From Nitrospiraceae bacterium (GTDB lineage: Bacteria > Nitrospirota > Nitrospiria > Nitrospirales > Nitrospiraceae): DNA of 54,918 bases. The DNA lies in assembly GCA_919902505.1 (NCBI GenBank), contig CAKKRE010000005.1:1-54918 (forward strand), in the 5' to 3' direction. Shown piece by piece: positions 1 to 54,918 of the stretch (positions within the stretch are counted from its first letter, which is position 1; each line of letters begins with the position of its first letter). The notes beneath the pieces are model-generated. The model was not told the DNA's origin. It searched no databases and saw only the letters and a program-made list of their open reading frames with translations. The position numbers and the translations under genes were made by a program.

Positions 1-9
1 CAACGGTAG

Positions 10-498
10 CAGATTCTCCACTTAACGGCTTGTTCAAATTCTCGGGGCCACTTCTGGGTACTCAGCTTTCGGTACATTGATGACCCGCATCTGTGGGGAG
101 ACTATAGTCTCTATCTTCAAGTTGAACATGCGGAGCCTGATAATCTTCTCCTTCCAGAACTTTCCGTAGTTCGGGAGAACTCTCGACCTGAAGTCTACGT
201 CATCGTGGGAGACGCGAAATTCTGGATTCCTGACCCACCCACGCTATTTAGACTCTACGGTGGGTGGGCGGCAGTGAGGATTGTTCCTGATGGTACGCTG
301 ACGAACGTTTCTCAGCTTCCCAAAGAGGGGACGATTCTCAGGGAGGAGCATGCACCCTATGTGTGGCGAATCGAAGGTGCTCACAAGCGCCACATTGCAA
401 CGCCGACTGTGCTAGCCCGGTACGGTGGATGGAATATGGTGCGTGTGGTGCCGGACAACTCGCTGGCGATGATACCGAACGGGGCGCCCATCAGCTAA
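10..498 (+). CDS. Repeat-containing protein, 5' end unresolved (possible truncated gene)
   Basis: I do not recognise a named family. The frame is open from position 10, just after an in-frame TAG at 7-9, to the TAA at 496-498, but it has no ATG, GTG or TTG until a GTG at 205 that has no ribosome binding site. The translation upstream of 205 looks like real protein (RYIDDPHLWGDYSLYLQV), so starting at 205 would cut the sequence. The last 100 residues hold two related units, each with an aromatic or hydrophobic lead, a GGW core and a VPD motif (YGGWAAVRIVPDGTL and YGGWNMVRVVPDNSL). A second frame is open over 1-78, so a frameshift near the edge is possible. I infer either a gene entering from outside the window or a decayed remnant. 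Nothing indicates a function. Confidence 0.45.
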   Translation, partial: QILHLTACSNSRGHFWVLSFRYIDDPHLWGDYSLYLQVEHAEPDNLLLPELSVVRENSRPEVYVIVGDAKFWIPDPPTLFRLYGGWAAVRIVPDGTLTNVSQLPKEGTILREEHAPYVWRIEGAHKRHIATPTVLARYGGWNMVRVVPDNSLAMIPNGAPIS

Positions 499-522
499 AG
501 GGTGCCTTGCAATACCAAATTG

Positions 523-559
523 CAGGATACCAAGCAGCACATGGCTGCCTGGTATCCTG
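523..559 (+). terminator. Strong hairpin behind the first gene
   Basis: Arms 523-538 (CAGGATACCAAGCAGC) and 544-559 (GCTGCCTGGTATCCTG) pair over 16 positions with one mismatch around a 5-nt loop. The hairpin lies 24 nt after the stop codon at 498. There is no clear T-run behind it (GACTTTCC), so intrinsic termination is an inference; a 3'-end protecting hairpin is the alternative. Confidence 0.5.
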
Positions 560-757
560 ACTTTCCGTGCAGCGAGGTACGCGCAATGCAACTGCTTTTG
601 TCGCGCCTCGCCAACACTTTGTGTGCGCGAACTCGGAAGTAGGTTCGACAATGGCTCTACCGTCGATCGTTTCAGTGAAAAACGTTGGTGCTTGGCTGAA
701 TGGAAGTCGCGATGAATAGACCTCTTGGATACTCTTTCCAAACGGAAGGATAAAGCT

Positions 758-1828
758 GTGTCAGACTACCGGGACTTTCTGAAAGACCTCCTTCTTGAAG
801 ATTACCGCTACCGTGCCGAGGCATTGCGCAGGAGTGAACAGGCTGGGGAAACGCGGGTCAATATTTTCATGGGACTCGTTAGCGTGGTGGCAGCATCGTT
901 GGTTGCGCTCAGCAATGCGCAGCATGGTCCTGATCCAAGCTCTCTTCGATTAATCATCGAATGTGTGACGATCTTGCTCACTGTGGTGGGCTGGCTGACG
1001 CTCATGCGGCTGCTCATCCGTAACGATCACACCGACGAATGCAAGCGAGATTTAGATCGCATTCGTCAGGTGTTTAAGGAGCAATTCGATCGGGATGGGC
1101 GCTTAGTCGATTACTTTCCGGTAGGAGCACTGAAGCAGTCTTCAAACGTGAGCAGCCGTAGGTTCGGCGGGCTCGCGCATCTGATGGCTGGACTGAATAG
1201 TCTACTGGTGGGCGTGGTAATACTTCTTGTCTCCTTGCCCGTAGGACCTTCGGGGAAAGCTGAGATTGCTTCGAGTGAACTGCTGCGTCCGTCTATTGGC
1301 GCCATCACAGTCGCTATCGTTGCATTTTTGCTGCAGAGCGCCTACGTGGGGCGTAGAGAACGATCGCGCAAGCGTGAATGGCGCCTGTTGATGCCGACTC
1401 ACACCGGCGGTGTTGTGTGTAAGCATGAAAACGGAGAACTGCACTATCTCATTATTTCTGCCAAAGATGCCAAGGGGAACATCTGGGTGTTTCCGAAAGG
1501 GCATATCGAGGAAGGCGAAGGCGAATCAGCGGCTGCACTGCGTGAAGTAGCCGAGGAGACGGGTGTGGCAGCCCAGGTTCTTTTTCCTCTCGGAGAGATC
1601 ACTTTTCCTGCTGAAGGTAAGGGGAGGGAGGGCCTTCAGCGTGCGAAGTTTTATTTGATGCGCTGGTTGTTCGATGTGCCGACTGCGATCACACGCGAAC
1701 ACCGTACGCTCCAGTGGTTGCCCCTTGATCAGGCGCTCCAACAGCTGACATTCCCCGAATCAAAACGGTTGTTGCTCGTTGCGCATGCCGCAAACCTCCA
1801 AGAAGGCCTTAGCGCCAGGGTATCCTGA
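758..1828 (+). CDS. Membrane-anchored Nudix hydrolase
   Basis: This is a 356-residue protein with two parts. The N-terminal ~200 residues start with a charged helix and hold two pairs of hydrophobic segments (around VNIFMGLVSVVAASLVAL, IIECVTILLTVVGWLTL, AGLNSLLVGVVILLVSL and ITVAIVAFLLQSAYV), so probably four membrane helices. The C-terminal ~150 residues are a Nudix domain with a complete Nudix box, G-x5-E-x7-REVAEETGV, within GHIEEGEGESAAALREVAEE. Nudix enzymes cleave nucleoside diphosphates linked to another group; the substrate cannot be read from sequence. I chose GTG 758 because AAGGAT lies 8 nt upstream; TTG 725 lies in the same frame without such a site. It is a single gene between unrelated neighbours. 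The catalytic domain should face the cytosol, tethered to the membrane. Confidence 0.82.
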   Translation: MSDYRDFLKDLLLEDYRYRAEALRRSEQAGETRVNIFMGLVSVVAASLVALSNAQHGPDPSSLRLIIECVTILLTVVGWLTLMRLLIRNDHTDECKRDLDRIRQVFKEQFDRDGRLVDYFPVGALKQSSNVSSRRFGGLAHLMAGLNSLLVGVVILLVSLPVGPSGKAEIASSELLRPSIGAITVAIVAFLLQSAYVGRRERSRKREWRLLMPTHTGGVVCKHENGELHYLIISAKDAKGNIWVFPKGHIEEGEGESAAALREVAEETGVAAQVLFPLGEITFPAEGKGREGLQRAKFYLMRWLFDVPTAITREHRTLQWLPLDQALQQLTFPESKRLLLVAHAANLQEGLSARVS

Positions 1829-1968
1829 GCTGACCCTGAACACCGTCACTGCAAGTGAGAAACCATTCCTTTTCTATGACACGCCGAAAGCCGATGCCCC
1901 TGCCATGGTGACTACCCTGCTTCCTTGAATCAGAAATGTCTTCTTCGATTATCGTCTGATCCTGAATT

Positions 1969-1987
1969 TGTCCCCCAAGTTGTCCCC
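1969..1987 (+). promoter_or_regulatory. TGTCCCC direct repeat, 12-bp period (candidate operator)
   Basis: TGTCCCC occurs at 1969-1975 and again at 1981-1987, preceded by GAATT. The same arrangement, preceded by GAATC, occurs at 3134-3152 upstream of the giant gene. A TACTCG that could serve as -10 begins at 2001. OmpR/SARP-type winged-helix proteins usually bind direct repeats of about one helical turn, and such a protein is encoded at 2247-3098. The binding assignment is inference. Confidence 0.35.
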
Positions 1988-2042
1988 TGCCTCTGTGGCT
2001 TACTCGACATCGGATGCGTCGAGTTGTCTCCGGAGGTGCGGC

Positions 2043-2234
2043 ATGAGTCGCACGAGCAGACGGTTGTTGATGGCCGTTGAAGCCTGTGTCCTTGCCGTAA
2101 TCCTCTTGCTCTGTGCGGCCGATCAATTCACGACATGCGAAACGATCGTGAAGGTGAACCTACAACAAGACTTGCAGCAACTGTTTCTGCTCCTGAAGGA
2201 AGAGACGATGATCGGGGAGTTTACTCCTCCGTAG
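2043..2234 (+). CDS. Small single-pass membrane protein, unknown function
   Basis: The predicted product is 63 residues. Residues 9-25 form one strongly hydrophobic helix (MAVEACVLAVILLLCAA), preceded by a basic stretch (SRTSRR), which suggests an N-in membrane anchor or an uncleaved signal. The tail after the helix is leucine- and glutamine-rich and acidic. The start ATG has a near-perfect Shine-Dalgarno GGAGGTG five to six bases upstream. The stop lies 12 bp before the start of the BTAD regulator, so the two are probably one transcript. I recognise no family. The strong ribosome site and operon placement are the support for it being a real gene; a partner or sensor role with the regulator is only a guess. 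Confidence 0.55.
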   Translation: MSRTSRRLLMAVEACVLAVILLLCAADQFTTCETIVKVNLQQDLQQLFLLLKEETMIGEFTPP

Positions 2235-2246
2235 CTGCAGCGACCC

Positions 2247-3098
2247 ATGATGGGGTGTCTGATCCAGGCAGAGTATCGAATGATTACCAACGACCCTGAG
2301 GAATCGCGAGGGACTCGACGAAAAGCGATGAAGGAGACCTTGCCCCAACGCAAATCCTGGCCTCTCGAAATCTATATGCTCGGACATTGTGAAATACGAG
2401 TCGAAGGGGTGGCTCTTCTCAAGCGACGAAAGACGCCGCACCGGCTGCTTGAACTCCTGCAGGTCATTGTCGCATCGGGGGGCGCGGCTGTACCGGTGTC
2501 GTACCTTATCGATCAGCTCTGGCCGGAGAGCGATGGCGATCGAGCCGTGGCGACGTTTTCGAAGACACTCAAGCGCCTGCGCAAATATCTCGCGGTTGAG
2601 CGGGTTATTCATCTCGAACATGGCCCGGTGACGTTGGATTCGACGCGCTGTTGGGTTGATGTGTGCGCCTTTGAACAAGGCGTCGCTCGATCGGAGCATT
2701 TGATCTCTAGTGTGCCTCTGAAGGGATGGATGCAGGAGCTTCAGCAGGCGTTGGCGCTCTATCACGGTCCCTTCCTACTCGATCAACGGTTGAAACCTTG
2801 GGCGGTTGCGATCCGGGAACGGCTCCGCGAATGTTTCGTCAAGGGCGTGGCGAGACTCAGCGATCACTGGCAGAGGCTGGGTCGGCTTGAGCAGGCGATT
2901 CAATGGTTGAATCGGGGCCTCCAGGTGGACCCTCATGCTGCGCCGCTTTATGGACCGCTCATCACACTGCTTTCGGCGACGGGCCGAAAAACAGAGGCCG
3001 CCGTCGTCTATCACCAATGCGCTCGTGTGTTCGTGAAGGAATTGGGACGCCCGATCCCCCAGGCCGTCCAGCATCTGTACAAGAATGTACTCAGCTGA
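2247..3098 (+). CDS. Winged-helix/BTAD (SARP-like) transcriptional regulator
   Basis: The 283-residue product has an OmpR/SARP-like winged-helix domain from about residue 40 (LEIYMLGHCEIRVEG) to about 130, with the recognition-helix region FSKTLKRLRKYL. A bacterial transcriptional activator domain (BTAD, TPR-like helices) fills most of the rest, with typical elements such as ALYHGPFL and the TPR-like GRLEQAIQWLNRGLQVDP. No ATPase domain is attached, so it is a stand-alone regulator. In known SARPs the first domain binds direct repeats near the -35 region and recruits RNA polymerase. The start is uncertain: ATG 2247, 2280 and 2328 all lie in frame and none has a good ribosome site. Placed directly upstream of the giant surface-protein gene, it is the natural candidate for its regulator. 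Confidence 0.8.
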   Translation: MMGCLIQAEYRMITNDPEESRGTRRKAMKETLPQRKSWPLEIYMLGHCEIRVEGVALLKRRKTPHRLLELLQVIVASGGAAVPVSYLIDQLWPESDGDRAVATFSKTLKRLRKYLAVERVIHLEHGPVTLDSTRCWVDVCAFEQGVARSEHLISSVPLKGWMQELQQALALYHGPFLLDQRLKPWAVAIRERLRECFVKGVARLSDHWQRLGRLEQAIQWLNRGLQVDPHAAPLYGPLITLLSATGRKTEAAVVYHQCARVFVKELGRPIPQAVQHLYKNVLS

Positions 3099-3133
3099 GA
3101 AATTTTACGATTATGCTGGTATTTAGGCGAATC

Positions 3134-3152
3134 TGTCCCCCGGCCTGTCCCC
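3134..3152 (+). promoter_or_regulatory. TGTCCCC direct repeat upstream of the giant gene
   Basis: TGTCCCC lies at 3134-3140 and 3146-3152, the same 12-bp period as at 1969-1987, with a third partial TGTC at 3156. The preceding bases GAATC match GAATT of the other copy. A TACAGA that could act as -10 is at 3164-3169. The giant gene starts at 3219 with AAGGAG in front. Function as an operator is inferred from the duplicate arrangement. Confidence 0.38.
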
Positions 3153-3218
3153 CCCTGTCGTGCTACAGAGGACGCCCAGTCCTAGTTCCGTCGATTCATC
3201 AACCAAGGAGATCGACAA

Positions 3219-6200
3219 ATGCGTGACGCGCTGTTTTTCAGCAAGCTGCGAGTGCTGCTGTGTGGATGGAGATGGAAACATCACCGCCGGGCCTCGTGGC
3301 TGAAGGCGCGTCTTCGACACCTGCGTCATCGCCTGCAACAGTCATCGCGCACAATCACGCTGAAGACGGCACCGCCTCGGTCGTCACCATTTCTGTTGGA
3401 GCCGCTGGAAGCGCGCCTCCTGCTCGCGGCCGATCTCACCGGTGTGGTGCAGTCCGCGGCCTTGATCGATCCCGCCGTGCCGACCAACAGCGCGAGCGCC
3501 GTCGTGCAAGTGCAGAACATCGGCAATCAGCGCGTCAATCAATCGCAGGTCGGCGTCTACGCCTCCCTCGACAGCGTGCTCGATAGTTCCGACCTCCTGC
3601 TCGGCACCGCGAACACCGACCGAGTCAATGCCGGCGCTTCCAAGAATGTCACGGTGAACCTGACGCTGTCGAGTACCCTCAACCCCGTGCCGTACACATT
3701 GCTGTCGAAGTTCGACAATGCCAATGCGATTACCGAGAGCAGCGAGAGCAACAACGTTGCGATCGGCGGCACGATCAACGGGACGTGGAAATTCGGCGCA
3801 GTCCCGGGCCGAGCCGGCAATACCACGCTCACCCTGAGCGACGCCGATGGCACGCGCGTCACGTTCAGCCTCAGCGGACCCGGCACCGGCGAAGTGATCA
3901 AGGATGGCAGCACATGGGATGTGAAGATCACCGGCACGACCGCGAGTTCCGTCGTGACCATCCTGACGAATAGCGGCGGCAACGGCCGCGTGACCCTCAA
4001 CGACGTGCATGTGTTTGGCCCGCTCTCGACCTTCTTGGCTGCGACGACGGATCTCACCGGCACACTCGCCATCGATGGACCGGTGAATATTCCCGGCCTG
4101 CTGCCTGGCACGATCACTCTGGGGAGCATTCAGGGCGGCACCATTGCGGTGCCCTCGGTTGAAGCCCTCACGATCCTGGGCTCGACGACCAACGCGAAGA
4201 TCTATGTCGGCGCCACGCTGGGCCAAGACGGCCAACCGGGGGGCACCGGCGCCAACGCCGACATGTATGGAGCTGGAAGCATCGGCCTCTTCACCGTCAC
4301 CGGGGCGATGAGCGGGACATCGGTTCGCGTGGGGATTGACCCGGTCGACGGCGCCTACAGCAACGGCAACGACACCCTGATCGGGGGTACCAGCAGCTCG
4401 ATCGGCGGCATCGTCATCGGCGGCGCGCTCAGCGCCGACACCCGCTTCTACGCCGGTCGTTTTCCGACACAGTACCTCAATGGCTTGACTCTGAAGCCCA
4501 CCGCGGGGGACGTCCACTTCGTCAGCAACTTCAGTGGCCCGGCCTTGACCGCGAGCTTGCAGCAAGACACGGGGAGTTCCGCCAGCGATCAGCTCACGAG
4601 CAATCCGGCCATCACCGGCAGCCTGACCGATCCGCAAGGGATCGCGACGTTCCTGGCCGGCTTCGGCGCGACGCCCACCGTCAATGTGCTCAGCGACCGG
4701 CAGCCCGACGGCTCCTTTAGCTTCACACAAGTCCGACTCGAACAAATAAACGGAGCGCCGCTGACCGACGGCACCTATGTCTTAAAACTCCAGGCAACGG
4801 ATACCGCGGGCAACAGCACACAAATCAGCGTGCCCTTCACGCTGGATACTCAGGTGTCTGTGCTCACGTTCGATCTGGCCGCCGCATCCGATACGGCGCC
4901 GCTCGGCGATCAACAGACGACGAATGATGTCGTCACGTTGATTGGGCAGACCGAAGCGCTCGCGACGGTACACTTGCTTGAAACCGGCGCGACCACGCAG
5001 GCCGATGCGAGCGGCAATTTCAGCTTCACGAACGTCGCGCTCAATCTGGGTGCCAACACCTTCACCGTCCGCGCGACCGATGCCGCGGGCAACCAGCGGA
5101 CGGAATCGCGGACAATCACGCGGGTAGCGGCCGGCAACAACGCGCCGGTGCTGAACGCGATCGGCCCGCAGACCGTGAACGAAGGGGCAACCCTAACTTT
5201 CACGGCGACGGCGAGCGATCCTAATGCCGGGCAGACAGTGACATTCAGCCTGGAGAATGGCGCGACGGGCCAAGTCCCAGTCGGGGCGAGCATCGATCCT
5301 GTGACCGGGGCCTTCACCTGGACGCCGACGGAGGCGCAAGGGCCGGGCACCTTCACCTTCGATGTGGTAGTAACCGACACCGGCAGCCCGAATCTAACCG
5401 ACCGCGAAACCATCACGGTCACAGTGAATGAGGTGAACCTTGCGCCGGTGGTGACGGCGGTGGCGGATCAGACGCTCGACGAAGGCACAACGTTAGCACT
5501 GACCCTGACAGCGACGGATACTGATTTGCCAGCAAACCAACTCACGTGGAGCCTCACGACCGCGCCAGCCGGGGCGAGTATCGATCTGGTCACCGGCGTC
5601 TTGACCTGGACCCCGACCGAGGCCCAAGGCCCCGGCAGCTACAGCATCACGGCGCGGGCGACAGACAACGGGAGCCCGATATTGTTTGGCGAGACGACCT
5701 TTACGGTGACGGTCAACGAAGTCAATCTGGTGCCGGTGCTAACGGTGCCGGTGGCGGTGAGCGGGGATGAACAGACTCTGCTGACGTTCGCGGCGACGGC
5801 GACGGATGCCGACCTGCTGGCCAATCAGCTGACGTTCAGCTTGCAGGGGACAGTGCCGGCCGGGGCCAGCATCGACCCGACCACCGGCGCGTTCACCTGG
5901 ACCCCGACGGAGACGCAAGGGCCGGGGACCTACAACGTCACGGTCCGAGTGACCGACAACGGGAGTCCCAGCCTGTTCAGCGAGCAGGCGGTGCAGCTGA
6001 CTGTCAATGAAGTGAACCTCGCGCCGACGCTCGCGGCGATTCCAACCCAGACCGTGACGGCGGGCCAGCTGCTCACGTTCACCGCGGTCAGCAGCGATGC
6101 GGATCTGCCGGCCAACACGCTGACCTATGGTCTGCAAGGCACGATCCCGACTGGCGCGAGCATTGATCCGTCCACCGGCGTGTTCACCTGGATCCCGACT

Positions 6201-9200
6201 GCCGGCCAAGTCGGCGCACACAGTCTCATCGTGCGCGTGACCGATAACGGCACACCTGGTCTGTTCGCCGAACAGGCCGTGGCCATCATGGTCGAGGCGC
6301 AACCGAACCAAGCGCCGGTGTTGAACCCGATCGGGAACCAGACGGTCGACGAGTTGACGGAACTCCGGTTCACCATCTCCGGCTCGGATGTCGATGTACC
6401 CGCCCAGACTCTCGTCTTTAGCGCGACAGGGCTTCCAATAGGTGCATCATTCGATTCAGCGACTCGTGAGTTTGCGTGGACGCCCACTGAAGCGCAAGGT
6501 CACGGTACGTATGACGTGACCTTCTCTGTTACGGACGGGATCGTAACCACGACTGAGACGGTCACAATTACCGTGAATGAAGTGAATAGCGCTCCCACTT
6601 TGGATCCCATCGGGAATCGGACGATCGACGAGGGGACGGAACTGCGGTTCACCCTCTCGGCCTCAGACACGGATCTGCCGATTCAGGCCTTGATCTATGG
6701 CGCATCGGGCCTGCCCACTGGGGCGACCTTCAACACCGCGACCCGCGAATTTGCGTGGACACCGAGCGAAGGCCAAGGCCCCGGCACCTACGACATCACC
6801 TTCTCCGTGACAGACAGCTTTGCGACGGCCAGCGAAACCATCACCATCACAGTCAACGAGGTGAATGTCGCGCCGGTCCTCGAACCGATCGGGAATAAGA
6901 GCGTGATCGAAGAAACCGAGTTACGGTTCACCATTGGCGGCAGCGATGTCGATGTCCCGGCTCAGACCTTGGTCTACAGCGCGACCGGCCTGCCGGCGGG
7001 TGCGACGTTCGATCCAGCGACCCGTGAATTCGTCTGGACTCCCACCGATACGCAAGGCCCGAACACCTATGATGTGATCTTCTCCGTCACCGATGGTGTG
7101 GTGACAACAAGCGAGCTGATCACCATTACCGTCACGGAAGTGAACCAAGCCCCGGTGCTGAACCCAATCGGGAACCAGAACGCGAACGAAGGGCAGCCCC
7201 TGACGTTTACCGCAATCGCCACGGATGCGGATGTGCCGACACAGCCGCTGACGTTCTCGCTAGAAAACGGCGTCGGCGGGGCCGTGCCGGTGGGGGCCAC
7301 CATCAATCCGACCACGGGCGCCTTTAGCTGGACCCCGACGGAAGCGCAGGGGCCTGGCAGCTACACCTTCGATGTCGTCGTGATGGACAACGGTACGCCG
7401 AATCTGTCCGACCGCGAGACCATCACGGTGACGGTAGCGGAAGTCAACCAAGCGCCGACGTTGACAGTGCCTGCGGCGGTGAGCGGAGATGAACAGAGTC
7501 TGCTGACCTTCACGGCGACGGCGACGGATGCCGATCTGCCGACCAATTCACTCACGTTCAGTCTGCAGGGCACGGTGCCGGCCGGGGCGAGTATCGATCC
7601 GGTCACCGGCGTCTTTACCTGGACGCCGACCGAAGCGCAGGGCCCGGGGATCTATAACATCACCGTGCGGGTGACCGATGACGGGAGTCCCAGCCTGTTC
7701 AGCGAGCAGACGGTGCAGTTGACCATTGGAGATGTCAATCAAACCCCGACATTCACCAGCTCCCCAACAGTGAGCGTGCAGGAAAATCAGATGCAGGTCA
7801 TAACCGTGACGGCCTCTGATGCCGATGTGCCCGTTCAACCCCTTATCTATAGTCCGGCCGGCGGCGCGGACGCTGCCCTGTTCGCCATCACGAGCGGAGG
7901 CCTGCTGAGCTTTGTGACGGCGCCGAACTTCGAAGCGCCATCTGATGCGAATCTCGACAATGTCTACGAGGTCACAGTGCAGGTGAGCGACGGAGCCGGT
8001 GGGATCGCGACGCAGACCGTGAATGTCACGGTCACGAATGTGACCGAGAACATTCCAACTCTGTCTATCAATGACGTCACGCTCGTGGAAGGCACGTCCC
8101 TCTCAGGGACGACGGCATTCAATTTCACGGTGGCGCTGTCCGAGGCCATCAATGAGACGGTGACGGTGCGTGTGGCGACGGTGGACAACGGGGCCACCGC
8201 GGCCTCGGGGGACTATACGCCGGTGCCGCTGACCACGCTGACGTTCGGGCCCAACCAGACGGAGCAGACCGTGACTGTGCAGGTGCGGCAGGATGACCTG
8301 GTGGAGGGCGACGAGCAGTTTGTGGTGCAGCTGAGCAACGCCACCAATGCGACGATCGTCGACAGTCAGGGCCTCGGCACGATCACCAACGACGATGCCG
8401 TGAACCAGCCACCGGCGTTGAACCTCATCGGCAACCAGACGATCGACGAAGGCCAGCCGCTCACCTTCACGGCGACGGCGACGGACGCCGACAGTCCGGC
8501 GAATACGCTGACCTTCACGCTGGAGAATGGGGCTGGTGGATCGATACCAGCGGGCGCGAGCATCGACCCGACCACCGGTGTCTTCACCTGGACGCCGACG
8601 GAAGCGCAAGGGCCTGGCACCTACACGTTCGATGTCGTGGTGAGCGACGGAACGCTGAGTGACAGCGAGCCCATCACGGTCACTGTCGGCGAAGTGAACC
8701 AGGCGCCGACACTCTCCGCGATTCCGAATCAGACGGTCACAGTCGGTCAGACAATCACCTTCACGGCGGTCGGGACCGACGCCGATCTGCCGAGCAATGC
8801 GCTGACCTACAGTTTGGAAGGCCTGTTCTCCGCCGGAGCCACGATCGATCCCGCCACAGGAGTCTTTACCTGGACGCCCACGGCTGCGCAAGTTGGGGGA
8901 CCGCACGGTTTCACCGTGCGTGTGACCGACAACGGCACGCCAAATCTGTTCGCGGAACAGATCGTCCAAGTGACGGTCGAGCCGACACCGAATCAATCCC
9001 CGGTGCTGAATCCAATCGGCAACCAAACCATTGACGAAGGTCAGCAATTGACCTTCGTCGCCAACGCGACGGACCCTGATGGTCTAGCGACGTTTACCTT
9101 CTCGCTGGACAATGGCTTGAGCGGTCAGGTCCCTCTCGGCGCCTCGATCGCTGGGGGGACGGGGCAACTCACCTGGACGCCCACGGAAGCGCAAGGCTCC

Positions 9201-12200
9201 GGTACCTACACGTTCGATGTGGTGGTGACTGACAACGGTACGCCGGCATTGAGTGATCGAGAGACGATTACAGTGACTGTGAACGAAGTCAACCAAGCGC
9301 CGACCCTGCAGGCGATTCCGAATCAGACGGTGACCGCAGGCCAACTCTTGAGCTTCACCGCGGTCGGGTCAGATGCGGACATCCCGGCCAACGGGTTGAC
9401 CTACAGCTTGCAGGGGGTGGTTCCTGCGGGCGCAACTATCGATCCGACCACCGGGAACTTCACCTGGACGCCGACCAATGCGCAGGTCGGCCCTCAGAGC
9501 GTGACGGTGCGCGTCACGGACAACGACGTGCTCGCGCTGTTTGCTGAACAGGTCGTCTCGATCACGGTGAACGCGCAGCCGAACCAGGCGCCAGTGTTGA
9601 ACACGATCGGCAACCAGAGCGTGAATGAGGGCGAGCCGTTGACCTTTACGGCCACCGCCACGGATGCGGATATACCGGCCCAAGGGTTGACGTTTAGCCT
9701 GGAAGGCACGGTCCCAACCGGCGCAACCATCGATCCGACGACCGGCGTCTTCACCTGGACCCCGACCGAAGCGCAGGGCCCAGGCAGCTTCACCTTCGAT
9801 GTCGTCGTGACGGACAATGGCACGCCGATTCTGTCCGACCGCGAGACCATCACGGTGACGGTCGGCGAAGTCAATCAAGCGCCGGTGCTGAATCCCATCG
9901 GGAATCAGGCGGTGGATGAAGGGCAGCAGTTGACCATGAACGTCACGGCCCAAGATCCCGATGGTCCAGGCTTGACGACGTTCACCTTCACTCTCGAAAA
10001 CGGCGTCAGCGGGCAGGTGCCTCTCGGCGCCTCGATCGCTGCAGGGACGGGGCAACTCACCTGGACGCCCACGGAAGCGCAAGGCCCCGGTACCTACACG
10101 TTCGATGTGGTCGTCACGGACAATGGGACCCCGGCGTTGAATGATCGCGAAACGATCGTGGTCACGGTCGGCGAAGTGAATCAAGCTCCAACGCTGCAAG
10201 CCATTCCGAATCAGACCGTGACAGCAGGACAACTCCTCACCTTCGGGGCGGTGGGGGCCGATCCTGATATCCCGGCCAATGGTCTGACGTACAGCCTCGA
10301 TCTGTCGCTGCTCCCGCCCGGTTTCGGCACGTTGAATACGCCCACCATCGATCCAACGTCTGGAGTTTTCAATTGGACGCCGGCCGAAGGGCAGGTGGGG
10401 ACACATCAGATTACGGTACGGGTGACAGACAACGGGACCGGTGCGCTGTTTGCGGAACAACCAGTCCAAGTGACCGTGGCGATAGGCAATCAAGCGCCTG
10501 TTCTCTCATCCGTCGGCAACCGGACGGTGACGGTGGGGCAACAACTGACCTTCACGGCGACGGCGACGGATGCGGATGTGCCGGCGCAGTCACTGACATT
10601 CAGTCTGCAAGGCACACCTCCCTCTGGAGCGAGTATCACCACCGGCGGAGTCTTTACGTGGACTCCGGCGGCCGGGCAAGTGGGCGCGCATAGCGTGACG
10701 ATCCGTGTGACGGATAATGGCGCTCCGGCGCTCTTCGACGAGGAAACGATCACGATCACGGTGGCGGCGGAGTTGGCGGTCTCGTTCCAAGGTCTGGGAG
10801 ATCTGCCAGGCGGAACCACCGCTAGCTTTGCCGCTGGGATCTCAGCGGATGGAAACGTGGTCGTGGGTGTTGGGAATTACAACAATGGCTTCGCAGGCGA
10901 GGAAGCGTTTCGTTGGACAAGCGCAGCAGGAATTGTGGGTCTGGGAGATCTTCCTGGTAGTATCGTGAGCAGTTTCGCAAATGATGTGTCAGCGGATGGC
11001 GCGGTGGTGGTGGGCTCGAGTCAATCGGCAGCGGGACAAGAAGCGTTTCGCTGGACAGCCAGTGAAGGCATGGTCGGACTTGGTGATTTCGCAACTGGAT
11101 CATTCTCAAGTCAAGCGACCGCAGTATCCGCTGACGGATCTGTTGTCGTTGGGACTGGAGACCCGGGCCCAGGTCCCCTCAATGCGCAGGCGTTTCGGTG
11201 GACCAGTGCCACAGGACTTGTCGCGTTGGGAGCGCTTCCGAGCGGCGGTAGCCAAGGGAACGAAGCCTTTGACGTTTCTGCCGATGGGACGGTGATCGTA
11301 GGGAGGAGTTCCAACAGTTCGGGCGTGGGAACGGAAGCCTTCAGATGGACGAACGCCACCGGCATGGTGGGGCTCGGTGGTTTGCTGGGGGCTATTGTTG
11401 ATAGCGAGGCCCTCGCGGTGTCGGCTGATAGTACCGTGGTGGTCGGACTGGCACTTAACACGAATGGGCAGGATGAGGCCTTCCGATGGACGGCCAGCGG
11501 CGGGATGGTCGGACTCGGCATGCTTCCCGGAGATAACATTAGCGTTGCGTTTGAAGTCAGTGGCGATGGTTCTCTCGTCTTGGGAGTCAGCGGGTTTATC
11601 GGTGGAACGACAGCGACGAGCCAACCCTTTATCTGGGATGCTGTCAATGGCATGAGAAGCCTGACGAGTTTGCTTGCCGCTGATGTTGGATTGGGAACGT
11701 CATTGGCAGGCTGGGCGCTCAACAATGTCACGGGTGTATCGGTGGATGGGCGTGTGATTGTTGGTAATGGCACGAACCCGACCGGGCAGCGAGAGGCCTG
11801 GCGTGCGGTTTTACCGGCGGTGTTGCCGGTGAATGAAGCGCCCCTATTGAGTCCGATCGGCAACCAGAACGTGAACGAAGGCGCGACGCTGACCTTCACG
11901 GCCTCGGCCACGGATTCGAGTCCGTACCAGAGTTTGACCTTCATCCTGCAGGGGACCATCCCGGCTGGGGCGGCCATCAATCCCACCACCGGTGTCTTTA
12001 CTTGGATGCCGACGGAAGCGCAGGGACCTGGGACGTACACGTTCGATGTGGCTGTCCGAGACAATAGTGCGAACTCGCTCAGCGACAGTGAAACGATCAC
12101 GGTCACGGTGAATGAGATCAATCAGGCGCCGACCTTGGCAACGATCCCGAATCAAATTGTCACGGCGGGGCAGCTGCTCATCTTCACGGCTGCCGGTGGC

Positions 12201-13952
12201 GATGCGGATCTGCCTGCCAACACGCTGACGTACAGCCTTGAAGGAACCGTCCCTGTGGGGGCCGCGATTAATCCGACAACGGGTGAGGTATCGTGGACGC
12301 CGACCTTCGGCCAAGTCGGCTCGCACAACGTCACCGTACGAGTCATGGACGATGGGACGCCGAACCTGTTCGCAGAACAGGTTGTCACAATTACCGTGGC
12401 CGCAAGCAATGTCGCCCCCGTGCTCACTCTCATCGGCGATCAGGCCGTAACGGAAGGACAACTCGTCACGTTCTTCGCGAGCGCGACGGATGCCGACGTG
12501 CCGGCGCAGACACTGACATTCAGTCTGCAGGGCACCTTGCCTTCTGGGGCAAGCATCGATCCGCAGACGGGTCAATTCGCCTGGATCACGTCAGCCGGTC
12601 AAGCCGGTGGCTACTCGCTCACGATCCGTGTGACGGATAATGGTGCTCCGGCGCTCTTCAGCGAGCAGGCCGTCAATGTGACGGTGTTGTCCAATGCGGC
12701 TTCCTTCCAAGGCCTGGGCGATCTTCCAGGCGGGATCTTCTCGAGCCGGCCGTTCGGTGTCTCAGGGAATGGCGCCGTGGTCGTCGGAGAAAGCGAGGGA
12801 GCGTCAGGCCCTGAATCCTTCCGCTGGACGGTCGGCGGCGGGATCGAAAATTTCTCGACGGTGGTGGGAGTTCCTGTGACTGCGCGAGCGGCCTCGCTCG
12901 ATGGCTCGGTGATCGTCGGAGACAGTTCAGTCGGCGTGTTCCGTTGGAGCCAAACGGGCGGGATTCAGACCATTGTCGGTAATACGAGCGCATACTCCGG
13001 CAATGCCGTGTCGTCTGACGGATTGGTGGTGGTCGGCAAAGGCCAAGTGAATATCTTCACGCCTCAAGGCGCCTTCCGCTGGACCGCAGCGACCGGTGCA
13101 GTACGGCTGGATAGCCTGGCTGGGTACGCCGATGGCGAAGCCTTCGGCATTTCCGCGGGTGGCAACGTCATTGTGGGGGCAAACTACCCATTTTTCGGCA
13201 GCCAAGAAGCCCAGGCCGTGCGATGGGTCGCGGATGGGCTCGGTGGATTTACGGTCGAGGGGTTGGGCGATCTCCCGGGCGGCAACGTCTTCAGCCGTGC
13301 GCTGGCTGTGTCGTCGGATGGATCGGTGATCGTGGGCGTCAGCGAATCGGATCTCGGGATGGAAGTGTTCCGTTGGACCGTCACTGGAGGGATGCAGGGG
13401 CTTGGCATCCAAGCCGATGCTGTCTCGGTGAGTGCGGATGGTTCGACTGTGCTGGCCGGACAAGACATCTGGGATGAAAACAACGGGGCTCGAAACCTCG
13501 AGTCCGTGATGAGCCAGTTGGGCGTGCCGGACTTGGCTGGTTGGAGCGGGTTGATGGGCCTGGTCATGACCGGCGACGGCCGGACGATCGTCGGGACCGG
13601 CACGAACCCGCTGGGTGATCAAGAGGCCTGGCGCGCGGTGTTGCCGGAGAATCTGTTCGCGCCGCAGTACGCGGGGTCCACGAGTTTCAGTGGGCAGGCG
13701 GACAATCCGTTGACCTTCCGTCTCAATCTCTTCGCACCGGACGTCAGCGATCAGGACAGTGCGACACAGCAGTTCCAGGTTCGACTCATCGGGAACGTTC
13801 CGGCGGGCGCGACGCTCGACCCATTCGGATTCTTTTCCTGGACGCCGACCACGAGCGACATCGGGGTCCATCAGTTGACGGTGCGCCTCTACGACAACGG
13901 CGTGCCGAGCCGGTTCAGCGAGTTTCAAATCGACGTGACCGTGACGGCGTAG
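3219..13952 (+). CDS. Giant LEPR-XLL-type surface protein with Ig/cadherin-like, Calx-beta and HAF repeats
   Basis: The product is 3577 residues. Residues 1-55 are very basic and not a normal signal peptide. Residues 60-73 (LEPLEARLLLAADL) match the LEPR-XLL motif found at the N-terminus of giant bacterial surface proteins. Then come a CARDB domain (about 72-185), a beta-rich stretch, and about 21 putative-Ig/cadherin-like repeats of ~97 residues with the signature NQAPVLNPIGNQTVDEG near the start and TWTPTEAQGPGTY near the middle. One true cadherin-like repeat (nt ~7735-8040), one Calx-beta domain (nt ~8043-8398) and two HAF-repeat blocks interrupt the series. No RTX glycine repeats, LPXTG or PEP-CTERM tail is visible. 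The start has AAGGAG 7 nt upstream. I infer an exported adhesin or matrix protein. The same-strand genes after it encode adaptors, a protease, a SecA-like ATPase and TolC, its probable exporter. Confidence 0.9.
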   Translation: MRDALFFSKLRVLLCGWRWKHHRRASWLKARLRHLRHRLQQSSRTITLKTAPPRSSPFLLEPLEARLLLAADLTGVVQSAALIDPAVPTNSASAVVQVQNIGNQRVNQSQVGVYASLDSVLDSSDLLLGTANTDRVNAGASKNVTVNLTLSSTLNPVPYTLLSKFDNANAITESSESNNVAIGGTINGTWKFGAVPGRAGNTTLTLSDADGTRVTFSLSGPGTGEVIKDGSTWDVKITGTTASSVVTILTNSGGNGRVTLNDVHVFGPLSTFLAATTDLTGTLAIDGPVNIPGLLPGTITLGSIQGGTIAVPSVEALTILGSTTNAKIYVGATLGQDGQPGGTGANADMYGAGSIGLFTVTGAMSGTSVRVGIDPVDGAYSNGNDTLIGGTSSSIGGIVIGGALSADTRFYAGRFPTQYLNGLTLKPTAGDVHFVSNFSGPALTASLQQDTGSSASDQLTSNPAITGSLTDPQGIATFLAGFGATPTVNVLSDRQPDGSFSFTQVRLEQINGAPLTDGTYVLKLQATDTAGNSTQISVPFTLDTQVSVLTFDLAAASDTAPLGDQQTTNDVVTLIGQTEALATVHLLETGATTQADASGNFSFTNVALNLGANTFTVRATDAAGNQRTESRTITRVAAGNNAPVLNAIGPQTVNEGATLTFTATASDPNAGQTVTFSLENGATGQVPVGASIDPVTGAFTWTPTEAQGPGTFTFDVVVTDTGSPNLTDRETITVTVNEVNLAPVVTAVADQTLDEGTTLALTLTATDTDLPANQLTWSLTTAPAGASIDLVTGVLTWTPTEAQGPGSYSITARATDNGSPILFGETTFTVTVNEVNLVPVLTVPVAVSGDEQTLLTFAATATDADLLANQLTFSLQGTVPAGASIDPTTGAFTWTPTETQGPGTYNVTVRVTDNGSPSLFSEQAVQLTVNEVNLAPTLAAIPTQTVTAGQLLTFTAVSSDADLPANTLTYGLQGTIPTGASIDPSTGVFTWIPTAGQVGAHSLIVRVTDNGTPGLFAEQAVAIMVEAQPNQAPVLNPIGNQTVDELTELRFTISGSDVDVPAQTLVFSATGLPIGASFDSATREFAWTPTEAQGHGTYDVTFSVTDGIVTTTETVTITVNEVNSAPTLDPIGNRTIDEGTELRFTLSASDTDLPIQALIYGASGLPTGATFNTATREFAWTPSEGQGPGTYDITFSVTDSFATASETITITVNEVNVAPVLEPIGNKSVIEETELRFTIGGSDVDVPAQTLVYSATGLPAGATFDPATREFVWTPTDTQGPNTYDVIFSVTDGVVTTSELITITVTEVNQAPVLNPIGNQNANEGQPLTFTAIATDADVPTQPLTFSLENGVGGAVPVGATINPTTGAFSWTPTEAQGPGSYTFDVVVMDNGTPNLSDRETITVTVAEVNQAPTLTVPAAVSGDEQSLLTFTATATDADLPTNSLTFSLQGTVPAGASIDPVTGVFTWTPTEAQGPGIYNITVRVTDDGSPSLFSEQTVQLTIGDVNQTPTFTSSPTVSVQENQMQVITVTASDADVPVQPLIYSPAGGADAALFAITSGGLLSFVTAPNFEAPSDANLDNVYEVTVQVSDGAGGIATQTVNVTVTNVTENIPTLSINDVTLVEGTSLSGTTAFNFTVALSEAINETVTVRVATVDNGATAASGDYTPVPLTTLTFGPNQTEQTVTVQVRQDDLVEGDEQFVVQLSNATNATIVDSQGLGTITNDDAVNQPPALNLIGNQTIDEGQPLTFTATATDADSPANTLTFTLENGAGGSIPAGASIDPTTGVFTWTPTEAQGPGTYTFDVVVSDGTLSDSEPITVTVGEVNQAPTLSAIPNQTVTVGQTITFTAVGTDADLPSNALTYSLEGLFSAGATIDPATGVFTWTPTAAQVGGPHGFTVRVTDNGTPNLFAEQIVQVTVEPTPNQSPVLNPIGNQTIDEGQQLTFVANATDPDGLATFTFSLDNGLSGQVPLGASIAGGTGQLTWTPTEAQGSGTYTFDVVVTDNGTPALSDRETITVTVNEVNQAPTLQAIPNQTVTAGQLLSFTAVGSDADIPANGLTYSLQGVVPAGATIDPTTGNFTWTPTNAQVGPQSVTVRVTDNDVLALFAEQVVSITVNAQPNQAPVLNTIGNQSVNEGEPLTFTATATDADIPAQGLTFSLEGTVPTGATIDPTTGVFTWTPTEAQGPGSFTFDVVVTDNGTPILSDRETITVTVGEVNQAPVLNPIGNQAVDEGQQLTMNVTAQDPDGPGLTTFTFTLENGVSGQVPLGASIAAGTGQLTWTPTEAQGPGTYTFDVVVTDNGTPALNDRETIVVTVGEVNQAPTLQAIPNQTVTAGQLLTFGAVGADPDIPANGLTYSLDLSLLPPGFGTLNTPTIDPTSGVFNWTPAEGQVGTHQITVRVTDNGTGALFAEQPVQVTVAIGNQAPVLSSVGNRTVTVGQQLTFTATATDADVPAQSLTFSLQGTPPSGASITTGGVFTWTPAAGQVGAHSVTIRVTDNGAPALFDEETITITVAAELAVSFQGLGDLPGGTTASFAAGISADGNVVVGVGNYNNGFAGEEAFRWTSAAGIVGLGDLPGSIVSSFANDVSADGAVVVGSSQSAAGQEAFRWTASEGMVGLGDFATGSFSSQATAVSADGSVVVGTGDPGPGPLNAQAFRWTSATGLVALGALPSGGSQGNEAFDVSADGTVIVGRSSNSSGVGTEAFRWTNATGMVGLGGLLGAIVDSEALAVSADSTVVVGLALNTNGQDEAFRWTASGGMVGLGMLPGDNISVAFEVSGDGSLVLGVSGFIGGTTATSQPFIWDAVNGMRSLTSLLAADVGLGTSLAGWALNNVTGVSVDGRVIVGNGTNPTGQREAWRAVLPAVLPVNEAPLLSPIGNQNVNEGATLTFTASATDSSPYQSLTFILQGTIPAGAAINPTTGVFTWMPTEAQGPGTYTFDVAVRDNSANSLSDSETITVTVNEINQAPTLATIPNQIVTAGQLLIFTAAGGDADLPANTLTYSLEGTVPVGAAINPTTGEVSWTPTFGQVGSHNVTVRVMDDGTPNLFAEQVVTITVAASNVAPVLTLIGDQAVTEGQLVTFFASATDADVPAQTLTFSLQGTLPSGASIDPQTGQFAWITSAGQAGGYSLTIRVTDNGAPALFSEQAVNVTVLSNAASFQGLGDLPGGIFSSRPFGVSGNGAVVVGESEGASGPESFRWTVGGGIENFSTVVGVPVTARAASLDGSVIVGDSSVGVFRWSQTGGIQTIVGNTSAYSGNAVSSDGLVVVGKGQVNIFTPQGAFRWTAATGAVRLDSLAGYADGEAFGISAGGNVIVGANYPFFGSQEAQAVRWVADGLGGFTVEGLGDLPGGNVFSRALAVSSDGSVIVGVSESDLGMEVFRWTVTGGMQGLGIQADAVSVSADGSTVLAGQDIWDENNGARNLESVMSQLGVPDLAGWSGLMGLVMTGDGRTIVGTGTNPLGDQEAWRAVLPENLFAPQYAGSTSFSGQADNPLTFRLNLFAPDVSDQDSATQQFQVRLIGNVPAGATLDPFGFFSWTPTTSDIGVHQLTVRLYDNGVPSRFSEFQIDVTVTA
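5138..10778 (+). repeat. Tandem Ig/cadherin-like coding repeats, ~290-300 bp period
   Basis: Eighteen in-frame units begin near 5138, 5436, 5724, 6012, 6304, 6580, 6860, 7141, 7444, 7735, 8401, 8698, 8990, 9291, 9583, 9874, 10180 and 10486, with the Calx-beta domain between units 10 and 11. Four further units lie at about 11832, 12118, 12409 and 13660. Units 13-14 and 16-17 are nearly identical at DNA level over long stretches (compare 9128-9230 with 10015-10115), which points to recent block duplication. Confidence 0.85.
10779..11830 (+). repeat. HAF repeat block 1 (inside the giant protein)
   Basis: The block has seven or so units of about 45-50 residues with the pattern GLGDLPGG-x-AxxxSADGxVVVG-x-EAFRWT. 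It matches the HAF extracellular repeat family, named from a His-Ala-Phe motif. It ends with EAWRAVLP, as does block 2. Such repeats are expected to form a beta-propeller-like fold; that is family knowledge, not seen here. Confidence 0.8.
12703..13655 (+). repeat. HAF repeat block 2 (inside the giant protein)
   Basis: A second set of HAF units begins with FQGLGDLPGG and ends with GTNPLGDQEAWRAVLP. It is paralogous to block 1 over its whole length, including the ending, so the block seems to have been copied as one module together with the flanking Ig-like repeats. Confidence 0.78.
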
Positions 13953-13976
13953 CGCCGCACGACAAGGAGGTGTGAG

Positions 13977-14342
13977 ATGTCAGAGCCATCCACGAACGGA
14001 CAGGCCAAGCCGCAAACGGAGGTGCAGCCTCCCACCATTCGATGGGACGCGAGCACGATCAAAAACTCCTACGCCAACGTGTGCAATGTGTCGAGCACGC
14101 AGGAGGAAGTCGTGCTGAACTTCGGCCTAAACCAGGCCTGGGAGCGGGAATCGCGCGACGTGCAGGTGCAGTTGACGAACCGCATCATTCTGAGTCCGTT
14201 CGCCGCCAAGCGCCTTTCCATGCTGCTGCCGGCGGTGATGCAGCAATACGAAGCGCGGTATGGTCCGATCCATTTGACCGTGGCGCGATCGGAACCGGCG
14301 CCGTCGGCTGCCGGCGCGCCAAAACCGCATGCGGTGAAGTAA
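13977..14342 (+). CDS. DUF3467 protein, first copy
   Basis: The 121-residue protein carries the DUF3467 signature: an N-terminal flexible part, strands around SYANVCNVSSTQEEVVLNFG, then RIILSPFAAKRL followed by a helix ending QQYEARYG. The family's function is not established. The start codon has AAGGAGGTG directly upstream and lies 24 bp after the stop of the giant gene, so the two genes are surely co-transcribed. Small size, cytosolic character (no signal or membrane helix) and position between the giant substrate and the export genes suggest a chaperone or targeting factor. The strands-then-helix layout recalls SecB-like small chaperones, but that is my inference. A paralogue lies at 15356-15739. 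Confidence 0.85.
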   Translation: MSEPSTNGQAKPQTEVQPPTIRWDASTIKNSYANVCNVSSTQEEVVLNFGLNQAWERESRDVQVQLTNRIILSPFAAKRLSMLLPAVMQQYEARYGPIHLTVARSEPAPSAAGAPKPHAVK

Positions 14343-14470
14343 TCCTCGCCGTGAATGAAAGACGTGAAGCGCCTATCGTGAGATGGAGGATGGGAATCGG
14401 AAGACGGGACGCGTGAGGCGGCACGTGTCTGTCGGGCCAGCAGTTTGCGAGCATTGAGAGAAGCGTGGGG

Positions 14471-14941
14471 CTAACTGTTGCGCGTGTTTTGCTTTTTGGT
14501 CCTGCGGTGTGTGGGAGTGCTGGTGGAGACGGGTATGAACAAAGCAGGAGAAACTCCAAATCGTGCGGCGAGCCGGGTAATTTGGCGGACGTTCAAGTCG
14601 CGCTTGCCCGACAGGATCTCCGACACGACGCCCTGGCTGCCGATCTCAGGCATGTCCGTTTGTGCGAGCTCGTGCTCCTCCATCAGGCTGCGGAGAATGT
14701 CCGGCCCAGAGGCATCAGGCATGGCGACATGGGTGTCCTCATAGGCCTCGATAGAGAGGGCCAAGGTTTCAGCCAAGTCGGCGAGGGGATGGGTTTCCTG
14801 TTGACCGATTTCGTCCAGAATGGCATCGAGGACGGCCACAGCTCGGTCGTATTCCGCCTTGGTATGCAACCGGCCCAAGGGAATTCTTTGCCGAATGCGG
14901 CAGTAGTCGGCATTCACGTCATGGATGTATTTGGCGAGCAT
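14471..14941 (-). CDS. higA: HigA-type antitoxin
   Basis: The 156-residue protein ends in a helix-turn-helix domain (EEHELAQTDMPEIGSQGVVS, then EILSGKRDLNVRQITRLAAR), typical of HigA antitoxins that bind DNA and neutralise a HigB toxin. The N-terminal half (KAEYDRAVAVLDAILDEIG) also matches HigA of the long form. It starts 3 bp after the toxin stop codon, so toxin and antitoxin are one transcript in the usual higB-higA order. It lies opposite to the surrounding export genes and separates the two DUF3467 copies. The palindrome at 15244-15258 is its likely binding site. Confidence 0.88.
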   Translation of the reverse strand: MLAKYIHDVNADYCRIRQRIPLGRLHTKAEYDRAVAVLDAILDEIGQQETHPLADLAETLALSIEAYEDTHVAMPDASGPDILRSLMEEHELAQTDMPEIGSQGVVSEILSGKRDLNVRQITRLAARFGVSPALFIPVSTSTPTHRRTKKQNTRNS

Positions 14942-14944
14942 GAA

Positions 14945-15232
14945 TCAGGTCCTCCAGGCGCCTCGGTCGTACTCGGCGTGTGTCAGCACGTGCCGGATGT
15001 ACACTTTCTGCCGGTTGTAATGGATGGCCACGATGAGCCGGAACTTATTGCCTCCGATATTAAAGACGGTGAATCGGCCCACCTGATCGGCCGAGGGGAA
15101 CGTGACCCGCAGACCGGCGAAGGAACCATAGGTGGTCTTTCGAACGATCGTAAACCAGTGGCGCAGGGGAGTCCGCGCATCCGGATGTGTCCGCGCGAAT
15201 TCGACCAGTCTCCTTCGCGTGATGATGTGCAC
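14945..15232 (-). CDS. higB: HigB-type mRNA-cleaving toxin
   Basis: The 95-residue protein belongs to the HigB_toxin family (RelE-like fold): it begins MHIITRRRLVEFARTHPDA, and has the central RFTVFNIGGNKFRLI and the C-terminal HYNRQKVYIRHVLTHAEYD, the typical HigB pattern. HigB cleaves mRNA on the ribosome. I place the start at GTG 15232 because the family begins with HII and because a TTGACA-N17-TATTCT promoter ends 6 nt before this codon. A TTG at 15250 would lie inside the promoter spacer. The transcript is therefore probably leaderless or nearly so. The higA antitoxin follows. Confidence 0.87.
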   Translation of the reverse strand: MHIITRRRLVEFARTHPDARTPLRHWFTIVRKTTYGSFAGLRVTFPSADQVGRFTVFNIGGNKFRLIVAIHYNRQKVYIRHVLTHAEYDRGAWRT

Positions 15233-15238
15233 AAGCCG

Positions 15239-15267
15239 AGAATATCTCAATGTGAGATTGATGTCAA
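15239..15267 (-). promoter_or_regulatory. higBA promoter with palindromic operator in the spacer
   Basis: Read on the minus strand, TTGACA (15262-15267) is followed after 17 bp by TATTCT (15239-15244). The spacer contains the perfect palindrome ATCTCA-ATG-TGAGAT (15244-15258 on the plus strand). The start codon GTG is 6 nt downstream. This is the arrangement expected for autorepression by HigA. Confidence 0.65.
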
Positions 15268-15355
15268 GCGGGGTGGACGAGCCGATTCGCTGTGTTAGGG
15301 GAGCGGTCGACTGGACCGCACTTGAGAAGACCTTGCAGAATAAGTGGAGGTGCTG

Positions 15356-15739
15356 ATGACGAACTCACAGACGGGTGGCAGCGACCAGGCGCAGGCGAAA
15401 ACCGACCAACGGCGGATTCTGGTGGATGCAGCCGGCGCGGCGACAAACTATTCCAATAGCTGCCACGTGGCGAGCACGAAGGAAGAGATCGTCCTCAATT
15501 TTGGATTGAATCAAGCTTGGGATCAGAATCAGGCGGACCTGCGTGTGCAGGTGACGAATCGCATCATCCTCAGCCCCTTCGCCGCCAAGCGGTTGGCCCT
15601 GCTCCTGGGGGCGGTGGTGCAGCAGTATGAACGGCAGTTCGGCGCGCTGGATCAGGGCGGACCTGCGGCCGGTTCGCCCCCTTCTGTCGAGAAGGGGAGT
15701 GAACGCCTGTCGGCCAACGGCGGAGACTTTGCAACATGA
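15356..15739 (+). CDS. DUF3467 protein, second copy
   Basis: This 127-residue protein is a paralogue of the one at 13977-14342. It shares SxEEIVLNFGLNQAWD, VQVTNRIILSP and FAAKRLALLL with a QQYERQFG helix end. N- and C-terminal tails are diverged and look disordered. I use ATG 15356 (GGAGG 5 nt upstream) rather than GTG 15344. Its last codons overlap the next gene by 4 bp (ATGA), so translation is coupled to the GAF-HlyD gene. Two copies of a small cytosolic protein in one export locus could be a hetero-oligomeric chaperone or two substrate-specific forms; neither is shown. Confidence 0.85.
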   Translation: MTNSQTGGSDQAQAKTDQRRILVDAAGAATNYSNSCHVASTKEEIVLNFGLNQAWDQNQADLRVQVTNRIILSPFAAKRLALLLGAVVQQYERQFGALDQGGPAAGSPPSVEKGSERLSANGGDFAT

Positions 15740-17190
15740 TGGAACCGGGGGCGCCTATTCAGTTGGAATCACTATTGCCGGCGGATGGGCTGGCGGCGTT
15801 GACGGCGAAGGCCCAGAGCGCGGAGCGGCTTCAGCTCTTGTTCGATCTGCTCGCCCCGGCGCTCGGGCAGACCGGCTATGAGGCCTCCGCCAGGGCGTTT
15901 GTGACTGAGCTTGCGACCCGGTTGCATTGCGATCGGGTGACTCTTGGGACGGTGTTGCACGGCCGTGTCAGGCTTACAGCCCTTTCCCACAGCAGCACAT
16001 TCAGCCCCAAGACAACGCTGGTCCGGGCCATCACGGCGGCGATGGAGGAAGCGCTCGACCAGCGGCAGACCATCGTTGTGCCGCCCCTGCCGACTACCCC
16101 GACTCAGATCCGGCGCGCGCACGATGAGTTGGTGCGCGAATTCCACAGCGCCGCGCTCTGCTCGGTGCCGCTGTCGTGCGATGGGCATGTAACGGGGCTG
16201 CTGACCTTGGAGCGGGGAGCGGAGCAGCCCTTCGATCGCACTACGCTCGACGTGCTTGAAGCCTTGAGCGCAGTGACTGGTCCACTTTTTGTGATGAAAC
16301 GGCGCGACGCGCGATGGCTCGGCGGCAAGGTTTGGGAATCGGTTCGATCACAACTTGCCAAGTTGACCGGGCCTCGCCATGTGGGACTCAAGTTGGCGAC
16401 GCTCGGTGCGGCCGCTCTGGTAGCGTTCTTGTTTCTCGCAACAGGCGAGTATCGCGTGACGGCGAAAACGGTGTTGGAGGGATCGGTCCAGCAGGCTGCG
16501 TCGGCTCCCTTCCAAGGCTACTTGGAGACGGCGCCGGTCCGGGCCGGCGACATCGTGCAGGCGGGACAAGTCCTCGCCACGCTGCAGGATCACGATTTGA
16601 AACTCGAGCGGTTGCGATGGCAGAGCCAGCGGGATCAACTGGCCAAGGAGTATCGGCAGGTCCTGGCCGACCGGGATGCGGCCAAGGTGGAGATCAAGGC
16701 GGCGGAGTTGGCGCAAGCCGGGGCGCAATTGGCCTTAGCGGACGAGAAGCTTGCGCGGATCCGGATGACCGCGCCGTTCGCCGGCATCGTTGTGAGCGGA
16801 GACTGGAGTCAGCGGCTGGGATCTCCGGTGGAAGAAGGGCAGGTCCTCTTCGAGGTCGCGCCGTTGAACGACTATCGAGTGGTGTTGCAAGTGGATGACT
16901 GGAATATGGCGGGGCTGCGCGTCGGGCAGACCGGGACCCTGCTGCTGTCGTCATTGCCGCACGACGAGCTTCCGTTTACCGTCACCCAACTCACGCCGGT
17001 GTCGACGGCCAAGGATGGCCGTAATTATTTCCGGGTCGAAGCCAAACTGACGACTGCGCCATCGGACCGACTCCGTCCGGCCATGGAAGGAGTGGGTAAG
17101 ATCGCGGTGGACGAACGGTCGTTAGTCTGGATTTGGACTCACGACATCGTCGATTGGGCAAGCCTCAAGCTCTGGGCCTGGTTGCCATGA
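15736..17190 (+). CDS. GAF domain - TM - HlyD-type membrane fusion protein
   Basis: The protein has 484 residues. Residues ~40-190 look like a GAF sensor domain (HCDRVTLGTVLHGRVRLTAL ... SVPLSCDGHVTGLLTLERG). Residues ~216-236 form one membrane helix (VGLKLATLGAAALVAFLFLA). Residues ~240-480 are an HlyD-type adaptor: a barrel-sandwich half (AGDIVQAGQVLATLQDHDLK), a helical hairpin, the second half (RMTAPFAGIVVSGDW) and a beta-barrel. So a cytosolic ligand-binding domain is joined through the inner membrane to a periplasmic adaptor. It is coupled to DUF3467 by a 4-bp overlap. I infer it is the inner-membrane adaptor of the export machine, with the GAF domain gating or recruiting on the cytosolic side. 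Similar proteins are named HlyD family secretion proteins. Confidence 0.85.
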   Translation: MMEPGAPIQLESLLPADGLAALTAKAQSAERLQLLFDLLAPALGQTGYEASARAFVTELATRLHCDRVTLGTVLHGRVRLTALSHSSTFSPKTTLVRAITAAMEEALDQRQTIVVPPLPTTPTQIRRAHDELVREFHSAALCSVPLSCDGHVTGLLTLERGAEQPFDRTTLDVLEALSAVTGPLFVMKRRDARWLGGKVWESVRSQLAKLTGPRHVGLKLATLGAAALVAFLFLATGEYRVTAKTVLEGSVQQAASAPFQGYLETAPVRAGDIVQAGQVLATLQDHDLKLERLRWQSQRDQLAKEYRQVLADRDAAKVEIKAAELAQAGAQLALADEKLARIRMTAPFAGIVVSGDWSQRLGSPVEEGQVLFEVAPLNDYRVVLQVDDWNMAGLRVGQTGTLLLSSLPHDELPFTVTQLTPVSTAKDGRNYFRVEAKLTTAPSDRLRPAMEGVGKIAVDERSLVWIWTHDIVDWASLKLWAWLP

Positions 17191-17421
17191 AGCAGGCGTC
17201 AACCGTCAATGGTCAACCGTGAGGCGACGTAGCGATCAGCTCCCAGTTTTCAGTCGTTGGCTTCACAGGCGACTTCGCTGAGTACTGACAGCTGATAGCA
17301 TGGCAGTGAGTGGCCAACGACGCGTCACGCATGACGGGTGTTCAGAGCTGATTGCTGAAAGCTAGCCGCTGACTGCTGGTGTCGATCTAGCGGTAAGCAT
17401 TGCGTGAGGGACCGGGCTCGA
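17191..17421 (+). other. Non-coding stretch with short degenerate repeats
   Basis: No gene is supported. The stretch holds imperfect short repeats, for example GTCAACCGTCAATGGTCAACC at its start and several GCTGAtnGCT-like words (17300-17312 and 17345-17378). It separates the GAF-HlyD gene from the minus-strand toxin remnant and looks like old insertion or duplication debris. Confidence 0.4.
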
Positions 17422-17679
17422 TCACCGGTAGGCTTCGCGACGATGGGCGATTCGAAGGACGAGTATAGTCTTGGCGGTATCGTCGATGTCCAGCAGGACT
17501 CGGTATTCGCCGATTCTCACTCGCTAGGTGTTGGATGTGCCGGCTAATTTAGCGATGCCGTGCGGCCGGGGGTGGAGTTCAAGATCGAGCAAGGTCCTGG
17601 TGGTACGAGTCCGGAGTTCGGAGGGGAGTCTGTTGAGATCGCGTTCCGCTGCGGGCCGTAGGAGAACGGTATATGCCAC
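17422..17679 (-). pseudogene. RelE/ParE-type toxin with an internal stop codon
   Basis: From GTG at 17677-17679 the minus strand reads MAYTVLLRPAAERDLNRLPS and continues as a typical RelE/ParE toxin (LxG ... RVRIGEYRVLLDIDD ... VLRIAHRREAYR) to a TGA at 17422-17424. Codon 52 is TAG (17524-17526), exactly where the family has a tyrosine before RVRIGEYRV (TAC or TAT). One base change therefore explains the break, and the reading frame on both sides is otherwise intact. The GTG shares one base with the antitoxin stop. I call it a recently inactivated toxin; a sequencing error at this base is the alternative. Confidence 0.7.
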
Positions 17680-17951
17680 TATCGGCCTTTTCCGTTTTTC
17701 TTCAGCAAGGCTTGCAAGGGGAGTGAAGGACCGGATTCCGTTCTGGCCTCCTGTGCCAAGAGATTATCAATGGCATCCTGGAGATAGGTGGGCAGCGTTT
17801 CCCAATCAGCATGCTTCGCCAAGGTGCGGAGATAGCGTTCGTAATCTTCAATGGACACAATGACTTCGACTGTTTCGCCGCGCTCGTTCTGGACGTATCG
17901 AGGGGGATCGATTATTGCGGCGGGTGATTTGCTCTGTCGTCTGCTGCTCAT
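17679..17951 (-). CDS. Antitoxin partner of the broken RelE-like toxin
   Basis: The predicted product is 90 residues: a short basic N-terminus, a central segment (RYVQNERGETVEVIVSIEDY) in the style of Phd/YefM and related antitoxins, and a charged helical C-terminus that would wrap the toxin. I chose ATG 17951 because GGGAG lies 5 nt upstream; a GTG at 17963 is in frame but has no such site. The stop codon overlaps the toxin start by one base. It has its own promoter with a 12-bp palindrome in the spacer. The exact antitoxin family is uncertain. Confidence 0.7.
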   Translation of the reverse strand: MSSRRQSKSPAAIIDPPRYVQNERGETVEVIVSIEDYERYLRTLAKHADWETLPTYLQDAIDNLLAQEARTESGPSLPLQALLKKNGKGR

Positions 17952-17978
17952 TGAATCTCCCACGAGATGATGATGAAA

Positions 17979-18007
17979 ATGGTATCACCGGTGATTCTAC
18001 AGGTCAA
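17979..18007 (-). promoter_or_regulatory. Antitoxin promoter with 12-bp palindrome in the spacer
   Basis: On the minus strand TTGACC (18002-18007) and TACCAT (17979-17984) are 17 bp apart. The perfect palindrome ATCACCGGTGAT (17984-17995) lies in the spacer. This is the same layout as the higBA promoter and fits autoregulation by the antitoxin. Confidence 0.55.
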
Positions 18008-18078
18008 ACGGGTCGCCGTCGGGAATGAGCGGACTGTGGCGCCCTACGACTTTCGCCAACTTCGCCGAAGCGGCGGTT

Positions 18079-18366
18079 TCAGGCTGCATAGAGGAGAATG
18101 CCTTCCCGCTCGACGGCAGCGGGGAGGGATGACACCACCGTGCGCTTCCGGTCGAACTCCTCACGCGTCAACACGAGAATATCCTTCGCAACTCCGACAC
18201 CGATCAATGTGCGGAATGCCTCCTGTTCGCGTCGATACCGTGGTAACCCAGATTCTTTCACCACCATCAAGAGGTCGTAATCGCTGTCAGGACCGGCTTC
18301 TCCTCGTGCACGCGAACCGAATAAATAGACCCGCTCCGGCTGAAAGGCGCCGGTTAGGCGACGCAA
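18079..18366 (-). CDS. MNT-type minimal nucleotidyltransferase
   Basis: The 95-residue protein contains the nucleotidyltransferase signature GSRARGEAGPDSDYDLLMV (GS...DxD), preceded by PERVYLF. MntA-type enzymes AMPylate a HEPN-domain partner toxin. No HEPN gene is adjacent: only 115 bp lie between its stop and the antitoxin gene. The start is unclear. The homologous region seems to begin upstream (EDPILEEILRRL), but that frame has no ATG, GTG or TTG before the TTG at 18364-18366, so the 5' end may be degraded. It sits on the minus strand inside the plus-strand export locus, like the two toxin-antitoxin pairs. Confidence 0.7.
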   Translation of the reverse strand: MRRLTGAFQPERVYLFGSRARGEAGPDSDYDLLMVVKESGLPRYRREQEAFRTLIGVGVAKDILVLTREEFDRKRTVVSSLPAAVEREGILLYAA

Positions 18367-18521
18367 TATTTCTTCGAGGATGGGGTCCTCGGGTTTACGG
18401 TGAAGTGGTGCTCCGCATTGATCTTGGGTGGGAGGAGCCTAGCACAAGGTGTGCGGCTGCGCAATTTCATGGTTTTGTCTCTCTACTGGGATGTCAGTCC
18501 TCAGTATGATTCGGGTGATGG

Positions 18522-20669
18522 ATGGCGGGTGAATTCTTCAGCGCCTCTTGGTATCGGGTCGAACGGCTGAAGCTGCGGTTGCGCAGTCATGTGGAACTGA
18601 CGCGGCATCAGTATCGTGGGCAGACCTGGTACGTCCTGCGCGATCGTGCCTCCGAACGGTTTCACCGGTTCGCCCCTGCGGCCTACCATCTGATCGGCCT
18701 CATGGACGGCCGGCACACGGTGCGGAGCATCTGGGAGTCCGCGACGGCGACGTTGGGTGATGAGGCACCGAGTCAGGACGACGTAATTCGGCTGCTGGCC
18801 CAGTTGCACGGCTCAGACCTCATCGTCTGCGACGTCTTGCCTAATACCGGGGAATTGACCGAGCGGGCCGACCGGATTGCGCAGCGACAGTGGGCGAGCC
18901 GACTGTCGAATCTGTTTGCCTGGCGCTGGCCCCTTTGCGACCCCGACCGCTTTCTCACCGCGTTGCTACCTGTGGTCCGACCGCTTGTCACTTGGCCAGG
19001 CTTCTTGCTTTGGTGCTGCCTGGCTGGTCTGGGCCTTATCCTCGGCGGGTTGCATTGGCCTGATCTCACCCACGATCTGCTCGGACAGTTGACCACGCCG
19101 CATTCGCTGGTGGTGCTCTGGCTGCTCTTTCCCCTCATCAAGCTGTTCCACGAATTGGGACATGGATTCATGACGAAAGCCTTCGGAGGCGAGGTGCATG
19201 AATTAGGCGTGATGCTGCTCGTCCTTACTCCTGTGCCCTATTGTGAGGCCTCCGCCGCCTGGGCTTTCCGGGACAAGTGGCAGCGAGTTCTGGTCGGAGC
19301 GGCGGGGATGATGGTCGAGGTGGCGTTGGCGTCCCTGGCTCTGGTGGTCTGGATCAATGCCGAACCTGGGCTGGTTCGCTTGCTGGCGTACAACACGATC
19401 TTTCTCGCGGGGGTAAGTACGGTGCTGTTCAATCTCAACCCGTTGCTCCGCTTCGACGGGTACTACATGCTAATGGACTGGCTGGAGATCCCGAATCTTC
19501 GCGCACGCGCCACGGCGTATCTCCGGTACCTATGTGAGCGGTACCTGTTCGGGGCTCGTGAGGTAAGCCGGCCCGATGCCACGGCCGGCGAGCGGGCCTG
19601 GTTCGTGGGGTACGGGGTAGCGTCGATCATCTACCGATTGTTGGTGACGGGGGCGATCCTGCTCTTTCTCGGTGAACTCTCTCCCCTGCTGGGAATTCTG
19701 TTCGCGGCGATGACCGCGGTCGGGATGCTGATGGTGCCGCTGGTCAAGGGACTGTCATATCTATTCACGAGTCCCTTGATCCGTCTGGTCCGCGGTCGTG
19801 CCCTGGCGGTCACCGTCGTGCTCTTCGTCTTGCTGGCAGGCGGCCTGTGCCTGACACCGGCTCCGTTTCATACGATGGCGGAGGGCGTGGTGTGGGTTCC
19901 CGATGAATCGGTGGTGCGCGCCGGGACCGATGGCTTCGTCCGGCAGGTCGTGGCCAAGCCGGATAGTCTGGTACAGCCGGGCGAGGTGCTGTTCATTGCC
20001 GAGCATCCACGGTTTCAGGCGGAGGCGCGCGTGCTGGCTGCGCGGGTAAAAGAACTGCATGCGCGCTATACCGAGCAACGTCCGATCGATCTCGTCAAGG
20101 CCGCCATCATCGAAGAAGAGTTGGCCTATGCGCGGGATCAACTGGCTCGAACGCAACGTCGGCTGGATGACTTAGTCGTCCGGAGTCGTGCTGCGGGGCA
20201 GTTCGTGCTGCCGACGCCGCAGGACCTTCCAGGCCGATTCGTGAAGCAGGGCGAAGTGCTCGCCCACGTCGTGGATCGCCGCAGGCTGACCGTGCGTACA
20301 GTCGTCCCGCAGGCGGATATCGATCTCGTGCGCACTCAAGCCCCCGGCGTGGAAGTGCGGCTGGCGGAACGCGTGCAAGCGCGCTACCGGGCGGGCGTCG
20401 CACGACTGGTTCCCTCCGCGGTGACTGAATTGCCGCATGCAGCGCTCGGTACCGAAGGGGGAGGTGCGGTGCCGGTCGATCCGACAGATGCGCAGGGTGT
20501 CCGGACGATGCAGCGGGTATTTCAAGTGGATCTTTCGGTTCCCGAAGAGGTTGGGCTCATCCACGCGGGCGAACGTGTGCATGTCCGATTTTCGCATGGG
20601 TGGGCGCCGCTCTCGGACCAGTGGTATCGGCAGATTCGTCAATTATTCCTTTCACGCTTCAATGTCTAA
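18522..20669 (+). CDS. PqqD-like / M50 site-2-type protease / HlyD adaptor fusion
   Basis: The 715-residue membrane protein has three parts. Residues ~25-105 look like a PqqD-type winged helix (ERFHRFAPAAYHLIGLMDG), a fold that binds peptides in other systems. Residues ~150-450 are a polytopic M50 metalloprotease with zinc motif HELGHG (210-215) and the third-ligand motif NPLLRFDG (306-313). Residues ~465-715 are an HlyD-type half-lipoyl and barrel region (RQVVAKPDSLVQPGEVLFIA) with a coiled coil. M50 enzymes cut within or next to membrane helices. I infer it binds the substrate through the first domain, may trim it, and connects to the outer-membrane channel. The next gene overlaps it by 8 bp. 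The active-site motifs are intact, so the protease is probably active. Confidence 0.88.
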   Translation: MAGEFFSASWYRVERLKLRLRSHVELTRHQYRGQTWYVLRDRASERFHRFAPAAYHLIGLMDGRHTVRSIWESATATLGDEAPSQDDVIRLLAQLHGSDLIVCDVLPNTGELTERADRIAQRQWASRLSNLFAWRWPLCDPDRFLTALLPVVRPLVTWPGFLLWCCLAGLGLILGGLHWPDLTHDLLGQLTTPHSLVVLWLLFPLIKLFHELGHGFMTKAFGGEVHELGVMLLVLTPVPYCEASAAWAFRDKWQRVLVGAAGMMVEVALASLALVVWINAEPGLVRLLAYNTIFLAGVSTVLFNLNPLLRFDGYYMLMDWLEIPNLRARATAYLRYLCERYLFGAREVSRPDATAGERAWFVGYGVASIIYRLLVTGAILLFLGELSPLLGILFAAMTAVGMLMVPLVKGLSYLFTSPLIRLVRGRALAVTVVLFVLLAGGLCLTPAPFHTMAEGVVWVPDESVVRAGTDGFVRQVVAKPDSLVQPGEVLFIAEHPRFQAEARVLAARVKELHARYTEQRPIDLVKAAIIEEELAYARDQLARTQRRLDDLVVRSRAAGQFVLPTPQDLPGRFVKQGEVLAHVVDRRRLTVRTVVPQADIDLVRTQAPGVEVRLAERVQARYRAGVARLVPSAVTELPHAALGTEGGGAVPVDPTDAQGVRTMQRVFQVDLSVPEEVGLIHAGERVHVRFSHGWAPLSDQWYRQIRQLFLSRFNV

Positions 20670-22641
20670 CACGGTGCTGTCAGATGCGGTGCAAGGTTCG
20701 ATATATCCCGAACGGGCGACGCCGACGTTGTCCTGGCTCGATACCTTTGCTCAGCGCACGGCCGGGCCGATCGCGCGGCGATGGCGCAGCCGCCTCTGGT
20801 CGAGTCATGAATTTGTGGAGCGTGTGTCCGGGCTCGCGATTCAGTATGAACGCCTGAAGGAGACCGACTTTCAACCGGCCGCGGAGAGTCTGCGCGCGGC
20901 GCTGGTCAGGCAGGGGTTGACCGATGCACTGGTCGCCGAGTCGTTTGCGCTGGTGCGAGAAGTGTCCGCCCGACTGCTTCACCAGCGGCATTTCGATGTT
21001 CAGGTTGCGGGCGGGTATGCGCTGCTTCACGGCCTGGTGGCCGAGATGCACACCGGTGAGGGAAAGACGCTCACGGCCACGCTTCCGGCCTGCACCGCCG
21101 CCTTGGCTGGCTTGCCGGTGCACATTGTGACCGTCAACGACTACCTGGCGACCCGAGATGCGGATTTGATGGTCCCGGTGTATCGTGCGCTGGGCCTGTC
21201 TGTGGGCGTGATCGTACATGGGCTGACGCCTGAAGCCCGGCGCCAAGCCTATGCTTGCGATGTGACCTACTGCACGAACAAGGAATTGGTGTTCGACTAT
21301 CTCAAAGATCGCCTGGCCGTCGGTCGCCAGTCCAACGGCATTCAACGGCGCCTTCGGAAGGTGTCGTCTCCTCATCAGGGCGACGGCTTGCTGCTACGCG
21401 GCCTCTACTATGCCATTGTCGATGAAGCGGACAGTGTGCTGGTGGACGAAGCACGGACGCCGCTTATCATCGCCGGACGCGGGAACGATACGGATGAGCG
21501 GCTGGTGTATGAACAGGCGCTGGCGGTGGCTCGGCAGCTGCGTCCTGGTCGGGAGGCGCGTATCGATGTCCGCGCGCGGCACGTCAAGTTGACCGAGGCC
21601 GGGTCGACTCGTGCAGGGGAACTGACTCAGGCGTTGGGCGGGGTCTGGCGGGGGCGAGGCAGGCGCGAGCATCTCATCGAGCAGGCGCTCTCGGCGCTGC
21701 ACCTGTTCGAACCGGACAAGCATTATGTCGTCCATGATGCGAAGGTGCAGATCGTCGATGAGTACACGGGACGGGTCATGGCCGATCGGTCTTGGGAGCG
21801 CGGCCTGCATCAGATGATTGAGATCAAGGAGGGGTGCCCGCTGAGCGACCGTCAGGAAACGCTAGCTCGTATCAGCTACCAACGATTTTTCCGTCGCTAT
21901 CTCCGGCTGTCCGGCATGACCGGCACGGCATGTGAGGTGGCGGGCGAATTGTGGGCCGTGTACCGGCTCGGAGTCGCCACCATTCCCACCAACCGGCCGT
22001 TGCGGCGCACCCGCGCGGCGGAGCGCATTTTTACCACGGCTGATGAGCGCTGGCATGCAGTGGTGCGGACGGTGGCCCAGCTTCATGGAGAAGCGCGCCC
22101 TGTGCTGATCGGCACACGATCTGTCGCTGCTTCGGAACGGCTCAGCCGCCTGCTTCTTGATGCTCAATTGCCGCATCGTGTGTTGAACGCCCGCCAGGAT
22201 CGGGAGGAAGCGGATATCATCGCCCAAGCGGGAGAACCCGGGCGGATTACCGTCGCAACCAACATGGCGGGACGTGGTACGGATATTCACTTGGGCCCCG
22301 GTGTGGCCGATGGGGGTGGCTTGCACGTCATTGCCACCGAACGCCACGACGCGGGCCGGATCGACCGCCAGCTGTTTGGACGCTGTGGCCGTCAGGGAGA
22401 TCCGGGATTCTGCGAGGCATTGGCGTCGCTGGAAGACGATCTCGTGACGGCACATGCGAGCCGCCCGGGTCGTTGGATCGCCCGGCAAGCTCTTCGTGTG
22501 GGATGGGTGTGGCCGGCGCTATGGCTGACTCGTGGAGCTCAACGGGCCGCCGAACAACTTCATGCACGCATGCGGTCCGCGGTGCTCAAGAGCGATGATC
22601 AATTAGATGCGACCTTGGCTTTTTCGGGGCGGCCGGAATAG
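20662..22641 (+). CDS. SecA-like ATPase lacking the C-terminal SecA part
   Basis: The 659-residue protein shows the SecA motor: Walker A AEMHTGEGKT (127-136), VTVNDYLA (156-163), VDEADSVLVDEARTPLIIAG (253-272), GLHQMIEIKEG (381-391), LSGMTGTA (416-423), TVATNMAGRGTDIHLG (530-545), the arginine-finger region IDRQLFGRCGRQGDPG (567-582) and SLEDDL (589-594). Standard SecA continues for about 250-300 residues after SLEDDL (helical scaffold end, wing, zinc-binding tail); here only 65 residues remain. I use ATG 20662, which overlaps the M50 gene stop (ATGTCTAA); a longer frame from 20437 would cover that gene. It is not the housekeeping secA. I infer it drives export of the giant protein, through SecYEG or directly with the M50-HlyD partner. 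Confidence 0.9.
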   Translation: MSNTVLSDAVQGSIYPERATPTLSWLDTFAQRTAGPIARRWRSRLWSSHEFVERVSGLAIQYERLKETDFQPAAESLRAALVRQGLTDALVAESFALVREVSARLLHQRHFDVQVAGGYALLHGLVAEMHTGEGKTLTATLPACTAALAGLPVHIVTVNDYLATRDADLMVPVYRALGLSVGVIVHGLTPEARRQAYACDVTYCTNKELVFDYLKDRLAVGRQSNGIQRRLRKVSSPHQGDGLLLRGLYYAIVDEADSVLVDEARTPLIIAGRGNDTDERLVYEQALAVARQLRPGREARIDVRARHVKLTEAGSTRAGELTQALGGVWRGRGRREHLIEQALSALHLFEPDKHYVVHDAKVQIVDEYTGRVMADRSWERGLHQMIEIKEGCPLSDRQETLARISYQRFFRRYLRLSGMTGTACEVAGELWAVYRLGVATIPTNRPLRRTRAAERIFTTADERWHAVVRTVAQLHGEARPVLIGTRSVAASERLSRLLLDAQLPHRVLNARQDREEADIIAQAGEPGRITVATNMAGRGTDIHLGPGVADGGGLHVIATERHDAGRIDRQLFGRCGRQGDPGFCEALASLEDDLVTAHASRPGRWIARQALRVGWVWPALWLTRGAQRAAEQLHARMRSAVLKSDDQLDATLAFSGRPE

Positions 22642-22676
22642 AGGCACAGGCGCTAAGCCTGGGAGGGGAGTATGCG

Positions 22677-23324
22677 ATGCCATTGCTGCGATTAACGATC
22701 TGTCTATTGGGAGTGACGGCGGTGATCTCACAGTCGGCCGGTTGGGCGGGAGACTTGACCTGTCTCATTCATCCCTACCAGACGATCACGATCACTTCTC
22801 CTGTTGCGGGTGTGCTCGAAACCATCGCGGTAGACCGTGGTGACGTGGTCAAGGAGGGGCAGGTGCTCGCGACGCTGGAGACGAGTCTCGAACGGGCGAC
22901 TGGCGCCGTCGCACATGCGCAGGCCGAGTTATCCAATCGGCGGTTAGCCGATTTGGAATTGAATCGGACGACGGCAGAGGTGGCCTTGCGCACGCTGAAG
23001 AGCCCCATTAATGGAGTGGTCGTCGAGCGCTACATGCACCCGGGTGAATTCCCGAAGCAGGAGCGCGTGCTGAAGCTGGCACAAATCGATCCCTTGCGCG
23101 TGGAAGCCTATGCGCCGGTGGCGTTGCTGGGAAAAATTACCGTCGGCATGACGGGATCGGTCAAGCCAGAAGACCCGGTGAAGGGGGAGTATCAGGGGAA
23201 AGTGACGGTTGTCGATAAAGTCGTCGATGCGGCGAGTGGTACTTTTGGGGTGCGTATGGAAGTGCCCAACCCCGACATGAAATTGCCGGCGGGGCTCAAG
23301 TGCACCGTACGGTTCACTAAATAG
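22677..23324 (+). CDS. Periplasmic adaptor (HlyD/RND type) with shortened hairpin
   Basis: The 215-residue protein starts with a signal peptide (about 1-25, ending SAGWA). It has the barrel-sandwich halves ITSPVAGVLETIAVDRGDVV and LKSPINGVVVERYMHPGE and a beta-barrel to the end. The helical hairpin between the halves is only about 40 residues long. ATG 22677 has GGAGGGGAG upstream, and the gene lies 35 bp after the SecA-like gene. Adaptors of this class join an inner-membrane component to a TolC channel. The next gene encodes a paralogue with a longer hairpin. It is too short to reach TolC alone, so it may form a ring with its neighbour. Confidence 0.87.
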   Translation: MPLLRLTICLLGVTAVISQSAGWAGDLTCLIHPYQTITITSPVAGVLETIAVDRGDVVKEGQVLATLETSLERATGAVAHAQAELSNRRLADLELNRTTAEVALRTLKSPINGVVVERYMHPGEFPKQERVLKLAQIDPLRVEAYAPVALLGKITVGMTGSVKPEDPVKGEYQGKVTVVDKVVDAASGTFGVRMEVPNPDMKLPAGLKCTVRFTK

Positions 23325-23331
23325 GCGCCCG

Positions 23332-24156
23332 ATGCTGTCCTCACGCATGCTCTTATCGAGTGTCCTGGTGCTGGTTGTCTCGGCAGCATTGCCTACGATG
23401 GCCGACACGGGTGCTCCAAGCGACCTGCGTTGTCTGATCAAGCCTTCTCAGGTGGTCGCTGTGGGTACCCCCGTCGAAGGGCTGATCGAGTCCATTACAG
23501 TGGATCAGGGAGATCCGCTCACAGCGGGTCAGGTGGTGGCCGTGCTGGAATCGAGTCGGGAGCGAGCTGCGGTGGCGGTCGCGAAGGCGAAGTCTGAACT
23601 CGAAGCGGCGTTGAAGACGACTCAAGTGCGGCTGGAGTACGGGGCACGCAAGGTCGAACGGGCCCGGGATCTTCGGAAAACTTCAGCGATTGCACATAAT
23701 GAACTGGATGAAGCCGAAACCGAACTCCGGGTTGCTGAAGCGGCCGCACTGGAGGCGAAAGAGGAGCATGAACTGGCGCAACTTGAATACCAGCGTGCTG
23801 CGGCCGAGTTAGCGCTACGGACGATACGAAGTCCTATTGCCGGGCTGGTCGTGGAGCGGTATCTCGCGCCGGGCGAGTTGATTCGGCAGTCTCCCATTCT
23901 CAAAGTGGCGCAAGTCGATCCGTTGCGTGTCGAAGTGTTTGCGCCGCTGGCTTGGCTCGATAAGATCGTTCCGGGGATGGTCGCAGATGTGATACCCGAT
24001 ACTGCACCGCCCACTCTCTTTGTGGCTACGGTCGAGACGGTCAATCGAGTGATCGATACGGCCAACGGGACGTTCGGCGTTCGCCTTCACCTGCCTAACC
24101 CCGATCATCGAATTCCCGCCGGGTTGCCTTGCACGGTGCGGTTTCACACGCCGTAG
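23332..24156 (+). CDS. Periplasmic adaptor (HlyD/RND type) with long hairpin
   Basis: The 274-residue protein has a signal peptide (about 1-24, ending PTMADTG). It is paralogous to the preceding one (VGTPVEGLIESITVDQGD and IRSPIAGLVVERYLAPGE) but has a coiled-coil hairpin of roughly 90 residues rich in Ala, Glu and Arg (AVAKAKSELEAALK ... EAAALEAKEEHELAQLEYQR). It starts 7 bp after the previous stop. The long hairpin is the part that normally docks on the TolC channel, whose gene follows after about 130 bp. Role inferred: periplasmic bridge of the export machine. Confidence 0.87.
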   Translation: MLSSRMLLSSVLVLVVSAALPTMADTGAPSDLRCLIKPSQVVAVGTPVEGLIESITVDQGDPLTAGQVVAVLESSRERAAVAVAKAKSELEAALKTTQVRLEYGARKVERARDLRKTSAIAHNELDEAETELRVAEAAALEAKEEHELAQLEYQRAAAELALRTIRSPIAGLVVERYLAPGELIRQSPILKVAQVDPLRVEVFAPLAWLDKIVPGMVADVIPDTAPPTLFVATVETVNRVIDTANGTFGVRLHLPNPDHRIPAGLPCTVRFHTP

Positions 24157-24284
24157 CGGGTGCCTGCCTCTCCCCTGTCCTCACGGTTTTCTTTTTCAAA
24201 TGGTGCGGTCGTAGAAACCTCTCGTTCGAGACAGACCGTGCTCTCTAGCTGACTGTGCCGCAGACGAAAGGATAGGTGACCGAC

Positions 24285-25631
24285 ATGATTTATCGCCTCT
24301 CTTATATGGCTTTGACTATGACAATGCTGCTGGCGAACGGCTTCTGTGACGCAGCCCAGGCTGGTGCCCAGGATGCTGGGGGCGCTGGTGTGCCCCCTCT
24401 GCCAGAGTTGCGTTTGAGTTTGAAAGACGCGATGGAAGCATCAATGGGAAACAGCCCGACAGTCAAATTGTTCAAGGAACGGGTCGCGCAGGCGCAGGCG
24501 GCAGCGTTTACCCAACTCGGGGCCCTATTGCCGAACTTATCGAGCAACGTCCGACAATCCCGTCAGACGTTTTTCCTCGGCACCGTGGGGTTGGCGCCGC
24601 TTGTTACGAGTCCGTTCTCTATTTTCGACGCGCGTGTCAGTGCGACACAAAGCCTTTTCAGCCTTAGCTTGATCGATCGATGGCGGGCTTCGCGCGAGGC
24701 CCTGAAGGTGGCTGAATTGGAATCCGACACGGCCAAGAACGATACGATGGGGGAGGTTGGACTTTTATACATGGAAGTGCTCCGTGCTCAGGCGACGGTC
24801 GATGCGCGTGAGGCGAATGTAAAGCTTCTTCAGGAGTTGACCACGTTTGTGCGTAGTCGCCGGGGGGGTGGAATGGGGACAGGGTTGGATACGGCACGTG
24901 CCGAAGCTCAGCTTGAAAATGAGCGACAGCACCTGGCCCTTGCTCGGAGCGAGGTTCAGCGATTTAAGCTCGGATTAATCAATGCACTCGGGATTCAGTT
25001 CGATGTCCGCTTGACACTAACGGATGAATTAAAGACGACGGTGCAACAAGCACCGGCACTCCAGGATGCGTTGGCCCTCGCCATGCAGGATCGGACAGAG
25101 GTCAAAGCCGCTAAGCAGCGGATCAAAGCCGCAGACCTGGCCCTGCGGTCCACCACCGACGAACGCCTGCCGTCTCTTGTTGCTCAAGGCGACTACGGTT
25201 TGATTGGTAATCGTATGCATAATACTGCGGATACCTACAATGTGGCGGTGTTGTTAGCGGTGCCCATTTTTGATGGGGGGCAACGTGAAGGTCGTATCAG
25301 CGAGTCGCGCAGCCTGGCTCAGCAAGAGTTATTCAAGCTGGCAGTCGTACAAAATCGTGTCTCACTCGAAGTGCGTGAAGCGTTGATGACATTGGAATCG
25401 GCAGCGGAGCAGGTTGAGATTGCCAAGCGGGGGTTGGAGGCGGCAGCTTCGGAGCAGGAACTCGCTCGCGAACGGTTCAGCGTACTTAGTTCTTCCAGTA
25501 ACCTCGAACTTACGAACGCGCTTTTTTCACTCGCACGCTCCAGAGACAATGCCATTGATGCTTTGTACCGCTTGAATGCGGCACGGATTAACCTGGCTCG
25601 GGCGCTGGGGAAGATGGAAGCAATCTCCTGA
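24285..25631 (+). CDS. TolC-family outer-membrane channel protein
   Basis: This is a 448-residue TolC/OEP protein with a signal peptide (MIYRLSYMALTMTMLLANGF, ending near DAAQA). Two OEP repeats follow, each with long helices (ESNxTVKLFKERVAQAQAAAF-like start, and LALAMQDRTEVKAAKQRIKA for the second) and typical TolC features such as GGQREGRISESRSLAQQELF. ATG 24285 has AAGGAT about 11 nt upstream; GTG 24276 is too close to it. As the last plus-strand gene of the locus it supplies the outer-membrane exit for the adaptors encoded just upstream. The following gene is on the opposite strand. Confidence 0.9.
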   Translation: MIYRLSYMALTMTMLLANGFCDAAQAGAQDAGGAGVPPLPELRLSLKDAMEASMGNSPTVKLFKERVAQAQAAAFTQLGALLPNLSSNVRQSRQTFFLGTVGLAPLVTSPFSIFDARVSATQSLFSLSLIDRWRASREALKVAELESDTAKNDTMGEVGLLYMEVLRAQATVDAREANVKLLQELTTFVRSRRGGGMGTGLDTARAEAQLENERQHLALARSEVQRFKLGLINALGIQFDVRLTLTDELKTTVQQAPALQDALALAMQDRTEVKAAKQRIKAADLALRSTTDERLPSLVAQGDYGLIGNRMHNTADTYNVAVLLAVPIFDGGQREGRISESRSLAQQELFKLAVVQNRVSLEVREALMTLESAAEQVEIAKRGLEAAASEQELARERFSVLSSSSNLELTNALFSLARSRDNAIDALYRLNAARINLARALGKMEAIS

Positions 25632-25692
25632 TGGACTGAGCTGGGTGATTGGGGGTTCTTCCGCCGTTGCCAATGTGTCGGTTTGCGAGCGT

Positions 25693-26670
25693 CTAATGGT
25701 GGCTGTGCAGAAATTCCGGATGGGACCGCTGCCCGGCTAGCTTGTTGAGATCGCAGTGCACGGCTTCCGGATGACAGCAGACGGTTTCCAGCTGGATGGT
25801 CAGGTGGTTGATGCCGAAGTCGGTGGCGATGCGCTCCCGAATGGTGTGGAGCAGCTCGCTGGTCAGCGCCTCGTCGTCTCCGTCGACCTGCACGTGTGTG
25901 GTCATCATGATGAGGCGCGGTTCGACCGCCCAGATGTGCAGGTCATGGACATTCTTCACGCCGGGGATGGATTCGATGGTGGCGGCGACCTGCGCGGGGC
26001 TGACGCCGGGCGGGGTGGACTCCAGCAGGACCTCAAGTGATTCTTTAAAGAGCGGCCAAGCTCCTCTGATAATCGCCACGACGACGAAGAGGCTGACCAG
26101 GGGGTCGAGGACCGACCAGCCGGTCAGCATGATGGCCCCTCCGCTCACCACGACCCCCAATGAGACCCAGGCATCGCCGAGCATATGCCAGAAGGCGCTG
26201 CGGATATTGAGGTCGTCTTTCGCCCCGTGCTGGAGCAGGAGTGCGATCGACAGATTGGCGACAAAGCTGATGAGGGCGATGAGCATGACCCAGCCGCCAG
26301 GAATGGGCACGGGAGTCAGGATGCGCTGGGCGCTCATGATCGTGATGCCGACGGCGGTGAGCAGCAGGATAAAGGAGTTCAAGAATGCGGCGACGATACC
26401 CGCCCGGTGATAACCGAAGGTCCGGCTGTCGGTGGCGGGACGCGCCGTCAGGATGTGCGCGTACAACGCCAGGAACAGGGAGCCCTGATCGACGAGGTTG
26501 TGGCCTGCATCTCCGATCAGGCCGATGCTGTTCGTGAGGAAGCCGCCGACAAACTCCGCGACGATGATGACGGCGTTGAGTGCGAGCGCAATCCTCAATC
26601 GGGAGCGGAGTTCATGGTAGGTGTGAGGAACCATCGTAGTCAGTGTCTCATGAGAGACCGACGGGGGCAA
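25693..26670 (-). CDS. Cation diffusion facilitator (CDF) metal efflux transporter
   Basis: The 325-residue protein has six membrane helices and a cytosolic C-terminal domain. Metal-site motifs are present: DAGHNLVDQ in helix 2 and HMLGDAWVS in helix 5. The C-terminal domain has the usual IPGVKNVHDLHIW motif and ends with a His-rich tail (SHPEFLHSHH). CDF proteins exchange Zn(II), or sometimes Co, Cd, Fe or Mn, for protons, exporting metal from the cytosol; a zinc preference is likely from the His/Asp site. An in-frame ATG 36 nt downstream (26634) is an alternative start. It converges with the TolC gene and lies 100 bp from ftsH on the same strand. Confidence 0.9.
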   Translation of the reverse strand: MPPSVSHETLTTMVPHTYHELRSRLRIALALNAVIIVAEFVGGFLTNSIGLIGDAGHNLVDQGSLFLALYAHILTARPATDSRTFGYHRAGIVAAFLNSFILLLTAVGITIMSAQRILTPVPIPGGWVMLIALISFVANLSIALLLQHGAKDDLNIRSAFWHMLGDAWVSLGVVVSGGAIMLTGWSVLDPLVSLFVVVAIIRGAWPLFKESLEVLLESTPPGVSPAQVAATIESIPGVKNVHDLHIWAVEPRLIMMTTHVQVDGDDEALTSELLHTIRERIATDFGINHLTIQLETVCCHPEAVHCDLNKLAGQRSHPEFLHSHH

Positions 26671-26771
26671 GACGTTGTCACGGTCCTGTTGTGGGAGCGG
26701 GAGGGATGCGTTGCGTTGACGGTTGGATCGTGCTGTCGGAAAGGGCGGTCGCGTCTCAGTTCAGACCGGCG

Positions 26772-28556
<1,785 letters not shown>

Positions 28557-28663
28557 AGAAAAATTGTCGAATCGGTGAATTGGGGTCTCTGTTGACGGTG
28601 CTCGATCTTCGAGATCTCATCCATCACGACATCACCATATCATGTAATAGATCATCCAATGGG

Positions 28664-29530
28664 TCAATTCTTCCTGGGGCGGAGCCGCTCGGAGAGCACC
28701 GGATATTGCGCGGTTCCCATTCCGAAGTTGCCGGTCGCCGTGTCCGCTGCGATGACGCGCAGGGTGATGCCGTCGGGCGCGTCCTTTGATATCGGGACGA
28801 AAAAAGGCGCTTCGAAGCGGCTCTTCTCTCCCGCATAAAACATTTGCAAGCGCTCCACGATGCGGTCGCCGATCAGAAGTTCCGCGTATATATGGATCTT
28901 CCGCGAGTCCCAGTCGCTGTGCGGACGCACGAGCGCTCCTGAAAGCGTGCGCACCGAGGCGCGCAGCATGACATCTTCCTTGGCAATCAATGGCTCGCCC
29001 GGTTTCGGATGTTCGATCTGCAGCAGGTACCCATACAGGTGCAGCACGATGCCGTCGCTTGTCAGATCGTGGCCGGGAATCAGGAGGACGGTCGTGCTCG
29101 CCCGTTGCAAGGCATTGGGGTAGGCCAGCGGGCCTTCCGCGGTAATTTCCACGAGCGTCGGGCGCGTGAGTTCGAGTGTAGTCGCGAAGGCCGCCGCCGG
29201 CCGTCCGCTGTAGACTGGTTCGTCCATCAGGTGAGGCGTGCGCATGATTTGCGTCTGGTCGCCCGGCTCCCCCTGTTGAAGGCCGGAGGCCAAAAGTTGC
29301 CCGCTCGCCACATCGGTGATCGTCACGCGCGCGCCGCCGACGTCATGGCCCAGGACCAATGAGCGGTGCGCGACGACGCGCACGAGGACGCTGGTGGGGA
29401 GGGGATCGTTGTAGCGAGTTTTGCTGTCGAGTTCGGATTCGGAGGGATCCGGCGTAAACGCCGCGCCGGCACTGCTCAGCAGCACGAGGAGGCAGGTGCC
29501 GATCAGTCGGATGAAGAGGGGGCGACTCAT
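28664..29530 (-). CDS. Secreted protein of unknown function
   Basis: The 288-residue protein begins with a signal peptide (MSRPLFIRLIGTCLLVLLSS, cut near AGAAF). The rest is rich in beta strands, with a possible Ig-like unit that contains a VTITDV strand and another near the end (DGITLRVIAADTATGNFG). I recognise no family. Its start overlaps the metG stop by 4 bp (ATGA), so it is translated together with metG, although nothing links the two functionally. A periplasmic or surface location is expected. Confidence 0.75.
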   Translation of the reverse strand: MSRPLFIRLIGTCLLVLLSSAGAAFTPDPSESELDSKTRYNDPLPTSVLVRVVAHRSLVLGHDVGGARVTITDVASGQLLASGLQQGEPGDQTQIMRTPHLMDEPVYSGRPAAAFATTLELTRPTLVEITAEGPLAYPNALQRASTTVLLIPGHDLTSDGIVLHLYGYLLQIEHPKPGEPLIAKEDVMLRASVRTLSGALVRPHSDWDSRKIHIYAELLIGDRIVERLQMFYAGEKSRFEAPFFVPISKDAPDGITLRVIAADTATGNFGMGTAQYPVLSERLRPRKN

Positions 29531-31518
29531 TTCACTTTGGTGCCGGGCTCCACATCTTCGATGAAGGTGGCAAGGCCGCGCACTTCACTGTCCCCGGCCG
29601 CGAGCACCATGCCCTGCGATTCGATGCCCATCAGTTTGGCTGGGTTCAAGTTGGCCACGATGACGATGGTTTTTCCAACCAGGGTTTCCGGTTCATATTT
29701 CTTGCCGATGCCCGCGACGATCTGGCGCTGCTCGCTGCCGAGGCTCACTTGAAGCTTGAGCAGCTTCTCGGATTTCGGAACCCGCTCCGCCGACAAGACT
29801 TTCGCCGCCTTCAGTTGGATTTTCATGAAGTCGTCGATGCCGATCTGCGCCGGTTGCGCGGCAGCGGGGGCGGCGACCGGAGGGGCCGGGCTTTGGGCTG
29901 CGGCGGGGCTGGGAGTGACAGGGCTCGGCTGCGGAGATGCAGGTGTCTCGCTCACGGGTTTGGCTCCTTGTGGTTTGGTTTCGATGCGAGGGAACAGCGA
30001 GGCGCCTTTCTGGATCCGGCTGCCGGCTAGAGTGTTGTCCCAGCTGCTGTTCTCGTCCGAAACTGGTTCTGACAGATCCAGTGATAATCCGAGCTGGTGG
30101 ATCATCTGCTGCGCCGCTGTGGGCATGAACGGGTAAAGAAGGATGGCCAGCAGGCGAAGTGCGCGCGCGGACGTATTCAGTACGGTGTGGAGTTGCGGTT
30201 GTGCCTCCGGCTGTTTCGCGAGTTTCCAGGGGGCGCTCTTGTCGATGTATTCATCGCAGGCGCTGTTCAATTCCTCGATCATGAGCAGCACGTCCCGGAA
30301 GAGCAGGGCATTGTGGCCGGCTTCGATCCTGCCGGGCAGTTGTCGGGCCAAGTCTTCGATTCGTTGTTCGAGCTCCGGCAGGACGGCAGGGCCACGATCG
30401 GGAATGGTGCCCGCGCAGGAACGCTCGATCATGGTGAGCGTCCGGCTCAGGAGGTTGCCGATGCCGTTGGCCAGGGCACTATTGATGGTTGTGACCATGG
30501 TGGTACGCGAAAAGTCCCCGTCTTGCCCGAACGGCACTTCGCGTAGGAGGAAGTAGCGGAATGTATCCGCGCCGAACTGATCGATCATCGCGTTGGGATC
30601 GACGACATTGCCGCGACTCTTGGACATCTTCTCGCCATCGACCGTCCACCAGCCGTGCGCAAAAATCGAGTGAGGCAGCGGGCGTTCCAGCGCCATCAAC
30701 ATCGTGGACCAGTAGACCGCGTGGGTGGTGAGGATGTCCTTGCCCACGAGATGGGCATCGGCCGGCCAGAATCGCTCGAGTCCCGGTTTGTATTCCAGGG
30801 CGGACACGTAATTGACCAGCGCATCGAACCAGACGTAGGTGACGTACTCTTTGTCGAACGGAAGTTCGATCCCCCAGGAGAGGCGGGATTTCGGACGTGA
30901 GATCGACAGGTCGCCCAACTTTTGAGTCTGCAGAAATCCCATGACCTCATTGCGCCGGGAGACGGGGCGGATGAAGTCGTCGTGAGTTTTGATGTGCTCG
31001 ATCAATCGCTCCTGATACTGGCCCATCTTGAAAAAATAATTGTGCTCGCTCAATCGTTCGATGGGACGTTTGCAATCCGGGCACAGGCCATCGACGACAT
31101 CTTTTTCCGTCCAGAAGCGCTCGTCGTGCGTGCAGTACCATCCTGTGTAGTCTGCCTTGTAAATCAGCTGCTTATCGTATAGCTGTTGAAGGTATCGTTG
31201 AACCACGGATTGATGTTGCTTGTCAGTGGTCCGGATGAAGGCGTCATTGGAAATGTTCAACCGTTGCCAGAGGTTTGTGAACTGCGGCGCGAGGCGGTCG
31301 CAATGGGCTTGCGGGTCGATGCCGGCTTTAGCCGCGGCCTGCTGGACCTTCTGCCCGTGTTCATCCAGACCGGTCAGGAAAAACACGTCGCGTCCACGTA
31401 ATCGCCAGTAGCGGGCGAGCACGTCGGCGGCGATGGTCGTATAGGCGTGGCCGATGTGCGGGACGTCGTTGACGTAGTAGATCGGCGTCGTAATGTAGAA
31501 GGTGTCACGCTTGTTCAT
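29527..31518 (-). CDS. metG: Methionyl-tRNA synthetase with C-terminal tRNA-binding domain
   Basis: The 663-residue enzyme charges tRNA-Met. It has the class I signatures HIGH (21-24) and KMSKS, a zinc-knuckle region (CTHDERF ... CPDCKR), the anticodon-binding helical domain and, after a Pro/Ala-rich linker (TPASPQPSPVTPSPAAAQSP), a Trbp111-like tRNA-binding domain (GIDDFMKIQLKAAKVLSAER ... EVRGLATFIEDVEPGTKVK). The Pro/Ala linker is unusually long. It overlaps the following gene by 4 bp and lies 45 bp after holB on the same strand. Confidence 0.97.
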   Translation of the reverse strand: MNKRDTFYITTPIYYVNDVPHIGHAYTTIAADVLARYWRLRGRDVFFLTGLDEHGQKVQQAAAKAGIDPQAHCDRLAPQFTNLWQRLNISNDAFIRTTDKQHQSVVQRYLQQLYDKQLIYKADYTGWYCTHDERFWTEKDVVDGLCPDCKRPIERLSEHNYFFKMGQYQERLIEHIKTHDDFIRPVSRRNEVMGFLQTQKLGDLSISRPKSRLSWGIELPFDKEYVTYVWFDALVNYVSALEYKPGLERFWPADAHLVGKDILTTHAVYWSTMLMALERPLPHSIFAHGWWTVDGEKMSKSRGNVVDPNAMIDQFGADTFRYFLLREVPFGQDGDFSRTTMVTTINSALANGIGNLLSRTLTMIERSCAGTIPDRGPAVLPELEQRIEDLARQLPGRIEAGHNALLFRDVLLMIEELNSACDEYIDKSAPWKLAKQPEAQPQLHTVLNTSARALRLLAILLYPFMPTAAQQMIHQLGLSLDLSEPVSDENSSWDNTLAGSRIQKGASLFPRIETKPQGAKPVSETPASPQPSPVTPSPAAAQSPAPPVAAPAAAQPAQIGIDDFMKIQLKAAKVLSAERVPKSEKLLKLQVSLGSEQRQIVAGIGKKYEPETLVGKTIVIVANLNPAKLMGIESQGMVLAAGDSEVRGLATFIEDVEPGTKVK

Positions 31519-31563
31519 ATATTTTCGAATGAAGATAGCAAGATGCCTGCGGTGAAAGCTAGC

Positions 31564-32595
31564 TTATCGCGGCCTGTCGGCGGTGTCCTGAGGCGTCAGC
31601 AAGTGACGGACCCGCAGCAAGATGGTTTCGAGCGCCATCTGCACGTTCAGGTTCCGATGGGCCTGCCGCTCCAACTTTTCGAGATCGTTGATCAGGTCCA
31701 GCAGTTCGTCGATGTCGATGCGTTCAGCCAGCGCCTGCATGCCGGCTTTTTGATCCAGATTGAGCGCATGATCGGAGCCGGCGCCGACGGCAACCAGGAG
31801 CACATCGCGCAGCCAGCGCAGCAGCCAGTCGAAGGCTTCCGGTCCGCGCTCTTCTTTCGACAGGGCTTCGGCGGCGGCGAGGACGTTGGCATATGACTGG
31901 AGGCCCTTGGATGAAAAGATGGCGGCGAATTCTTTCTGGCTGTTCCGCGCCTGTGCGAGATCGCATTCCAGAGCCCGCCCCAATTGTCCGTCGCTGAGCA
32001 CGGCCAGGAAGTGCGCGTCGGCGGGAGGCAGTTCGCGCTTCAGAATGACGGCGGCTTCCACCTGGGTTTGCGCGGGTGCCGTCAGGCGCAGGGCCTGGCA
32101 GCGGGAGCGGATCGTGGCCGGCAGGGCATAGGGTCGGCTCGACACCAGAATGAACAGGCTGTGGTCGGGCGGCTCTTCCAGTGTTTTCAACAACGCATTG
32201 GCGGCGCCGATCGTCATGCGATCCGCGTCGTCGATCAGGCAGATCTTCCGATCACCGATCAGCGGGCGATAGATTATCTGGTGTTCGATGTCGCGAATGA
32301 GTTCGATCTTGATTTGGGGATTCGCGAGTTCTTGATCCGGCTCGATCACCATGAAATCGGGATGGGTGCGCGCATCCACTTGGCGGCAGGCCCGGCACGT
32401 GCCGCAGGCATCCGGAGTCTGATCGTCCGGGACGGTTTCGCAGAGGAGCGCTTGCGCCAGGCGAAGGGCGAGGAGGCGTTTGCCGATGCGATCGTCGCCA
32501 TGGAAGAGGTAGGCGTGCGCAAGCCGATTCTGCAGGATTGCAGACCGGAGCAGGGTTTTAGCGCTGTCGTGGCCGATGATATCAGCGAATGGCAT
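31564..32595 (-). CDS. holB: DNA polymerase III delta' subunit
   Basis: The 343-residue protein is of the clamp-loader AAA+ family: FADIIGHDSAKTLLRSAI, the P-loop region FHGDDRIGKRLLA, a zinc-binding CGTCRAC motif, the sensor region DDADRMTIGAANALLKTLEE and FILVSSRPYALPATIRSRCQ. Delta' is the stator of the clamp loader. The P-loop is degenerate, as in other delta' subunits. Its start overlaps the tmk stop by 14 bp, the usual tmk-holB arrangement. Confidence 0.95.
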   Translation of the reverse strand: MPFADIIGHDSAKTLLRSAILQNRLAHAYLFHGDDRIGKRLLALRLAQALLCETVPDDQTPDACGTCRACRQVDARTHPDFMVIEPDQELANPQIKIELIRDIEHQIIYRPLIGDRKICLIDDADRMTIGAANALLKTLEEPPDHSLFILVSSRPYALPATIRSRCQALRLTAPAQTQVEAAVILKRELPPADAHFLAVLSDGQLGRALECDLAQARNSQKEFAAIFSSKGLQSYANVLAAAEALSKEERGPEAFDWLLRWLRDVLLVAVGAGSDHALNLDQKAGMQALAERIDIDELLDLINDLEKLERQAHRNLNVQMALETILLRVRHLLTPQDTADRPR

Positions 32596-33310
32596 GGCGA
32601 GCCTGAGACTTCTGAGGTGACGGCCGGCTTGCTGCCGGCCTGTTGTGGTCTACGCTCCGGCGGATGTGACCGAGCATCGGGGTGACGGCCCGGGCGACTG
32701 CGCGGGCGACCGCCTCTTTCGATGCCCGCGCGGACAGCACCTTGATTCGCTTCGAATGACGTTTCGCCAAATCGAGAAATCCGGCGCGAACTTTCTGATG
32801 GAACCGGAGGGACTCGCGATCCAGCCGGTTCAGTTCGGCGGCGGAACGCCGTCGCGCCAGTCCCGTCGAAACGGGGAGGTCGAACACCAGCGTCAGGTCC
32901 GGCATGAGCGCATGGGTGGCGAGGCGGTTGAGTCGTTCGAGCGTGGCGATGTCTAGTCCTCGCGCATAGCCCTGATAGGCCAACGTGGAGTCGATGAATC
33001 GGTCGCAGAGCACGATGCTGCCACGCGCGAGGGCCGGTTCGATCACCTGGGCCACATGTTGCCGGCGCGCGGCGAGGACGAGAAAGGCTTCGGTTTCCGG
33101 CGCGACCGGTTCGTCGGCGCGATCCAGCAGCAGCGAACGGATTTTTTCGGCGAGCGGAGTGCCGCCCGGCTCCCGGGTTTCCACCGTGTCATATCCCTGG
33201 ATCCGGAGGTGCTCGCCCAGGAGTTTGGCCTGGGTCGATTTTCCGCACCCCTCGGTTCCCTCGAGGGTAATGAACAGGCCCCGGGGTAGTCGGCTACGCG
33301 GTGTCATCAT
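32582..33310 (-). CDS. tmk: Thymidylate kinase
   Basis: The 242-residue enzyme phosphorylates dTMP to dTDP. P-loop LEGTEGCGKSTQAKLL, the dTMP-binding TREPGGTPLAEKIR, the DRF motif (LCDRFIDSTLAYQGYARG) and the LID region are present. The frame continues upstream to 33457, but the family starts at about this position, so I use the tandem ATGs at 33310/33307; the extra 49 residues are not typical. It lies divergent from the DUF502 gene and overlaps holB. Confidence 0.95.
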   Translation of the reverse strand: MMTPRSRLPRGLFITLEGTEGCGKSTQAKLLGEHLRIQGYDTVETREPGGTPLAEKIRSLLLDRADEPVAPETEAFLVLAARRQHVAQVIEPALARGSIVLCDRFIDSTLAYQGYARGLDIATLERLNRLATHALMPDLTLVFDLPVSTGLARRRSAAELNRLDRESLRFHQKVRAGFLDLAKRHSKRIKVLSARASKEAVARAVARAVTPMLGHIRRSVDHNRPAASRPSPQKSQARHAIR

Positions 33311-33381
33311 TCGGGTCTGAAAAACTACGAAGCAAGAGGGCCGGATCCTATTCCAAGTGATTGAAAATAGCAAGAAAAGGC

Positions 33382-33411
33382 TTGCGACGATTGGTGAAAG
33401 ACCAGTATCAT
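33382..33411 (+). promoter_or_regulatory. Candidate sigma-70 promoter of the DUF502 gene
   Basis: TTGCGA (33382-33387) and TATCAT (33406-33411) are 18 bp apart, in the divergent gap between tmk and the DUF502 gene. The start would lie about 25 nt before ATG 33442. It also argues against the longer frame starting at TTG 33361. Confidence 0.4.
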
Positions 33412-33441
33412 GACGCTCTACCAAGGGCCCTTCAGCCACAC

Positions 33442-34116
33442 ATGTTGCAAGCTTCACTCAAACGTTATTTTCTCACCGGTTTGCTGATCATGATCCCCTT
33501 CTGGGGGACCATCCTGATTTTGAAGACCCTGTTCGTCAGTCTGGACGGCATTCTCGGCGATGCCACCGCCCGATTGGTGACGCCAGGCTATTATGTGCCG
33601 GGGTTGGGGATCGTCGCGCTCATCCTGCTCATTTTTGTCACCGGGCTGTTTGCCGCGAATTTTATCGGTCGCCACGTGGTGCGACAGTGGGAGGGATTGC
33701 TCAATCGCGTGCCGGTCGTGCGCGGCATCTACTCCACGATCAAGTCGATGATGGACATCCTCTCATTTGCGGAACGGGAGAGTTATCGCCGCGTGGTGCT
33801 GATCCAGTTCCCCAAGAACGGCCACTATTGTTTTGCGTTCGTGACCGGTGTGACGAAAGGCGAAATGCAGCAGCTCTCGCCGGATCCGCTGGTGCACGTC
33901 TACGTACCGACCTCGCCCAATCCCACGTCCGGATATTTCCTGCTGGTGCCTGAGCGTGAAGTGATCGCCGTGGATATCACGGTGGAAGAGGCCATGAAAT
34001 TGATCGTCTCGGGAGGGCTCTACACGCCCACGCCTCCCTCGGGCGGCGCGTCGCAGTCCGGCGGGAAGACGTGGGCGCCTATTAAGCAACCTGATGCAGG
34101 TGTGCAGGTCGGCTGA
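33442..34116 (+). CDS. DUF502 membrane protein
   Basis: The 224-residue protein carries DUF502 features: RYFLTGLLIMIPFWGTILIL as helix 1, a second helix (VPGLGIVALILLIFVTGLFAA), then the family motifs NRVPVVRGIYSTIKSMMDIL and the conserved SPNPTSGYFLLVP. Two membrane helices anchor a C-terminal soluble domain. The molecular role is not known. The C-terminus has a low-complexity Pro/Ser/Gly tail. Start ATG 33442 is chosen from family fit and the promoter candidate. The gene leads the plus-strand core block and lies upstream of glmU. Confidence 0.85.
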   Translation: MLQASLKRYFLTGLLIMIPFWGTILILKTLFVSLDGILGDATARLVTPGYYVPGLGIVALILLIFVTGLFAANFIGRHVVRQWEGLLNRVPVVRGIYSTIKSMMDILSFAERESYRRVVLIQFPKNGHYCFAFVTGVTKGEMQQLSPDPLVHVYVPTSPNPTSGYFLLVPEREVIAVDITVEEAMKLIVSGGLYTPTPPSGGASQSGGKTWAPIKQPDAGVQVG

Positions 34117-34167
34117 TCCCGCGCGCACTCGACAGACCCTGCGTCGATTTCTTATGGTGAAGACTCA

Positions 34168-35778
34168 ATGACTCATTCATCGCAGGACAAGGCCGTGCCA
34201 TCCTCCATTCCCGGGCTCGGTGTCATCATCATGGCGGCGGGACTTGGCAAGCGCATGCAGTCGGCGCTCGCCAAGGTGCTGCACCCGGTCGCGGGCCGGC
34301 CGATGGTGCTGTACGTACTCGATATCGCCTGCGGCTTGGCGGAACAGGGTGTGGCGGTCGTCGTTGGCCATCAGGGAACTGAAGTCAGAAAGGTTGTTGA
34401 AGCGGTCGGCGGGCAGGTTGCCGTCGCTGAGCAAACCAGGCAATTGGGGACAGGTCACGCGGTATTGCAGGCGCGTCCGGTGTTCAGCGGTGGCTCGCAT
34501 CGGAAGCCGTCGCGCTACTTGATCCTCAACGGCGACACGCCGCTCTTGACGGAAGCGACGGTGCGGGAATTGCTGGCGATGCACGATGCGCAGGGTGCTG
34601 CGGTGACGCTGTTGACCGCCGTGCTCGACGACGCGTCCGGCTACGGACGGGTCATTCGCCGGCGTCGCGATGAATGGCTGCAAGGCGCGGCGGATAACGC
34701 GGTGCAGAGCATTGTGGAAGACAAGGACGCATCGGAGGCCGAACGGGCCGTGCGCGAGATCAACGTCGGGACCTACGTCGTCGACGGCGAGTTTCTCTTT
34801 CCGGCGCTCGACAAGCTGGATCCACGGAATGCGCAGGGCGAGTATTACCTCACCGATATTGTGCAGATGGCGGTTCAGCAGGGACGCACGGTGTCGGCCT
34901 TGCGGCTGCGTGCGATCGACGAGGGCCTTGGGATCAATAGCCGCGTGCAATTGGCGGAGGCTGAGCAGGTGATTCGGCAGCGGATCAGGGAGCGATGGCT
35001 GGAAGCCGGTGTCACGATGCGCGATCCTGCCTCGACCTGGATCGATGCGGAGGTAACCATCGGCCGCGACACGGTGCTGTATCCGAATGTGACGCTCGAA
35101 GGCCGGACCGTGATCGGGGAGTCGGTGGTCGTGCATTCCGGCACCAGGATTACGGCTTGCGCCATCGGCAACAGGGTGGAAATTCTGGATCACTGCATTC
35201 TGCGTGAGTCGCAGGTGGAGGAGGAGTGCCATCTCGGACCGTTCGTGCACCTGCGACCGGGTGTGATCGCACGGCGGAAGGCGAAGGTCGGCAATTTCGT
35301 CGAGATGAAAAAGACGGAACTCGGAGAAGGATCGAAGGCCAACCATCTGAGCTATCTCGGCGACGCCACGATCGGATCGGGAGTGAATATCGGGGCCGGA
35401 ACCATCACCTGCAATTACGACGGCTATAAGAAATTTCATACGGTGGTCGGGGACGGCGTGTTCATCGGCAGTGACGTCCAGCTCGTTGCGCCGGTGACGG
35501 TCGGGCAAGGTTCCATCATCGCCGCCGGCGCCACCGTGACGCAGGATGTGCCGGCGGATGCGCTGGTGATTGCCCGGGTTCCCCAGGTGACCCGCGAGGG
35601 CTGGGCAGCCAGGCGGCGCGCGTTACAGAGCGGGCAAGTGTCGCCCCCGGCTTCCTCTGCGAAGCGTGCCACGGCCGGGACAGCCACGAAGGCCGCAAAG
35701 GTGGCAACGGGCTCGAAATCCTCGAAGCGTTCCATCAAGAAGAAGCAACCGGCAGCTCAACGTTCGAAACGGAGGTAA
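34168..35778 (+). CDS. glmU: Bifunctional GlmU (GlcN-1-P acetyltransferase / uridyltransferase) with basic tail
   Basis: The 536-residue enzyme makes UDP-GlcNAc. The N-terminal domain has the nucleotidyltransferase signature MAAGLGKRM and AKVLHPVAGRPM. The C-terminal left-handed beta-helix has hexapeptide repeats and the catalytic region NLGxGTITCNYDGYKK-like (NIGAGTITCNYDGYKKFH). Usual length is about 450-490; here a low-complexity tail rich in Ala, Lys, Ser and Thr (from about residue 491, ending KKKQPAAQRSKRR) is added. It lies 9 bp before glmS, so the two sequential enzymes of the amino-sugar pathway are together. Confidence 0.96.
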   Translation: MTHSSQDKAVPSSIPGLGVIIMAAGLGKRMQSALAKVLHPVAGRPMVLYVLDIACGLAEQGVAVVVGHQGTEVRKVVEAVGGQVAVAEQTRQLGTGHAVLQARPVFSGGSHRKPSRYLILNGDTPLLTEATVRELLAMHDAQGAAVTLLTAVLDDASGYGRVIRRRRDEWLQGAADNAVQSIVEDKDASEAERAVREINVGTYVVDGEFLFPALDKLDPRNAQGEYYLTDIVQMAVQQGRTVSALRLRAIDEGLGINSRVQLAEAEQVIRQRIRERWLEAGVTMRDPASTWIDAEVTIGRDTVLYPNVTLEGRTVIGESVVVHSGTRITACAIGNRVEILDHCILRESQVEEECHLGPFVHLRPGVIARRKAKVGNFVEMKKTELGEGSKANHLSYLGDATIGSGVNIGAGTITCNYDGYKKFHTVVGDGVFIGSDVQLVAPVTVGQGSIIAAGATVTQDVPADALVIARVPQVTREGWAARRRALQSGQVSPPASSAKRATAGTATKAAKVATGSKSSKRSIKKKQPAAQRSKRR

Positions 35779-35787
35779 CGGCGACCT

Positions 35788-37620
35788 ATGTGTGGCATCG
35801 TTGGCTACGTGGGAAATCAGGACGCAGTACCAATTTTGTTGAACGGGTTGTCGAAGCTGGAATATCGCGGGTACGACTCGGCCGGTGTGGCGATTCAGCG
35901 CGGGGAGAAGATCGAGATTCGCCGCAGCGTCGGCAAGCTGGTCAATCTGCAAAAGTCGTTGGAGCAAAAAGCCATTACCGGCATGTGCGGAATCGGGCAT
36001 ACACGCTGGGCGACGCACGGTAAGCCTTCTGAGCAGAACGCGCATCCACACCGTTCCGAGAGCTGTGTGCTCGTACACAACGGGATTATCGAAAATTACG
36101 TGGAGCTCAAGCAGCGTCTGGTGAAGGATGGCTATAAATTTCAGTCCGAGACGGATACGGAAGTCGTCGCGCATTTAATCGATGCACACATGAAGAAAGG
36201 AAAGCTGCACCTGGCGGATGCGGTCCGTGCGGCAGCCAAGGAGATTCGCGGGAGTTATGCGATCGCGGTGATTGCGGAGCAGGAGCCCGGCTCGCTGGTC
36301 GCGGCCCGATCCGGTTGTCCGCTGGTCATCGGTCGCACTGCGGAGGCGTCGTTCGTCGGTTCGGATGTGATGGCGATGTTGTCCCATACCAGAGACGTGA
36401 CGTTTCTCGAAGAAGGCGACGTGGTCGAAGTCACGGCCGGAGCGGTGACGTTTACGGATCTCGACGGCCGGTCGGTCACGCGCAAGAAGACGAAGGTCAC
36501 GTGGGATGCCTCTGCCGCTGAGAAGAGCGGGTATCCCCACTTCATGCTGAAGGAAATTCACGAACAGCCGCAGACGATTCTGGATACCATCCGGGGCCGC
36601 TATTCCTATGAGAGCGGCGAGGCGGATCTTCCGGATATCGGATTGACGCCGAAACAGTTCGCCGAAGTCGGCCGCATTTGGATCGTGGCCTGCGGCACCA
36701 GTTGGCATGCCGGCCTCGTCGGGAAGTATCTGCTCGAAGAGATGGTCCGGACGCCCGTGCAGGTCGATATCGGGAGCGAGTTCCGGTATCGCGACCCGCT
36801 GATTGAAAAGAACGACCTGTTCATCACGATTTCGCAGTCGGGTGAAACGGCCGATACCCTGGCTGCCGCGCGGGAAGCGAAACAAAAAGGTGCGCGTGTC
36901 GTTTCGATTGTCAATGTGGTCGGCAGCACCTTGGCCCGCGAGTCCGACGGCGTGCTGTACACCCATTGCGGCCCTGAAATCGGCGTCGCTTCGACGAAGG
37001 CGTTCACCAGCCAGTTGGCGGCGCTCTACATGCTGGCCTTGCATCTGGGCCGGGTGCGGGGTGTACTGAGTGTGGCGGACGGAAAGGCCTGGCTCGATCG
37101 CCTGGTCACGTTGCCGGCGTTGGTGAAACATGTGCTCGGCCGGGAGGCGGAGATTCTGGCGATCGCGAAACGTTATTACAAGAAATCGGACTTCTTGTAT
37201 CTGGCGCGCGGGATCAACTACCCGATCGCGCTGGAGGGGGCGCTCAAGCTCAAGGAGATTTCGTATATCCATGCGGAAGGTTATGCCGCGGGAGAAATGA
37301 AGCACGGGCCGATCGCGCTCATCGACAAGGATATGCCGGTGGTGGTGTTGGCGCCTCGGGACCGGCTCTATGAGAAGACCGTCAGCAATCTCATGGAGGT
37401 GAAGGCGCGCCGGGCCCCTGTGATTGCGTTCGTGGCGGAAGGCGAACGCGAGTTGGGCAAGATCGCCGACGCGGTGTTTACGATTCCCGACGTGCATCCG
37501 TTGCTGTCGCCCATTCTCTTTACGATCCCGCTGCAATTGCTGGCCTATCACATTGCGGTCTTGCGTGGAGAAGATGTGGATCAGCCGCGGAACCTGGCAA
37601 AGAGTGTGACGGTAGAATGA
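35788..37620 (+). CDS. glmS: Glutamine-fructose-6-phosphate aminotransferase
   Basis: The 610-residue enzyme makes glucosamine-6-phosphate from fructose-6-phosphate and glutamine. It begins MCGIVGYVGNQDAVPILLNG; the Cys2 is the glutaminase nucleophile. GHTRWATHG (glutamine binding), two SIS domains (TISQSGETADTLAA and SKAFTSQ-like TKAFTSQLAAL) and the terminal QPRNLAKSVTVE are present. Full length for the family. GGAGGT precedes the ATG. In some bacteria glmS is controlled by a ribozyme or by small RNAs; no space for a leader exists here because glmU ends 9 bp upstream. Confidence 0.97.
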   Translation: MCGIVGYVGNQDAVPILLNGLSKLEYRGYDSAGVAIQRGEKIEIRRSVGKLVNLQKSLEQKAITGMCGIGHTRWATHGKPSEQNAHPHRSESCVLVHNGIIENYVELKQRLVKDGYKFQSETDTEVVAHLIDAHMKKGKLHLADAVRAAAKEIRGSYAIAVIAEQEPGSLVAARSGCPLVIGRTAEASFVGSDVMAMLSHTRDVTFLEEGDVVEVTAGAVTFTDLDGRSVTRKKTKVTWDASAAEKSGYPHFMLKEIHEQPQTILDTIRGRYSYESGEADLPDIGLTPKQFAEVGRIWIVACGTSWHAGLVGKYLLEEMVRTPVQVDIGSEFRYRDPLIEKNDLFITISQSGETADTLAAAREAKQKGARVVSIVNVVGSTLARESDGVLYTHCGPEIGVASTKAFTSQLAALYMLALHLGRVRGVLSVADGKAWLDRLVTLPALVKHVLGREAEILAIAKRYYKKSDFLYLARGINYPIALEGALKLKEISYIHAEGYAAGEMKHGPIALIDKDMPVVVLAPRDRLYEKTVSNLMEVKARRAPVIAFVAEGERELGKIADAVFTIPDVHPLLSPILFTIPLQLLAYHIAVLRGEDVDQPRNLAKSVTVE

Positions 37621-37713
37621 GGTGCAAAGGAGGGGGGCTCCCGTGCTCGCGCAACGCGCGGCCTCAGAAGGCCCTCGTTGGACGCGCGCAGTAGGAGTCC
37701 CCTCCTTCGCACC
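37621..37713 (+). repeat. Extragenic GC-rich hairpin element, copy 1
   Basis: A 47-bp core at 37646-37692 is 44/47 identical to 42079-42125. It is flanked by inverted arms GGTGCAAAGGAGGGG (37621-37635) and CCCCTCCTTCGCACC (37699-37713), which pair at 14 of 15 positions. The core itself contains CGCGC-AAC-GCGCG. It fills the glmS-gatC gap. It could be a folded transcript 3' end or a REP-like mobile element; the repetition supports the latter. Confidence 0.7.
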
Positions 37714-37739
37714 ATTCCGGTATGAATAAGGAGTGTAAA

Positions 37740-38033
37740 GTGGAGATCACGAAGCAGGAAGTCGAGAAGGTGGCCAAGTTGGCGCGGTTGGCGTTGACCG
37801 AGGCCGAGACCACGGCCTTTTCGCAGCAGCTGAATCAGATCGTGGCGTATGTGCAGAAGTTGAAATCGTTTTCCACGGAGGGCGTGGAGCCGACGTCGAC
37901 CGTACCGGGGCAGAGTAATGTCTTTCGTCCGGACCAGGTGCAGGCGTCGCTGTCCACCGAGCAAGCGTTGAGCAATGCTCCCGATGCGGAGGCGCAGTGT
38001 TTCCGGGTTCCGAAAATCATCCAAGAATCCTAA
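37740..38033 (+). CDS. gatC: Asp-tRNA(Asn)/Glu-tRNA(Gln) amidotransferase subunit C
   Basis: The 97-residue subunit begins VEITKQEVEKVAKLARLALT and has the family pattern LSxQLNQIVAYVQKLKSFST-like, ending with FRVPKIIQ. GatC holds the GatA-GatB heterodimer together. I use GTG 37740 with AAGGAG 6 nt upstream; ATG 37722 lacks a ribosome site. gatA and gatB follow with panD and two small genes between. The enzyme converts misacylated Glu-tRNA(Gln) or Asp-tRNA(Asn) to the correct amide forms. Confidence 0.95.
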   Translation: MEITKQEVEKVAKLARLALTEAETTAFSQQLNQIVAYVQKLKSFSTEGVEPTSTVPGQSNVFRPDQVQASLSTEQALSNAPDAEAQCFRVPKIIQES

Positions 38034-38058
38034 GCGATCGAAGGAGCATCAGCCGACT

Positions 38059-38424
38059 ATGTTTCGACAAATGTTGCGGGCAAAGATACATCGAGCGACG
38101 GTGACCGAGGCCTGTCTGGACTATGAGGGCAGCCTCACGGTGGACGAAGATCTGTTGGACGCGGCGGGTATTCTGCCCTACGAAGCGATCGTCTGTTCCA
38201 ATCTCAACAACGGCGAACGGTTCATGACCTACGCCATGAAGGGGAAGCGGGGACGGGGAGAAATCGTGCTGAACGGGCCGACCGCCCGCAAGGCGGCGGT
38301 GGGCGATCAGATTATTATTTTCTGCTACGAGTACTACAGCGATGAAGAGATCAAGCGGCATAAGCCGAAGATCATCCAGGTCGATGGCAAAAACCGTATC
38401 ACTCGTAAGGCTGTGAAACGCTGA
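38059..38424 (+). CDS. panD: Aspartate 1-decarboxylase proenzyme
   Basis: The 121-residue proenzyme converts aspartate to beta-alanine for pantothenate. Residues 24-25 are the Gly-Ser at which the chain self-cleaves to form the pyruvoyl group ([18 protein letters not shown]). The LNNGERFxTYA motif is present. AAGGAG lies upstream of ATG 38059. The gene lies between gatC and gatA and its stop overlaps the gatA start (TGATG). Such insertion of panD in a gat cluster is unusual, but the enzyme itself is typical in length. Confidence 0.96.
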
Positions 38425-39899
38425 TGTCGCTGACGTTGCTCCACAAACTCACGCTGTCGGAATTGCAGCGGAAGTTCACGGCCGGGGATGTCACGGCGAC
38501 GGAGATCGTCCGCGCCTACTTCCTGCGGGTGACGCAGGTCGAGCCGAAGGTGAATGCCTATCTGACGCAGTGCAAAGAAGCAGCCCTCGTGCAGGCGGAG
38601 CGTCTCGACCAGGCCTTGAAGGGGTGGCGGAAAACCACGCCGATGATGGCCATGCCCCTGGCGGTGAAGGACAATATCTGCACGGAAGGCGTGCGGACGA
38701 CCTGTGCCTCCCGGATGCTCGACACCTTCGTGCCGCCCTATGACGCGACTGTGGTCGCCAAGTTGCGGGCGCAAAACTATCTCCTGCTCGGCAAGACCAA
38801 TTTGGATGAATTTGCGATGGGGTCGTCCACCGAGAATTCGGCCTTCGGCGCCAGCCGCAATCCCTGGAACATTCAGACGGTTCCCGGTGGATCGAGCGGC
38901 GGGTCGGCGGTGGCTGTGGCGGCTGATGAATGTGTCGCGGCGCTGGGGTCCGACACCGGCGGTTCCATTCGCCAGCCTGCGGCGTTCTGCGGCGTGGTCG
39001 GGTTGAAACCGACCTATGGCCGTGTGTCCCGATATGGATTGGTGGCATTTGCCTCCTCGCTGGATCAAATCGGTCCGATCACCAAGGATGTGACAGATGC
39101 GGCCATCTTATTGGGCGCCATTGCGGGCCACGATCCGCGCGATTCGACGTCCGCGAACGTGCCGGTTCCCGACTACCTCAAGGCGCTCAAACGGAAAGAT
39201 CTCAAACGGCTGAAGGTGGGTGTGCCCGCCGAGTATTTTGCCGACGGGCTCGATCCGGAAGTGGACCAGGCGGTGCGCACGGCCATCGAGGGCCTGCGGG
39301 AACTCGGGGCGGACATCCGCGAGATCAAGTTGCCGACCACCGATGCGGCCGTCGCGACCTACTATGTCATTGCCACCGCCGAGGCCAGCTCAAACCTGGC
39401 CCGATACGACGGCGTGAAGTTCGGTTTGCGGGCAGCGGAAAGCAAAGATCTTCTGGATATGTATCTCAAGACCAGAGCGGAAGGATTCGGACCGGAAGTC
39501 AAACGACGGATTATGCTGGGGACGTATGTGCTGAGCGCGGGATACTATGACGCGTACTACGGGAAGGCGCAGGCGGTCAGGACGTTGATCCGGCAGGAAT
39601 TCGAGGCGGCGTTTCAGACGGTCGATCTGATCGTCACCCCCGTGACTCCGACCACCGCGTTCAAGTTTGGAGAGAAGGCTCAGGATCCGTTGCAGATGTA
39701 TTTGTCCGACATCTACACGATCTCGGCGAATCTGGCCGGGTTACCTGCGATTGCGCTGCCTTGTGGATTCAGCAAGGCGGGATTGCCGATCGGCTTTCAG
39801 TTGATCGGTCGGCCGTTTGAAGAAGAGACCCTGTTGCGTGGGGCGCATGCCTACGAGCAGGCAACGAACTGGCGGGCAAAACGGCCGGCGATTCGGTGA
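38424..39899 (+). CDS. gatA: Asp-tRNA(Asn)/Glu-tRNA(Gln) amidotransferase subunit A
   Basis: The 491-residue amidase-signature subunit releases ammonia from glutamine. The catalytic Lys lies in [15 protein letters not shown], and the Ser-cisSer-Lys triad is seen with the signature [16 protein letters not shown] and [16 protein letters not shown]. Length is standard. It overlaps panD by one base. GatA works in the cytosol with GatB and GatC on misacylated tRNA. Confidence 0.97.
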
Positions 39900-39917
39900 G
39901 CCTGACAAGGAGGCCCT

Positions 39918-40319
39918 ATGATTGTTGATGTCGCCGCGATTCTGGTCGCCATTGCCTTTGCGGTGCTCGTGGGCTACCTCGTCCCGCTCTTGATTCAAAT
40001 ACGCAAGATGGTGGCCGAATCGGAGCAGTTGGTGACGAAGCTGAACGTCGAGTTGCCGACGCTGATTACCGAATTGCGCACGATGAGTCAGAATCTGAAC
40101 GATGTGACCGAGCAGGCGCGTGGCGGGGTTGAGCATGCGGCTGTCCTGCTGCATGCCGTAGGAGAGATCGGCGAATCGGTCAATCAGGTACATGGTTTGG
40201 TGCGGGGCTCCGGCGGTTCGTTGTTGGCCAATGTGGCCAGTGTGGTGGCGGGGTTTCGCGCGGCAAAGCAAGTGGTGACGGAACGTTTCAAAGAGGGAGG
40301 GCATCACAATGGCGGATAA
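39918..40319 (+). CDS. DUF948 membrane protein
   Basis: The 133-residue protein has one N-terminal membrane helix (VAAILVAIAFAVLVGYLVPLL) followed by a coiled coil typical of DUF948 (QIRKMVAESEQLVTKLNVEL, then DVTEQARGGVEHAAVLLHAV). The role of the family is unclear. It overlaps the YtxH gene by 11 bp and shares the operon with gatA and gatB. The pairing of a DUF948 and a YtxH protein is common in several phyla, which suggests they act together at the envelope. Confidence 0.8.
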   Translation: MIVDVAAILVAIAFAVLVGYLVPLLIQIRKMVAESEQLVTKLNVELPTLITELRTMSQNLNDVTEQARGGVEHAAVLLHAVGEIGESVNQVHGLVRGSGGSLLANVASVVAGFRAAKQVVTERFKEGGHHNGG

Positions 40320-40629
40320 TCAAGGTCCATCGTCGGCAGCGGTATTGTTGGGCTTCCTGAGCGGAGCGGCATTGGGTGCGGTGACAGCCATCTTGTTGGC
40401 GCCGCGAACCGGACAGGAATCACGCGAGATGCTGCGCGGCTATGCCCGGCGCGCGGAGGACGGACTGCGGGATTTGGTCGGCGAAGCGGGCGAGCGGTTT
40501 GAAGGGGCGGTCGAAGAAGGTCGCGACTTCATTGAGTCGAAGAAAACCGTGTTGCGGGATGCATTCGATGCCGGTCGGGAGGCGATGCGCCGGGAACGTG
40601 AGCATTTCACGAAGGGAGAGCAGAGCTGA
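40309..40629 (+). CDS. YtxH-domain protein
   Basis: The 106-residue protein has a short N-terminal membrane segment with the YtxH signature ([20 protein letters not shown] followed by [10 protein letters not shown]) and a charged, helical C-terminal half. YtxH proteins are linked to envelope stress in Gram-positives; the function here is not known. It overlaps the DUF948 gene upstream and ends 2 bp before gatB. Confidence 0.8.
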
Positions 40630-40631
40630 GC

Positions 40632-42059
40632 GTGGCATACGAAGTCGTCATCGGCGTGGAAGTGCATGCGCAGCTGCGCACGCAGTCGAAATTGTTTTGT
40701 GCCTGCGGCACGACCTTCGGCCTCACGGCGAATTCGCAGACCTGTCCGGTCTGTTTGGGGTTGCCCGGGACCTTGCCGGTCATCAACGAGAAGGCCGTGG
40801 AGATGGCGGTGCGCGCCGGGTTGGCGATGAACGGCACGATCAGGGTGCGGAATCGCTTCGCGCGCAAGAACTATTTTTATCCCGACCTGCCCAAGGGCTA
40901 CCAGATTTCGCAATACGAAGCGCCGATCTGTGAACACGGCTGGATTGAAATTTCGGTCGGCGCGAATCAAAAGCGCGTGCGCATCCGGCGCGCGCATTTG
41001 GAAGAAGACGCGGGAAAGAATGTGCACGAGGCCGGCAGCGGGATGAGCCTCGTAGATCTGAATCGCGCCGGGACGCCCCTGTTGGAAATTGTGACCGAAC
41101 CGGACTTGAGCTCCTCTGAAGAGGTGGTGGCCTATCTCAAGGCGCTGCGTGACCTCTTGATGTACCTCGATGTCTGTGACGGGAACATGGAAGAGGGCAG
41201 TTTTCGCTGCGAGCCGAATCTGTCGCTGCGTCCGGTGGGTCAGAAGACGTTCGGGACGAAGGTCGAGCTGAAGAACATCAATTCGTTCAAGTTCGTGAAG
41301 GACGCGGTTGACTACGAAATTAAGCGTCAAACCAAGGTGCTCAACGAGGGCGGGAAGATTTATCAGGAAACCAGGCTCTGGAATCACGAGCGCGGTGAAA
41401 CCGCCGTGATGCGCAGCAAGGAAGAGGCGCATGATTATCGGTATTTTCAGGACCCTGACTTGGTCCCGATGGAGATTTCGTCCGAATGGATCGAGCAACT
41501 GCGCGAGGGACTGCCGGAACTGGCCTCGACCAAGCAACAGCGGTTTATCACGGAGTACGGCGTGCCCGAGTATGATGCGGGGATTCTGACTTCCAGCAAA
41601 GCGCTGGCGATATATTTCGAAGCCTGCGTGAAACTGTACCCGCAGCCCAAAACGGTGAGCAATTGGGTGATGGGCGAATTGCTGCGTGAATTGAACAACT
41701 CCGGGACTGAAGCGGACGCTTCTCCCGTGACGCCTGAACGGTTGGTCGAGTTGCTGACCCTGGTGGATCAAGGGGTGATCAGTCTCAAGGTGGCGCGAGA
41801 GATGTTCCCTGACGTCTATGCATCGGGAAAAGCGCCGGCCCGGATCGTTCAGGAAAGGGGGCTCACGCAGGTCTCGGATGAGGGGGCTCTGGTCACAATC
41901 ATTGAGGAAGTCTTGAAGAAGAATCCCGCTCAAGTGGCGCAATATAAGGAAGGCAAGCAGCAAGTGCTGGGGTTCCTCGTCGGGCAGGTGATGAAGGCCT
42001 CCGGGGGGAAGGCGAATCCCGGAAAGGTGAATGATCTGTTGAAGAAGACATTGGGATGA
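40632..42059 (+). CDS. gatB: Asp-tRNA(Asn)/Glu-tRNA(Gln) amidotransferase subunit B
   Basis: The 475-residue subunit phosphorylates the misacylated tRNA side chain and then amidates it. The N-terminus carries [19 protein letters not shown] and a zinc-type CxCG ... CPVCLGLPG pair, with the family motif [10 protein letters not shown]. The C-terminal YqeY-like domain binds tRNA. The start is GTG 40632, which follows the YtxH stop. Full length. Presence of gatCAB implies that Gln-tRNA and/or Asn-tRNA are made by the indirect route. Confidence 0.97.
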
Positions 42060-42078
42060 GACTGGGGTACCTTCTTTA

Positions 42079-42125
42079 CTCGCGCAACGCGCGGCCCCAG
42101 AAGTCCCTTGTTGGACGCGCGCAGT
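42079..42125 (+). repeat. Extragenic GC-rich element, copy 2 (core)
   Basis: This 47-bp core is 44/47 identical to 37646-37692. It begins 20 bp after the gatB stop. The flanking arms (GGTACCTTCTTTAC and GTGGAAAGCAACC) pair only partly, unlike copy 1, which suggests that the outer stem has decayed. Confidence 0.7.
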
Positions 42126-42159
42126 GGAAAGCAACCACGCCTCATCCAAGGAGGTATAC

Positions 42160-42525
42160 ATGCACCCGTGTCCCATGGAACTCGCACAGAAATCTGATGA
42201 GGAAATCCTGAAAATCGCTGATCCGATCATGGACAACCTCATGCAGGCCTCGACTGAGATAGACCATGAGCGGCATGTGAGAGACTTTACGGAGAGACTG
42301 AAATCTCTTGTCACCAAGGACTATTTAGAGAAGGTGTGCAGGCAATACCAAGCCGAGAAGGGGTATTTCTCAAAGCGGGAATTCATTGGCATCTTCAGAC
42401 GGCCAACATCAGTAGCAATAGTCTGGAAGCAATGGTTCACGAAGCCGCAAGGTGAATTCGTAGCTGAAATGGTATTGGTCGAACAGAACTCACGATACTT
42501 AGTTGATCATGTCATGGTTTTCTAA
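42160..42525 (+). CDS. Hypothetical protein between gatB and eno
   Basis: The 121-residue protein has no signal peptide or membrane segment. I recognise no family. It starts with MHPCPMELAQKSDEEILK, has a helical charged half and a beta-rich second half (RRPTSVAIVWKQWFTKPQGE, FVAEMVLVEQNSRYLVDHVM). The ribosome site AAGGAGGTATACATG is very strong. Its base composition is more AT-rich than the neighbours. It lies immediately behind the second extragenic element, and with its odd composition is probably a later acquisition. Confidence 0.6.
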   Translation: MHPCPMELAQKSDEEILKIADPIMDNLMQASTEIDHERHVRDFTERLKSLVTKDYLEKVCRQYQAEKGYFSKREFIGIFRRPTSVAIVWKQWFTKPQGEFVAEMVLVEQNSRYLVDHVMVF

Positions 42526-43842
<1,317 letters not shown>

Positions 43843-43846
43843 TCGC

Positions 43847-44209
43847 ATGATCATTAAGCCGAACCGGGGTCGCGACTGGTTGGATTGGCAGCGGAAGCTC
43901 TGCTCTGTTGGAAAGTGGGTGGGGCTCGGCGCGCTGTTCCTCATGATGGGAACCCTGCTGTTCGGCGAGATGGGGATTTCGCGATACTTGCATTTGCGTG
44001 ACCATGCGGAGCAACTTGATCAGGAGCTGGCCGAGCTTCAGCGGTTGAACGGTGAACTGCGCACGGATCTGGATCGCGTGCAATACGATCCGACTCGCAT
44101 CGAAGAACTGGCCCGGGAACGGTTAGGGTATGTGCGGAAAGGAGAAACGGTGTATCAATTGGCTCCGATTGGAGAGAAAGAACGGTTTCCCACGGTGAGG
44201 ACACCATGA
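43847..44209 (+). CDS. ftsB: FtsB/DivIC-type septum formation initiator
   Basis: The 120-residue protein has one membrane helix (VGLGALFLMMGTLLFG) and a leucine-zipper coiled coil (HLRDHAEQLDQELAELQRLN) ending with the family pattern DPTRIEELARERLGYVRKGE. FtsB-type proteins link FtsQ and FtsL in the divisome. It starts 4 bp after eno, and this eno-ftsB order is widely conserved. It overlaps era by 4 bp. Confidence 0.88.
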   Translation: MIIKPNRGRDWLDWQRKLCSVGKWVGLGALFLMMGTLLFGEMGISRYLHLRDHAEQLDQELAELQRLNGELRTDLDRVQYDPTRIEELARERLGYVRKGETVYQLAPIGEKERFPTVRTP

Positions 44210-45090
44210 AATTTGGAAGTGTGGCCATCATCGGACGGTCGAATGTCGGGAAATCGACGCTCCTCAATCGTCTGCTGAAAGAAAAAATCGCCATTGTCTC
44301 CGACAAGCCGCAGACCACCAGGACGCGGATTCTGGGTGTGGCGCATGTTGAGGGCGCTCAAATTGTGTTTCTCGATACGCCCGGGTTTCACGAGCCACAT
44401 CACTTGTTGAACCGCCGCATGGTGCGCACGACACTGGACACCTTCGACGATGCCGATGTGCTGTATGTGGTGGTCGAAGCCACCGCTCAGCCAGGCCCTG
44501 GTGATCTCGCTGTCATCGAACATGTGAAGCAAGCGGTTGCTAAGCAGGCGCGGCCTGTGGTGCTAGTGATCAATAAAGTCGATCTAGTGAACAAGTCGCG
44601 ATTGTTGCCATTGATGGAGCAGTATCTGCGGATTTTTCCCTGGACGGAAATCGTTCCGGTCTCGGCGGAAACCGCGGACAATGTGGATCGCCTGTTGTCG
44701 GTGACGGTGTCCCTCCTGGCGGAAGGTGAGGCGACGTTCGGCGACGATGTGGTCACGGATCAATCGATGCGCACCCTCGCGGCGGAACTGATCCGGGAGA
44801 AAATTCTGCAGCAGACCTACGAAGAGGTGCCTCACTCGGTGGCGGTCGAGATCGAGGAGTTTATCGAGACCAAGAAATTGACCAAGATCGGCGCCGTGGT
44901 GCTGGTCGAGAAAGAGTCGCAAAAAGGCATTCTGATCGGCAAACACGGCGAACGTCTCAAGCTGGTGGGGACGGCGGCCCGGGAAGATATGGAACGCCTG
45001 TTCGGGATGAAGGTCTTTTTGAAAGTCTGGGTCAAAGTGCGCGAATCCTGGCGGGAAGACGAACAAACGCTTGCGGAGTTAGGTTATTAA
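44206..45090 (+). CDS. era: GTPase Era
   Basis: The 294-residue GTPase assists 30S ribosome assembly by binding the 16S rRNA 3' end. G1 GRSNVGKSTLLNRLL, G3 DTPG, G4 NKVD and a C-terminal KH domain (GAVVLVEKESQKGILIGKHG, then RLKLVGTAAREDMERLFG) are seen. Standard length. It overlaps ftsB by 4 bp (ATGA) and is followed by mgtE. Confidence 0.97.
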   Translation: MKFGSVAIIGRSNVGKSTLLNRLLKEKIAIVSDKPQTTRTRILGVAHVEGAQIVFLDTPGFHEPHHLLNRRMVRTTLDTFDDADVLYVVVEATAQPGPGDLAVIEHVKQAVAKQARPVVLVINKVDLVNKSRLLPLMEQYLRIFPWTEIVPVSAETADNVDRLLSVTVSLLAEGEATFGDDVVTDQSMRTLAAELIREKILQQTYEEVPHSVAVEIEEFIETKKLTKIGAVVLVEKESQKGILIGKHGERLKLVGTAAREDMERLFGMKVFLKVWVKVRESWREDEQTLAELGY

Positions 45091-45193
45091 CGACCTCACC
45101 ATCCAACCGCCCGAGCCGGCACGACTTCCTGATCGGGAGCCGCTGGGGAAAGATGCGTCCCGTGACGCCGGCGGCGGACAGGCTAAGCCCGAC

Positions 45194-46531
45194 GTGCGGC
45201 TGGTCTCCATCCAGCGGCTGCTGCGCCGTGGCGCCATCACCAATCTGGCCAAGATGTTGGCGCGCATGCATCCGGCGGATATCGCCAACGTCATCGACCA
45301 TCTGTCCTCACTGAAAGAAAAACGCGAAATCTTCGAACTGGTGCGCGGAGACGTCAAACGCGGACAGGTGCTCAGCGAATTGGACGGCGAGAGCATCACG
45401 CTGGTGTTGTCCGATCTGCTGCCTTCCGATGCCGCCTGGTTGTTGAAAGACCTCGGTTCCGACGATATCGCCTACATTTTGAGTGTGATTCCGAATGATC
45501 GCGCCAAGGAGATCCTGGCGCTGATGCGGACGGAGGACTCCACTGAAATCGCCGACCTGTTGAAGTATCCCAAAGGCACGGCCGGCGGCATCATGACCAC
45601 CGAGTTTTTCGCGCTCTTCGAGGATGCCACGGCGCAGGAAGCCATTCGTCGCTTGCAGCAGGCCACCGACGCGGAAATGGTGTTTTACATCTATGTGACG
45701 GACAAGGAAGACCGACTTGTCGGTGTGTTATCGCTCCGCCAATTACTGACCGTCCCTCCGGCGACTCCATTGAAGAACATCATGACCCGGGATCTGATCA
45801 GCGTGGCCGTGGACATGGATCAGGAAGAGGTCTCGCGCCAGGTGGCGAGCTACAACCTGCTGGCCATTCCGGTGGTGGAGAAAGACGGCAAATTGGTCGG
45901 CATCATCACCGTCGACGACGTCGTCGATGTCATCCGGGAAGAAGCGACCGAAGACATGTTGAAAATGGCCGGCGCCATCGAAGAGGATGCAATGTTCAAG
46001 TCCTCAAGCATGGCCGCCGCCCGTGTGCGCCTGCCCTGGCTCTTTACCAATCTCGTCGGGAGCCTCCTGTCCGGCATGCTGTTATGGATGTTCCGGTATA
46101 CCATTCAGGAAGTGGTGGCCATCGTCAGTTTTATCCCCGTCATCGCGGCCATGGGGGGCAATGTCGGGTTGCAGTCCTCCACGCTGATCATTCGAGGGCT
46201 CGCCACCGGTTTGGTGGAACTCACCGACGTGTGGAAGATTTTCTTTCGCGAAGCGAAGATTGCCTTCCTGATGGGCATTGCCTGTAGTCTGATGCTGACG
46301 GTGGTGGGCTGGCTGTGGCATCAGGTCTTTTTGGGCATGGTGGTCGGTGTGTCGCTCATTACGGCGTTCCTGGTCTCGACGAGTATGGCGACGGTGATGC
46401 CGATCGTCTTGAAGCGGATGGGCGTGGATCCTGCCGTTGCCGCCGGTCCGTTCGTGACGACGGCCAATGACATCACCGGCATTGCCATTTACCTCACGCT
46501 GGCGACGATCTTCCTCGAGCAAATTCGATAA
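45194..46531 (+). CDS. mgtE: MgtE-family magnesium transporter
   Basis: The 445-residue Mg2+ channel has the N-terminal superhelical domain (LLRRGAITNLAKMLARMHPA ... PSDAAWLLKDLGSDDIAYIL), a CBS pair (NIMTRDLISVAVDMDQEEVS) and five C-terminal membrane helices (about 280-445). GTG 45194 is taken as start, but the frame is open back to 45083 with no normal start (only ATT at 45086, overlapping the era stop). A longer protein by 36 residues is possible. The transporter usually closes when cytosolic Mg2+ is high. Confidence 0.92.
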   Translation: MRLVSIQRLLRRGAITNLAKMLARMHPADIANVIDHLSSLKEKREIFELVRGDVKRGQVLSELDGESITLVLSDLLPSDAAWLLKDLGSDDIAYILSVIPNDRAKEILALMRTEDSTEIADLLKYPKGTAGGIMTTEFFALFEDATAQEAIRRLQQATDAEMVFYIYVTDKEDRLVGVLSLRQLLTVPPATPLKNIMTRDLISVAVDMDQEEVSRQVASYNLLAIPVVEKDGKLVGIITVDDVVDVIREEATEDMLKMAGAIEEDAMFKSSSMAAARVRLPWLFTNLVGSLLSGMLLWMFRYTIQEVVAIVSFIPVIAAMGGNVGLQSSTLIIRGLATGLVELTDVWKIFFREAKIAFLMGIACSLMLTVVGWLWHQVFLGMVVGVSLITAFLVSTSMATVMPIVLKRMGVDPAVAAGPFVTTANDITGIAIYLTLATIFLEQIR

Positions 46532-46585
46532 TGATGCGCGGTGGGTCTCCTCGTTTCCCTGTCATCTTTCACGCTGGGTGGTGAG

Positions 46586-47344
46586 ATGCCGTTGGTGAAG
46601 ACTGCTGCCATCGTGCTGCACAGCCGAAAGTGGGGTGACGCCGACCGGATCGTCACGTTCTATACGATGCGTATCGGCAAGTTGCGCGGGATCGCGCGCG
46701 GCGCGCGTCGGTTGAAGAGCCGTCTCGGCGGTATGATCGAGCCCTTTACCCTCTGCCAGTTGGATCTATTCGAGAAGCCCGGCGATTCACTCTACCGGAT
46801 TTCACAGGTTGCGCTGGATGAGCCGTTTGCCAAATTTCGAGACGATCTGACCCTCATGACCGCCGCGGGGCGCATGGTCAACCTTGTGAGTGCGGTCATG
46901 GCGGAAGGCGATCCTGAACCTCGTGTGTTTGAGATGCTGGAGTCGGGGTTGCGTACGTTGTTGGAGAGTCGGGACGCGGCATGGACGACGCTGTTGTTCC
47001 AGATTCGTCTGTTGGGGATGACGGGGTTCCGGCCCCAAACCGAGCAGTGCGCGACCTGCGGCCAAGTGCATCGAGGTCCCCTCCCGCAATTCTCCCCCAT
47101 GGCCGGGGGGATCGTGTGCGAGCGGTGCGCGAGCCGTCAGCCGTTTCGTTGCACGGCGTTGTCTCGCGGAAGTGTCGCATTTCTCCATCAAGCGTTGCAT
47201 ATGCAGCCGGCGCTCTTGAATCGATTGCATGCGGCCGGCCAGGTGCGGACTGAAGTCGAGTCGGCCATAGAAAGTTATGTCACGGTGGTGGCGGGGCGAC
47301 GGCTTCCGCCGGTCGATTTTTTGACCAGCGGAAGCCCTGCATAA
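46586..47344 (+). CDS. recO: DNA repair protein RecO
   Basis: The 252-residue protein starts MPLVKTAAIVLHSRKWGDAD, an OB-fold N-terminal domain, then helical parts and a four-cysteine zinc site (CATCGQVH ... GGIVCERCASR). RecO anneals strands and loads RecA in the RecF pathway. I use ATG 46586 (GGTGGTGAG upstream); GTG 46541 would add 15 residues without family support. Confidence 0.93.
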   Translation: MPLVKTAAIVLHSRKWGDADRIVTFYTMRIGKLRGIARGARRLKSRLGGMIEPFTLCQLDLFEKPGDSLYRISQVALDEPFAKFRDDLTLMTAAGRMVNLVSAVMAEGDPEPRVFEMLESGLRTLLESRDAAWTTLLFQIRLLGMTGFRPQTEQCATCGQVHRGPLPQFSPMAGGIVCERCASRQPFRCTALSRGSVAFLHQALHMQPALLNRLHAAGQVRTEVESAIESYVTVVAGRRLPPVDFLTSGSPA

Positions 47345-47407
47345 AAGGGCATCCGGTGTGTGTGTTGTAGGTGCTTTCGGAAGCCGAGTAAGGGAGCGTT
47401 GCCTGTT

Positions 47408-47764
47408 ATGAGTGAGACGGTGCTTGAACCGACCGACATGGAATGGGTGGCAAAGGGTGTCTTGAGCATCACCTGGAGTGATGGGCACAAGGCGCTCTAT
47501 CCTGTCCGTTATCTCCGGCAGCATTGCCCGTGCGCCGCCTGTACGGATGAGTGGACGGGAGAGCTAAGGCTGAAACCGGATGACGTGCCGATGGTGATCA
47601 TGTTGCAGGATGTGCAGCCGGTCGGACGGTATGCGTTCCAATTTACATGGAGTGACGGGCACGATACGGGGATCTATTCCTATACGTTTCTTCGGCGGAT
47701 GTGCCAGTGCGATGTGTGCCAGCCGGTGAAACCTGTGGAGCCGCGGTCCAGACGGTTGCTCTGA
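47408..47764 (+). CDS. DUF971 protein
   Basis: The 118-residue protein has two similar halves with the DUF971 motifs: LSITWSDGHKALYPVRYLRQ, CPCAACTDEWTG and FQFTWSDGHDTGIYSYTFLR, then a CxCDVC cysteine cluster. The family is linked to iron-sulfur cluster handling in some contexts, but the function is not settled. ATG 47408 is preferred; a frame from 47360 has no family support. It follows recO with a 60-bp gap. Confidence 0.85.
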   Translation: MSETVLEPTDMEWVAKGVLSITWSDGHKALYPVRYLRQHCPCAACTDEWTGELRLKPDDVPMVIMLQDVQPVGRYAFQFTWSDGHDTGIYSYTFLRRMCQCDVCQPVKPVEPRSRRLL

Positions 47765-47813
47765 TCGGTCGGACGCAGGTGTATCGGGTAAACGGAACGG
47801 GAGGTCTACTCAG

Positions 47814-48275
47814 ATGACACAGGCGCGAATCATTGCTGTGGGATGGTGGTGGCTTGTCGCTGTCCTCTCGGCGGGCTGTTCGAGTCTTCCGTCGTTGGAT
47901 CAACAAAAACAGCTGGTTCAGCAGGGTGACTATCGAATCCATCAGTTGACCCCGAGAGCCTTCGTTGAAACCTGGGGGGAACCGACCTATACCCATCAGC
48001 AGTTCACGCATTTCTTCGGGATGCAGGACGGGCAACTGATTCCTCAGTCGCGCATGGCGCTTGGAGAATCTCCGCAGGGGTGGGAGACTGGGCTTGCCGC
48101 GGGCGATGCGTTATTCCTGGCCTATGCCGATCGTGGCCAGTATCTGGTGTTTCTCGATGAGGCGCTCGTGTACCATGAGGCGATGACGCCCGAGAAGGTC
48201 CATGCTGTCGGCAAGACCTGGAAGTACGAATCTCAGTTCAAGACGCGACTCGAATTGTCTCCGGCCATGAAGTAA
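47814..48275 (+). CDS. Lipoprotein of unknown function
   Basis: The 153-residue protein has a lipobox LSAGC after a hydrophobic N-terminal helix (IIAVGWWWLVAVLSAGC), so it is exported and lipid-anchored. The mature part has a motif FVETWGEPTYTHQQFTHFFG, which resembles short lipoproteins of unknown function that contain WGxPs. I recognise no family beyond that. GGGAGGT lies 8 nt upstream of the ATG. It ends just before glgA, with which it may be co-transcribed. Confidence 0.72.
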   Translation: MTQARIIAVGWWWLVAVLSAGCSSLPSLDQQKQLVQQGDYRIHQLTPRAFVETWGEPTYTHQQFTHFFGMQDGQLIPQSRMALGESPQGWETGLAAGDALFLAYADRGQYLVFLDEALVYHEAMTPEKVHAVGKTWKYESQFKTRLELSPAMK

Positions 48276-48293
48276 GTGGTGGCCGCTTTTCCT

Positions 48294-49823
48294 ATGATGG
48301 CTCCTTCCAATCATCGTCCCCTGAAGATCTGTATGGTGTCCTCCGAGGTCGTGCCCTTTGCGAAGACGGGCGGACTCGCCGATGTGGTCGGATCTCTCGC
48401 GACTGAGTTTGCCAGGTTGGGGCACGATGTCTGCGTGTTGCTACCGGCCTATCGACAGGTCGATGCGCTGGGCTATCAGATGGTCGACTATGCCCGGTTG
48501 GCGGTGCCGACCGCGCAGGGGCTGGTTGAGGCACGTATCCAAGAGCTCGCCGGCCCGCATTCGCATGTGACAGGTTCCGGACGCCTGCGAGTGTTGACTG
48601 TCCGGCATGATCCGTTCTTTTCCCGTTCAGGTCTCTACCAGGAGGCCGGTCACGACTATCCCGACAATCTCGAGCGGTTCGCATTTTTTTGTCGGGCCGT
48701 CATGGAATTGTTGGTGCACGTCGGCGAAAAGGACGGATGGCAGGCGGATCTGCTGCATGTGCATGATTGGCAAGCCGCCCTGTGTGCTGTCTACTTGCGG
48801 ACGCGTTATCAAGCGAAGTCCGCCCTCAGCAAGATCCGCAGCGTGCTGACTATCCATAATCTTGGATATCAGGGCCTATTTCCGGCTGAACATTTTTCCC
48901 TCACCGGCCTGCCTGCCCAGCTGTTTACCCCCGCTGCGCTTGAGTTTTACGGGAAACTGAATCTCTTAAAAGGAGGGCTTGTCTTCGCCGATCTGCTCAC
49001 CACGGTAAGTCCCACGTATAGTGAAGAGATTCAGACGCCAGAATATGGTTGTGGGCTGGAGGGGGTGATCAGCGGGCGGAAGGACGTGCTGCACGGAATC
49101 GTGAATGGGATTGATGCTGAGATCTGGAATCCCGCCAAGGATCCCCACCTGCCGACCCAGTATTCTCTGTCCGATATGTCCGGAAAGGCGCGATCCAAGA
49201 AAGGGCTTCAGCGTGAACTGAAGCTTCGTACCGACAAGGGGCCGCTTGTCGGGGTGATTGCGAGACTGACCGGTCAGAAGGGTATCGATCTCGTGATCGA
49301 TATTATTCCGGAACTGATGGAACTCGATGTGCAGGTCGTGATTCTCGGGACCGGAGATGTGAAGTACGAGCAGCTGGTGCGTGAGTTGGCGGAACGGTAT
49401 CCCGGGCGACTCGCGGTGCGCAACGTCTTTGACGAAGGGCTGGCCCATCGGATTGAAGCCGGCGCGGATATGTTTCTCATGCCGTCCCGTTATGAGCCGT
49501 GCGGCCTCAGTCAGTTATACAGCCTTCGCTATGGTACTGTTCCTATCGTGAGGAAGACCGGAGGGTTGGCCGACACCGTGGTCAACTATACGCCGAGCGC
49601 TTTCAAGGGATCGCGTGTCACCGGTTTCAGCTTTACGGATACCAGCGCGGCCTCGCTTTTGACCTGTCTCTTGCTTGCATTGTCGATCTACCGGAAAAAG
49701 GCGGATTGGCACCGCATCGTCAGGGCGGGCATGGAGCAGGATTTGTCGTGGGCTCGATCAGCCGAGATCTATCTGCGGTTATTCCAGGAGCTACTTGAAG
49801 GGAAAGCGCCGCAGCGGAAGTAG
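48294..49823 (+). CDS. glgA: Glycogen synthase (ADP-glucose type)
   Basis: The enzyme (about 509 residues) adds glucose from ADP-glucose to glycogen. It begins near LKICMVSSEVVPFAKTGGLA with the GT5 nucleotide-sugar motif KTGGLADVVGSL, and has the HVHDWQAAL motif, the GT-B C-terminal region IGRLTGQKG-like (VIARLTGQKGIDLVIDI) and the acid/base motif MPSRYEPCGLSQLYSLRYG. Start is one of the tandem ATGs at 48294/48297; the frame is open back to GTG 48276. Presence implies glycogen storage. Confidence 0.94.
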   Translation: MMAPSNHRPLKICMVSSEVVPFAKTGGLADVVGSLATEFARLGHDVCVLLPAYRQVDALGYQMVDYARLAVPTAQGLVEARIQELAGPHSHVTGSGRLRVLTVRHDPFFSRSGLYQEAGHDYPDNLERFAFFCRAVMELLVHVGEKDGWQADLLHVHDWQAALCAVYLRTRYQAKSALSKIRSVLTIHNLGYQGLFPAEHFSLTGLPAQLFTPAALEFYGKLNLLKGGLVFADLLTTVSPTYSEEIQTPEYGCGLEGVISGRKDVLHGIVNGIDAEIWNPAKDPHLPTQYSLSDMSGKARSKKGLQRELKLRTDKGPLVGVIARLTGQKGIDLVIDIIPELMELDVQVVILGTGDVKYEQLVRELAERYPGRLAVRNVFDEGLAHRIEAGADMFLMPSRYEPCGLSQLYSLRYGTVPIVRKTGGLADTVVNYTPSAFKGSRVTGFSFTDTSAASLLTCLLLALSIYRKKADWHRIVRAGMEQDLSWARSAEIYLRLFQELLEGKAPQRK

Positions 49824-49848
49824 GGCTCACCTGCGCGAAGCGTAGAGA

Positions 49849-50346
49849 CTACCGAAGAGCGGCTTGGAGTGTGAGGTCGAGGTACGACAGCCGTTCCCGA
49901 GCTTGCGAGGCGTAGTAAAAATAGTCGGATTGTGTCTGGTTTTCTAGCACCTGCCTGAACTCATTTCTTGCCAGATCATGTTCTCCGACCGACACGGCCA
50001 GATTCCCCGCATGCAGGCTGCAGGCAGCGGCCATGGCATGAACGTCCACCGCCAGTCTCGAGGCCGGCTGGGTCACCATGCTCTTCAGCTTGGTCGGGAG
50101 GAAGTTTTCGAGTGATGAGCGGAGAGCTTGCGCCTGGCTGACTTCGCGCAACTTGTGCGAGTCCAGCAGGGCAGGCTGGATGTCGTCCGAAGACAGGCAA
50201 TGGGTGTAGGTGCTCCATACGTCCATGAACCGAACATTATCGTATCGAGCCGAGGTGGTCGCAGGGCTGGATTGGCAACCAACGACCGACAGGGCAGCGA
50301 CCAGAATGGCGAGGATGCCGACTCTGCTGTCTCGTCTATCGCTCAT
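49849..50346 (-). CDS. Lipoprotein of unknown function
   Basis: The 165-residue protein has a signal with lipobox (ILAILVAALSVVGC) and a mostly helical mature domain (ENFLPTKLKSMVTQPASRLA, then DVHAMAAACSLHAGNLAVSV, TPR-like). GGAGG lies 6 nt before the ATG. It ends 26 bp from glgA, on the opposite strand, so the two genes converge. I recognise no family. Confidence 0.65.
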   Translation of the reverse strand: MSDRRDSRVGILAILVAALSVVGCQSSPATTSARYDNVRFMDVWSTYTHCLSSDDIQPALLDSHKLREVSQAQALRSSLENFLPTKLKSMVTQPASRLAVDVHAMAAACSLHAGNLAVSVGEHDLARNEFRQVLENQTQSDYFYYASQARERLSYLDLTLQAALR

Positions 50347-50930
50347 GTGTCGCCTCCTCTAATCCGTGTCTCATTGTCGAGACAGCAAGATATTGAGCAA
50401 GTGTCGGGCCACGGTTTGCAATCGTAACAAATTGAAATAATTGACCTTAGATTCGTATTTTGAGGTCGCTCCTGTCTCAATAATATGTCACTGTGTTGAA
50501 TAGAACACGGAAGATTAGAGATGTGTGAGCACTTTGGCCTGGTCCATCTGCGGGTGCAGTGTGCCTTCCCTGGAGGCCAATTCGGCTATCCAGCTGGGGC
50601 CTCCAGCGGCGCGATGTGCAGGGCCTGGGATATCCGATAATTTGGTCCAGATCGATGCCGACGGTTGTGACGCTAGCGAATTTTGTGCGTGGCTGATATT
50701 GTCGGAGACTCGCTGTGTGCATGGGTCGGTGGACAGGGTCAGCCAGCGAAAGGTCTGCGGCCAATTGTTGTTAGCCTGGTCATGAAAGTCAGCGGTATGC
50801 ACTGCTTCACGCCGGCTTGTTCCGACGGTAGTGTGACTGGTGCTACCCAATCGCCGGAGTGTTTTGATACATCATCCCAGCAGTCAAACCGTATCGAGTG
50901 CCATCCTTTTGGTGAAAGGTTCCTCCGCTC
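50347..50930 (+). other. 584-bp stretch without a supported gene
   Basis: Short frames exist on both strands, but none has coding character or a ribosome site. The left half is AT-rich relative to the rest of the window. A small inverted repeat GTGTT-N6-AACAC (50493-50508) could be a protein site or a weak hairpin. The region must contain promoters for the minus-strand lipoprotein and the phosphonate genes; I cannot place them with confidence. Confidence 0.4.
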
Positions 50931-52565
50931 ATGAATGCGAGCCAAGCGTTGACCAAGACACGTCAATTCAGAAACCTGCTCCTCTCTGAACAACTGCAGT
51001 TCATCTGCGAAGCCCACAACGGACTCAGCGCGAAAATCGTCCAAGAGGCCGGGTTCCCCGGTATTTGGGCCAGCGGGCTCTCTATTTCGGCTCAGTTCGG
51101 CGTACGTGACAACAATGAGGCCAGCTGGACCCAGGTGCTTGAAGACTTGGAATTCATGTCCGATGCCACCCGCATTCCGATCCTCCTTGACGGTGACACG
51201 GGGTACGGCAATTTCAACAACATGCAGCGGCTCATTCGCAAACTCGAACAGCGCAACATCGCCGCGGTGTGCATCGAAGATAAGCTGTTCCCCAAGACCA
51301 ACAGTTTTCTCAAGGGCGATGCGCAGCCGCTCGCCGATATGCAGGAATTTTGCGGCAAAATTAAAGCTGGGAAAGATGCGCAGACCGACCCTGATTTTTG
51401 CCTGATTGCCAGGGTTGAGGCCTTTATCTGCGGGTGGGGGCTGGCGGAGGCGCTGCGGCGTGCGGAGGCCTATCATCAGGCGGGCGCGGACGGCATTCTC
51501 ATTCATAGCGCGCTCTCGGTGCCGGATGAGATCCTCGCGTTCAAGCGGGAATGGGGCAATCGTTGTCCGGTGGTGATTGTGCCCACGAAATACTATGCGA
51601 CGCCGACGGATGTGTTTCGGCAGCATGGTTTTTCGATGGTGATCTGGGCAAATCATATGCTGCGTGCGGCCGTGGCCAGCATGCAGAAAACCGCGCGCGC
51701 GTTGAAGGAGAGCGAGCATCTCCTCTCCATTGAGGATAAGGTCGCGCCGGTCTCCGAAATATTTCGGCTGCAGAATGCCGCGGAGTTGCTGGAGGCGGAA
51801 GAACGTTATCTGCCCCGAGGTGCCGAGGGCACCTCAGCGGTGGTATTGGCCGCTTCCCGGGGAGAGGAATTGGGGGAGCTGACCGAGGACCAACCCAAGA
51901 CCATGGTGAAAGTGCAGGGCGTTCCCATCCTGAGCCATATCGTCGATGCGTATAATGCCGTCGGGATTAAAGATATTTTAGTCGTCCGTGGCTATAAGAA
52001 GGAGGCGGTGAACCTCCCCAACTTGACGTATATCGACAATCTCGAATTTGCTGAGACCGGCGAGTTGGCCTCCTTGTCCCAGGCATTGCAATCCAGAAGG
52101 GGTCGTTTCCAGCCGACGATCGTTTCCTATGGAGATGTATTGTTCAATAAATATATTCCGCAGGCGTTGTGCCAGGAGCAGGATGACTGCGTGATTTTCG
52201 TCGACAGCAACTGGAGAGATCAGAGCAGTTATGCCCGCTTGGGCGGTTTTGCCGAATGCTCCGTTCCGAATTCGCGGAAAGCCTTCAATGCCAAAATCCA
52301 TCTCAAGCAATTGGGGAGGACCGTTCCCGAGGACTCGATCCATGGAGTCTGGATGGGGTTTCTAAAGCTCTCTTCCAGTGCGGCCAGCCAGGTCAATGAT
52401 CTTCTGATAGAAATGCTTGCCGATCCGGCGAATCGAAGCGCCGGAATTCCGCAATTGCTGCAGGAACTCCTGAAACGGGACGTCCCGGTTCGGGTGTTGT
52501 ACACGGTCGGTCACTGGTTGGATGTCAACAGTCTGGAGGATGTGGTCCAGGCTGGGAATTTCTAA
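50931..52565 (+). CDS. PEP mutase fused to a nucleotidyltransferase
   Basis: The 544-residue protein joins two enzymes. Residues ~1-295 are phosphoenolpyruvate phosphomutase, with DGDTGYGN (88-95) and the diagnostic loop [10 protein letters not shown] (116-125); it rearranges PEP to phosphonopyruvate, creating the C-P bond. Residues ~305-544 are a sugar-phosphate-type nucleotidyltransferase ([20 protein letters not shown]); such fused domains (PntC type) activate phosphonates as CMP derivatives. A Ser replaces the usual Gly in LAAGRG. ATG 50931 is chosen. Together with the decarboxylase downstream it forms a phosphonate pathway, probably for decoration of surface polymers, as in other organisms with this fusion. 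Confidence 0.92.
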
Positions 52566-52681
52566 GTTTCCGCCCAAATAGATTCAGTTGGGTGGTTATG
52601 GCCGGATGAAAACCCTGTCCGCAGTAGAAACACAGATGAGGTCCATCTGCACGAGGCGTACGCCTCAGGAGATACGACGGC

Positions 52682-53821
52682 ATGATTGATCCACAGGATT
52701 TTATTCAGCACCTTCAGGCCAACGGGGTGGAGTTTTTTACTGGGGTACCTGATTCTCTGTTGAAGGAGTTCTGTGCCTGCCTTGAACATGTGCCTCGTGC
52801 CGGTCACCACATCATCAGTGCTAACGAAGGGGGGGCTGTGGCGCTGGCACTCGGGTACCATCTCGCAACACGGAAGGTTCCGCTGGTCTATCTGCAGAAT
52901 TCCGGGTTGGGAAACATCATCAATCCTCTTTTGTCGTTGGCCGACCCCGAAGTGTATTCGGTTCCTCTGTTGCTTGTGATCGGGTGGCGAGGAGAGCCAG
53001 GTGTCCATGATGAACCGCAACACAAGAAGCAGGGGCGGGTGATGCTCTCCATGCTCGAAGCGATGGAAATTCCCCATTCCATTTTGGGGCCTGAGTTAGT
53101 TGATCCGCAGGCAGCGCTGGCGGATGCCCTGGCTCATGTTCGAGAGACGAGCGCACCGTATGCGCTCGTCATCAAGAAAGGGACTTTTAAATCGTTTGCT
53201 GTACCCAAGGTTGAGAAAAGAGATTTTCCTCTCTCCCGGGAAGAGGCGATTCAGCAGGTGATCGAATCGTTGGGCGAACGCGATGTGCTCATTTCTACGA
53301 CCGGCATGCCATCTCGTGAAGTATATGAGTATAGGAGCAAGCGGGGGGAAGGCCATCAGCGGGATTTCTTAACAGTGGGAGGGATGGGGCACGCTTCCCA
53401 AATTGCCCTAGGAATTGCGCTCCAAAAATCGGGACGTTCCGTCTATTGTCTTGATGGAGATGGCGCTCTGCTCATGCACATGGGGGCTCTTGCTATCAAT
53501 GGCGCTCTCAAACCCCGCAATTTCAAGCATATCATTGTGAACAATGGGGCTCACGATTCGGTAGGCGGGCAGCCGACTGTGGCCTTTGATGTCGATGTTC
53601 CGGGCATTGCTCATGCTTGCGGTTACGAATCCGTATTCTGTGCCCAAACGAACCAGGAACTTCAGTCCTGTCTGGCAGAGTTACAGCGTTCAAGTGGTCC
53701 GAGCTTGTTGGAGGTCCGAGTACGCTGTGGAGCCAGGAAGGATATCGGGCGCCCAGTAACAACTCCAAGTCAGAACAAGGATGCGTTCATGGATTTTGTC
53801 GAGAATGGCGGCGTGAGGTAG
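52682..53821 (+). CDS. Phosphonopyruvate decarboxylase
   Basis: The 379-residue ThDP-dependent enzyme decarboxylates phosphonopyruvate to phosphonoacetaldehyde, which makes the unfavourable first step run forward. It starts MIDPQDFIQHLQANGVEFFT, has the Glu of ThDP activation in SANEGGAVALALGYHLAT and the ThDP-Mg motif GDGALLMHMG ... NN (LDGDGALLMHMGALAI, IIVNNGAHDSVGG). It follows the PEP mutase after 116 bp. No phosphonoacetaldehyde aminotransferase or reductase gene lies in the window. Confidence 0.94.
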   Translation: MIDPQDFIQHLQANGVEFFTGVPDSLLKEFCACLEHVPRAGHHIISANEGGAVALALGYHLATRKVPLVYLQNSGLGNIINPLLSLADPEVYSVPLLLVIGWRGEPGVHDEPQHKKQGRVMLSMLEAMEIPHSILGPELVDPQAALADALAHVRETSAPYALVIKKGTFKSFAVPKVEKRDFPLSREEAIQQVIESLGERDVLISTTGMPSREVYEYRSKRGEGHQRDFLTVGGMGHASQIALGIALQKSGRSVYCLDGDGALLMHMGALAINGALKPRNFKHIIVNNGAHDSVGGQPTVAFDVDVPGIAHACGYESVFCAQTNQELQSCLAELQRSSGPSLLEVRVRCGARKDIGRPVTTPSQNKDAFMDFVENGGVR

Positions 53822-53946
53822 TTCGCTCGAGCCGTTTTGTGTGTGACGGCCGTTTAAACGCCGCTGTGTGCAGCAGGTGAGAGTTAAGTCTGGGCTGGCT
53901 CAGATTGAAACCCAAGTCTTATTGTCGCAGGATGAAAATTGGCATG

Positions 53947-54558
53947 CTAAGATCGGAACACTTGGACTAAAACTCCAGTCCGAGTTGTTGAATTTGTCTT
54001 TCGCATAATGTGTTTGATGTGTTCCTTCACTGTCTGCTCGGTGATCTTCAGCGCGTTGGCGATTTCCTTATTGGTCCATCCCTTTGCCAGATTTTCGACC
54101 ACTGATTGTTCTCTGTTTGTGAGCTGAAACCGTTCCTTGGCTTGATCGGTATTAAGTTGCTGCCGGCGGCCAAGCTCTTCTAGTGTTACGACAAGGCGGG
54201 CATACTGGATGCCACCTCGATCGGGTAAGCCAAATCCTCGAAGGAGGACGGGCTGATTTGGGTTTCCTGCGATTCGTTTGACCTCAAATTGTTCCCAGTC
54301 CTTTGCCTCGGTGCGAACTTGGAGTGCATTCAGAACTTCGGTGCAGAGTTCGGTCAAGGCAGAGGGAAGCACCCCCTGGGCGGACTTTGCAGGTGCGCCG
54401 CCGTTTTCAGCCATATTGATGAGCTTGGACAGCTCAGCGGCTTGTCGGTTCATATGCAGCAGTTGCATGGAGGAGGATAAAACCACGATTCCGGCACCTG
54501 CGCGTTGGTCGGCCAGGTTATCTGCTGGTTCCTGAGAGTGAACAGCGTTTTGAGCCAC
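53947..54558 (-). CDS. LuxR-type regulator with PAS-like N-terminal part
   Basis: The 203-residue protein ends in a LuxR helix-turn-helix (about 140-203: LTNREQSVVENLAKGWTNKE, IANALKITEQTVKEHIKHIM). The N-terminal ~130 residues look like a PAS-type sensor (IVVLSSSMQLLHMNRQAAEL). No receiver domain is present. Start GTG 54558 has GGAG upstream. It is convergent with the phosphonate genes, 125 bp from their end; whether it controls them cannot be told. Function inferred: transcription regulator responding to a cytosolic signal. Confidence 0.8.
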   Translation of the reverse strand: MAQNAVHSQEPADNLADQRAGAGIVVLSSSMQLLHMNRQAAELSKLINMAENGGAPAKSAQGVLPSALTELCTEVLNALQVRTEAKDWEQFEVKRIAGNPNQPVLLRGFGLPDRGGIQYARLVVTLEELGRRQQLNTDQAKERFQLTNREQSVVENLAKGWTNKEIANALKITEQTVKEHIKHIMRKTNSTTRTGVLVQVFRS

Positions 54559-54918
54559 GGCGATACTCCGTATGGTCAGTAATCTCTCTAGACAATCAGG
54601 CTATTTCTGATAACCTAAAGCATGTGTCTGTTACTAGTAATGCTACATAATACTTTCGAGGTAGTCAAATTATACTTGTGGGGGAGTTATCCGTACATGA
54701 TTGGTATTGTCCGTTGAGGCTCATACTTCTATACTGTAATGCATAGGCAATCATCGTGGTTAGGCCGTCGAGTATGAGATGAACTGGTGAATGATCTCGG
54801 TTGTTGCTGCTCAGTGGGCGTGCCGGAACTGCCAATCAACCGTAAATTGCTTAGTTATTAAGAGTTTAGGGCACCTCTAAAAACTCGAATATGTTTCGGT
54901 GAACGCGCAAAAACCAGC
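54559..54918 (+). other. 360-bp AT-rich stretch without a gene
   Basis: No reading frame is supported on either strand. It contains the promoter region of the LuxR-type gene. At the right edge TTTAGGGCACCTCTAAAAAC resembles insertion-sequence ends seen in other bacteria, but there is not enough sequence to tell. Confidence 0.35.
54640..54668 (-). promoter_or_regulatory. Candidate promoter of the LuxR-type gene
   Basis: Read on the minus strand, TTGACT (54663-54668) and TAGCAT (54640-54645) are 17 bp apart. The start would lie about 75 nt before GTG 54558. The -10 box is a weak match. Confidence 0.35.

Follow-up and report, generated by a model that had tools for sequence, protein, structure and literature searches.

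The window analysed here, a stretch of 54,918 nucleotides taken as a whole, carries near its start a gene (positions 758 to 1,828; this gene, its parts, its probable ribosome-binding site and the neighbouring genes at 55 to 498 and 2,247 to 3,098 lie on the forward strand) for a protein of 356 amino acids, in which about 205 residues with four predicted membrane helices are followed by a Nudix domain with an intact Nudix box. We propose that this protein is a catalytically active pyrophosphohydrolase, that its Nudix part falls with the Ap4A/Ap6A hydrolases and MutT1, and that a rare module of four helices holds it against the cytoplasmic membrane on the inner side; we see the chances of this reading as evenly balanced. 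An earlier note on this DNA had described a Nudix enzyme that a four-helix domain attaches to the membrane, and the layout is confirmed by four hydropathy segments and a Pfam NUDIX match; the intact box, which the note put after some 200 residues, lies at residues 248 to 270.

The fusion gene and its locus

The open reading frame starts with GTG at 758 and ends with a stop codon at 1,826 to 1,828; the mechanical list of open reading frames puts the start of this frame at TTG 725. Just 5' of the GTG, a purine-rich GGAAGGA (744 to 750, read directly) is a probable ribosome-binding site. Upstream lies the 3' end of an uncharacterised gene (55 to 498; the protein has 462 residues in genome G110), and between the two genes there is a strong hairpin (523 to 559; -27.2 kcal/mol, z -4.45), whose pattern is matched nowhere else in the window, which is followed by no clear T run and which is perhaps a terminator or a regulatory element.

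The same fusion occurs in G110, a genome of the same genus, with 58% identity over the aligned part; there the gene is split over two contigs, and its pieces were compared separately. Between the window and G110, dN/dS is 0.157 for the Nudix part and 0.341 for the membrane part covered and, to judge from these ratios, purifying selection acts on both parts. The neighbours are kept as well: the uncharacterised protein upstream, and a BTAD-type regulator (2,247 to 3,098) and a giant Ig-repeat protein downstream. The position of the gene near the contig start might suggest a chimera or a read-through artefact, but given the same fusion and conserved neighbours in G110, together with selection on both halves, we regard this as very improbable; the fusion is genuine.

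Other features of this locus deserve mention. The region at 3,219 to 25,631 encodes the Ig-repeat protein (3577 aa), then GAF-HlyD, HlyD-like, SecA-like, HlyD and outer-membrane efflux proteins, an arrangement that suggests a locus for secretion of the giant protein. In G110 (L070, 1945-9630), a row of BTAD-type regulators stands upstream of the fusion gene, at least one of them fused to an ATPase-like part. When window and G110 are compared, the fusion gene (758 to 1,825) has a dS of 1.28, which is near saturation, and the flanking BTAD gene (2,247 to 3,095) one of 0.48, so that simple vertical descent of the fusion gene is not assured; the gap hints at its replacement or transfer. Another genome, G066, has the regulator and the giant protein, but the 17-kb stretch taken from it gave no match to the fusion gene or to the uncharacterised gene upstream of it; the rest of that genome gave no match to the upstream gene or to the membrane module. 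With this one locus lacking both genes, and two of 29 genus genomes holding both, the pair may be gained or lost as a unit.

The Nudix domain and its relatives

The Nudix domain spans residues 223 to 334 (1,424 to 1,759) and is recognised by PF00293 (E=8.8e-15; 55.3 bits, gathering cut-off 21.1) and by fold matches. Its box, GHIEEGEGESAAALREVAEETGV (1,499 to 1,567, read directly), is an exact fit to GX5EX7REUXEEXGU, and the box is also intact in G110, in two alignment rows of a second membrane-attached type described below, and in G429. When solved relatives are ranked by sequence, the first six are Ap4A or Ap6A hydrolases, followed by MutT1; the best matches are the Ap4A hydrolase 3i7u (1.3e-13), the human Ap4A hydrolase and Ndx1. 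The fold matches of the predicted model agree, with Ndx1 (Z 20.2), 3i7u (Z 19.9) and MutT1 (Z 19.4) at the top and yeast DDP1 further down (Z about 16), while in a viral fold library phage and viral Nudix proteins rank top. MutT1 is also the best NCBIfam match of the window, G110 and C46 proteins (49.7-55 bits, cut-off 475); the window protein itself, at 49.7 bits, stays far below the equivalog cut-off of the MutT1 family (NF052459).

From sequence and model, we are fairly sure that the Nudix part belongs to the Ap4A/Ap6A-hydrolase and MutT1 group. The substrate is less sure: the nearest relatives are ApnA hydrolases and MutT1, but the X-loop tyrosine, which stacks on adenine and according to Srouji 2017 marks ApnA hydrolases, does not recur in the aligned column. 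That column, whose exact position is uncertain, has Y in soluble relatives of the family and F, F, L and W in four membrane-attached rows; phmmer places the human tyrosine region differently from the alignment.

How unusual is it for such a domain to be attached to a membrane? At a hydropathy threshold of 1.6, at least two predicted membrane helices precede the box in four of 33 Nudix-box reading frames, drawn from the genome itself and from family-search loci, which makes the fusion unusual. The 33 frames come from 37 loci, once the duplicate L006, the Nudix-less L015, and L004 and L005, in which no box was recognised, are taken out. The phylum search added 28 loci, these being the best matches listed, and among them one more case, L096 of G429, in a check that set aside the long frames of G355, G406, G319:C41 and G273:C16.

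A second type of membrane-attached protein, here called type 2, joins another membrane module to a related Nudix domain. It occurs in G000:C46 (L041:8916-10151, reverse strand), G073 (L071:8413-9549, reverse strand) and G429 (L123:8604-9821, forward strand). In all three genomes a TcA-like (Tc-toxin-like) gene adjoins the type-2 gene, with an overlap of about 70 nt or a gap of 30 nt between the frames. The other side is occupied by a TcdB/RHS-type gene in G000 and G073, and by a GH46 gene in G429; the TcA-like gene is in two overlapping frames in G000 and in one in G073. By BLASTP, the module of the window protein and that of C46 show no similarity (E 4.9).

In a tree of 36 rows (what is left of 39 after the long rows L001, L003 and L086 are dropped), the membrane-attached Nudix domains form a single clade with support 99/97, or 70/97 with the long rows kept. 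The larger trees, of 67 and 64 rows, break this single clade up: in them the window type is joined by two soluble proteins, L095 and L113 (support 94/73 with 64 rows). A clade of seven, made of five membrane-attached and two soluble Nudix domains, has support of 100/96 with 64 rows and 84/78 with 67 rows. By these larger trees, either membrane modules were acquired two or more times in this lineage, or the soluble relatives have lost one. In both genomes that carry them, which are of one genus, L095 and L113 (loci L124 and L125) stand beside a polyphosphate kinase and a response-regulator/histidine-kinase pair, a link that is a feature of these soluble relatives and not of the window gene. As background, mutT1 and ppk1 are neighbours in M. 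tuberculosis; a literature search on that neighbourhood listed no paper holding ppk1. The window genome has, in addition, a separate Ap4A-like Nudix protein without predicted helices (the C16 row), which is widespread in the genus.

The membrane module

By hydropathy, the four membrane helices are predicted at residues 34-52 (857 to 913), 65-83 (950 to 1,006), 142-160 (1,181 to 1,237) and 180-198 (1,295 to 1,351); in the model they fall in helices 2-53, 60-113, 137-158 and 172-211, the last running on continuously towards the Nudix domain. The loop between helices 2 and 3 (residues 84-141) is charged, and the positive charges favour a location of both the loop and the Nudix domain on the inside. 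The charged, putatively cytosolic segment HTDECKRDLDRIRQVFKEQF (residues 91-110; 1,028 to 1,087) lies within the best conserved part of the module, since residues 84-122 are 77% identical between the window and G110, whereas helices 3-4 reach 54% and the module as a whole 57%. The earlier note had suggested a membrane-bound substrate or a signal read at the membrane, and this idea is supported in part: a charged loop that is the best conserved piece of the module would fit a regulatory role there.

The structural picture comes from a second AlphaFold2 model (mean pLDDT 78.4, pTM 0.54), fairly confident in its Nudix fold and built on an alignment of 15 rows (A7) in which three rows, one of them partial, cover the membrane part; the first model, from three rows, was poor (53.4). 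In the second model, long helices reach from the membrane to the cytosol, the fourth of them continuing directly into the enzyme domain. The rows of a whole-model fold search are Nudix proteins, with no non-Nudix row for the membrane part among the matches listed, and the low-confidence model gave no fold match at E<=0.001; the module may nonetheless have a known fold.

A family search with the N-terminal part, which had been proposed as a check, returned no accepted Pfam, NCBIfam or PADLOC family. Kinship with 8xMP (PF24838) was considered and rejected: the score is 19.7 bits against a cut-off of 30, and profile comparison gives no support (hhalign probability 1.5% against a hand-made set of six 8xMP-like proteins). 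Sub-threshold 8xMP matches appear in three of the four family members.

The possibility that the module is a common envelope domain is contradicted by its rarity, as it was found in only three of 29 genomes of the genus. In two phylum searches of the same size it occurs in two of 395 genomes, among which G110, presumably not drawn, gives no row. This count sets aside two matches judged to be chance: one in G133 (E 0.0067), a 135-residue frame with one N-terminal hydrophobic stretch, and one in G165 (E 0.0016), a frame with two stops. Searches of plasmids and phages, with E allowed to reach 1, gave no match to the module, and viral contigs no confirmed one; in genome contigs the single-protein query found none and the A3 query one. 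One of the three copies in the genus, that of G069, stands without Nudix on a contig that also carries an IS21-type element. Because the first common start codon of its 207-residue frame comes at about residue 50 (L015:1591), inside helix 1, this copy may be a relic, and as evidence for a stand-alone function of the module it is weak.

Proposed function, alternatives and known systems

What might this protein do? It is probably made and catalytically active, with the Nudix domain facing the cytosol, where it would hydrolyse nucleotide pyrophosphates at the inner face of the membrane; the nucleotides cleaved may be dinucleoside polyphosphates or related compounds. The charged loop that joins helices 2 and 3 and is so well conserved, together with helix 4, which leads into the enzyme, may pass the state of the membrane, or of the assembly, on to enzyme activity. 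A bolder idea, which we regard as a long shot, is that a single Nudix lineage, linked to polyphosphate metabolism when soluble, forms membrane-bound switches for nucleotide alarmones on at least two unrelated modules in this bacterial family; the Nudix domain of the window and a new membrane protein of four helices would then control each other's opening or activity in one direction or the other, as a bacterial enzyme-channel.

The main rival to a coupled enzyme holds that the module is a plain anchor or a relic, and that the Nudix domain does nucleotide housekeeping, clearing 8-oxo-(d)GTP or ApnA with no signal from the membrane. We consider it improbable, if far from negligible. It would suit the best NCBIfam match, MutT1 (far under its cut-off), the faster evolution of the membrane part compared with the Nudix part, the different membrane module of the related lineage, and the lack of an ordinary start in the stand-alone module of G069; yet a helix-less Ap4A-like Nudix, widespread in the genus, is already in the genome, and the cytosolic loop of the module is more conserved than helices 3-4. 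Could the substrate itself be bound to the membrane? A lipid-linked pyrophosphate, or polyphosphate from a membrane-associated polyphosphate kinase, would account for the tethering. The polyphosphate kinase next to the nearest soluble relatives points the same way, as does the presence among the fold matches of DDP1, a Nudix enzyme active on polyphosphate (PMC8064635). However, that paper argues that the MutT1 type, to which the Nudix part here is closer, is without the phosphate-anchoring residues for long polyphosphate, and the fold matches listed include no Nudix enzyme for lipid pyrophosphates; such a substrate seems unlikely.

Quite unlikely, too, is that the Nudix domain is a ligand sensor which opens or closes a four-helix channel or pore, as in TRPM2 or in nucleotide-triggered defence. 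The modelled helices running from membrane to cytosol, with the fourth passing directly into the Nudix domain, would be apt for this; the gene is patchy in the genus, as accessory systems are (the module being in three of 29 genomes); and Nudix and SLATT parts are named in conflict systems in an eLife paper of 2020 (PMC7159879). Against it stand the intact catalytic box and a membrane part without any SLATT or defence match. The related suggestion of the earlier note, a 2TM effector-like domain as in nucleotide-based defence, did not hold: there are four helices, every SLATT family stays below its cut-off (only SLATT_fungal scores, 13.0 bits against 26.5), and the only PADLOC match, PDC-S07, lies on the Nudix part. 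Since no SLATT or PADLOC match lies outside that part, we rejected a defence effector as lacking support. Nor was a cyclase, TIR or other defence gene recognised among the scanned neighbours, in a window that starts near the gene; PADLOC gave a single match there, a TPR model (PDLC01171) that hits the BTAD regulator weakly, at 25.8 bits, and Pfam reads this regulator as an ordinary BTAD protein.

Returning to the membrane-held pyrophosphohydrolase, its interest lies in the signals it may handle, as alarmones of the nucleotide kind, Ap4A among them, are broken down by Nudix enzymes (PMC10148737). Membrane-tied Nudix enzymes with different modules in one lineage would make the reading or destruction of alarmones at the bacterial membrane a testable matter; if the module proves a mere anchor, what is left is a small architectural curiosity. 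Literature searches for membrane-bound Nudix enzymes and relatives found no described relative among the papers listed, and the word transmembrane is absent from the main text of Srouji 2017. The nearest characterised enzymes are soluble, and the fusion departs from a well-known family in an unusual, though modest, way.

The Ap4A/Ap6A hydrolases (Aquifex aq_158, 3i7u; Thermus Ndx1, 1vc8; human NUDT2, 3u53) have the Nudix fold, the intact box and the PKG(H/N) motif in common with the fusion protein; unlike it, the solved ones have 126-155 residues, with no space for a membrane module, and their X-loop tyrosine is replaced in the fusion protein, as far as the uncertain column allows. Mycobacterial MutT1 (Rv2985, 5gg5, 9cxx) resembles the fusion as its best NCBIfam match and in fold (Z 19), but its additional domain is C-terminal and bears an RHG motif, where the fusion has an N-terminal membrane module instead. 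With 8xMP, the window module shares a long N-terminal helix, a helix pair and a cytosolic helix. The type-2 proteins, like the window fusion, have predicted membrane helices first and then a Nudix domain, one related to that of the window, on a module that, for the C46 protein compared, has no detectable likeness to that of the window, and they adjoin Tc-toxin-like genes. TRPM2 is an animal six-helix channel with a NUDT9-homology, ADP-ribose-type Nudix domain C-terminal to the membrane part. It is like the fusion in having a Nudix domain behind a membrane part, with six helices in the channel and four in the protein of the window.
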